From a virus: DNA of 30,294 nt. Shown piece by piece: positions 1 to 30,294 of this stretch; positions within the stretch are counted from its first letter, which is position 1, and each line of letters opens with the position of its first letter. The notes beneath the pieces are model-generated. The model made no database searches. It was not told the origin of the DNA and worked only from the letters and a program-made list of their open reading frames with translations. The stretch is from positions 1 to 30,294 of IMG/VR virus record IMGVR_UViG_3300042905_000506; one strand, given 5' to 3'. Made by a program: the position numbers and the translations under genes.

Positions 1-164
1 ATGCAGTCGAAACAATAATATTGAGAACATTCTACACCATAGTCATCTAGTAGACCATACAGTTCGCTGTATTTTGCTATCATAGATAAGCAGTCGTAGT
101 TAGAGCAGTACATTTCTTGTGGCTGCTTGTAAGATACTGGATCTTTCTTACGAATCAGATTCAT
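1..164 (-). CDS. Small Cys-containing protein, partial (3' end beyond left edge)
   Basis: This reading frame starts at an ATG at 164 and stays open to the left edge, giving 54 residues before truncation. It overlaps the end of the upstream small gene by 17 nt, a spacing also seen at two other junctions here. Residues form two cysteine clusters (CSNYDC near residue 20 and CSQYYCFDC near residue 46), which could bind a metal. A GGGA element lies just upstream of the start. I do not recognise the family. Because the stop is outside the window, its length is unknown. Confidence 0.55.
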   Translation of the reverse strand, partial: MNLIRKKDPVSYKQPQEMYCSNYDCLSMIAKYSELYGLLDDYGVECSQYYCFDC

Positions 165-321
165 AGTTTATTCCCATATCTTTTGGTTCAGTTATTTCAT
201 CTGGATCTAATACTTCTGAGTATTCAATGCCATCTAATTCATATTGCACAATCACATAAGAAGATGCTCTTTGAACAAGCCATCCCCAACATTTCTGATG
301 TTCAATCCAGACAACTTCCAT
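148..321 (-). CDS. Small acidic hypothetical protein (57 aa)
   Basis: A 57-aa frame starts at ATG 321, sharing one base with the TAA stop of the preceding gene (TAATG). It has a good ribosome-binding site (AAGGAG, 6 nt spacing). The protein begins MEVVWIEHQKCWGWLVQR and has an acidic C-terminal half rich in D and E, with no recognisable motif. The tight junctions on both sides and the ribosome-binding site support it being a real gene. Function is unknown. Confidence 0.6.
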   Translation of the reverse strand: MEVVWIEHQKCWGWLVQRASSYVIVQYELDGIEYSEVLDPDEITEPKDMGINYESDS

Positions 322-569
322 TAGATACTCCTTGGTGGGTCACCCTTTGCGCCTTCGAAAAAACACTTATATCCAAATTGCAAAATAACCTTACGCATTT
401 CATGGAGGTACATCATAACACCATATCTCTTTTCATCCGACAGAGACATTATCTGATTTTCATAGACTCGTAATCCAATGTAACTTGGATTTTCTGTAAT
501 ATCTATAACAATGCCAGTGTATGGAGGCTTCATCTCCTTCAACATTTTGATGCAAAGTTTATCTACCAT
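321..569 (-). CDS. Conserved-looking hypothetical protein (82 aa)
   Basis: An 82-aa protein starting at ATG 569, which overlaps the end of the WhiB gene by 7 nt. An AGAAAG element lies about 8 nt before the start. It begins MVDKLCIKMLKEMKPPY and has a mixed alpha/beta character, with no catalytic motif, signal peptide or membrane segment. It sits in a run of small host-takeover-type genes (WhiB, deaminase). I do not recognise the family. Confidence 0.6.
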   Translation of the reverse strand: MVDKLCIKMLKEMKPPYTGIVIDITENPSYIGLRVYENQIMSLSDEKRYGVMMYLHEMRKVILQFGYKCFFEGAKGDPPRSI

Positions 570-835
570 CTTTCCATCTTTCTAGATATTTGCAACCAAG
601 TGCTTACGTCCTTATGAGAGTTTCTAGCATTGTCTACTTTGCCATCAATAAGGAAGATGCCTCCCCAAACTCCCCAAGATTCTGTAGAGACTCCATAATC
701 AAAACATTCTCTAATTACTGGGCAGCCCAGGCATAGTTCATCTACTTTGTTGGCAATTGTAACATCATTTTCATACTTATCAAAGTATTGTTCTGTATCC
801 AGGCCAGCACATAGCGCCTCACTTGTCCATGACAT
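563..835 (-). CDS. whiB: WhiB-family transcriptional regulator
   Basis: WhiB-like proteins are actinobacterial and actinophage transcription factors that carry a [4Fe-4S] cluster and bind the primary sigma factor. This 90-aa version has the four expected cysteines: C9, then C35-x2-C38-x5-C44. These are followed by the GVWGG turn (residues 55-59) and a basic C-terminal stretch. I chose ATG 835 (MSWTSEALCAGLD) rather than a longer frame because it begins just before the first cluster cysteine, as in the family, and overlaps the upstream gene by the recurrent 17 nt. It probably redirects host or phage transcription, and it is the strongest single pointer to an actinobacterial host. Confidence 0.93.
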   Translation of the reverse strand: MSWTSEALCAGLDTEQYFDKYENDVTIANKVDELCLGCPVIRECFDYGVSTESWGVWGGIFLIDGKVDNARNSHKDVSTWLQISRKMERW

Positions 836-1049
836 ATTTTGCTGGAACCTTCCATGTGCCGTTTTCAGAAACACCAATACGTCTAATTACCCGACCCCAT
901 TGGCCATTACGAAAACTTCCGTGCTTGTTGAAAAAAGCATCGCTATCCTTACGCCATTCTACAATTGTCCAACCGTCCCAATGTAAATTCGAACTGGCAT
1001 CGACAATGCTGTGCGCCTTATCATAATCAACATAAACATTATTGTTCAT
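819..1049 (-). CDS. Conserved phage hypothetical protein (76 aa)
   Basis: A 76-aa protein starting at ATG 1049 with a clear AAAGGA ribosome-binding site 6 nt upstream. It is rich in aromatic and basic residues (HWDGWTIVEWRKDSDAFF, then GQWGRVIRRIGVSENG), and reads like a small beta-rich domain. It lies directly between the deaminase and WhiB and ends inside the WhiB start region. No catalytic motif is visible. It resembles small proteins commonly seen in actinophages, but I cannot name a family. Confidence 0.65.
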   Translation of the reverse strand: MNNNVYVDYDKAHSIVDASSNLHWDGWTIVEWRKDSDAFFNKHGSFRNGQWGRVIRRIGVSENGTWKVPAKYVMDK

Positions 1050-1059
1050 GTCTATCCTT

Positions 1060-1437
1060 TCATTCAGATGTGTAAACTATCTTCTTGATTCCAGACTTTT
1101 TAATTTGTTCATAGCATCGCCAACATGGTCTGCTATTTCTATCTTGGCCTCTCTTGTTTACTCTGGCCACATAAATAGTAGCGCCACGAACATCCCCAGC
1201 CTTCTTGATTGCATCTGCCTCTGCATGAACAGAACAGTGAGTCTTGATATGTTCGCTAGATACTACGGTTGGATGATTTCTTTCTTTGTTAACACCAGTT
1301 GACAGAACTCTGCCACCTCTAACAATTACTGCTCCGTGCTTCATTCTACACTCAGACTGGCTGGCGAGATAAGAAGCAACGGAAAGATATGACTGGTCGC
1401 GCTTAGATATGGCGACCTGCTCCTTTGATAGCCACAA
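1060..1437 (-). CDS. Cytidine/deoxycytidylate deaminase-family protein
   Basis: This 125-aa protein has the zinc-dependent deaminase signature: HAE (H71, E73) and PCWRC (C105, C108). Those residues ligate zinc and supply the general acid/base glutamate. The family deaminates cytidine or dCMP; in phages the usual member is dCMP deaminase, which feeds dUMP to thymidylate synthesis. At 125 aa it is on the short side. No ATG lies upstream of the conserved core, so I use the TTG at 1437, which follows AGGAG closely and lies 6 nt after the preceding stop. The exact substrate (dCMP, cytidine or a nucleic acid) cannot be told from sequence. Confidence 0.88.
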   Translation of the reverse strand: MWLSKEQVAISKRDQSYLSVASYLASQSECRMKHGAVIVRGGRVLSTGVNKERNHPTVVSSEHIKTHCSVHAEADAIKKAGDVRGATIYVARVNKRGQDRNSRPCWRCYEQIKKSGIKKIVYTSE

Positions 1438-1443
1438 TTTCTC

Positions 1444-1812
1444 CTAGATCTTGTATACTCTTACGTCAGTTCCACGGTTGTTCGCGGCACCAACTAGCGG
1501 ATCGAAAAGACCTGTCTTATCAGACTTGTCTGATAGATATAGTACCATGTCGAACTCATATTCGTCAAACTTTTCTATGGCTTCTCTCTTAGGAATAATA
1601 TAAAATCTTGGACGGATTCCCTTTTGCTTTAGAAATCTCTCAGACCTATTGATAAACTCTGCGGTAAATTGATTTGTCTTGTACCCGCCCACAGAATAAA
1701 GATTGATTTTCTTATCTTCTGGGGTTAGAGTTTCATCAATGGCAACTACTACTGCACGCATAAACGTGGAGTAGTCGTCAAACTTTTCAGTTCCGTTAAC
1801 AACGATATTCAT
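1444..1812 (-). CDS. Hypothetical Rossmann-like (possible SLOG/DUF2493-type) protein
   Basis: A 122-aa protein with an AGGAG ribosome-binding site 5 nt before ATG 1812. It begins with a strand MNIVVNGTEKFDD, has a middle glycine-rich SVGGYKTNQF segment, and ends with strand-rich FDMVLYLSDKSD and GTDVRVYKI. That arrangement recalls small SLOG/DUF2493 nucleotide-binding folds, where a C-terminal glycine-x-x-hydrophobic strand closes the sheet. This assignment is inference from pattern only. It sits between a tail-fibre gene and the deaminase. Confidence 0.6.
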   Translation of the reverse strand: MNIVVNGTEKFDDYSTFMRAVVVAIDETLTPEDKKINLYSVGGYKTNQFTAEFINRSERFLKQKGIRPRFYIIPKREAIEKFDEYEFDMVLYLSDKSDKTGLFDPLVGAANNRGTDVRVYKI

Positions 1813-1829
1813 TATTCTCCTTCAATAAT

Positions 1830-3845
1830 CTACCAGGCTATATAGTATAGCGGAACGGTGGTTCCTATAGCAAGTGCTGTCCCAGCATTGTTTTCAACAT
1901 ATCCTCTTGCATATCCAGCAGATGCTGCGCCATTAATGCCAGTATTTATCTGTCCAACATAAAGTCTTGATGCCGTCCCCCTACCCATAAAAATTATTCC
2001 ATTAAGAGAAGTAGATCTACTTCCAGTAACATCAATGACGAAAAATCCAGCAACAGAAGATGTTGATACGCTCAGATTTTCTGCGCTGTATCGCGCTACT
2101 CTAGAAACGAATTCTGTGGTGGCTAATTGAGTGTTGCTTGTTCCTGCTGCCTGCGTTGTTGAAGTTGCAGCAACTGTTCCGCCAAACGATGCTGCTCCGG
2201 TAATATATGCACCACCAACGACATGTAGTGCGGAAGCAGGAGTAGATGTGCCTATACCAACCTCATTGTTTGCCGAATCTACAAACAGCGTTCCACTATC
2301 TACATTTAGATTTCCAGTTATTGCTGTACTTCCAGTAACAGATAAGAATGATGCAGTAGTAAGACCAGTAGAAGTGTTGACACCAAAAATCTCAGTAGAT
2401 GCAGTTAACTGACTTGATCTAACAGAAAATGTTGGAGATATAAGTAAGTCTGACCATACAGAGGTGTTGCTATCGGAAATGAATAGTCGTAGGCCATTGT
2501 TTCCAGATGAATTAGGAGTGAAAAGTCTAATTGTTCTAGAGCCAGATGTAGTTCCTAATTGTATCGCTGCACCGCTCGCTGTTCCAGCGTATGTCGCATC
2601 TCCTAGACCAAGATATAGCCCATTAGCCCCTCCTAAAATTGCTGAGCCAGAAAAGAGAGTGCCGCTTGCTGAAAGATTTCTAGTGACCAGCGCCCCTCCA
2701 ACAACATGGAGTGCAGAGGCTGGGGACGTTGTAAGAATACCTACTTCATTATTAGTTGCATCTACAAAAAGTGTTCCCGAATCTACATTGAGGCTACCAC
2801 TTACAGTTAGGTTACTCAAAGTTCCTAAAGAGGTCAGGCTGGAATTAACGATGGCTGCGGGGAGCGTTGTGCCAGTGATTAGGGAGGCGTTAATACTTGA
2901 CGCCGTTCCAGCGTGCGATGCGACGGTGGCAGATGCCACAGTTCCAGTTACTAGAGATCCAGCAATAGACGATGCTGTTCCAGCATGAGTGGCCACAGTT
3001 GCGCTACTAGATATTGTTGAACTTGCTGATCTATTAGCAAATCCAACAGATGCTGTAGTTATGAATGCTTGTACGGCGCTGGCCTGCCATATTGATGCAG
3101 AACTGTTATAGAATAAAAAATCATTATTATTTGGATTTGATGCAGAAACATTGTGTAATTCAAATAACTCTAAGCCATTTTGTGGGCTAAGAAAAATTTG
3201 CCCAGCATTGGCACTTTGCTTGATTGAATAGCCTAGAAAAACCAAATGATTTGGTGCGTATATTTTTTCAGATGTGAACTCTCCTGGCGTGGAAGAAAGC
3301 CACAATTGAGTTCCAGGTGCATAAGATGCTGTATTAACATCTTGTATTATACCGAACGTAGCAACAAAACCTTGAGCACCATTATTAATCTGCTCAGCCG
3401 TCATTCCTAAAACTTTGGTTGACGTAGACTCAGCGTTCGATGTTGCCTTCGTTATTGAAGGTCGCTGACCTTGAGCGCCAGAAATATATACTACCGTTCC
3501 CTTCGGCATGGCAGATCCAGTGCCATTGTAACAATATGCAACCTGCTCCTGACCGATATCAAGGTTGACATTTCCACCTTTTAGACCAACAGTAAGAGTT
3601 CCTTCACCATCCGACCATTGTAATCTTGCTACCGATGCACCAGAAATAGGATTAAGAGAAAAGTCTATGTAATCAGCACTCAGACCGTAGGAGGCAGTAA
3701 CATTGTGAAGACTATTCCACTGTGAATTAAAATATAGCCTCAGCACATTGGATGCAGTATTGAAATACATATTTCCAATTGATGCTGAGGACGGATCGCT
3801 TGTCGCACTATGTAGTCCAACTGGCGTTAAAAATCTTCTAGACAT
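1830..3845 (-). CDS. Tail fibre protein, paralogue with shared C-terminal tip
   Basis: A 671-aa Ser/Thr/Ala/Gly-rich fibre protein. The N-terminus (MSRRFLTPVGLHS, then NMYFNTASNVLRLYFNSQW) resembles that of the next fibre gene, suggesting a common attachment domain. The middle carries modules of the form LFVDATNNEVGI followed by TPASALHVVGGA, typical of beta-helical trimeric phage fibres. The last ~115 residues (from FGGTVAATSTTQAAG to YYIAW) closely match the end of the fibre at 28191-30284. The gene begins 3 bp after the stop of the upstream fibre gene. Its likely role is host-surface recognition. Confidence 0.88.
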   Translation of the reverse strand: MSRRFLTPVGLHSATSDPSSASIGNMYFNTASNVLRLYFNSQWNSLHNVTASYGLSADYIDFSLNPISGASVARLQWSDGEGTLTVGLKGGNVNLDIGQEQVAYCYNGTGSAMPKGTVVYISGAQGQRPSITKATSNAESTSTKVLGMTAEQINNGAQGFVATFGIIQDVNTASYAPGTQLWLSSTPGEFTSEKIYAPNHLVFLGYSIKQSANAGQIFLSPQNGLELFELHNVSASNPNNNDFLFYNSSASIWQASAVQAFITTASVGFANRSASSTISSSATVATHAGTASSIAGSLVTGTVASATVASHAGTASSINASLITGTTLPAAIVNSSLTSLGTLSNLTVSGSLNVDSGTLFVDATNNEVGILTTSPASALHVVGGALVTRNLSASGTLFSGSAILGGANGLYLGLGDATYAGTASGAAIQLGTTSGSRTIRLFTPNSSGNNGLRLFISDSNTSVWSDLLISPTFSVRSSQLTASTEIFGVNTSTGLTTASFLSVTGSTAITGNLNVDSGTLFVDSANNEVGIGTSTPASALHVVGGAYITGAASFGGTVAATSTTQAAGTSNTQLATTEFVSRVARYSAENLSVSTSSVAGFFVIDVTGSRSTSLNGIIFMGRGTASRLYVGQINTGINGAASAGYARGYVENNAGTALAIGTTVPLYYIAW

Positions 3846-3848
3846 TGA

Positions 3849-5147
3849 TTATCCTACAATAACTACTCTATAATTCGTGCCAGTAGTTGGCGCGGTGTCG
3901 AATCTAATTGTAACAGCATTTGTTGATGTTCTTTCAACATCAGTCTCTACGGTGTCGTATGAGTTTCCATCTGCATATACATTTACAGCGACATCTCTTG
4001 TTCCAAGATTATGTGTTAGGACGAATGCGGCAGAAGAACTATTGCCAGAAATTGCATGAGAACTCTTTCTAGCAATCTGATGATAGTTTGTTCCATCATT
4101 TGTTAGTGTCCACAGATCGCTAGTTTCGTTCCAAAGCACAGAAACATTGAGCGATGTTCCTCTTTCAACTTCCAGTCCAGCATCTAGGCTTGGGGCGGCA
4201 GTTACATTTGAATTTAGAACTACTATGTTGTCCTCAACAATCAACTGCTCTGTATTAAGTGTGGTAACAGATCCAGATACAGTTAGATTGCCAGCAACGG
4301 TAAGATTATTATTGACTGTTGTTGTTCCGGTTGCGGCACCAATTCCAATGGTTGTTGCAGCACCACCAATATTAAGAGTGGTTGCGTTGCCATTAAAGAG
4401 TGTGGCTGTGCCAGTTGATGTAGTGGTAATGTCAGCACCATTGACCGCAAGATCTCCAGATACTGTCAGTGCAGCAAAGGTTGGAGAGTCTGAGATTGCT
4501 ACTGGTTGTCCGATAGAGATTACATTAGTTACACCTTCACCAGTTCCACCAGTAATATTTACACCCGTGGATGCGGTAAGTGCAGCAACATAATTTCCAG
4601 TTGTGTCTGTTCCAAGTGCAACAGAATTAGTGGCCACACCATTTGCTATGGTTGCGCTGGCAGCAAGACCAGCAAGCGTTGCAGTAATTGTTCCAGCAGA
4701 GAAATTGCCTGAAGCATCTCTTGCGACAACCTTAGATGCTGTATTTGCATCTGTGGCATCAACAGAGATTGCTGGCGACCATCCTTCTCCTGGCGTTCCA
4801 GAAACTATGATGTATGAACTAGCAGTTACATCTGCAACGTAGTTTCCAGTTGTGTCTGTACCAAGGGCCACAGAGTTGGCGGCAATGGTTGTAGCAATAG
4901 AAATAACATTATTGACAACGGAACCGCTTCCAGTTACATCTCCAGTTAGGGCTACAGCATTAGCAGCAGCACCACCAGTAGAAAGATTCTGCCAGGTAGA
5001 TCCATCATAAACTCTTATAAATCCGCTACCCTGATTGAAATAAATTCTACCTGCTATGCCAGATGGATCGGCAGAGGCATTTTGGATAACAGCATTCTGC
5101 AACTCATTAGTGCTAAGATCAAGATCTACTAGGAATCTTTTGGCCAA
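3849..5147 (-). CDS. Tail fibre protein (432 aa)
   Basis: A low-complexity, beta-rich structural protein with repeats of VALGTDTTGNYVA and LTVAGNLTVSGS, typical of phage tail fibre shafts. The start (MAKRFLVDLDLSTNELQN, then GRIYFNQGSGFIRVYDGSTW) matches the N-terminal layout of the 671-aa fibre that follows. The C-terminus is different from that of the other fibres: it ends in a compact beta domain with AFVLTHNLGTRDVAVNVY. I use the TTG at 5147, preceded by GGGAG about 9 nt upstream, because no ATG fits. A promoter candidate and a small stem-loop lie in the 51-bp gap upstream. Confidence 0.87.
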   Translation of the reverse strand: MAKRFLVDLDLSTNELQNAVIQNASADPSGIAGRIYFNQGSGFIRVYDGSTWQNLSTGGAAANAVALTGDVTGSGSVVNNVISIATTIAANSVALGTDTTGNYVADVTASSYIIVSGTPGEGWSPAISVDATDANTASKVVARDASGNFSAGTITATLAGLAASATIANGVATNSVALGTDTTGNYVAALTASTGVNITGGTGEGVTNVISIGQPVAISDSPTFAALTVSGDLAVNGADITTTSTGTATLFNGNATTLNIGGAATTIGIGAATGTTTVNNNLTVAGNLTVSGSVTTLNTEQLIVEDNIVVLNSNVTAAPSLDAGLEVERGTSLNVSVLWNETSDLWTLTNDGTNYHQIARKSSHAISGNSSSAAFVLTHNLGTRDVAVNVYADGNSYDTVETDVERTSTNAVTIRFDTAPTTGTNYRVVIVG

Positions 5148-5176
5148 TGGATTCCACTCCCTATAAAGAAATTAAG

Positions 5177-5195
5177 TGCTATGAAAATTATAGCA
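5177..5195 (-). promoter_or_regulatory. Extended -10 promoter candidate overlapping a small stem-loop
   Basis: On the minus strand the gap before the fibre genes reads TGCTATAAT (5187-5195), an extended -10 element (TGnTATAAT), with no convincing -35. A start about 7 nt downstream would give a ~33-nt leader to TTG 5147. The same bases form a perfect 6-bp hairpin, TGCTAT-AATTTTC-ATAGCA (5177-5195). Identical TGCTATAAT sequences occur in two other intergenic gaps. Confidence 0.5.
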
Positions 5196-5198
5196 TAA

Positions 5199-5675
5199 TT
5201 AGTTAGTAAACCTACCGCCCCAGAAGTCCCTCTTCATGACATTATAGTTTACATAACCATCTGGAATTGCTGCCAGACGGCACTTACCATTTTCCTCTAC
5301 TTGGAACGCTATGATGTGACATACACCATTACCTTCAAAGTGTGAGCAGTTCCCGCACTTGACACCAATCGCTGCCTCTGGATTTCTCTCTGGTGGATCG
5401 TATCCTGCCCAGATCCCACTACCATCTTCATCAAACTTGCCATATTTTTCAGCAATTGCCATCATTGCATCGTGAAATTCTTTTTCGTCTGGTGTAAGTT
5501 GTTCGTAAAGCATTCCGCTATCGTCCTTCTTCATGTTAGATTCGGCGGCGTAGAGGGCACGCTGTTGCTCAATTGCTGCTCTGCGTGATGAGTGTGTTCC
5601 GCGAACAGTCCCATCTGGACCAACAACTGAATATCCAGACTTACCTCTGTAGTTTTGTCTAATATCGTATGGCAT
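5199..5675 (-). CDS. Conserved phage protein with Cys motif (158 aa)
   Basis: The N-terminal ~45 residues (MPYDIRQNYRGKSGYSVVGP, then GTHSSRRAAIEQQRALYAAE) match a small domain common in phage head and portal-associated proteins. The C-terminal part has a cysteine pattern C-G-N-C, GVCHI and GKCRLAAIPDGYV that could hold a metal or Fe-S site. The ribosome-binding site AGGAGG lies 4 nt before ATG 5675 and directly abuts the 3' end of the tmRNA. This gene and the tmRNA are therefore likely on one transcript. Specific function is unknown. Confidence 0.7.
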   Translation of the reverse strand: MPYDIRQNYRGKSGYSVVGPDGTVRGTHSSRRAAIEQQRALYAAESNMKKDDSGMLYEQLTPDEKEFHDAMMAIAEKYGKFDEDGSGIWAGYDPPERNPEAAIGVKCGNCSHFEGNGVCHIIAFQVEENGKCRLAAIPDGYVNYNVMKRDFWGGRFTN

Positions 5676-5686
5676 TTTTCCTCCTG

Positions 5687-5910
5687 TGGAGCAGGGCGGA
5701 ATTGAACCGCCGTGCCACTAGTTTATTTCTAGTCCTAACGTTGTGTTGCTGTAACTACTATTGTACTACGAATGCAATCTTCTGTTCCCACGCGATTGCG
5801 GCGCGGCACTATCATGCTGCTAGTGCGAAGGCGTTTTGTGAGTTGCCGTTTATTTTGTTTGTTAGTTTTGTGCGACTAGAAACTTGCTAGGGTCGAAACC
5901 TTTCTGCCCC
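5687..5910 (-). ncRNA. ssrA: Transfer-messenger RNA (short form, 224 nt)
   Basis: The 5' end GGGGCAG pairs with CTGCTCC at the 3' end to form a 7-bp acceptor stem. It has the conserved D-loop-like TTTCGAC and a T-arm GGCGG-TTCAATT-CCGCC, with discriminator A at 5687; CCA is not encoded. A tag reading frame at 5847-5812 encodes GNSQNAFALAA, then tandem stops TGA TAG; ALAA is the classic proteolysis tag end and AFALAA is seen in actinobacterial tags. Upstream is UAAAC, similar to the usual UAGUC-type context. A pseudoknot PK1 is plausible (CTAG/CTAG with AGTTT/AAACT). Bacterial tmRNAs are usually 350-400 nt, so pseudoknots must be lost here; one perfect GCAATC/GATTGC stem remains. The first 49 nt overlap the glycosyltransferase gene. 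Confidence 0.88.
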
Positions 5911-7067
5911 GTGCTTTGTGGCTTAGGCTTTGGCTTAATCCTATTTTTTTGTGCATTCATGTGAATAAGTTCAATAGCCTCAGACCACTTGTACTTCATC
6001 ATAAATAGACTTAAGTTTTTTACAACTACTTCGTAGTTCTTAATTCTTTCCTGTTGTCTAACTTCTGGATCTCTAAGTTCTTCTAAATGCCTGATCCAGT
6101 CGCGTGGCTTCTTGGCTATCCTACCACATCCCATTTCTGCAAGATCGCGGTATTCCTGGGTGTCTGATGCAACGAATGGAATTCCGCTCAGGGCATACTC
6201 CATACCCTTTAGACAACTCTTTGCTTCATTGAATGGATTATTGGTCAGTGGTACGATGCCGATATCGATAGGCATGAACAAGTTTCCATAGTATTGTGGT
6301 CTTACTCCGACATATCCAGACATTCTATCTGGATTAAAGCCTGCCTCTTCAGCGAACCACTTCTCTCTTGTTAGAACAATGCCAGAATGATGAAACTTAA
6401 GATCATATTTTTCTAGAAATGTTTTTAGTGGTGCTCCAACTTCTTTAATATCTTCAACTCTCCATAGCATGATTCCTACCCAGCCAATTGTTGGCTTCCA
6501 GCCAGAGAAATCTTGCCTAAAATAGAAAGTTTCTGGAATCAGTGAATTCGGAACCCTATAAACATTATTATTGTGTCTTAAAGACTTTTGCTCAAGAAAC
6601 TTAGTGCTGGCGATAATGCCATCAACCTTTGAATAATTATTGATAAGAAAGTTTCTATTGTTGTCTGGAGAATTCTTAGGGTCGGTGGTATGGAATGCCA
6701 TATTGTCTGGTGGAAGTTGTTCAAAGTGATCATCGGTATCAATGATAACAGTCTGTCCGTACTCTCTAGCCTTGGTGATATATTGCTCAGAATCCTTGTG
6801 CATAAATAGTTTTAGAACAATTGCGTCAAGTTTATCAAAACACTCATCATATTTTGTTACGATTCCAGCCTTTCCAAACTTTAGTTTTTCAACTGGAGGA
6901 ACTATTACAAACCCCTCGCCGTCTTTCCATCCTATTTCTCCTACGCCAACCTCATGACCAATTTCTCTAAGACCATGAGCAGGAATCATGCATCTCATGT
7001 GGGTGCAGCCACCAGGTTGAGCCTGAACGTGGTCACCCCAGTCGGTAGACCCAAAACCAATCCGCAT
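5862..7067 (-). CDS. GT-B fold glycosyltransferase
   Basis: A 401-aa protein with the layout of family-4-like (GT-B) glycosyltransferases: an N-terminal glycine-rich start (MRIGFGSTDWGD), an IIDTDDH segment near residue 108, and the C-terminal donor-binding half. In that half, DIGIVPL (268-274), FNEAKSCLKGMEY (279-291) and GIPFVAS (295-301) form the typical sugar-nucleotide site. It probably transfers a sugar to phage DNA, a virion protein or the host surface; the acceptor is unknown. I start at ATG 7067 (AAAGG, 6 nt spacing) because the longer frame runs through tRNA-Met. Its last ~15 codons lie inside the tmRNA 5' domain. Confidence 0.87.
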   Translation of the reverse strand: MRIGFGSTDWGDHVQAQPGGCTHMRCMIPAHGLREIGHEVGVGEIGWKDGEGFVIVPPVEKLKFGKAGIVTKYDECFDKLDAIVLKLFMHKDSEQYITKAREYGQTVIIDTDDHFEQLPPDNMAFHTTDPKNSPDNNRNFLINNYSKVDGIIASTKFLEQKSLRHNNNVYRVPNSLIPETFYFRQDFSGWKPTIGWVGIMLWRVEDIKEVGAPLKTFLEKYDLKFHHSGIVLTREKWFAEEAGFNPDRMSGYVGVRPQYYGNLFMPIDIGIVPLTNNPFNEAKSCLKGMEYALSGIPFVASDTQEYRDLAEMGCGRIAKKPRDWIRHLEELRDPEVRQQERIKNYEVVVKNLSLFMMKYKWSEAIELIHMNAQKNRIKPKPKPQSTGQKGFDPSKFLVAQN

Positions 7068-7100
7068 GTTGTACCTTTCTGTTTGCACATATTGTACCAG

Positions 7101-7172
7101 TGTCTCCATCAAGAATCGAACTTGAACTAAGGGATTATGAGGCCCTTGTGATAACCATTTCACTATGGAGAC
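7101..7172 (-). tRNA. tRNA-Met(CAT)
   Basis: A 72-nt cloverleaf: acceptor GTCTCCA/TGGAGAC, D-stem GTGA/TCAC, anticodon loop CTCATAA, T-arm TCAAG-TTCGATT-CTTGA, discriminator A. The anticodon stem has a C31-U39 mismatch. With a CAT anticodon this could be elongator Met or a lysidine-modified Ile tRNA; a paired first base argues against initiator. CCA is not encoded. Confidence 0.85.
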
Positions 7173-7175
7173 TAT

Positions 7176-7226
7176 GGTGTGGCGGGAGTGTTGCCGCACA
7201 TTTGATTGTGTTTCTCCCGCCACACC
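7176..7226 (-). other. 13-bp GC-rich stem-loop just upstream of tRNA-Met
   Basis: GGTGTGGCGGGAG (7176-7188) is a perfect inverted copy of CTCCCGCCACACC (7214-7226), separated by a 25-nt loop. It fills the gap between the lysozyme-like gene stop (7238) and tRNA-Met, ending 3 nt before the tRNA 5' end. No U-tract follows, so it may be a U-less terminator or a processing or stability element. Confidence 0.8.
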
Positions 7227-7237
7227 TAGTATATAAA

Positions 7238-7858
7238 CTATACTTTTTTAGGAGTGCATTTACCAGGGAATAATGACCACCCTATATTGAATGGTACAAT
7301 CACCCATGAATATGTCAATCCAGAGCCCCACAGTGAGTAATACATTCCTGCATTTACATACCATGAGTCTTTCTTAAATGAATATCCATAGCCCCAGTTA
7401 TGCATTCCATCTTTCAAGAAATGCTTTCTTACAATTTCTGATTGTTTTTTCTTGTCCAGCATATTGTCTCTGGACCACCATGATTTTCCAGACCATGCAC
7501 TTGTCTGAATTTGCCAAGTGCCTAACGCACCTGTAAACCAAGGTGAACTTTCTGTAAGCGACTGATGCTTAGATTCACGCCAGGTTATCGCCCAGGCTCC
7601 TCTTAGCATCCCAGGTCTATTAAAACCTGCGTTAAACAGAATCTTTGCCTGCTTATCATTACACTTATTTGGCAGAATCCAAACTTTCTTTTCATCTGCC
7701 TTTCTTTCTAATGCGTCAGCGGTGGCAAAGTTTCCCGTACCTTCCGCCAAGGGCGCAGACTTAGCATACGCCATGCTTGGTGCAGCAATAAAAGTAATTG
7801 CCAAAACTGCAGCGGCAATCCAATCTACTGCTAAACCAATTTGGTTTTTTGTCGTCAT
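7238..7858 (-). CDS. Secreted lysozyme-like / lytic transglycosylase-type protein
   Basis: A 206-aa protein with a signal peptide: KNQ start, hydrophobic core AAAVLAITFIAAPSMA and a likely cleavage after AYA (about residue 32). The mature part has WRESKHQ with candidate catalytic Glu95, and GALGTWQIQTSAW (about 111-123), matching the E...G-x-W/Q pattern of lysozyme-like transglycosylases. It probably cleaves peptidoglycan during lysis or, unusually, from outside. I chose ATG 7858 because it has a near-perfect AAGGAGG site 5 nt upstream and begins the signal peptide. A -35/-10 pair lies upstream. It is flanked by tRNA genes. A virion-associated role is an alternative. Confidence 0.75.
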   Translation of the reverse strand: MTTKNQIGLAVDWIAAAVLAITFIAAPSMAYAKSAPLAEGTGNFATADALERKADEKKVWILPNKCNDKQAKILFNAGFNRPGMLRGAWAITWRESKHQSLTESSPWFTGALGTWQIQTSAWSGKSWWSRDNMLDKKKQSEIVRKHFLKDGMHNWGYGYSFKKDSWYVNAGMYYSLWGSGLTYSWVIVPFNIGWSLFPGKCTPKKV

Positions 7859-7886
7859 ATTGACCTCCTTGGGCGGCAACTCTACT

Positions 7887-7915
7887 AGAATATCACGGAT
7901 AGAAAACAATTACAA
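7887..7915 (-). promoter_or_regulatory. Promoter candidate for the lysozyme-like gene
   Basis: On the minus strand TTGTAA (7910-7915) and TATTCT (7887-7892) are separated by 17 nt, and TGA precedes the -10 (TGATATTCT, an extended -10). A start near 7880 gives a ~22-nt leader containing AAGGAGG before ATG 7858. It lies between tRNA-Ala and the gene. Confidence 0.5.
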
Positions 7916-7935
7916 TAAAAATACAGCCCAGTGAG

Positions 7936-8006
7936 TGGAGAATAACGGAGTCGAACCGATGACTGTTCCTTGCAAAAGAACTGTTATACCATTTAACTAA
8001 TTCCCC
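7936..8006 (-). tRNA. tRNA-Ala(TGC)
   Basis: Cloverleaf of 71 nt: acceptor GGGGAAT/ATTCTCC with one G-U pair, D-stem GTTA/TAAC, anticodon loop TTTGCAA in stem GTTCT/GGAAC, T-loop TTCGACT. One T-T mismatch lies in the T-stem. Discriminator A; no encoded CCA. Confidence 0.88.
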
Positions 8007-8010
8007 TTAG

Positions 8011-8082
8011 TGGTCCCTGACGGATTCGAACCGCCGACCTTTTCGGTGTAAACGAAACACTCTACCGCTGAGTTAAAGGACC
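8011..8082 (-). tRNA. tRNA-Val(TAC)
   Basis: Cloverleaf of 72 nt: acceptor GGTCCTT/AGGGACC, anticodon stem TTTCG/CGAAA with loop TTTACAC, T-arm with TTCGAAT, discriminator A. It sits 4 nt upstream of tRNA-Ala. Confidence 0.92.
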
Positions 8083-8087
8083 GTGCG

Positions 8088-8161
8088 AGCCTCAGATCGG
8101 ATTCGAACCGATGACTTGCCGCTTACAAGGCGGCTACTCTGGCCAACTGAGTTACTGAGGC
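8088..8161 (-). tRNA. tRNA-Thr(TGT)
   Basis: Cloverleaf of 74 nt: acceptor GCCTCAG/CTGAGGC, D-stem ACTC/GAGT, anticodon stem GCCGC/GCGGC with loop CTTGTAA, T-arm ATCGG-TTCGAAT-CCGAT, discriminator T. Confidence 0.93.
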
Positions 8162-8165
8162 TTGG

Positions 8166-8236
8166 AGCGAACGATGGGAATCGAACCCACACCGTCTGCT
8201 TGGAAGGCAGAGGCACTACCATTATGCAACGTTCGC
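8166..8236 (-). tRNA. tRNA-Gly(TCC)
   Basis: Cloverleaf of 71 nt: acceptor GCGAACG/CGTTCGC, anticodon stem TCTGC/GCAGA with loop CTTCCAA, T-arm GTGGG-TTCGATT-CCCAT, discriminator T. Confidence 0.93.
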
Positions 8237-8240
8237 CTAG

Positions 8241-8313
8241 CGCCCTTGGCTGGATTCGAACCAGCGACTAATGGATTAGAAGTCCACTACTCTATCCTCT
8301 GAGTTACAAGGGC
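8241..8313 (-). tRNA. tRNA-Arg(TCT)
   Basis: Cloverleaf of 73 nt: acceptor GCCCTTG/CAAGGGC, D-stem ACTC/GAGT, anticodon stem GTGGA/TCCAT with loop CTTCTAA, T-arm GCTGG-TTCGAAT-CCAGC, discriminator G. It reads AGA/AGG, which are frequent in these genes. Confidence 0.93.
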
Positions 8314-8317
8314 TTGG

Positions 8318-8392
8318 TTGGGCGGGTGGGATTTGAACCCACGATACACGGCTTATAAGACCGCTTCCAAAACCAGACTAGGATACCGCCCA
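8318..8392 (-). tRNA. tRNA-Ile(TAT)
   Basis: Cloverleaf of 75 nt: acceptor TGGGCGG/CCGCCCA, anticodon stem GCGGT/GCCGT (two G-U pairs) with loop CTTATAA, variable GTATC, T-arm GTGGG-TTCAAAT-CCCAC, discriminator A. TAT reads ATA directly. Most bacteria instead read ATA with a lysidine-modified CAT tRNA, so this is an unusual isoacceptor. Confidence 0.85.
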
Positions 8393-8394
8393 TC

Positions 8395-8412
8395 GAATCA
8401 TGCAGATGATTC
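8395..8412 (-). other. 7-bp stem-loop just upstream of tRNA-Ile
   Basis: GAATCAT-GCAG-ATGATTC is a perfect 7-bp hairpin on a 4-nt loop. It ends 2 nt before the tRNA-Ile 5' end and overlaps the last codons and stop of the DUF7455-like gene. It could halt RNase trimming or mark processing between mRNA and tRNA. Confidence 0.6.
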
Positions 8413-8643
8413 TGACTTAGGGTTAATTGTATCCCTTTCGTCTATAATGTCAAGGGCTTTTTCATAAATGGAGGCTTCCACTTTATTAAAGTGATGACCG
8501 CAGAAATATAGACTACCAGTTTCAAATTTAATTAATACAAATGCTTGTGCTGGACAGTTTCCATGATCACACCGATCCAGTTTGGTAAGAATTCCGTGGC
8601 TGGGCTTTTCAGTTGTTTCGGCCTGCATGACTGCTGTTTCCAC
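8398..8643 (-). CDS. DUF7455-like zinc-binding protein
   Basis: An 81-aa protein with the pattern LDRCDHGNCPAQAFV, then SLYFCGHHFNK. This resembles small actinobacterial DUF7455 proteins, where a CxxxxC pair and a C-x-H-H pair bind one metal. GTG 8643 is chosen as start because a strong AAGGAGG site lies 4 nt upstream; the ATG five codons later is too far from it. It lies between tRNA-Gln and tRNA-Ile. Molecular role is unknown. Confidence 0.78.
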   Translation of the reverse strand: METAVMQAETTEKPSHGILTKLDRCDHGNCPAQAFVLIKFETGSLYFCGHHFNKVEASIYEKALDIIDERDTINPKSESSA

Positions 8644-8689
8644 AGCACCTCCTTGTGTATATGACTATTTTATCATTGTTGATATTACG

Positions 8690-8760
8690 CTGCGGGACTA
8701 GGATTCGAACCTAGACAAACAGTTCCAAAGACTGTCGTGCTGCCATTACACAATCCCGCA
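8690..8760 (-). tRNA. tRNA-Gln(TTG)
   Basis: Cloverleaf of 71 nt: acceptor TGCGGGA/TCCCGCA, D-stem GTGT/GCAC, anticodon stem ACAGT/ACTGT with loop CTTTGGA, T-arm CTAGG-TTCGAAT-CCTAG, discriminator G. Its 5' base directly abuts the stop codon of the 61-aa gene. Confidence 0.94.
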
Positions 8761-8946
8761 CTATTCTTCTGTTTCGTCCCACCTGATTATCATTGATGCA
8801 TAACGCAGACCCTCAAGAAACCATCTTATTCTATCCATATCGTTATCGTTTTCTTGTGGGTAGTAAGAGTTTATCGCACTCTCTATTTGAGATGCAAATA
8901 TTTCTCGCCAATGTTTTTGGCATTCATCGTTAGTGTGGATTTCCAT
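8761..8946 (-). CDS. Small acidic hypothetical protein (61 aa)
   Basis: A 61-aa protein beginning MEIHTNDECQKHWREIF, with an ATG at 8946 preceded by GAGAG. It is mostly helical and acidic, without a signal, membrane segment or metal motif. It overlaps the tiny membrane protein gene upstream by 17 nt, and its stop codon touches tRNA-Gln with no gap. I do not recognise the family. Confidence 0.65.
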   Translation of the reverse strand: MEIHTNDECQKHWREIFASQIESAINSYYPQENDNDMDRIRWFLEGLRYASMIIRWDETEE

Positions 8947-9022
8947 TTTCTCTCATAAATCTATCGGCAAATGCCCAGCCAAATACCACGCCGATAAATA
9001 GTATCAAAAGTTTATTTTTCAT
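8930..9022 (-). CDS. Tiny single-pass membrane protein (30 aa)
   Basis: A 30-aa frame from ATG 9022 to TAA 8930: MKNKLLILFIGVVFGWAFAD, then a short charged tail. One hydrophobic segment (residues 5-19) after a basic start predicts a single membrane span with a short charged C-terminus. It starts 2 nt after the tRNA-Pro discriminator base, so no ribosome-binding site exists outside the tRNA. If the tRNA 3' end is cut, the message would be leaderless, which actinobacteria tolerate well. It overlaps the following gene by 17 nt, a recurrent spacing here. A lysis-accessory role is possible but unsupported. Confidence 0.5.
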   Translation of the reverse strand: MKNKLLILFIGVVFGWAFADRFMRENGNPH

Positions 9023-9023
9023 G

Positions 9024-9097
9024 TCGGAATGAAAGGATTTGAACCTTCGACCCCTTGCTCCCAAAGCAAGTGCGCTACCAAACTGCGCCACATTCCG
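9024..9097 (-). tRNA. tRNA-Pro(TGG)
   Basis: Cloverleaf of 74 nt: acceptor CGGAATG/CATTCCG, D-stem GCGC/GCGC, anticodon stem CTTGC/GCAAG with loop TTTGGGA, T-arm GAAGG-TTCAAAT-CCTTT, discriminator A. Confidence 0.94.
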
Positions 9098-9100
9098 TGA

Positions 9101-9182
9101 CCCATATGCTAGCGGGTAACTACACCATCCTCAGGTTTATCTGCACTATAGCGTACTGAAATAAGGAATGCTAGCATATGGG
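9101..9182 (-). other. 13-bp inverted repeat upstream of tRNA-Pro
   Basis: CCCATATGCTAGC (9101-9113) and GCTAGCATATGGG (9170-9182) are perfect inverted copies enclosing 56 nt; with a 2-nt bulge the stem extends to GAC/GTC. It fills the non-coding gap between the 9186 stop and tRNA-Pro, ending 3 nt before the tRNA. The minus strand of the loop also contains a 22-codon frame (ATG at the stem to TAG) without a ribosome-binding site, which I do not call. Confidence 0.8.
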
Positions 9183-9185
9183 GGT

Positions 9186-9566
9186 CTATGTTGTACTATC
9201 TTTTCTAAAGGCAAATGGAGATTCCTGCCACATCTTTTCCATTCTCTTTGCTCTTTCTACGATTGTTCTGGACCATGAAAATCCAGCGTCGCCGCCCCAT
9301 GCTTCCCACATAATTTTTCCATTAGATGGATATCCAGGTTCACCAGGGCTGAATCCTTGACCCTGCTTATCAACCTCGTGTCTGGAAAAATAAGAATACA
9401 TTCTTTTCACCGTATCAAGCGAAAGAGGCTCTTTATTGGCAAGTTGTCGTGCGCGGGTCCATCCTACTTGTGTGCCCGCACCCTTTGCCTTACCTTCCTC
9501 TTTCCACTTAATTGCGCGGCGGCCAGCGGCTACCATTGCATCAGTTGGTGTATATGTCTCTGCCAT
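9186..9566 (-). CDS. Conserved phage protein (KRMYSYFSRHEVDK / WGGDAG domain)
   Basis: The core has ATQVGW-like and RARQLAN segments, then LSLDTVKRMYSYFSRHEVDK and a C-terminal YPSNGKIMWEAWGGDAG followed by W. This is a compact domain widespread in phages, often fused or adjacent to head and packaging proteins; its biochemical role is unsettled. I place the start at ATG 9566, 4 nt after the upstream stop, giving 126 aa. The ATG at 9599 is an alternative that would overlap the methyltransferase by 29 nt; neither has a strong ribosome-binding site. Confidence 0.72.
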   Translation of the reverse strand: MAETYTPTDAMVAAGRRAIKWKEEGKAKGAGTQVGWTRARQLANKEPLSLDTVKRMYSYFSRHEVDKQGQGFSPGEPGYPSNGKIMWEAWGGDAGFSWSRTIVERAKRMEKMWQESPFAFRKDSTT

Positions 9567-9570
9567 AGGT

Positions 9571-10107
9571 CTATTGTACCACTTTTGAGCAATAGTCATA
9601 CATCACAATTCCAGATGCGGTGCCGACATTTAAAGATCTTACCGAACCATATTGTTGAATATATACTATGTCATCGGCAAAGTTTAGTACGTCATGCGAG
9701 AGGCCCCGCCCCTCTTCACCAAAAACCATAACAGACTTAGGAGACCAAGAATATTCATTGACTACCTTTGCATCTCCCACATTATCAATGGCAACGATAC
9801 GATAGCCATCGTTCCTAAGACTGATAAGAACGTCCATAATGTTGTCGGCATGATGTACATGCTCGTAGTGATGCGTTCCAACAGCCCCGCGTTTGTCCCA
9901 TCTTTTGATTCCACAACGAATCACCCTCTTCCCAAGAAATGCATTGCAATTTCTTACGACATTAGAAAAATTAAAATCTCCATTTATTCTTTCTACCACC
10001 ACAACAAACTCATTGCGCTTAGCATCTAAGTTGGCGCGGATAGCATCATCATGCCAGTATTTGTAAAAATCCGTAACGTTTCTAGTATCTGTTGTCAACT
10101 GCTCCAC
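9571..10107 (-). CDS. SpoU/TrmH-family RNA 2'-O-methyltransferase
   Basis: This 178-aa protein has the three SPOUT motifs: motif 1 NFSNVVRNCNAF (N48, R52), motif 2 VFGEEGRGLS (128-137) and motif 3 QQYGSVRSLNVGTASG (151-166). These form the knotted S-adenosylmethionine site and methylate ribose 2'-OH of tRNA or rRNA. The size fits a minimal TrmH/TrmL-type enzyme. Nine tRNAs and a tmRNA lie just downstream, so a phage tRNA is a natural substrate; that is inference. The GTG at 10107 is used as start; TTG 10098 would give a 17-nt overlap with the upstream gene and a better spaced GGTGGAG. Confidence 0.88.
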   Translation of the reverse strand: MEQLTTDTRNVTDFYKYWHDDAIRANLDAKRNEFVVVVERINGDFNFSNVVRNCNAFLGKRVIRCGIKRWDKRGAVGTHHYEHVHHADNIMDVLISLRNDGYRIVAIDNVGDAKVVNEYSWSPKSVMVFGEEGRGLSHDVLNFADDIVYIQQYGSVRSLNVGTASGIVMYDYCSKVVQ

Positions 10108-10423
10108 CCATAGTATAGATGAAATACATCATCGATTTCTCTTCTTCTGACAGTTCATCAGAAGAGTACCATAGGTCTGACTTGTCAGTCAAATAAATTA
10201 ATGTCTGTCCATCATCAGTAATCCTAACATCAATAAAGTTTTTAAACCATAGTGATGAGATTAAATCTGATTCAGTTATTCTTATTTGCTTGACCAACTC
10301 TTCTTGCTCTTTGTAAAACTTTTTGGTAAAGCGATACACTGGCTCACCAAGAATATTTTGTGATACTTCCACAATATATTCATTGTGGACTAGCCAATCA
10401 ATAATTTTATCTGGAAGATCCAT
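10082..10423 (-). CDS. Hypothetical protein near terminase (113 aa)
   Basis: A 113-aa protein whose ATG 10423 shares a base with the upstream TAA (TAATG). The first half (MDLPDKIIDWLVHNEYIVEV, then GEPVYRFTKKFYKE) reads like a winged-helix domain, followed by a helical segment and an acidic stretch. No catalytic motif is visible. It is translationally coupled to the HNH protein. Confidence 0.65.
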   Translation of the reverse strand: MDLPDKIIDWLVHNEYIVEVSQNILGEPVYRFTKKFYKEQEELVKQIRITESDLISSLWFKNFIDVRITDDGQTLIYLTDKSDLWYSSDELSEEEKSMMYFIYTMGGAVDNRY

Positions 10424-10902
10424 TAGCCCGCCCTTCTAGCAAAACCTAAAATACAAGCATAGCAATGATATATTTTGTGATCACACTCATTTGACTTACG
10501 CTTGGCCCACCCAGGAAATGTGCGTGGCTGCGGGTCTGAATGGCATACCGAACACATTTCTCCTGGTAGAAGAATTCTACCAGACATACAAACGCTACAT
10601 ACTTTTGGGCGGTTACGTTTCCTAACCCTTTTACGGTCTACAAAATTTGATCTAGGTGGTGGGTCTGGAATGGTCCCATCTGCAAGAGGTATTCTGTCGC
10701 TCTTCCATAGATTGCATTGCTTGTGAGCCAATCTTAAATTAGAGATATTCCACGTTCCGCCTTTAGAAAGTGGAATCCAGTGGTCTAGTGTTCTTTTCTC
10801 TTTCTTGCCAAATTTGTTTTTACAGATAAAACACAGATCGCCGTCTCTTTCTATCAGCATCTGTATTGCTTCCTGTTTACCCTGCCAAGTTATTTCAATC
10901 AT
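10423..10902 (-). CDS. HNH endonuclease, packaging-associated type
   Basis: A 159-aa HNH nuclease: zinc pair C24-x2-C27, then LDHWIPLSKGG (D40, H41), SNLRLAHKQCN (N55, H60, C63), the beta-beta-alpha metal finger. The C-terminus has additional zinc-ribbon cysteines (C102, C105, C117, C120 and a C/H cluster near 140-150). Its ATG 10902 overlaps the large terminase stop by one base (TAATG). HNH proteins next to terminase genes are known packaging partners in cos phages (established for HK97-like phages), so that role is likely, but a homing enzyme is possible. Confidence 0.88.
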   Translation of the reverse strand: MIEITWQGKQEAIQMLIERDGDLCFICKNKFGKKEKRTLDHWIPLSKGGTWNISNLRLAHKQCNLWKSDRIPLADGTIPDPPPRSNFVDRKRVRKRNRPKVCSVCMSGRILLPGEMCSVCHSDPQPRTFPGWAKRKSNECDHKIYHCYACILGFARRAG

Positions 10903-12686
10903 TAGATCATCCCTATGTGCCAATCATTTCTAGGATCATTCATAACCAGAGGTCTAATAATATTTTCAGGATTGGGGGCGTTCGCCTGCTCAATCCTTTT
11001 ATCTCTAATTAGTTGCTTATATGTGTGAACTTCTATCTCTACTTCTTTGGCTTCTCTCTTAGTGCCAATAATTGAATTATAAAGAGCACCACATACAGCA
11101 TCAGAGAGGTCTTTAGAACCTTTTCTTGGATGGTCAACCTTATCACGAATAATTCTTAGTTGCAAGAGTTCGTCTATCAATAGTGGTATTCTGGGGCCGA
11201 CAATTCTTTCTTCTCCTACAAGCATTGCCATGTCATCATAGTGCTTCTTCCCAACGGAAAGAGTCTCTGTGTTGACTCCAATCATTCTGAGTTCAGACTG
11301 GATATCATGAGACTGCCATCTATCGAATGTCGCCTTTTTGATATTAAATCCACGACTTCTAAGATCGACTATGAATTGCTTAACTTCTGAGAAGTCTACT
11401 GATTTGTCTGAGGTTGGTGTCCACCATCTAACACAATCTACCATAGCAATAGGACTAACAACTTCGTGGTTTAAGAATGATTTGATATGCACCCATCTAT
11501 CGATATGTGCCATAGCGACAGCACAATGGTCATGCTTTTGTGCAAGGTCAACGTGAATAAAATATTCTTTATCCTCCTGCGGCTGGAAGAAATCATAGAA
11601 TCTTCCGAACTCATCTACACCGTTATAAGGCTGATTAAAGCATGTTTCTATCTTGTCCCTTGATTTAAAGAAAGCATCTACTGATTCTGGCGGCATACAT
11701 GCAAAACGAGATAGCGCATCTACTGGATTTGTAAAGAACGCCCTCTTAAAATCTTCAATTGTTCTGGTTGGATTGACCTCCCACGTTGGCCTCTTTAGCG
11801 CAAACATCCTTGGAAATCTATAGGCATTAATACAATCTTCTTCCCACTGAATTATAAATTTGTTTTCTTGTATCGAATCTTCCAGTTCATCATCAATCTT
11901 AAATTCGTGCTCTCTGACTATGACATCTTTATCGGCTATAACAGAATCGTATCTTTGCTGGATAAAGTCCCCCTTAAATCTTGGGAATGAAAGTAGAATA
12001 ACCTTCCCATAGTCTGGAAATCTAGAGTCTACTGAGGCCCTATACATATCATAGATTGCTTGTGCAGTTTTAGACTGATCGTTGCCACTTGTTGACTCCA
12101 TACTAAATCCAGAGATCTCATCAAGAATCACACAGATTACGTTGTATCCCTCCCAAGATTCTCTTTCAGAGTGGCCTGAATGACATGTTACTGACTTATC
12201 AAATGCCACGGCCTGTGCGGTAACACTATACTTACCCTGAAACCAAGGAGAATCCTCAATGCGCTTACGAAATCCCTTGAAGAAAACATTCTTAGCCTGA
12301 TCAGCATTGATAGCAATATTAATAATGTCGATTGCATCTCCAGGCGGCTTGCCATAATACTTTGCGGGATCTTTTAGGCAGAGCAGGAGATACACCATAT
12401 ACGCAACCGCAACAGTTGACATGTAATCTTTTCCAGATCCCTTGCCAAGTTGTAGGATCACTTCATTACAGGTTTGCTTATATCGTTTTAGACCGCCGTC
12501 TTCTCCAAAAACTCTGATCAAAGTGTCTTTCTTATAGATCTGTGTCATAGCCTTGATGCATTGATATTGGTGTTCTGAAAGGGGCGGCAGGCTCAGATAC
12601 CTATCGCTAGTAGTAAATTCTTCTATGGATACTGGAATCTCATCGAATTCATCACCATCAAGTGCTTGTAAAAAATCATCAAACAC
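10902..12686 (-). CDS. terL: Terminase large subunit
   Basis: This 594-aa protein is the packaging motor. The ATPase half has Walker A GKGSGKD (81-87) and Walker B VICVILDE (183-190). The RNase H-like nuclease half has acidic residues in HVDLAQ (D380), ATFDRW (D455) and GSKDLSDAV (D526/D529). It threads DNA into proheads and cuts it. The start is GTG 12686, sharing one base with the TAG stop of the small subunit (TAGTG) and preceded by GAGGG. Length is ordinary for the family. It is followed directly by the HNH protein. Confidence 0.96.
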   Translation of the reverse strand: MFDDFLQALDGDEFDEIPVSIEEFTTSDRYLSLPPLSEHQYQCIKAMTQIYKKDTLIRVFGEDGGLKRYKQTCNEVILQLGKGSGKDYMSTVAVAYMVYLLLCLKDPAKYYGKPPGDAIDIINIAINADQAKNVFFKGFRKRIEDSPWFQGKYSVTAQAVAFDKSVTCHSGHSERESWEGYNVICVILDEISGFSMESTSGNDQSKTAQAIYDMYRASVDSRFPDYGKVILLSFPRFKGDFIQQRYDSVIADKDVIVREHEFKIDDELEDSIQENKFIIQWEEDCINAYRFPRMFALKRPTWEVNPTRTIEDFKRAFFTNPVDALSRFACMPPESVDAFFKSRDKIETCFNQPYNGVDEFGRFYDFFQPQEDKEYFIHVDLAQKHDHCAVAMAHIDRWVHIKSFLNHEVVSPIAMVDCVRWWTPTSDKSVDFSEVKQFIVDLRSRGFNIKKATFDRWQSHDIQSELRMIGVNTETLSVGKKHYDDMAMLVGEERIVGPRIPLLIDELLQLRIIRDKVDHPRKGSKDLSDAVCGALYNSIIGTKREAKEVEIEVHTYKQLIRDKRIEQANAPNPENIIRPLVMNDPRNDWHIGMI

Positions 12687-13201
12687 TAGTAGCCCTCAGC
12701 CTTGCCCGTAACTTCACTAAGTCTTTTAGAAACTTCTTTTCTGCAATGAGCGCAGTCAGCAATTACTTCTTTTAGGATGCCGACAAGAATCTCTTGCTTT
12801 CTTTCAGTCTCTACAATCTGGTCTGCAATTTCATTGTTCTCAATCAGGCCAGCCTTTTGAAGCATGTCAATTTGCTTCTGCTGTATGTCTGCAATAAGTT
12901 TTAGCGCGGCTGTCTTGTGTGACAGTGCCTGAGTTTGGTTTGCCTCTTCAACAACTTTCCACGCTTCGGCAATGAGCATAGAGTAGTGATTATCTGCACC
13001 AGCAAGCGCCTCCCTTGCACGATTTTGAATTAATTTGTCGCTGTGAACAACGGAACGCCACTCGTTCAGATATTCTTGAACCTCTGTTCGCTTAAATCCA
13101 GTTTCTCTGGCGATGTGTGTGGGATTGGTTGTGCCTTTGAGAAATACCTCAACAACCTTATTAATTCTTTCCCATCTATCTGCCAACTCTAATTCAGGCA
13201 A
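12686..13201 (-). CDS. terS: Terminase small subunit (putative)
   Basis: A protein of 171 aa from TTG 13201, immediately before the large terminase. An N-terminal helix-turn-helix (THIARETGFKRTEVQEYLNEW) would bind the packaging site, followed by a long helical stretch suited to ring assembly and a CxxC pair near the end. TTG 13201 gives the 8-nt stop/start overlap (TTGCCTGA) repeated at several junctions here and has GAGG upstream; the GTG 12 codons earlier is an alternative. Assignment rests on position and HTH, as this family diverges fast. Confidence 0.82.
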   Translation of the reverse strand: MPELELADRWERINKVVEVFLKGTTNPTHIARETGFKRTEVQEYLNEWRSVVHSDKLIQNRAREALAGADNHYSMLIAEAWKVVEEANQTQALSHKTAALKLIADIQQKQIDMLQKAGLIENNEIADQIVETERKQEILVGILKEVIADCAHCRKEVSKRLSEVTGKAEGY

Positions 13202-13484
13202 CTTTCTTATTCCTCTTCTTCTTCGACCTAGCCACACCCCGTAGTTGCGAGACGTAGAAAGACCTGTACCGCCCGTCCGAACTTAGACAGTCTATCCAAG
13301 TTACTTTCTTTTCATCATTGTGAACCATTTTGATGAACTTGAAAGTGCCGCGTTCGTATTTAAACCTTAGTGGTGTACCTATGGTAATTTCATCCTTGCC
13401 ATGCTTCATTTCGTAGAAAACTGAAATATGCTGATTGAAATTATATGGGGCATTAACTGCACCAGACTTCTTTTTGTTAGCCAT
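13194..13484 (-). CDS. Basic hypothetical protein (96 aa)
   Basis: A 96-aa protein starting at ATG 13484 with GGTG upstream. Its N- and C-terminal ends are strongly basic (MANKKKSG; RSKKKRNKKVA), and the middle is beta-rich (TPLRFKYERGTFKFIKMVHN). This may be a small DNA- or RNA-binding fold. It lies downstream of an extended -10 promoter candidate and upstream of terminase. I do not recognise the family. Confidence 0.65.
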   Translation of the reverse strand: MANKKKSGAVNAPYNFNQHISVFYEMKHGKDEITIGTPLRFKYERGTFKFIKMVHNDEKKVTWIDCLSSDGRYRSFYVSQLRGVARSKKKRNKKVA

Positions 13485-13499
13485 TATTTCACCACATTC

Positions 13500-13508
13500 A
13501 TTATAGCA
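13500..13508 (-). promoter_or_regulatory. Extended -10 promoter candidate upstream of packaging genes
   Basis: The 25-bp gap before the 96-aa gene carries TGCTATAAT on the minus strand, an extended -10 with no clear -35. A start ~7 nt downstream would give a short leader (about 9 nt) to ATG 13484. The same 9-mer occurs in two other gaps of the window. Confidence 0.45.
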
Positions 13509-13509
13509 C

Positions 13510-13683
13510 CTAAACCGAATGCCCGCCGTTGCGGGTCGGTGACCAAACCATTCCTGGCCTATCTATTCCTCTAATCAGACGGTATCCACAATCGTCACAC
13601 TGAGCGTCATCTCTATTTTGCATAGCAACCATTTTCTCATGGTCGGTATCGCAGGCTGGACAATAATAGGTATATATGGGCAT
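13510..13683 (-). CDS. FmdB-like zinc ribbon protein (57 aa)
   Basis: A 57-aa protein beginning MPIYTYYCPACDTDHEKMVAM, with a second pair CDDCGYRLIRG near residue 29. Two CxxC knuckles plus the characteristic MPIY-Y-C start match the FmdB small-regulator zinc ribbon. ATG 13683 overlaps the preceding TAA by one base and has AAGGAGA upstream. The tail is glycine- and arginine-rich. It may act as a transcription accessory protein near the late genes; the target is unknown. Confidence 0.82.
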   Translation of the reverse strand: MPIYTYYCPACDTDHEKMVAMQNRDDAQCDDCGYRLIRGIDRPGMVWSPTRNGGHSV

Positions 13684-14036
13684 TACCTGTCTCCTTGAAT
13701 TGCTATCTTCAATAATACCAGATAGCCCATCAGGTCGTCAATATCATTATCGCCTGGATACGCATGGCCGCGCACGAATCTGCTCAACTTATCGTCTATT
13801 CGAACCTTCAGTTGCTCAACATTATCAGATTTAGAAAAGATTCTCACTGGTTCTAGTGCGGAGTTTCCATATGCTCTATTTTTTCTAATCAGCATGTCGC
13901 TCATATCATCACATACCGCACGAATCTTTTGCTCTGTTTCATTTTGTGGAACTATTGCTAATTCTGGCTTGCTGGTCATGTGACCCTGATCAAAAGACGG
14001 ATACCTATACATTGCATCGTGATTAATTTCTTTCAC
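13683..14036 (-). CDS. DUF1599 (Nmad1-type) domain protein
   Basis: A 117-aa protein with KNRAYGNSALEPVRIFSK, then VRIDDKLSRF and NDIDDLMGYLVLL, the pattern of DUF1599, linked by bioinformatics to nucleotide-modification associated domains (Nmad1). GTG 14036 is the better start: it follows AGGAG by 6 nt and overlaps the HTH gene's TGA stop by 4 nt (GTGA). It may bind nucleotides; the reaction is unproven. Its presence suggests, weakly, modified DNA metabolism. Confidence 0.78.
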   Translation of the reverse strand: MKEINHDAMYRYPSFDQGHMTSKPELAIVPQNETEQKIRAVCDDMSDMLIRKNRAYGNSALEPVRIFSKSDNVEQLKVRIDDKLSRFVRGHAYPGDNDIDDLMGYLVLLKIAIQGDR

Positions 14037-14194
14037 TTCCAACTCCTTTGATTTCTTATAAGACCAAATTCTACTAGATATCTATATATGGTTTGATGAC
14101 TGGTATTACACTCTTTTGCTATCTCTTCTACAGTTTTTTTATCTACAACGTATCTCTTGGTAAGCCAAGCCCTGCTTTGATATAGTTTAGCCAT
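14033..14194 (-). CDS. Small helix-turn-helix protein (53 aa)
   Basis: A 53-aa frame starting at ATG 14194: RAWLTKRYVVDKKTVEEIAK, then ECNTSHQTIYRYLVEFGLI. This is a clear HTH with recognition helix around TSHQTIYRYL, as in homeodomain-like and transposase-type DNA-binding proteins. It overlaps RuvC by 8 nt (ATGGCTAA) and the next gene by 4 nt. It is almost nothing but the HTH, so it may be a repressor or activator. Confidence 0.78.
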   Translation of the reverse strand: MAKLYQSRAWLTKRYVVDKKTVEEIAKECNTSHQTIYRYLVEFGLIRNQRSWK

Positions 14195-14756
14195 TTGTCA
14201 CCAACTTATTATATGCATAATATGCAATACCCATAGCGTCACCGACATCATGATCAGAGACAGAAATATCATATTTATTATTGAAGAAGTCCATCGTTCT
14301 TTGCTTTCTCAACTCTCTAGTCTTGTTACGATACCATGAGTCAGTCTTGCCTGGAAACTGATTTCTTAGCGACTCTTTTTCCTGCTTTGTAAAGTTTTTG
14401 TTACCAATAAACGGCTGCCATGCACTAGGCGGAACAGTGACAATCATATCCTTGTTATCTGCCAAACTAGATATTGTTGCTCCAACAATCATTGCCATTC
14501 TTATTGCTACATCCTGCGACTTCACCATGATTGCAGACTCAATGCAAACATAATCTACCTCAAAAATCGATCTACTGGCATATACCTTTTTGTGTGAATC
14601 AATAATTTTATCATAAATAGACGCGCCATTAAAGTTAATTTTCCCCCAAGATACTGGCTTGCCATCAAAGACACAGAAAGCCACGGAATTGGTAGACGAG
14701 TCGATACCAAGAACTTTATTTGCTTTTGGCCTTATTAACTTTGCTATTGATGACAT
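14187..14756 (-). CDS. ruvC: RuvC-like Holliday junction resolvase
   Basis: A 189-aa protein with a RNase H fold: D19 in LGIDSSTNS, E73 in VCIESA, and the C-terminal SDHDVGDAMGIAYYA (H169, D170, D173). These coordinate two metal ions for symmetric cleavage of four-way junctions. ATG 14756 follows GGGAG by 7 nt. With the Hjc-like and Cas4-like nucleases nearby, it forms a recombination and concatemer-resolution module. A poxvirus/phage-like RuvC branch is also possible. Confidence 0.88.
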   Translation of the reverse strand: MSSIAKLIRPKANKVLGIDSSTNSVAFCVFDGKPVSWGKINFNGASIYDKIIDSHKKVYASRSIFEVDYVCIESAIMVKSQDVAIRMAMIVGATISSLADNKDMIVTVPPSAWQPFIGNKNFTKQEKESLRNQFPGKTDSWYRNKTRELRKQRTMDFFNNKYDISVSDHDVGDAMGIAYYAYNKLVTNG

Positions 14757-15033
14757 CAATCATCTCCCGTATCTTGTTATCGTTGTGATCTTTTGACGCT
14801 TTCTCGCAAGCACCACATAGATTAGATGAGTTATATCTACTCAGTGCTCTTTCGCATTTAACACAACATCTTTTTACGCCAGCCAGCCTTGCCTTATTTT
14901 CATAGTATCTTTGCATAATTCTTTTATTTGTTGCTCCACGACAACAAATATTGTCACAATATTTTTGGTTCTTCTTTTTGCTTTGAAACTCTGTGCCACA
15001 GAATCCACAGACCTTAAAGTTTTCATTATTCAT
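14716..15033 (-). CDS. Zinc-finger protein (105 aa)
   Basis: A 105-aa protein with two cysteine modules: VCGFCGTEFQS...QKYCDNICC at the N-terminus and RCCVKCERALS...NLCGACEK in the middle, with a basic helix between and after. ATG 15033 overlaps the nuclease stop by 8 nt (ATGAATAA). Such phage zinc-finger proteins often bind nucleic acid; it sits among recombination genes. Confidence 0.75.
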   Translation of the reverse strand: MNNENFKVCGFCGTEFQSKKKNQKYCDNICCRGATNKRIMQRYYENKARLAGVKRCCVKCERALSRYNSSNLCGACEKASKDHNDNKIREMIDVINSKVNKAKSK

Positions 15034-15805
15034 CCACGCCAACCTTAAGGTTGTCGATCTTTACGCCCTTAGGTTCCATTTCGTTGCAAATATTCATTAC
15101 TGGACATCCCTTGCATTGCCAAGTAGATTTGGTGTACCCGCGCTTGACATGAGTGTTATTTTTCCAGGCATCGTACACCTCTCGCATCCACTCAAAAACA
15201 TACTCAATGTATTCCTTATTCTTCTCCGACATTACAACTGGTATGCCAATCAACTCATTAGAGTTCTTATTCTCATACAAAAGAAATCCTTCTTCTACAT
15301 TTTCTATTTTCATATAAATCAGAATTTGTAGCAAGTGGCTATTTGATGGCTGCATTTCCTGTTGTCTTTGTATGAAATACTGATCCTTAATTGTTTTTAT
15401 TTCGCCAACTATCTCTTTACCATTAAACTCTAAGATAACGTCTGCGAAACCACGAACTGGCGGATCACTATTTCTTATTTCTCTTTCACACTCCTTTAGA
15501 ATTCCAGTCTTTTCTAGAGCCTTCTGGATTCGTGTATGAGCGTCTGTGCCGCTATCCATCGATGCCACGTTTAGGGCTGGAGTGTGCTGAGTAAAATCTC
15601 CCCCAGTGAACGCTAGAGTCCAATATCTCGCGCAGGTTCCATGACCATAGCCTAGCGTGCTAGGGGCAAAAGAAGACTTCTTCTTATATTCTGTTTCTGG
15701 CCTGTTTGATTCATAAGATTGATAAATCATCTTAACCAGTTTAGCCGAATCTAACTCTGTTTCTTTCGGTCTATTTCTTAATGATGCTATTAAATTCTTT
15801 GCCAT
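15026..15805 (-). CDS. Cas4/RecB-type PD-(D/E)XK exonuclease
   Basis: A 259-aa nuclease with the RecB/Cas4 layout: C58 (GTCARYW), H90, D122 (GFADVILEF), E135-x-K137 (GEIKTIK), Q160 (HLLQILIYM) and the C-terminal CKGCPVMNIC (C231, C234, C240). The four cysteines would hold an Fe-S cluster, as in Cas4 and AddB. Phage members likely resect DNA ends for recombination together with the RecA-like protein. No cas genes are near. ATG 15805 lies just after the upstream stop. Confidence 0.87.
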   Translation of the reverse strand: MAKNLIASLRNRPKETELDSAKLVKMIYQSYESNRPETEYKKKSSFAPSTLGYGHGTCARYWTLAFTGGDFTQHTPALNVASMDSGTDAHTRIQKALEKTGILKECEREIRNSDPPVRGFADVILEFNGKEIVGEIKTIKDQYFIQRQQEMQPSNSHLLQILIYMKIENVEEGFLLYENKNSNELIGIPVVMSEKNKEYIEYVFEWMREVYDAWKNNTHVKRGYTKSTWQCKGCPVMNICNEMEPKGVKIDNLKVGVDE

Positions 15806-15807
15806 GT

Positions 15808-16140
15808 TTATCCTAAGTTTAATCTTGCTACATATTTCAAACTATCAACCAGTTTGTCAATTGAATCCTTCATTGTGTAGTAGATATTCTTCTTTATATT
15901 ATTTGGAGTTCCAGAAGATCCCTTTGCCAATGTTGAATAGTATGTTGCAAGTATACCAAACTTCGCTGACATGGCTTGTAGTTTGGCAATCAGGACGACC
16001 GCCTGCGTTGGTGGCACATCTGGCTTAGACATAATCTTTACGATAATTGCAAGGCACTCATCAATATCTGGATCACTAAGAAATTCATGTACTTCGTTGA
16101 ATTCAGATATTGAATTAATTAAATCAATCGTGTTTTCCAT
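15808..16140 (-). CDS. Conserved helical phage protein (110 aa)
   Basis: A 110-aa, mostly helical protein starting MENTIDLINSISEFNEVHEF, with a mid-region PPTQAVVLIAKLQAMSAK. It overlaps the Hjc-like gene by 17 nt and ends 2 nt before the Cas4-like nuclease. It may be a nuclease partner or structural adaptor, by position only. No catalytic residues are apparent. Confidence 0.7.
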   Translation of the reverse strand: MENTIDLINSISEFNEVHEFLSDPDIDECLAIIVKIMSKPDVPPTQAVVLIAKLQAMSAKFGILATYYSTLAKGSSGTPNNIKKNIYYTMKDSIDKLVDSLKYVARLNLG

Positions 16141-16417
16141 TTTCTACCAATTCTTCTAGTTTAGACCACTCTATAACTGCCAACCTAGTCTTTCCACCTA
16201 AAACTAAAAGCAGTGCTGGATCTTTAGTCTTATCGGTTCTTAAGGTATCCGTTACGATCTTTGACCAAGTTGACTGACTAATGGAATAAGACTTTGAGTA
16301 TTCCTTAACGTCTACAATAAAGTTTTCCCAGGTTGCGTCAGACTTCGTATATTGACCACGACCAGAATTTTTGTGAGCCTTGCCACCGATTCTTTTTATC
16401 TCAGATCGTTCGCTCAT
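16124..16417 (-). CDS. Hjc-like PD-(D/E)XK nuclease
   Basis: A 97-aa protein with ERSEIKRIGGKAHKNSGRG, then KSDATWENFIVDVKEYSK. Acidic E3/E6, D27 and D36-V-K38 form a compact PD-(D/E)XK active site of the archaeal Hjc type, found in many phages as a putative resolvase or nuclease. ATG 16417 overlaps the preceding zinc protein by 4 nt (ATGA). It lies within the recombination cluster with RecA, RuvC and Cas4-like proteins. Having both this and RuvC suggests separate substrates. Confidence 0.78.
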   Translation of the reverse strand: MSERSEIKRIGGKAHKNSGRGQYTKSDATWENFIVDVKEYSKSYSISQSTWSKIVTDTLRTDKTKDPALLLVLGGKTRLAVIEWSKLEELVENGKHD

Positions 16418-16605
16418 AGCCCAGCCCTTCCAGCGTGCCCATTAATGCATGTCCATGTTATGATTCTTTCTCTTTCGTTAAACTTACCTAAAGTAGTTAA
16501 TTCGTAGCATCCTTGTTCTGGACATGAAAAAGAACCTTCTAGATCAATGAGGTCATCATCTTCTTGCGTATTGTTTGATGATAAGAAATCTTTTGGGTCT
16601 ATCAT
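16414..16605 (-). CDS. Small zinc-ribbon-like protein (63 aa)
   Basis: A 63-aa protein with an acidic N-terminus (DFLSSNNTQEDDDLIDLEG) and a C-terminal FSCPEQGCYEL...TWTCINGHAG pattern, a likely four-ligand zinc ribbon. It overlaps the RecA stop by 4 nt and the nuclease start by 4 nt, so all three are tightly coupled. It may be a small recombination accessory protein. Confidence 0.72.
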   Translation of the reverse strand: MIDPKDFLSSNNTQEDDDLIDLEGSFSCPEQGCYELTTLGKFNERERIITWTCINGHAGRAGL

Positions 16606-17609
16606 ACTTTTCCGTACACCTCTTCACTTAGTTTGTCGTAGAGATCAAGGTCTTCTCTCACTGCTGCAATTACATTGGCGCGGCCCTGGATTCTTTGACC
16701 GAATACCGTATACCATGCGCCACCCCTCTCAATCACTCCCATCATTTCAGCAGTATCAACTAGGTCTGCAACTTGGTCCACTCCAACGTGGCTTCCCTGG
16801 AAATAAAAATCATATGATCCAGTGATAAACTGTGGACCAGTCTTGTTGTAGTCGATAGTCCAGTTTACTGGCCTGCCAACCTTCTGCTCAATTAGTTTAT
16901 CTCCTACCGCAACACGATCTTTAATTGATGAAGCCTCAGATTCGCTTGACCACAACTTAATAATCGTGGACGAGAAAAACTTGACGGCCATTCCACCTGT
17001 TGGAATATGGCTAGCGTGCATTGTTCCGAACTGATTTCTCTGCTGAGAAATGAGAATAAGAAGAGTATTGTTATTGACATAATTTAGCATCTTGACGGCA
17101 TGAGTCATGTCCTTTGCTTCGGCACCTATTTGCTTAGTGTCCTGTAACTGTTTTAGTTCAGAGCCGTCCTTTTCAAAGTAGATCGCGGGAAGCAGGGCTG
17201 AAATAGAATCTACAACGAGAATGTCTACTCCAGATTGAATTAGTTGTGTCCCAATATCTACCATGTCATTAATAGTTTTTGCTGTGGAATAGATAAGTTT
17301 TGTCGAATCCACTCCTAATCGCTCTGCCCATTCTGGAGAATACGACTGTTCTGCATCGATCCACGCACATGTTTTTCCATTCTTCTGCGCGTCTGCAATA
17401 ATTTGTAGACAAAAAGAGGACTTGCCAGCACTCTTGTTGCCCCAGATAAGAACTTGACGACCATATGCCAAGCCGCCCTTTAGTGCAACATTCAGAGATA
17501 GGCTTGGTGTCTTTTGTTTATGTATTTCTACTTGGTCTGCTGGTCCCACTAGTTTTCTTATTTTGGGGTCTAGTTTTGCTAGTATTTCTTCCATCACTAT
17601 CTCTGTCAT
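16602..17609 (-). CDS. RecA/UvsX-type recombinase
   Basis: A 335-aa RecA-fold ATPase: Walker A GNKSAGKSS (57-65), the catalytic-type DAEQSYSPEW (E87) and Walker B ILVVDSISALLP (130-141), plus the QQRNQFG DNA-binding loop region. It forms filaments on ssDNA and carries out strand exchange in replication and repair. It lacks the longer C-terminal domain of bacterial RecA, like UvsX-type phage proteins. ATG 17609 follows GGAG. It is flanked by nuclease and replication genes. Confidence 0.92.
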   Translation of the reverse strand: MTEIVMEEILAKLDPKIRKLVGPADQVEIHKQKTPSLSLNVALKGGLAYGRQVLIWGNKSAGKSSFCLQIIADAQKNGKTCAWIDAEQSYSPEWAERLGVDSTKLIYSTAKTINDMVDIGTQLIQSGVDILVVDSISALLPAIYFEKDGSELKQLQDTKQIGAEAKDMTHAVKMLNYVNNNTLLILISQQRNQFGTMHASHIPTGGMAVKFFSSTIIKLWSSESEASSIKDRVAVGDKLIEQKVGRPVNWTIDYNKTGPQFITGSYDFYFQGSHVGVDQVADLVDTAEMMGVIERGGAWYTVFGQRIQGRANVIAAVREDLDLYDKLSEEVYGKV

Positions 17610-17769
17610 AAAAATGATTCTCCAATGTCTCTGCTAACTCTTTTATATGCGGCTCGCGGCTCTTTTTTAGTTTTGTAATAATTGACATCATCAAGTCTTC
17701 ATCATGGCTTCTAATAACCATTAGCATTTCGCTATCTGAGCCATAGAGAAAGTATCCATTGACTGTCAT
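17518..17769 (-). CDS. Small hypothetical protein overlapping recA (83 aa)
   Basis: An 83-aa frame with a clean first part (MTVNGYFLYGSDSEMLMVIR, then SIITKLKKSREPHIKELAETL) and a polar basic tail rich in R, S and K from residue 58. The tail overlaps the recombinase start by 92 nt, so either the stop is a read-on or the overlap is real. The ATG is 6 nt from the MazG stop. No strong ribosome-binding site is visible. Function unknown. Confidence 0.55.
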   Translation of the reverse strand: MTVNGYFLYGSDSEMLMVIRSHDEDLMMSIITKLKKSREPHIKELAETLENHFYDRDSDGRNTSKTRPQNKKTSGTSRPSRNT

Positions 17770-17775
17770 ATTATA

Positions 17776-18129
17776 TCATCCACGCACACCGTGCAGGCGA
17801 GGCCGATCCTTATTGATTCCAGCCTTCTTCCTTAGAACCTTATGAAGTGATGCAGTAACTACGCCTTCATTGTAAAGTCCATTGTATAGGTCTAGAACCC
17901 TGATAATAATATCTGCCAGTTCCTCTACGACGGCCATCTGCCCCTTGTCTTTCCTCAATGCCTCTAGAACTTCAGTGGCTTCTGAGTGAATCATTGCTAT
18001 TTGCTTTGCGTAAAAAATAAAACCATCGTCGGATTCGCGTAGGGAATCTAGTGGCCCCCAGAATCCTTTTTCTAATGCTGTTTGATGCAGTTCTGCTGCT
18101 AAATTATCTAGATTCAAGAATCTCTCCAT
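17776..18129 (-). CDS. mazG: MazG-like nucleotide pyrophosphohydrolase
   Basis: A 117-aa protein with the MazG-type metal site: HSEATEVLEALRK (E50-x2-E53) and VEELADIIIRVLDL (E70-x2-D73). These hydrolyse NTPs or dNTPs to monophosphates, and phage members can lower ppGpp or clean dNTP pools. It overlaps the polymerase stop by 16 nt, so both are expressed together. Length is typical of single-domain MazG proteins. Confidence 0.85.
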   Translation of the reverse strand: MERFLNLDNLAAELHQTALEKGFWGPLDSLRESDDGFIFYAKQIAMIHSEATEVLEALRKDKGQMAVVEELADIIIRVLDLYNGLYNEGVVTASLHKVLRKKAGINKDRPRLHGVRG

Positions 18130-21100
18130 TCGATACTGTTAATTGCCATAGTGCCATCATCAAGTTCTTTCATCACTACCTTAGTGGAAGAGCCTGGCTT
18201 CAATGACATACGAGCCTGTGTATATATTTTAGGGAACGCTACGGCAGAAATCAAGTTTTTATCTTCTTCTGCGAAGACAACATTTGCCATGTTGTCACCC
18301 TTCTTTGTCTTTCTGCTAGAGAAAGAAACTACAAAATATTCTCCATCTACCAGTGGTAGATTGGTGGCAGTAATGTATCTAGAAAATCCAGAGTCTATCT
18401 TCTTTAGTTCCTCTGGAAGAACATATTCCGCAATTCTATTATTACTTACAAGGAATAGGTACATCTTACCAGACTCAATCTCTGTATCTTCGTCATGAAA
18501 AATGCCAGCGGTTCCAGTCTTGTCTACAACCTCAACTCTTGACCAACCTTGGCCACGCTTAATGGACTTTACCATAGCAAGGATAATAAAAGAGCCACGC
18601 TCATCATAGTCATCTAGAGTTTTAATGTAGGCATCAAGATACCTTGGAATATCTGCATTAAATTCTGGCACGTTAAGATACTCGTACAAATAATTCTTTT
18701 CCTCACCAGTACGAGGATTGTCGTCAAAGGCCAGCGCACCGATCCTGTTCAGAACTGCCACAGCACGGCTGTTGATGCCAGAACCCTTCGCTGATGAAAT
18801 CTCTAGAAACTGTTGATAAGATGTAAACGGCCTGCTTTCCATTATCTTGTTGGCGATATTCTCTGACACATACTTGATATTTCCAAGACCAAATCTAATA
18901 GAGTTTCCAGAAATGGCAAAGTCAGTCTCTGACTCGTTAACGTGCGGAAGAAGGATTCTAATTCCCATTCTCTTGGCCTCAATTAGATACTCTGTTCTAG
19001 TATCTTTGTCTGACTCATTCTTCAGTAGGGAATACATGAATTCCAGCGGGTAGTAGTGCTTAAGCCATGCGGTCCAATAACTAAGCATGGAGTAGGCGAC
19101 AGCATGGCTTTTGTTAAACGAGTATCCAGCGTGGGCTTCGAAGTCGTGCCATAGTTTTTCTGCCGCCTCCCTACTGATATGCTCAGAAGCGCCATCAACG
19201 AACTTGTCCTTAAACTGATCAAACTCTTTGGCGTCCTTTTTCTTGCCAATAATCTTACGAACCTTGTCTGCCTCTGCCATTGTCATGCCGCCCAGATAAA
19301 CACATGCCTGCATGACCTGCTCCTGATAAAGAATACAGCCATAGGTATCTTGCGTAAACTGCTGCATAATAGGATGGACGTATTTAACTACCTGACGCCC
19401 CTTCTTTCTTTTCACATAGTCTGCACCAATTGTATTCATTGCACCTGGACGAACAAGGGCATTGGAGGCTGCAAGTTCATTGAAGTTGCTAATGCCCATC
19501 TTAAGAATAAGGTTTGTGTATGGGGCGGCCTCAGCCTGGAATATACCCTTCGTATGACCAGCAGATATATCAGCAAACACTTCTGGGTCGTCCAGTTTTA
19601 AGTTCTGTAGATCAATCACCTCGCCAGTTCTGTTACGAATAATATCTAGAGCGTCCTTGATAACCGTCAGAGTTTTCAGGCCAAGCGCATCGATCTTGAT
19701 TAGTCCAATTTCAGCCGCCTGCTCCATGTCTACCGCGACAACGGGAATTCTTCCATCACCCTGAGTGTCTTTTCTGGTTTCGATGGGAGCAACATTACTC
19801 AGTTCTATCTTAGATGTAACAATACCTGCGGCATGGACGCCAGTGCCTCTGATTCTTCCTCGCAACTTGTCGGCATAGTCTACAACTTCTGGATACTTCT
19901 TTCTGAATTCTCTAGTAGACTCTGAACCGATAAACTCATCCCATGTTTCGATATTCTTAAGAGTCTTATTAACGTCTGTTAGTGGGACATTAAGTGCCCT
20001 AGCAACGTCACGAACAACACCCTTGTCCTTAAAGGTTAGGAAGGTAGCAATTGAGGCAACATTATGATATTTGTCAATCAGGTGCTGCTTCACTTCTCCG
20101 CGGCGACGATCTTCATAGTCTACGTCAATATCAGGAAAGTCGTTTCGTTCAGGATTGATGAATCGAAAGAATAGTAGTCCGTATTCAATTGGATCTACCT
20201 CTGTGATGCCTAGTGCATAACACAGCAGACTTCCTGCCGAAGACCCTCTTCCTGGGCCAACAAGAATCCCATTTTGCTTTGCCCAGGCAATCATATTCGA
20301 CACAATAATAAAGTATGAAGAGAAGTTCTTTGATTTGATAATAGATAGTTCGTCGTTAAGTCTTTGACGATACTCTTCTTTATCCAGCAATCCTCTTTGC
20401 TTTAGACCCGCAATTGCTAGTCTTTCAAGTTCTGCATCTGGACTTTCATGGTTGACCGGAAGCAGATCTAGATTTTCTTTTTGCTCGTATTGAGAAACCT
20501 TATCCGATATTTCCATGCTGTTGGCATAGAGATCATCACGATAGATTCCCTGAGCCTCCATACGAGTGCGGACATCTGCAAAATCCATAAGCCAGATATC
20601 TAAGTCTTTGAAGGACATGCCTCTTTCTCCATAAAGATAGTCAAGTTTATCCATGACATCTGCATACTTCTTGCTGCCTTCGAATGAGGACTCCTTCTGA
20701 ATCTTGGGATGTGTCCCAAGGATAAGCATGATTTCCTCAGCCACCCGATCCTTAGGGGATGCGTAGTGACAGTCCAATGTCACAGTAGACTTGATGCCAA
20801 GTGTGTCTCCTAGTTCTAGCAAAGCCAAATTCAGACTTGCTGGATTGTGTGGCTGCAACTCCATATAAAAGTCTTCGCCAAATACATCCTTAAACCAGAG
20901 TGCGTGCTGCTTGGCCATAGCCAGATTACCATTCTCAATGGCCTTGGCAATGATTCCATTCATGCAGCCAGAAAGAACCACAAGATCCTTATTATGCTTT
21001 TCTAGCAACTCAAAGTCCATGCGAGGTTTAACGAAGAAACCATCATTCCAGGCCATCTCAGACAGTCTGCTAAGATTGGCCAGCCCATTGTCATTTTTAG

Positions 21101-21383
21101 CAAGGATGATCAAGTGGTTGTAGATTTGATCGTCTGGTGTACGATCCTTCTTGGATCTCTTATCTAATCTATCTGGTGTAAAGTATGCCTCTAGGCCAAG
21201 AATAGGCTTGACTCCAGTTTCTGCACCAGCCTTTAGCAACTCTCTATGTGCGCTTAGGGAGCCATGGTCCGTGATAGACATTGCCCCCATACCAATTTCG
21301 GCAGCACGCTGCATAAGTTCTAGTGGAGACGAATATCCGTCTAGAAGTGAGTAATAAGAATGTGAATGATGGTTATGAAACAT
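18114..21383 (-). CDS. dnaE: DNA polymerase III alpha subunit (DnaE-type)
   Basis: A full-length 1089-aa C-family polymerase. The PHP domain (1-~230) keeps metal ligands: HNHH near residue 3, ITDHGS, LEAYF, NHLIILAK and LDCHY near 203, so 3'-5' exonuclease activity is possible. The palm has PDIDVDYED (417-425; D418, D420) and the third catalytic Asp in IKIDALGLKTL (D565). A helix-hairpin-helix and a C-terminal OB fold (GSFIILAMVKSIKRGQGW) follow. ATG 21383 has GGAGAGG upstream. It is likely the phage replicase, without a phage PolA in the window. Whether it binds the host clamp is unknown. Confidence 0.96.
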   Translation of the reverse strand: MFHNHHSHSYYSLLDGYSSPLELMQRAAEIGMGAMSITDHGSLSAHRELLKAGAETGVKPILGLEAYFTPDRLDKRSKKDRTPDDQIYNHLIILAKNDNGLANLSRLSEMAWNDGFFVKPRMDFELLEKHNKDLVVLSGCMNGIIAKAIENGNLAMAKQHALWFKDVFGEDFYMELQPHNPASLNLALLELGDTLGIKSTVTLDCHYASPKDRVAEEIMLILGTHPKIQKESSFEGSKKYADVMDKLDYLYGERGMSFKDLDIWLMDFADVRTRMEAQGIYRDDLYANSMEISDKVSQYEQKENLDLLPVNHESPDAELERLAIAGLKQRGLLDKEEYRQRLNDELSIIKSKNFSSYFIIVSNMIAWAKQNGILVGPGRGSSAGSLLCYALGITEVDPIEYGLLFFRFINPERNDFPDIDVDYEDRRRGEVKQHLIDKYHNVASIATFLTFKDKGVVRDVARALNVPLTDVNKTLKNIETWDEFIGSESTREFRKKYPEVVDYADKLRGRIRGTGVHAAGIVTSKIELSNVAPIETRKDTQGDGRIPVVAVDMEQAAEIGLIKIDALGLKTLTVIKDALDIIRNRTGEVIDLQNLKLDDPEVFADISAGHTKGIFQAEAAPYTNLILKMGISNFNELAASNALVRPGAMNTIGADYVKRKKGRQVVKYVHPIMQQFTQDTYGCILYQEQVMQACVYLGGMTMAEADKVRKIIGKKKDAKEFDQFKDKFVDGASEHISREAAEKLWHDFEAHAGYSFNKSHAVAYSMLSYWTAWLKHYYPLEFMYSLLKNESDKDTRTEYLIEAKRMGIRILLPHVNESETDFAISGNSIRFGLGNIKYVSENIANKIMESRPFTSYQQFLEISSAKGSGINSRAVAVLNRIGALAFDDNPRTGEEKNYLYEYLNVPEFNADIPRYLDAYIKTLDDYDERGSFIILAMVKSIKRGQGWSRVEVVDKTGTAGIFHDEDTEIESGKMYLFLVSNNRIAEYVLPEELKKIDSGFSRYITATNLPLVDGEYFVVSFSSRKTKKGDNMANVVFAEEDKNLISAVAFPKIYTQARMSLKPGSSTKVVMKELDDGTMAINSIEWRDS

Positions 21384-21399
21384 ACCTCTCCAAATAGTA

Positions 21400-21430
21400 G
21401 TGGGCGGTAAGAGTATATCCTACCGCCCAC
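21400..21430 (-). other. 10-bp GC-rich stem-loop between ssDNA-binding and polymerase genes
   Basis: GTGGGCGGTA (21400-21409) and TACCGCCCAC (21421-21430) form a perfect inverted repeat around 11 nt. It lies in the 61-bp gap, with no U-tract on the minus-strand side. It could be a terminator or attenuator lowering polymerase expression below the abundant ssDNA-binding protein. Confidence 0.75.
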
Positions 21431-21444
21431 CACAGGGTCAAGAA

Positions 21445-22101
21445 TTACCACTCAACGGCGGCAGATGTTGTTGTATCTACATCAAGGCCCATGTAGAAAG
21501 CCTCTTGGTCTGGATAAGAAATATTTCTAATTGCAACCTTGTCCAGTTCAAAAGCCTCAATCGCGGACCAATCAAACTTCTCGCTATCTGTGGCGAGCGG
21601 AATGAGTGCGTAACTAGTTTGTGTACCAGTTCCAGAACGCTTGAGTCTCCATGTGAGATTAGTGATTGAGTTTGTGTCTGCTGCATACTCAATAAGCATT
21701 GTTGTGGTGGGGGACTTGGAACTTACTCCCTGTGACCAAACTGCTGTGTACTGCTCTCCAGAATTGTCGTCCACCAGAACGTTGCAGTAAAATCGCAGAC
21801 GCGACTTCCAGCCAGCCTTTGGATCTTTACGATGCATCTCACATCCGAAGCAGCGACCCTCATCATCTAGGGTACAAACAGCCTTACGGCGGTAATCCTT
21901 TGGATTGGTGTGCTCTGCAACAACAATTGCCAGACCACGCTTTGGATCGTAACTTGGGGAGTCTGGATCAATTTCATTAATAAAGCGAATCTTTACGCTC
22001 TGTCCATCCTCAACCTTTAGCCATCTTGCGCGGGGCGTATCAGAAATTACTGGACGCTCCATCTTCTTCTTAATTCCTGCCAAACCTGTAATAACTCCCA
22101 T
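21445..22101 (-). CDS. gp32-like zinc single-stranded DNA-binding protein
   Basis: A 218-aa protein just upstream of the polymerase. It has H64-x11-C76-x7-C84-x2-C87 (EH...AVCTLDDEGRCFGC), near the H-x12-C-x9-C-x2-C zinc site of T4 gp32. The core is beta-rich (RLRFYCNVLV, TNLTWRLKRS) and the C-terminus is acidic with a terminal EW. It likely coats ssDNA at the fork and recruits the helicase, primase and recombinase. The AGGAGG site 6 nt before ATG 22101 suggests high expression. Confidence 0.8.
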   Translation of the reverse strand: MGVITGLAGIKKKMERPVISDTPRARWLKVEDGQSVKIRFINEIDPDSPSYDPKRGLAIVVAEHTNPKDYRRKAVCTLDDEGRCFGCEMHRKDPKAGWKSRLRFYCNVLVDDNSGEQYTAVWSQGVSSKSPTTTMLIEYAADTNSITNLTWRLKRSGTGTQTSYALIPLATDSEKFDWSAIEAFELDKVAIRNISYPDQEAFYMGLDVDTTTSAAVEW

Positions 22102-22147
22102 AATATTCCTCCTAGTATTTGACCCTGTAGGTGGGTCGGTTGATTAA

Positions 22148-23101
22148 TTATACCGATATTTCATTATTGGAACAAGCATTTTTCCAGAGCGTCATAATCT
22201 CTAAATCGGACAGGTCTCCTATGTCTTTAGCCTCTCCGACATCCATAATAGTTATTTGCTTGTTAGTCAGTTTTTCACTAACTTTTGTTACCATCTTTTG
22301 TCCAGCACTATCTTTGTCTGGGCAAAGCATAATCTTATTAGCATACTTATTTAACAGAAGAATCTGATTTCCTGATATATTAGATCCAAGAGTTGCCACG
22401 GACGGAATTCCAAGTTGCCAAAGACGGATGCTATCGAAGGTAGATTCTACAACTACAATATCGTTTAACTTAGATCTATTTAGATTGAAAAGAACATGCT
22501 TGCGTGGCAAATTAGTTGAGTTCTTAAACGACTTGCCCTCAATAGACCTGGCCACCATTCCAACGTACATTCCGTACTGATCTTGAATAGGAACGGTAAC
22601 CATGTTCTGCTTGGCAGAATAACCCAACTTCATTTCCATAACCGCCTCCATATAGATCTTTCTACCCCGAAAATAATCTATGGCTTTTTGGTTATCTAAA
22701 AGACTTTCATGAAGCCTGAGAATGATTGATGAGTCAAATTCCTCTAATTGGTCATCTGGAAGTTTGCTCAGTTCCATATTCACCACACTTAGTATGTCGG
22801 TGGTGGCAGACGCAGAATGAATTACCCTTGACGCCTCAAAGAAGTTTCTCTTAGTTGTCTTCATAACTAGATCCGTCAGGCTGCCGCTTTCTCCGCATGA
22901 GAAGCAAATGTATAGCCCGCTAGTCTTGTCTATTTCACATGCAGGAGTATTTACATTGTAGTGAAATGGACAGAAGATCAGATAGTGTGTATCAATCTCG
23001 CCGCCCACGCGAACATCGCACGAACGTAGAACTGATGCTATTTGTTCGTCTGAGTAGAACTCTTTGGTATTAGATTGTTTAGTGAAACGCCGTGAAAACA
23101 T
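22148..23101 (-). CDS. DnaG-type primase
   Basis: A 317-aa primase: an N-terminal zinc site FCPFH (C44, H47) with CFSC (C66, C69), and a TOPRIM domain with E219 (VVVESTFDS) and D262-x-D264 (CPDKDSAGQ). It synthesises RNA primers and has no C-terminal helicase-binding domain, being shorter than bacterial DnaG. ATG 23101 has AAAGG 4 nt upstream. It follows the helicase in the same operon. Confidence 0.92.
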   Translation of the reverse strand: MFSRRFTKQSNTKEFYSDEQIASVLRSCDVRVGGEIDTHYLIFCPFHYNVNTPACEIDKTSGLYICFSCGESGSLTDLVMKTTKRNFFEASRVIHSASATTDILSVVNMELSKLPDDQLEEFDSSIILRLHESLLDNQKAIDYFRGRKIYMEAVMEMKLGYSAKQNMVTVPIQDQYGMYVGMVARSIEGKSFKNSTNLPRKHVLFNLNRSKLNDIVVVESTFDSIRLWQLGIPSVATLGSNISGNQILLLNKYANKIMLCPDKDSAGQKMVTKVSEKLTNKQITIMDVGEAKDIGDLSDLEIMTLWKNACSNNEISV

Positions 23102-23310
23102 TTGGCCTTTGCCTTTCCTATATAAACCCCATACATGGACAGTAGAAAACTGTACACGCCCTTATCATATTGTAGACTGAACGCAGGCTCTATGTCAAAG
23201 TGCGGCACATAGCCCTTTGAGTTCATAACATCAACCAAGTGTTTTTCATATCTTTGTCGGATTGATGGAATGTTTGAGTCAGTATCGATTTGTCCATCGA
23301 TTTGAAACAT
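23038..23310 (-). CDS. Small hypothetical between helicase and primase (90 aa)
   Basis: A 90-aa protein beginning MFQIDGQIDTDSNIPSIRQR, followed by GYVPHFDIEPAFSLQYDKG and VYSFLLSMYGVYIGKAKAKC. Its position between DnaB and primase, with 64 nt overlap into primase, suggests a replication role, but no motif is recognised. I use ATG 23310 rather than GTG 23346, because a promoter candidate just upstream would make the GTG leaderless. Confidence 0.6.
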   Translation of the reverse strand: MFQIDGQIDTDSNIPSIRQRYEKHLVDVMNSKGYVPHFDIEPAFSLQYDKGVYSFLLSMYGVYIGKAKAKCFHGVSLNNLIPKSSTQTNK

Positions 23311-23352
23311 TACTATTCTTTTATGTCCAACAAAAAGATTATCCACATGGTT

Positions 23353-23361
23353 ATTATAGCA
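23353..23361 (-). promoter_or_regulatory. Extended -10 promoter candidate before primase genes
   Basis: TGCTATAAT lies in the short gap after the helicase stop. A transcript would start near 23346, giving about 36 nt of leader to ATG 23310. No -35 is evident. The sequence matches the candidates at 5187-5195 and 13500-13508 exactly. Confidence 0.45.
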
Positions 23362-23363
23362 AC

Positions 23364-24581
23364 TTATAGGTCGTTGTATTCCTTGAATCTGCCAGAGTCA
23401 AAGTCTGCTACTAGAATGAAGTCTCCCAGAAAGCCATTTCTATTCTTCCTAAATGCAACCTCAATAGCGTCACTATTCTGTTTCCTGCCAAGAGCAAGAA
23501 CGAAGTCTGCATCGTAAGCAATCTGCTTTGACCACGCCACCTGACCCAACTGTGGAACAGATTCCAAGTCAGATGCGTCGTCTGGGGTGGCAGACGCAAT
23601 TGCAATAACTGGAATCTCCTGAGTTATAGCGAGCATCTTAAGTTCTCTAGAAAGATTCTTAATCTTTACAGTCTCATTACTGGTAGTGCCAGCGTTGTCA
23701 CTCATCAACTGTAGGTAGTCAATGAATACTATATCTGGCTTGTATTGCTCAATCTTTGAGGCAATAAGATTCGGCGTTGTCTCTGAGCCAATCTCATTTG
23801 AGATGATTTTAAATGGTGGCTTATTCTTGAGTTCGCGGTCTGCCCAATCACGAAAGTCACTTTCATCCAGCCTGCCAGCACTCATTGCACGGTGAGAAAA
23901 TATTCCATTGCCAAGAATGGTGAAAACTCTATTACGAACCTCATGCTCAGTCATCTCAAGACTGATAATCATAGGTGTTCTACCTACACGCCAAGCCTGC
24001 ACAGCAAAGTAAAGTGCAAGCCAAGATTTACCAATTGCTGGGTATGCAAGCAAGACACCCAACTGTCCCTTGGATATTCCCATTGGAAGGCAGGCATCAA
24101 ATGCTGCGATATTGGTCTTGATACCGACGCATCCATTCTCAGCAGACTCCTTTAGTTTTTCAAAGTAGGAGACTGCATCATCAATATCAGTTACATCGAT
24201 ATCGCGGGCCTTTGAAGTAACCCTGGCAATAGAAGAAATACTGCTAGTAAGTTCTTGTAGCGCCCGTGCTGATTCATTATTTTGCAGAAGCGTAGCGGCA
24301 GTTCGCACAGCATTACGCATAGATTCATCAAGATACGACGACCGCAGTTTGTCAATGTGATAGATTGTGGGGCCAGCATCGACTGGATCAAAATCTCTAA
24401 ATCTAGTAGCAACCAAGTCTGAATCTGGAACCTGCTTGGTCTGAGAGTAGTAGTCTTTGATAAAGCCCCAAACATCAGCACAGTGCGTAATAAGATGGTC
24501 TGCACCATTATCATACATGGTGTGGATATCCTTATTTTTACACAGCGCAGAGATAACTTCTACTTCATCACTGTACGCCAT
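23364..24581 (-). CDS. dnaB: DnaB-type replicative helicase
   Basis: A 405-aa RecF4-family helicase. The Walker A is the variant AYPAIGKSW (179-187; G184, K185, S186), the catalytic-type Glu is in SLEM (E209), Walker B is DIVFIDYLQLM (283-293) and the arginine finger is in AFRKNRNG (376-383). The N-terminal domain (~1-140) is divergent. It unwinds ahead of the phage polymerase. ATG 24581 overlaps the upstream gene by 14 nt, a putative loader. Confidence 0.93.
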   Translation of the reverse strand: MAYSDEVEVISALCKNKDIHTMYDNGADHLITHCADVWGFIKDYYSQTKQVPDSDLVATRFRDFDPVDAGPTIYHIDKLRSSYLDESMRNAVRTAATLLQNNESARALQELTSSISSIARVTSKARDIDVTDIDDAVSYFEKLKESAENGCVGIKTNIAAFDACLPMGISKGQLGVLLAYPAIGKSWLALYFAVQAWRVGRTPMIISLEMTEHEVRNRVFTILGNGIFSHRAMSAGRLDESDFRDWADRELKNKPPFKIISNEIGSETTPNLIASKIEQYKPDIVFIDYLQLMSDNAGTTSNETVKIKNLSRELKMLAITQEIPVIAIASATPDDASDLESVPQLGQVAWSKQIAYDADFVLALGRKQNSDAIEVAFRKNRNGFLGDFILVADFDSGRFKEYNDL

Positions 24582-24903
24582 TCAAATACTCCCTAGCCAA
24601 TTCTTGTGTCTTGCGGCGGCGTTCTGCTCTCAGTTCGTCGTCTCGCATCTTCTCGCTCATGATACTCTTAAGTTGTTCGAAGTTAAAGAAAAAGTAGGAT
24701 AGTGGATGTCCATCCTTATCTGTCTTGAAATAATACTCAAGGCACTGGAGAACAGTGTCGTATCCAAAATCCTCTATGAGAGAAGAGACCGCCCACTTTT
24801 CCTTATATTTGTTGATCTCAACCTTGCTTCCATACTTTTCAAGATACATGGCTTCGTACTTGCCAATCACGGCAAATTCTAATTTGAAGGACTTACTTGC
24901 CAT
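24568..24903 (-). CDS. Possible helicase loader or partner (111 aa)
   Basis: A 111-aa protein starting MASKSFKLEFAVIGKYEAMY, with a helical middle (SSLIEDFGYDTVLQCLEYYF) and a strongly charged coiled C-terminus rich in E and R. It is encoded immediately before DnaB and overlaps it by 14 nt. Genes of this size and place are often loaders or replisome organisers in phages; that is inference from synteny. Confidence 0.6.
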   Translation of the reverse strand: MASKSFKLEFAVIGKYEAMYLEKYGSKVEINKYKEKWAVSSLIEDFGYDTVLQCLEYYFKTDKDGHPLSYFFFNFEQLKSIMSEKMRDDELRAERRRKTQELAREYLNGVQ

Positions 24904-25102
24904 TCAGATCTTCCTCTATGTCCTGTACCTTTTCAACCAACTTCTTTTCTACATATGCGTATACTCGCTCAAATGCGTCATCTACACTTTCCTTGTCACG
25001 AACAAAGTCTTCTATGCCAACATCAACATGGATGCTCTCATAGTTTCCAAGGTTCTTGACGAACTTAAGACCGACGCGAACTCTTGTCGGATTCGACTCC
25101 AT
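24893..25102 (-). CDS. Conserved small phage protein (69 aa)
   Basis: A 69-aa protein, MESNPTRVRVGLKFVKNLGN, then HVDVGIEDFVRDKESVDDAF and an acidic-basic helical C-terminus. ATG 25102 has a GAGG just upstream. This pattern (a beta sheet followed by a long charged helix) recurs next to replication genes in phages, but the role is not established. Confidence 0.65.
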   Translation of the reverse strand: MESNPTRVRVGLKFVKNLGNYESIHVDVGIEDFVRDKESVDDAFERVYAYVEKKLVEKVQDIEEDLNGK

Positions 25103-25376
25103 CTTCCTCACCAACCTCTGCTAATTCCATAACTCCAAAACCAAATGGTGTTTTATTTTCTTCTTCCGCTGCAATGCCAAGCAAATCTTTGGAGACATCA
25201 TACCAGGCTCTTGCAGTTCTTAGCAAGGCATCTATATCTTTGTTTTTAATTGCTAATTCTGAACTTTCCATTAGGCAAAGAACAGCGGCAATGAGAGTGG
25301 TATCTCCACTAATTGTTTCATCACCAATAAAGTCAACCAGCCTTTCTTGTCTACTTTTCTTCTTTTTGAAAATCAA
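25065..25376 (-). CDS. Hypothetical acidic protein (103 aa)
   Basis: A helical, acidic protein. The most plausible start is TTG 25376, which overlaps the TGA of the HTH gene by 4 nt (TTGA) and lies 11 nt after GGAGG. A TTG at 25394 is an alternative but sits inside its own ribosome-binding site. The sequence IFKKKKSRQERLVDFIGDE is basic first, then hydrophobic. No family is recognised. Confidence 0.6.
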   Translation of the reverse strand: MIFKKKKSRQERLVDFIGDETISGDTTLIAAVLCLMESSELAIKNKDIDALLRTARAWYDVSKDLLGIAAEEENKTPFGFGVMELAEVGEEDGVESDKSSRRS

Positions 25377-25906
25377 AATTCTATTGTCCTCCAAACTGGT
25401 ATGAACTCGCCATCATCGTTTTGTATATACAAAACTTCTCTACGACCTAGCCTAGCATCCACTTCTTCTTTTGTCACGGAGTCTCGCTTGGGTGTGATTG
25501 CTCCATCATTTCTTGGTCTACCAAAATGAACGTTAGCAAAAAAGTCTTGTAGATTTAATATGTCGTCATCACAGAAGTACCAGTTTCCTAAACTGCCTGC
25601 CTGTTGTGGGCGAGGAAGTTCACCAGAACTTACATACGATCTAATTCTGTCTGGATGCCTTCTAATAATTTTTGCAGCCTCTCCAATGGTATAGGCTCTT
25701 TGCATATAAGGTTTTATAGACTTATATGGATACCTAACTATTTTGTCTTGAATATAGTTAAATGTAGTTATGACATCTGCTGGCAAATTGATATGAATCT
25801 TTTCATGCAATTCGCCATTGATGAAAACTTTTCTAGAATGTTTCTTTTTCTTCAGTGCCCCATACTGCTTAGGTGAAGAAACTTCTTTTCTACCTTCTGT
25901 ATCCAT
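25373..25906 (-). CDS. MerR/excisionase-type DNA-binding protein
   Basis: A 177-aa protein with a winged HTH at about 71-123: AYTIGEAAKIIRRHPDRIR, then SYVSSGELPRP and a hydrophobic dimer strand. That matches MerR/excisionase (helix 17-type) folds. The N-terminus is lysine-rich, and the C-terminus is beta-rich and charged. It lies among replication genes and may regulate transcription; no integrase is in the window. Confidence 0.8.
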   Translation of the reverse strand: MDTEGRKEVSSPKQYGALKKKKHSRKVFINGELHEKIHINLPADVITTFNYIQDKIVRYPYKSIKPYMQRAYTIGEAAKIIRRHPDRIRSYVSSGELPRPQQAGSLGNWYFCDDDILNLQDFFANVHFGRPRNDGAITPKRDSVTKEEVDARLGRREVLYIQNDDGEFIPVWRTIEF

Positions 25907-26043
25907 ACTCCAAATGCTCCATGATTTTGTGGATGTCTAAAGACCCATCTTTTGCCACAGCACAAGCAGTAGAGTTCAACATGTATGTCGCTTCCTAGAG
26001 ACCTATCAATCAAAACTCTGCCGTCGCACTTCTTGCAATACAT
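25852..26043 (-). CDS. Small zinc-ribbon protein (63 aa)
   Basis: A 63-aa protein with two cysteine pairs, YCKKCDGRVLID and LYCLCCGKRWVFRH, a standard zinc ribbon. ATG 26043 shares one base with the phosphoesterase stop (TAATG). It overlaps the next gene's start by 55 nt. It is a probable nucleic-acid-binding accessory, role unknown. Confidence 0.75.
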   Translation of the reverse strand: MYCKKCDGRVLIDRSLGSDIHVELYCLCCGKRWVFRHPQNHGAFGVWIQKVEKKFLHLSSMGH

Positions 26044-26798
26044 TATGCCTGGAAAACCTTACCATCAACTACACATGTATAATCATGAATTTGAATTAAC
26101 TGCATATGTGGGTAGTCATCAACAACGTGGGCGATGGCGAAGCCTGCCTGCCAGTTCTTCTGAATGCTGTAATCCATTTGTGACTCATCACAGAGATGCC
26201 CAATTTCATATCCACGCAACTCTTGTCCAGTTAGATTATAGGTCATAAAGTACGCACCCATTCTATGTGAGTGGCCGCGAACTAGAGATACGCCCCAATT
26301 GTTTACATCATTACGAACCGACTCTCCAGAGTGCTTGGAAATTGATTCTCCGTGGTGACCATACATGTCACCGAACCTTTTAACTGGCGGATCTTGATAT
26401 AGATGCCACTGGAATCCAGCACCCTCATAGTCATATAGGGACTGAGGTGTTACATAGTCAAGCACCTGTGGGGCCTTCTTTGCAAGATAGTCACCATGCC
26501 TTGTCCATCCATGATTTCCATCATGGAAGTGGCAGTCTGCACTTGGCACTATCTTTCTAATGTCCTTGAGAAACTGACGAGTCTCACGAACCCCGCCATC
26601 CTCAAGGGACACAGACATTTCTAGTGGCTTGTCTGCCGCCCACCGACTTGTTGAGTCGGCGTCATCAATATCGCCAAGCAAATCAACTGCATTTGGCTTG
26701 AACCATTTCATAACCTTTAGAAATAGTTCTACTTTTCTTGGGTCATGTCTTGGAAAATGCACATCTGAGCACATCATCCACTTTATGTCGTTATTCAC
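26043..26798 (-). CDS. Calcineurin-like metallophosphoesterase
   Basis: A 251-aa protein with the five-block metallophosphoesterase signature: D12-x-H14 (CSDVHFP), GDIDDAD (42-48), GNH (94-96) and GHSH (175-178), with H148/H149 in the middle. It could hydrolyse nucleic acid ends or nucleotides; members such as SbcD or phage lambda phosphatase show the range. GTG 26798 is selected because it follows AGAAAGG and overlaps the HNH stop by the recurrent 8 nt; the longer frame runs into the HNH gene. Confidence 0.88.
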   Translation of the reverse strand: MNNDIKWMMCSDVHFPRHDPRKVELFLKVMKWFKPNAVDLLGDIDDADSTSRWAADKPLEMSVSLEDGGVRETRQFLKDIRKIVPSADCHFHDGNHGWTRHGDYLAKKAPQVLDYVTPQSLYDYEGAGFQWHLYQDPPVKRFGDMYGHHGESISKHSGESVRNDVNNWGVSLVRGHSHRMGAYFMTYNLTGQELRGYEIGHLCDESQMDYSIQKNWQAGFAIAHVVDDYPHMQLIQIHDYTCVVDGKVFQA

Positions 26799-27228
26799 GA
26801 TTAACCTTTCTTCTGCATTTTCTAGAGCAGAATGTTCGTTGTGCTTGGGTATAAATCGGCACAGTAAAGATATTACCACAGCCATGACACTGTTTGTCAA
26901 CTCTTACTGGCTTGCAGTTTACACTACACCGTGATCTATTCTTTATAACATGTGGTGGTGCATAGAATACCACATGACACTTCTTACATTTCTTTGATAA
27001 CCAATGTGGAAAAAGACGGTATCGTGATACCGTCTTCATTCCGTGCGCTTTATCGTGCTGCGTTCTGCTACACACGAAAAGATTTTCTATTCTGTTGTCG
27101 GATCTTATTTCATTTATATGATGAACTGTTTCCCTATCAAAAAGCATTCTATTCAAATGTTTTTCTACAACAAGGATGTGTTCATAGTATTTGCCGTCGA
27201 TAGATTTCGGGTGGTCGGACTCCACCAT
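26791..27228 (-). CDS. HNH endonuclease with C-terminal zinc fingers
   Basis: A 145-aa protein: the HNH core VHHINEIRSDNRIENLFV (H36, H37, N45, N49) and H58/H62, then two zinc modules (C81, C84, C101, C105; C114, C117, C134, C138). This is the free-standing homing type, which inserts between genes and targets a neighbouring site. ATG 27228 is the typical start for the family; the longer frame would overlap the previous gene with no ribosome-binding site. Confidence 0.87.
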   Translation of the reverse strand: MVESDHPKSIDGKYYEHILVVEKHLNRMLFDRETVHHINEIRSDNRIENLFVCSRTQHDKAHGMKTVSRYRLFPHWLSKKCKKCHVVFYAPPHVIKNRSRCSVNCKPVRVDKQCHGCGNIFTVPIYTQAQRTFCSRKCRRKVNRE

Positions 27229-27241
27229 AATATACTTAGTG

Positions 27242-27694
27242 CTACGTTGTCGAACCTTTTCCGATGGCAATATAATTCACTTTTATTTGTGTGTTCTTGG
27301 CACTTGCCTTTAGGACATCTACTCTACATTCAAACTGTCCCTTGGACACCTTGCCAATGGATACTGTAGCATAAGGAGCATTAAGAATGTCTTGTCCTTG
27401 TGCATCAAGATCCGCGATGCTGGCAACAACATGTGGAACCTGACCAAATGTGGCGGCAGGAAACTTGATGTTATCTTTATATGTTTGCTTCTCACCAATA
27501 TTAATTATTTGACTATCACAAACAACTGTAATTGTTTGTAAATTGGTAAGGCCAGATCCAACCACTGAAATTTTTTGTGAGTTGGCTCTCCTATTGCCAT
27601 TGATTTTTGAGTCAAGGTCGTTTACGACCTTTACAAGTTGTTGTAAAAAGTCATATGTTATTGGCTCGCCATCGCTTATACTAAGATTACTCAT
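27242..27694 (-). CDS. Probable tail/fibre accessory protein (150 aa)
   Basis: A 150-aa protein with a short helical start (YDFLQQLVKVVNDLDSKING) and a beta-rich C-terminal domain with IKFPAATFGQVPHVVASI, YATVSIGKV and KVNYIAIGKG. This is like H-lectin-type domains that cap some phage fibres, but that is a pattern match only. ATG 27694 follows AGGTGG and overlaps the upstream stop by 8 nt. Confidence 0.6.
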   Translation of the reverse strand: MSNLSISDGEPITYDFLQQLVKVVNDLDSKINGNRRANSQKISVVGSGLTNLQTITVVCDSQIINIGEKQTYKDNIKFPAATFGQVPHVVASIADLDAQGQDILNAPYATVSIGKVSKGQFECRVDVLKASAKNTQIKVNYIAIGKGSTT

Positions 27695-27851
27695 CCACCT
27701 GTGCCTCTAGTTCAATGATTCTCTTGTCGCGGGCCTGAATTTGTTCGGTGGCCTGGGCCTTTAGCACCGCCAACTTTGTTTCATAGTCGCTAGTCATCTG
27801 ACCAATACGATTCTGTAGTTCCTGTACAACGAGTTCTAGTGTGTTAGACAT
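27687..27851 (-). CDS. Coiled-coil small protein (54 aa)
   Basis: A 54-aa protein of heptad-like character: MSNTLELVVQELQNRIGQMT, then DKRIIELEAQVDE. ATG 27851 with GGAG 7 nt upstream is preferred to a longer frame, and it overlaps the previous gene by 8 nt (ATGTCTAA). It sits in a fibre cluster and may be a structural or assembly helper. No family is recognised. Confidence 0.7.
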   Translation of the reverse strand: MSNTLELVVQELQNRIGQMTSDYETKLAVLKAQATEQIQARDKRIIELEAQVDE

Positions 27852-28167
27852 TATTGTTCTCCGATTCTTGTTGTGGCGGATATAGTATAGCATCAACCTC
27901 AGTCTTTTTCTTAGAGATTGCTATCATATCCTGTATTTTTGAGTTAAAGGTATTTATATTGTAGTTGCTTTCTGCTATGGAATCAACAGTTTTTTGAAAT
28001 CCTGCCGCTAGTGCGGCTGAATATTCTACTAGTATGTCTTGAGAAATTATATTAATATAGTCTTGTATTGGGGCCTCATGGTCAGAAACCACCTGGCCAT
28101 CCTTAGACACAACCATATGAATACATGGTATCTCACAATCTGTATGCACAACAAAGTCTATATTCAT
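27844..28167 (-). CDS. Hypothetical protein after tail fibre (107 aa)
   Basis: A 107-aa protein starting MNIDFVVHTDCEIPCIHMVV, with a helical C-terminal half. ATG 28167 is chosen for its AAGGAGAGG ribosome-binding site; a frame starting 10 codons earlier overlaps the fibre stop. By position it may be a tail-fibre assembly helper (chaperone), but this is inference. Confidence 0.68.
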   Translation of the reverse strand: MNIDFVVHTDCEIPCIHMVVSKDGQVVSDHEAPIQDYINIISQDILVEYSAALAAGFQKTVDSIAESNYNINTFNSKIQDMIAISKKKTEVDAILYPPQQESENNNV

Positions 28168-28190
28168 TACCTCTCCTTGATTTCTATATT

Positions 28191-30294
28191 CTACCATGCA
28201 ATATATGAAAGTGGAACAGAGTTTCCTAGGGCCACCGCGACACCGGCATTCGTTTCAACATAGCCACGAACATATCCAGGAGATGCTGCACCATTAATTC
28301 CAGTATCAAGCGCGGCCACTATTAGTCTTGGTGCCGTTCCTCTAGATGTGGCAACAAATCCATTTATAGAATTTCCTGGATTTACTGCTAAAACAAAGAA
28401 TCCTGCAACAGAAGATGTATTAGGGCTTGGTGCTCCATTATACTTAACCATTCTGGAAACAAATGCTGTTGTGGCAAGAGATGTGCTATCATCTCCAGAT
28501 GCTTGTGTTGTAGAGGTTCCAGTAATTGTGCCACCAAAAGATGCTGCTCCAGTAACATATGCTCCACCAACGACATGCAATGCTGAAGCGGGAGTAGAAG
28601 TGGCAATTCCTAGTCTTTGTGTGCTAGTTAAAATTGCTGCTAGTGTCGATGTGCCAGCAGAATTTCCTGTGTAGAATTGAAGACTGGACGGTATCCCACC
28701 AGCCACGCTCTGTCCAGCACTTTCTGATGTAATGTATGCTGAGTTGGTGGCTGTACCAGCAATACTTGGACCCTGGAACATAATCGTACCAAGATCCATT
28801 CCAGAAGTAGCAGAAGCAGAGGCACCAAAGTTTTTTCTAAATAAGAAATATGCTGCATTGTCTAAACTGTTTGTATTTTCTAAAATTAATTGAGGAGCGA
28901 AGTTTGATGAATTTGATATTGTTACGTTACCAGATCCATTAATTGTTCCTCCAACTGCAAGATTGGAAACTATGCTTGCCGTTGTTCCAACGTAAAGTGA
29001 CGATATGGCGCTAGCAGCGCCTACGGAACGGAACGTTCCTCCAACTGCAAGATTGGAAACTATACTTGCTGTTGTTCCAACGTAAAAAGATGACAGGGCG
29101 CTAGCAGCGCCACCAATATAAAGTGACGACAAGGCGCTTGCAGCGCCCACGGAACGGAACGTTCCTCCAACTGCAAGATTAGAAACAATACTCGCTGTTG
29201 TTCCAACATATAGTGTTGAATTTGCACTAGCATTTCCAACTAGAACCGCGTCCCCTCCAACTCTTAATGTAGAGGATATGCTTGCTGTTCCGCCCATAGT
29301 TGTATTTCCACTAATGCTGGCGGTGCCAATAACTGTTAGTGGATTAGTTGGGGATGTAGTTCCTATGCCTACTCTATTATTAGGAGAATCTACAAACAGT
29401 GTTCCACCGTCTACATTAAGACCTGCGTCAATAAGCACCCCAGAAATTCCAGCAACGTGAAGTGCAGAGGCTGGTGTGACAGTTCCTATTCCTACTTCAT
29501 TGTTTGTTGCGTCTACGAATAAGGTGTTAGTATCAACGGTTAGATTTCCATATAAAGTTGTATTAAGATTTTGATCTATTCTTAGACCCAAGTCATTATT
29601 CCCATTTGCTATATAAACATTATAGTTCGACACAGCGCCGTCATAATTTATAGAAACCACATCAATATTATTTGACAGCGAGGCCAGAGCATCAACCCCT
29701 ATAGCAATATTTCTTGATCCTGTTGTACTTGCTTTTAGGGCATTTTTTCCAATAGCAATGTTTTGAGAGACAGTGTTAGAATAAAGGGCAGATGCACCAA
29801 TTGCAATATTATCCTCGCCACTGGTGTTACTCTGTAATGCCCCAAATCCAACTCTAAAATTAGTATTGTTGCCACTACCAATTCCAACGTTAGTGCCATT
29901 AATGAGTGAATCTCCAATAGACGCTGAAATAATAGACGCAGAATCAAATACCGGATCAACCGCCTTAAGTATTCCAGTATATGTTAAGGAAAATGGAGAA
30001 GTTAATGGATCGTTACCAACCCATATAGAATATGTTGGCCGATTGGCACTAAGATTTAATAGACCAAATCTGGTTAATCTTATTGTTCCGTTGCTTTCTA
30101 AAATAACACTAGCACCAGCAGTGCCACCTATAATTGAACTTGCAGTTAGTTGCCAGCCACCTAAAGAGCCAACTGATGCTGTGATGTTTTGAGCATTAAC
30201 CGATCCTGTGAATTGACCAGAATTAGCGGTAATATCGCCAGTTATAGAGGCACCAGTTGCAGTTAAAAATCCTGTGCCAGACACTCTGAATGGG
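28191..30294 (-). CDS. Tail fibre protein, 5' end beyond right edge
   Basis: At least 697 aa of a beta-rich fibre; the frame is open to the right edge, so the N-terminus is missing. Parts: a YadA-head-like stretch with NIAIGASALYSN and NIAIGKNALKAS; then modules LFVDATNNEVGIGT and TPASALHV; then ~30-aa repeats (TASIVSNLAVGGTF, then RSVGAASAISSLYVG) encoded by near-identical DNA; then a C-terminal tip ending LSYIAW that matches the 671-aa fibre at 1830-3845. It is the likely receptor-binding or side fibre. Confidence 0.88.
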   Translation of the reverse strand, partial: PFRVSGTGFLTATGASITGDITANSGQFTGSVNAQNITASVGSLGGWQLTASSIIGGTAGASVILESNGTIRLTRFGLLNLSANRPTYSIWVGNDPLTSPFSLTYTGILKAVDPVFDSASIISASIGDSLINGTNVGIGSGNNTNFRVGFGALQSNTSGEDNIAIGASALYSNTVSQNIAIGKNALKASTTGSRNIAIGVDALASLSNNIDVVSINYDGAVSNYNVYIANGNNDLGLRIDQNLNTTLYGNLTVDTNTLFVDATNNEVGIGTVTPASALHVAGISGVLIDAGLNVDGGTLFVDSPNNRVGIGTTSPTNPLTVIGTASISGNTTMGGTASISSTLRVGGDAVLVGNASANSTLYVGTTASIVSNLAVGGTFRSVGAASALSSLYIGGAASALSSFYVGTTASIVSNLAVGGTFRSVGAASAISSLYVGTTASIVSNLAVGGTINGSGNVTISNSSNFAPQLILENTNSLDNAAYFLFRKNFGASASATSGMDLGTIMFQGPSIAGTATNSAYITSESAGQSVAGGIPSSLQFYTGNSAGTSTLAAILTSTQRLGIATSTPASALHVVGGAYVTGAASFGGTITGTSTTQASGDDSTSLATTAFVSRMVKYNGAPSPNTSSVAGFFVLAVNPGNSINGFVATSRGTAPRLIVAALDTGINGAASPGYVRGYVETNAGVAVALGNSVPLSYIAW
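28945..29220 (-). repeat. Direct repeats inside the tail fibre gene
   Basis: The sequence GTTCCTCCAACTGCAAGATT recurs at 28945, 29035 and 29161, spaced 90 and 126 nt (90 + 36). Between copies, a GGCGCT-AGC-AGCGCC hairpin (or close variant) occurs three times. The repeats encode 30-aa fibre modules, and the 36-nt difference is one partial module, so copy number can change by slippage or recombination. Confidence 0.9.

Follow-up and report, generated by a model that had tools for sequence, protein, structure and literature searches.

PK1 was once reported to be the sole pseudoknot of tmRNA needed for tagging and was later shown to be replaceable (PMC3968760). As published, E. coli tmRNA still tags when PK1 is replaced by a hairpin (PMC3968760) or by single-stranded RNA (PMC4236655). 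Loss of PK1 is not always harmless, as linker changes around P2 and PK1 are reported to have abolished tagging in E. coli in a chimera study (PMC4236655). In mycobacteriophage Wildcat, the tmRNA is described as the most highly expressed lytic gene (PMC7474061). Among the matches listed from titles and abstracts of the open-licence literature, none presented a phage tmRNA that is in one piece and lacks PK1; this comparison does not extend to the 79 phage sequences of PMC11915505. By terminase, the nearest named relatives of the virus studied here are Streptomyces phages of the Stanwilliamsviridae (about 61% identity). Ten of the 12 records that we searched carry a tmRNA over the cut-off, and Coruscant and Rhodococcus phage Weasels2 gave none over it. 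Nine of these ten tmRNAs encode tags ending in ALAA (for example, ANSKFAFALAA and ANSRNAFALAA), and the tag of BillNye is ADNIDAEYEALCAEYALVTV. By eye, we also noted TTGACA in the 3′ part of nine of ten phage tmRNAs (L172–L181; L181 has TGGACA), which is perhaps part of the next gene's promoter lying inside the tmRNA gene.

The DNA analysed here (the window) is an IMG/VR virus record of 30,294 bases. Its minus strand encodes a one-piece tmRNA of 224 nt from G1 to the discriminator A73 (Table 1). The initial annotation had placed a miniature phage tmRNA at 5687–5910, exactly these two end points, and had left the strand unstated; the acceptor stem, GGUUUCGAC, T-arm, tag frame and tandem stops that it listed could each be located in the RNA. 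The acceptor stem has 7 bp and includes G3.U70, and the 5-bp T-stem carries a UUCAAUU loop. The 5′ part precedes the 3′ part, so that the gene order is standard and not that of a permuted two-piece tmRNA. Since the DNA after A73 reads CAGGAGG, CCA is not encoded. ARAGORN called the gene at 5686–5910 of the minus strand with the tag GNSQNAFALAA and two stop codons, and called no tmRNA in 1000 dinucleotide-preserving shuffles of the whole window. Two computational checks had been proposed in the initial annotation. The covariance-model search gave a divided answer: within a 601-base stretch searched at E ≤ 1, RF00023 matched end to end (model positions 1–374) with an E value of 4.8e-16, but the score of 43.5 bits is below the cut-off of 47 bits. 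At the curated gathering cut-offs, Rfam accordingly reported only nine tRNAs in the whole window and missed the tmRNA; of seven records holding relatives, four passed the 47-bit cut-off and three were below it. In structure prediction, the folding energy had a z score of -3.1; an alignment-based fold is given below.

Table 1. Positions of the tmRNA, its parts and the adjoining genes in the window
Feature	Position	Strand	Evidence and remarks
Upstream glycosyltransferase-like ORF	5862..7223	-	phrog_7162, E 1.3e-25; last 49 nt inside the tmRNA; C-terminus GQKGFDPSKFLVAQN
Mini-tmRNA gene, RNA 1–224	5687..5910	-	A73 at 5687; ARAGORN, RF00023, covariation over seven sequences
Acceptor stem 5′ strand, GGGGCAG	5904..5910	-	Includes G3 of G3.U70; paired in 7/7
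Helix P2, 5′ side, RNA 19–37	5874..5892	-	Changes on both sides in 6/16 pairs
CUAAC, RNA 46–50	5861..5865	-	Pairable with GUUAG at 5735–5739; at the site of the would-be PK1; holds UAA stop of upstream frame
Tag frame GNSQNAFALAA with UGA UAG, RNA 64–102	5809..5847	-	ARAGORN, codon comparison
Helix H5 around tag end and stop codons, RNA 85–105	5806..5826	-	Changes on both sides in 1/6 pairs
Single H-type pseudoknot, read as PK2	5774..5804	-	S1 RNA 107–110/118–121; S2 RNA 112–117/132–137; loop GGAACAGAA
GUUAG and P2 3′ side, RNA 172–196	5715..5739	-	Covariation alignment
T-arm, RNA 200–216	5695..5711	-	Changes on both sides in 3/5 pairs
Acceptor stem 3′ strand, CUGCUCC	5688..5694	-	Covariation alignment
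Downstream gene, MPYDIRQNYR...	5199..5675	-	ATG at 5675; no Pfam or PHROG match

Six further members of the same clade (L083, L084, L087, L116, L005 and L085) came to light when the terminase and the downstream gene were used as queries and a pattern scan was run; a search with the glycosyltransferase added none. The miniature form is thus conserved as a one-piece tmRNA in seven distinct sequences from IMG/VR phage contigs, which measure 223–227 nt to A73 and all have a tRNA-like domain (acceptor stem with G3.U70, D-loop remnant, T-arm and A73). We left out of the alignment L004, whose tmRNA is the same as that of L087, and L111–L115, which are repeat fetches of the same contigs. ARAGORN misses the tmRNA of L087 and L004, presumably because its resume codon is AAC. 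Two other searches were set aside. When 50,697 phage records were searched by BLASTN with the window tmRNA plus flanking sequence, the result was seven short stretches with E values from 0.4 to 5, which we took as chance, and the pattern GGTTTCGAYCC...GGAACAGAA returned 37 stretches in a genome collection, likewise attributed to chance because ARAGORN called no tmRNA in the 37 fetched loci.

A consensus structure of 49 pairs, consisting of the acceptor stem, T-arm, P2, a CUAAC/GUUAG extension, H5 and a pseudoknot, was evaluated on the seven sequences against 500 shuffles. Paired cells amounted to 97.1% (shuffled mean 87.4%), a figure that is favoured by the partial derivation of the structure from these same sequences; 17 of the 49 pairs were changed on both sides (shuffled mean 9.7), and the covariation score was 0.343 (shuffled mean 0.156). 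None of the shuffles reached any of these three values, and the number of further pair types did not differ from the shuffles (217/500 as high). Sliding the partner strand by 1–3 columns lowered the paired cells to 36–44% and left 0–2 pairs changed on both sides. Besides the stems so marked in Table 1, changes on both sides were found in 5/6 pairs of pseudoknot stem S2, 1/4 of S1 and 1/7 of the acceptor stem. The CUAAC/GUUAG pairing showed none (0/5); being invariant in all seven members, it is unproven as a helix by covariation. RNAalifold, which cannot draw knots, independently gave S2, P1, P2, T and H5, and paired part of the D region in place of the outer two pairs of P2. As in standard tmRNA, H5 is present, and so is the long helix P2 that connects the two domains.

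The initial annotation had expected that few pseudoknots could remain. We found one that is supported by covariation, out of the usual four, with no PK1 and no second knot shared by the clade. The stretch from P2 to the resume codon (26–27 nt, nearly all A and C) allows no stem of even three pairs in any of the seven members. Between position 25 and the resume codon, none of them could form a knot whose stems had four or more pairs, and no such knot was found in L212; one was found in each of the eight others examined (L218, five from Stanwilliamsviridae and two from cells), though their stretches are longer, so that a knot found there does not prove PK1. When stems of three pairs are allowed, members admit chance knots that would use bases of P2. 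The CUAAC/GUUAG helix would close the loop at which relatives have PK1. On the other side of the retained pseudoknot, 32–34 nt separate it from GUUAG; only two of the seven members (L084 and L116) could form a knot there with four or more pairs per stem, so that the clade shares no second knot. A GUAGU/GUUAC stem downstream of the pseudoknot can form in the window and L083, and no stem is common to all seven. We call the retained knot PK2 from its place after H5 and from a loop shared with other tmRNAs. L212 (5182–5484, plus strand) is a 303-nt phage tmRNA with a longer 3′ part, in which a short hairpin GGUA...UACC, as judged by eye, stands in place of PK1; it could represent an independent or an intermediate loss of PK1.

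The tag was then compared codon by codon. The resume codon of the window, GGC at RNA position 64, had been singled out in the initial annotation as an unusual glycine codon. The reading as GGC stands, but it is not special, since the clade uses GGC (4/7), GCA (2/7) and AAC (1/7) at this place; glycine is also an ordinary first coded residue in Bacillus-type tags. Codons 1–6 vary at the residue level. In codons 8–11, which encode the final ALAA, three of the four third positions vary and none of the eight first and second positions do; in codons 8 and 9, the third position is in addition base-paired within H5. All seven members keep the tag frame, the A at -4 from the resume codon, the hydrophobic end and the stop codon. 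Position -5 is U in six of them and C in L116; A at -4 and U at -5 fit mutational data reported for E. coli tmRNA (PMC2481249). The resume codon lies at position 64–65 in the clade, 62 in L212, 83 in L218, 87–91 in the ten Stanwilliamsviridae and 93–100 in the fetched cellular genes, save one doubtful call (L157).

The window carries genes for terminase, RecA, DNA polymerase III alpha and WhiB. The WhiB gene points to an actinobacterial host, a use of whiB that has precedent in published work (PMC6802176, PMC10202952). Searches for an SmpB gene found none in 30 phage records (16 comprising the window and its relatives and 14 further ones, several being fragments), with a control that was positive in 10 of 14 genomes; the tmRNA would therefore depend on host SmpB. 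In the class of an Actinomycetes MAG, 277 of 296 genomes match tmRNA at E ≤ 1e-20. The best-scoring matches listed from these genomes span 356–401 nt and include no short host tmRNA; in seven genomes of 1.3–1.5 Mb the tmRNA measures 366–371 nt. A separate observation concerns Gordonia phage GMA2 (L283, NC_070761.1, 60391–60421, minus strand), where an unannotated 31-base stretch matches a cellular tmRNA at its 3′ end (96.8%); ARAGORN called no tmRNA in the 801 bases around it, and the stretch may be an attachment site or else a TLD-only RNA. Elsewhere in the window, ARAGORN found nine tRNA genes (Met, Ala, Val, Thr, Gly, Arg, Ile-TAT, Gln and Pro; 7100–9097, minus strand), adjoined by a gene for a SpoU-type RNA methyltransferase (9571–10107, minus strand; Pfam E 3.6e-27). 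An ORF at 7238–7909 (minus strand; no Pfam or PHROG match) resembles by eye a secreted protein of the lytic transglycosylase type, and two long repetitive ORFs near the record ends (1830–3845 and 28191–30284, minus strand), tail-fibre-like by eye, have similar C-termini, both ending in YIAW.

Judging from these comparisons, the RNA is most likely a one-piece tmRNA that is strongly reduced yet functional, serving ordinary trans-translation with host SmpB; the host of the phage is probably an actinobacterium. The initial annotation had suggested that it tags or frees stalled ribosomes during infection, perhaps when host mRNA is degraded. We infer its expression, charging, use of SmpB, tagging and timing from its features as follows. 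It would be cut from a longer minus-strand transcript by tRNA-processing enzymes, and host enzymes would add CCA and, via G3.U70, alanine. Host SmpB and EF-Tu would carry it to ribosomes that had stalled on an mRNA lacking a stop codon. The frame would be set by the A that lies four bases ahead of GGC, so that the stalled protein would receive Ala-GNSQNAFALAA; the -ALAA end would direct the tagged protein to a host protease, and the ribosome would be freed at UGA. An alternative, which we regard as unlikely, is that the RNA acts as a decoy, blocking host trans-translation by binding to stalled ribosomes or to the host's SmpB or AlaRS, in the manner of the mycobacteriophage DS6A RNA. The phage origin and the strong reduction would suit such a role, and a DS6A-like RNA is reported to inhibit tmRNA in E. 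coli (PMC4131195, PMC11915505). A decoy needs no tag, however, and here every member retains a frame with A at -4, a final ALAA and a stop codon, along with third-position changes; the pseudoknot is kept by covariation as well.

The point of most interest at this locus is a conserved gene overlap, which the initial annotation had missed in its account of the locus. In all seven members, the upstream glycosyltransferase frame continues for 49 nt into the tmRNA, in one and the same frame, and terminates at the UAA within the invariant CUAAC. Of 19 loci from the glycosyltransferase search, six have the tmRNA, ten have none and three run off the contig; the tmRNA-bearing loci are 72–96% identical and the tmRNA-less ones 62–67%. 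Because 10 of the 16 complete loci lack a tmRNA at this site, it is dispensable in the wider group. The ten tmRNA-less glycosyltransferases stop 14–15 codons past an ELIxx motif, and in the tmRNA-bearing members the spacer from this motif to the tmRNA is 14, 15 or 16 codons, in frame; thus, the tmRNA begins about where the tmRNA-less genes end. The spacer frame is open in every member, which is weak evidence for coding given a chance of openness of 0.26–0.69 per sequence and the relatedness of the lineages. Mainly synonymous change in the spacer was seen only in the close pair of the window and L083 (3/4) and not in the other six equal-length pairs. The glycosyltransferase ORF as listed includes a tRNA-Met within its 5′ end, the gene being bracketed by a tRNA and the tmRNA; translation probably begins close to the end of this tRNA at 7100 or beyond it.

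On the other side, a Shine-Dalgarno-like GGAGG (5684–5680) lies two bases past A73, ahead of the downstream gene. The tmRNA motif was found at most 260 nt before this gene in 4 of 25 loci checked (of 29); the L085 tmRNA is not adjacent to it, and in L005 and L116 the tmRNA is followed by a different gene. A candidate promoter 28 bases upstream of the tmRNA (TTCACA-16-TAGGAT) was rejected: it is not kept in L087, as judged by eye, and a promoter-like site proves nothing here, since the scan gave 10 sites against 7.8 +/- 3.0 in shuffles.

Since RNase P makes tmRNA 5′ ends (PMC3985003), maturation of this tmRNA should leave the glycosyltransferase mRNA without a stop. The overlap may, doubtfully, serve as a switch, each transcript yielding either the tmRNA or a complete glycosyltransferase message and enzyme level being tied to tmRNA maturation. 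Excision of the tmRNA from the shared transcript would remove the glycosyltransferase stop codon, translation of the cut message would stall at the new 3′ end, and the product would be tagged for destruction by the very tmRNA that had been excised. The conserved overlap offers a predictable natural non-stop message. The same facts could be read to mean that the element works mainly in cis, in 3′ processing or stability of the glycosyltransferase mRNA, with tagging secondary. The exact 49-nt overlap with its stop inside CUAAC in all seven members and the in-frame spacer of 14, 15 or 16 codons would be expected from such a role, but the conserved tag end, the pseudoknot and the alanine identity would be left unexplained and, one close pair aside, there is little sign of coding constraint in the spacer, so that we hold this reading to be quite improbable. 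Least probable of all is a decaying, functionless remnant of a larger tmRNA, as might be supposed from the short length, the Rfam score below the cut-off and the absence at this site in relatives; paired changes in seven of eight helices and the coding constraint on the tag end, across seven diverged sequences, speak against it.

A functional, reduced tmRNA therefore remains our preferred reading, and it can be set beside the known forms. With standard bacterial tmRNA (RF00023) the clade shares the tRNA-like domain, G3.U70, the tag frame, H5 and P2, and it differs in having one supported pseudoknot where four are generally described (PMC3968760). The usual length of 350–400 nt given in the initial annotation holds for cells, the fetched cellular actinobacterial genes measuring 349–394 nt by ARAGORN against 223–227 nt in the clade, but not for related phages, whose one-piece tmRNAs, as fetched here, are mostly 261–303 nt. 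Those of the Stanwilliamsviridae (Gilson, Samisti12, Muntaha and others, several of whose records annotate the tmRNA) are likewise one-piece and phage-encoded, lie close to tRNA genes in the two records viewed, as in the window, and mostly encode tags of the ANS...FALAA type; as in the clade, a knot follows H5, with loop GGAACAGAA or GGCAACAGAA. They are longer (267–298 nt) and, unlike the clade, could form PK1 in all five tested. From terminase, tag and loop, common descent with these tmRNAs is likely. Scanning viral sequences for FALAA codons with GGAACAGAA after them picked out 26 stretches: five from the clade, seven other one-piece tmRNAs (261–303 nt), 12 permuted and two uncalled by ARAGORN. 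As the scan selects for this loop, its frequency is meaningless, yet the loop is not confined to the clade, occurring also in the 12 permuted-order ARAGORN calls in viral contigs, which were found by a pattern that included it. Two-piece permuted tmRNAs of marine phages (for example, Melnitz) are also phage-encoded with fewer pseudoknots (PMC9004378); they are described as typically keeping PK1 and PK2 (PMC3985003), whereas the clade keeps one knot, read as PK2. Plastid tmRNAs, reported to have fewer or no pseudoknots (PMC3985003), are likewise reduced. The Wildcat-type tmRNA of mycobacteriophage Cosmo, with 419 nt and a 22-residue tag, is far longer, and the DS6A-type RNA is a tRNA-like domain only, without a tag frame, whereas the window tmRNA has a tag frame with a constrained end.

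Gene overlap with t(m)RNA as such is already known: PMC4131195 counted 379 cases in which a Pfam-positive gene overlaps a t(m)RNA gene on the same strand, the latter being mostly tRNAs judging by the families named. The glycosyltransferase, having no Pfam match, would have escaped that count. In Cosmo (L282, KP027195.1, 58865–58896), an annotated HNH CDS overlaps the tmRNA 5′ end by 32 nt on the same strand. In some Carsonella, too, an upstream CDS is reported to run into the tmRNA (PMC4131195). There the overlapping gene is smpB, leaving a non-stop message in a way said in that source to occur nowhere else, and one strain has lost the tmRNA (PMC4131195); in the clade a glycosyltransferase gene takes that place, and covariation shows the structure to be maintained. 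The Carsonella PV tmRNA (202 bp) is shorter than that of the window. The clade provides naturally occurring one-piece tmRNAs that lack PK1 and have a single supported knot, including one member with AAC at the resume position. It has phage relatives that keep PK1 and one, L212, in which PK1 is likewise missing; the minimal working tmRNA thereby becomes directly testable.

Follow-up and report, generated by a model that had tools for sequence, protein, structure and literature searches.

A SpoU-family methyltransferase encoded upstream of phage tRNA genes is a putative tRNA 2'-O-methyltransferase

Organization of the locus

The window, i.e. the whole stretch of DNA analysed here, comprises the 30,294 bases of an IMG/VR virus record. 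An open reading frame on its minus strand (9571-10107) encodes a SpoU-family ribose 2'-O-methyltransferase (MTase) of 178 aa when read from the GTG at 10107. A 97%-identical relative (L004) lacks the upstream GTG and ATG codons, and the TTG equivalent to position 10098 of the window is its only possible start. Since this relative permits no other start, the true start of the MTase is probably the TTG at 10098, giving a CDS at 9571-10098 and a protein of 175 aa. At its 3' end, the gene overlaps an ORF of no assigned function that matches phrog_2859 (9186-9599, minus strand) and separates the MTase from the first tRNA gene. Nine tRNA genes follow on the MTase strand, running from 9097 down to 7100. 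The first of the cluster, tRNA-Pro(TGG) (9023-9097), is separated from the MTase by 474 bp, and is followed by tRNA-Gln(TTG) (8689-8760), six tandem tRNAs for Ile(TAT), Arg(TCT), Gly(TCC), Thr(TGT), Val(TAC) and Ala(TGC) (7935-8392), and tRNA-Met(CAT) (7100-7172). A tmRNA gene with the tag GNSQNAFALAA (5686-5910, minus strand) was detected with 43.5 Rfam bits (E 3e-16), slightly below the gathering score of 47 bits. The first-pass annotation had placed a SpoU methyltransferase at the head of an RNA island, and this arrangement was confirmed: the gene, with an intact domain, lies on the same strand as, and upstream of, the nine tRNAs and the tmRNA. A glycosyltransferase-like ORF runs at its 3' end over the first 49 nt of the tmRNA gene (5862-5910); the real start of this ORF is probably near 7067, away from tRNA-Met.

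Just upstream of the MTase is a small ORF with no function assigned (10082-10423, minus strand), which overlaps the MTase ORF by 26 nt if the latter is read from its GTG, followed by genes for an HNH endonuclease (10423-10923, minus strand) and the terminase large subunit (10902-12686, minus strand). The terminase is about 61% identical to those of Streptomyces phages such as Gilson, and the window also encodes WhiB, RecA, DNA polymerase III alpha and DnaB helicase. Therefore, we infer that the window most likely derives from an actinobacterial phage. When nucleotide-level relatives of the window were sought among phages, only matches of tRNA size were obtained. Near the ends of the window, two long proteins (1830-3845 and 28191-30284) have repeated modules (such as GTLFVDxxNNEVGIGT) in common and C-termini that are alike; they are possibly tail fibres.

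The gene product as a SpoU-family methyltransferase

The protein matched the Pfam SpoU_methylase profile (PF00588) with an E value of 3.6e-27 and 95.6 bits against a cut-off of 29.7, over profile positions 2-142 of 142. SpoU motif 1 (N..R), motif 2 (G.E) and motif 3 (S.N) are all conserved, and residues N46, R52, G130, E132, S158 and N160 were invariant in an alignment of 49 homologues. An AF2 model, predicted from an alignment from which the isolate-phage rows were left out, had a pLDDT of 91.4. The predicted SPOUT fold resembled many SpoU structures, of tRNA and rRNA enzymes alike, with Z values of 20-23, and in the model the stretch N-terminal to the SPOUT domain is only about 30 residues long. 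The subfamily has its own conserved N-terminal segment, TRNxIDxYKYWxxDAIxADLD. By the criteria of sequence, the gene product is thus an intact SpoU-family ribose 2'-O-methyltransferase, and it would be expected to act as a dimer using S-adenosylmethionine (SAM) as the methyl donor.

Distribution of the subfamily

The MTase had no match in PHROG. A search of 50,697 phage records found clear relatives (38-40% identity) in only three phages: Trina and NiceHouse, both phages of Rhodococcus, and a single huge phage that is uncultured; further matches in phage records (H5-H15, 21-29% identity) resemble ordinary bacterial SpoU enzymes and were set aside. In IMG/VR, sequence search yielded 35 loci and alignment search 420 stretches. 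The earlier view that such enzymes are uncommon in phages therefore holds for sequenced isolates but not for environmental viruses. Gene 33 of Trina and NiceHouse, which carries the putative name 'tRNA-methyltransferase', belongs to the same subfamily (38% identity over 96% of the query). Like the window, these two genomes are rich in tRNAs (29 and 35 matches, respectively; the huge phage has 28), but unlike the window they have no tRNA gene within 10 kb of gene 33, which an RNA ligase adjoins. At these loci (L001, 11512-12057, and L002, 11660-12208), a distance of about 1 kb separates the RNA ligase (PF09414) from the MTase, and genes for phosphoribosyl transferase/nicotinate ribosyltransferase lie beyond.

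When 84,980 genomes of bacteria and archaea were scanned with a strict motif, four loci were recovered. By profile search, a homologue was present in 43 of 296 sampled genomes of Actinomycetota, the phylum of the Coriobacteriia MAG, and in one of 299 genomes of the Weissella phylum, that one being Weissella itself. These actinobacterial TrmH-like proteins belong to the same subfamily (about 117-255 bits) and are nested inside the viral diversity in the tree; their motif 3 is usually GSTRSxN, as against GSVRSLN in the phage protein. Since about 15% of the sampled actinobacterial chromosomes hold a homologue, the family is not one that goes with phage tRNAs alone. The few chromosomal loci of actinobacterial homologues that were examined had ordinary neighbours that gave no clue to function, and a literature search on Rv0380c returned nothing useful. 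In two Weissella species (L041 and L042), the chromosomal homologue lies 0.6-1.1 kb from a tmRNA gene.

Association of the MTase with tRNA genes

We scanned whole records with the Rfam tRNA model. tRNAs above the cut-off were present in all 36 long MTase-bearing virus records (about 25-137 kb). Within the first set of MTase-bearing records the figure was 37 of 38, the sole tRNA-free record being a fragment of 6.2 kb with only 280 bp beyond the MTase. The control consisted of 33 long viral records picked up with an arbitrary 14-mer; nine of these had tRNAs above the cut-off and none had the MTase. The difference gave a Fisher p of 1.7e-11, or 2.2e-9 when each 80% cluster was represented by a single record, values that overstate the independence of the data since the records are fragmentary and partly related. 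The MTase was also nearer to a tRNA than other ORFs were (mean rank 0.24 against 0.5 expected, z -4.8; 28 testable loci out of 37 clusters), and all 110 tRNAs within 2 kb of an MTase shared its strand. On two contigs of 15-18 kb (L072 and L103), no tRNA was found in the partial stretch searched. The proposed link between the gene and tRNAs is thus upheld by co-occurrence as well as by closeness across divergent clusters, and the opposite pattern, a gene often found in phages without tRNAs, was looked for and not seen. The link to tmRNA suggested at the same time was not supported: tmRNA occurred at just four MTase-bearing phage loci of those fetched, and we reject it as a general substrate.

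Two further observations were made on gene content. In 14 of the 37 clusters, a member of a dCMP/cytidine-deaminase-like family (phrog_174) lies no more than 6 kb from the MTase and tRNAs; in the window, a deaminase that also matches phrog_174 (1060-1437, minus strand) lies about 8 kb from the MTase. Another record (L271, G703; 22998-23522 and 24737-25006) has a second, partial MTase copy past the tRNA cluster, where the end of the contig cuts it.

All 17 long terminase relatives of the window carry tRNAs, and six of them carry the MTase. The 11 phages of this clade without the MTase have all kept their tRNAs, so phage tRNAs do not require it: the MTase implies tRNAs, but tRNAs do not imply the MTase. 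Such patchiness, together with the close chromosomal homologues in Actinomycetota, would suit a host-derived gene that travels as cargo with tRNA cassettes and has only a small effect for the phage, and gene clusters in phages can be inherited jointly without functional linkage. We nevertheless regard the cargo explanation as very improbable, given that the catalytic residues are invariant across copies that have diverged to 36-40% identity, and that the MTase recurs near tRNAs in many differing gene contexts.

Probable substrate and site of methylation

When the family profile was compared with the PDB, the best four matches were all Gm18 enzymes (67-80 bits), the next match scoring 46. Fold comparison likewise ranked TARBP1 (Z 22.9), T. 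thermophilus TrmH (22.0) and A. aeolicus TrmH (21.7) highest, with a margin over rRNA enzymes of just 1-2 Z. In the tree, the subfamily joined TARBP1, on a long branch, beside TrmH (95/82 support), apart from RlmB and TrmL. TrmH, the tRNA Gm18 enzyme of E. coli, T. thermophilus and A. aeolicus, and its counterpart in eukaryotes, TARBP1/Trm3, have the SpoU fold and catalytic residues in common with the phage protein, yet are only 18-25% identical to it. The phage protein further differs from TrmH in its own N-terminal segment and in scoring far under the NCBIfam TrmH equivalog cut-off (55.6 bits vs 227). Residues 16-178 of the model align to residues 6-170 of T. thermophilus TrmH (1v2x, 191 residues), where the phage protein stops; the C-terminal extension of TrmH, looked for in this structural alignment, is absent from the phage protein, as it is from TARBP1/Trm3. 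The tRNA binding of T. thermophilus TrmH depends on this extension (PMC9508554).

RlmB, which forms Gm2251 in 23S rRNA and has the SpoU domain in common with the phage protein, was by a small margin the top-ranked NCBIfam model, at 58.1 bits against a cut-off of 160. Given also that rRNA SpoU enzymes fold alike (Z about 20-21), the MTase might methylate host rRNA in the manner of RlmB, AviRb or TsnR and so alter ribosomes, its closeness to tRNAs being incidental. This appears improbable to us, as the phage protein is devoid of the N-terminal domain of RlmB (about 80 residues; PMC9508554), TsnR and AviRb, the profile scores of these enzymes lie at least 20 bits under those of the Gm18 enzymes, and the constant co-occurrence with tRNAs would be left unexplained.

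The tRNAs of the window, as folded by ARAGORN, do not discriminate between sites, because the features concerned occur together: G18G19 is present in all nine, which is common to most tRNAs and hence a weak discriminator, a pyrimidine occupies position 32 in all nine, and U34 is found in eight of nine. The last two features would also suit an enzyme that methylates the anticodon loop (position 32 or 34) and so tunes how the mostly U34 phage tRNAs, such as tRNA-Gln(UUG), decode. This isotype was the commonest nearest tRNA (9 of 33 loci) and, among terminase relatives, occurred in 14 of 20 with the MTase vs 9 of 43 without it. In Streptomyces, no enzyme is assigned to Um34 in tRNA-Gln, -Glu and -Lys (PMC12772374), and a SpoU protein predicted for position 34 acted at 32 (PMC12772374); SpoU similarity is therefore a poor guide to position. 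The isotype enrichment is, however, confounded by common ancestry and is exceeded by that of tRNA-Asn(GUU), and we treat the nearness of tRNA-Gln(UUG) as a lead and not as evidence. The scores for TrmL, the Nm34 enzyme (34.9 vs a cut-off of 190.6), and for the TrmJ/YjtD subfamily, which forms Nm32 (22.2 vs 167), were low, and TrmL and TrmJ structures ranked under TrmH by profile as well as by fold. Action in the anticodon loop thus seems rather unlikely to us, though it is the next candidate site after G18. Identity of the MTase with Streptomyces XNR_5296 was rejected, since the latter has an eL30-like N-terminal domain (PMC12772374).

A 2'-O-methyl group blocks nucleases that rely on the 2'-OH. 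The first-pass annotation had offered protection of phage tRNAs from host anticodon nucleases as a possible role, for which the methyl group would lie at or near the cleavage site. Phage tRNAs reportedly escape tRNA-targeting defences (PMC10264068, PMC11555353), and the RNA ligase near the MTase of Trina and NiceHouse is in keeping with such a role. This expected companion (PF09414) was, however, present in only one of 40 phage records searched, and pairing with RNA repair was rejected as a rule. The nearest characterised relatives act on G18, far from anticodon cleavage sites, and the anticodon-loop modifications cited promote cleavage and do not block it (PMC13191261). Because the RNA ligase is generally absent and the kinship is to Gm18 enzymes, protection from nucleases is not favoured, and we rate it as quite improbable.

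Proposed role of the enzyme

We consider the MTase to be a putative tRNA 2'-O-methyltransferase, with a probability of roughly 0.6; its site would most likely be G18, with the anticodon loop next. The association with tRNA genes and the kinship to Gm18 enzymes point to tRNA as the substrate, whereas the choice of G18 and a benefit through tRNA stability are suggested more weakly. In the proposed mechanism, this small SPOUT (SpoU) enzyme would transfer a methyl group from SAM to the ribose 2'-OH in the phage's own tRNAs, and probably in host tRNAs too during infection, most likely at G18 in the D-loop. The TrmH equivalog cut-off was passed by none of 149 actinobacterial genomes, and Gm18 was not detected in Streptomyces albidoflavus by RiboMethSeq (PMC12772374). 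In hosts that seemingly have no canonical TrmH, Gm18 would stabilise the L-shape of the phage tRNAs, which may thereby stay functional through infection. If the enzyme does make Gm18, it would supply a mark that the host may lack. The virus-enriched subfamily, found on actinobacterial chromosomes as well, may be a dedicated modifier of phage tRNAs, adding a 2'-O-methyl mark of which the host is incapable and which distinguishes or protects viral tRNAs during infection; we put this forward tentatively, as a minority possibility.

The kind of enzyme is already known, and the genes of Trina and NiceHouse are already named as tRNA-methyltransferases. Huge phages have been reported to carry tRNA-modification genes in general (PMC7162821); a description of a tRNA-linked phage SpoU family was not found in the literature searched, most subscription papers lying outside its reach. 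It has long been asked why phages carry tRNAs, and a modification enzyme that nearly always accompanies phage tRNAs offers a direct test of whether these need a viral mark. Solving the role of the MTase would also tell what an uncharacterised SpoU subfamily of actinobacteria does. On the present evidence, the MTase appears to be a means by which the virus finishes tRNAs.
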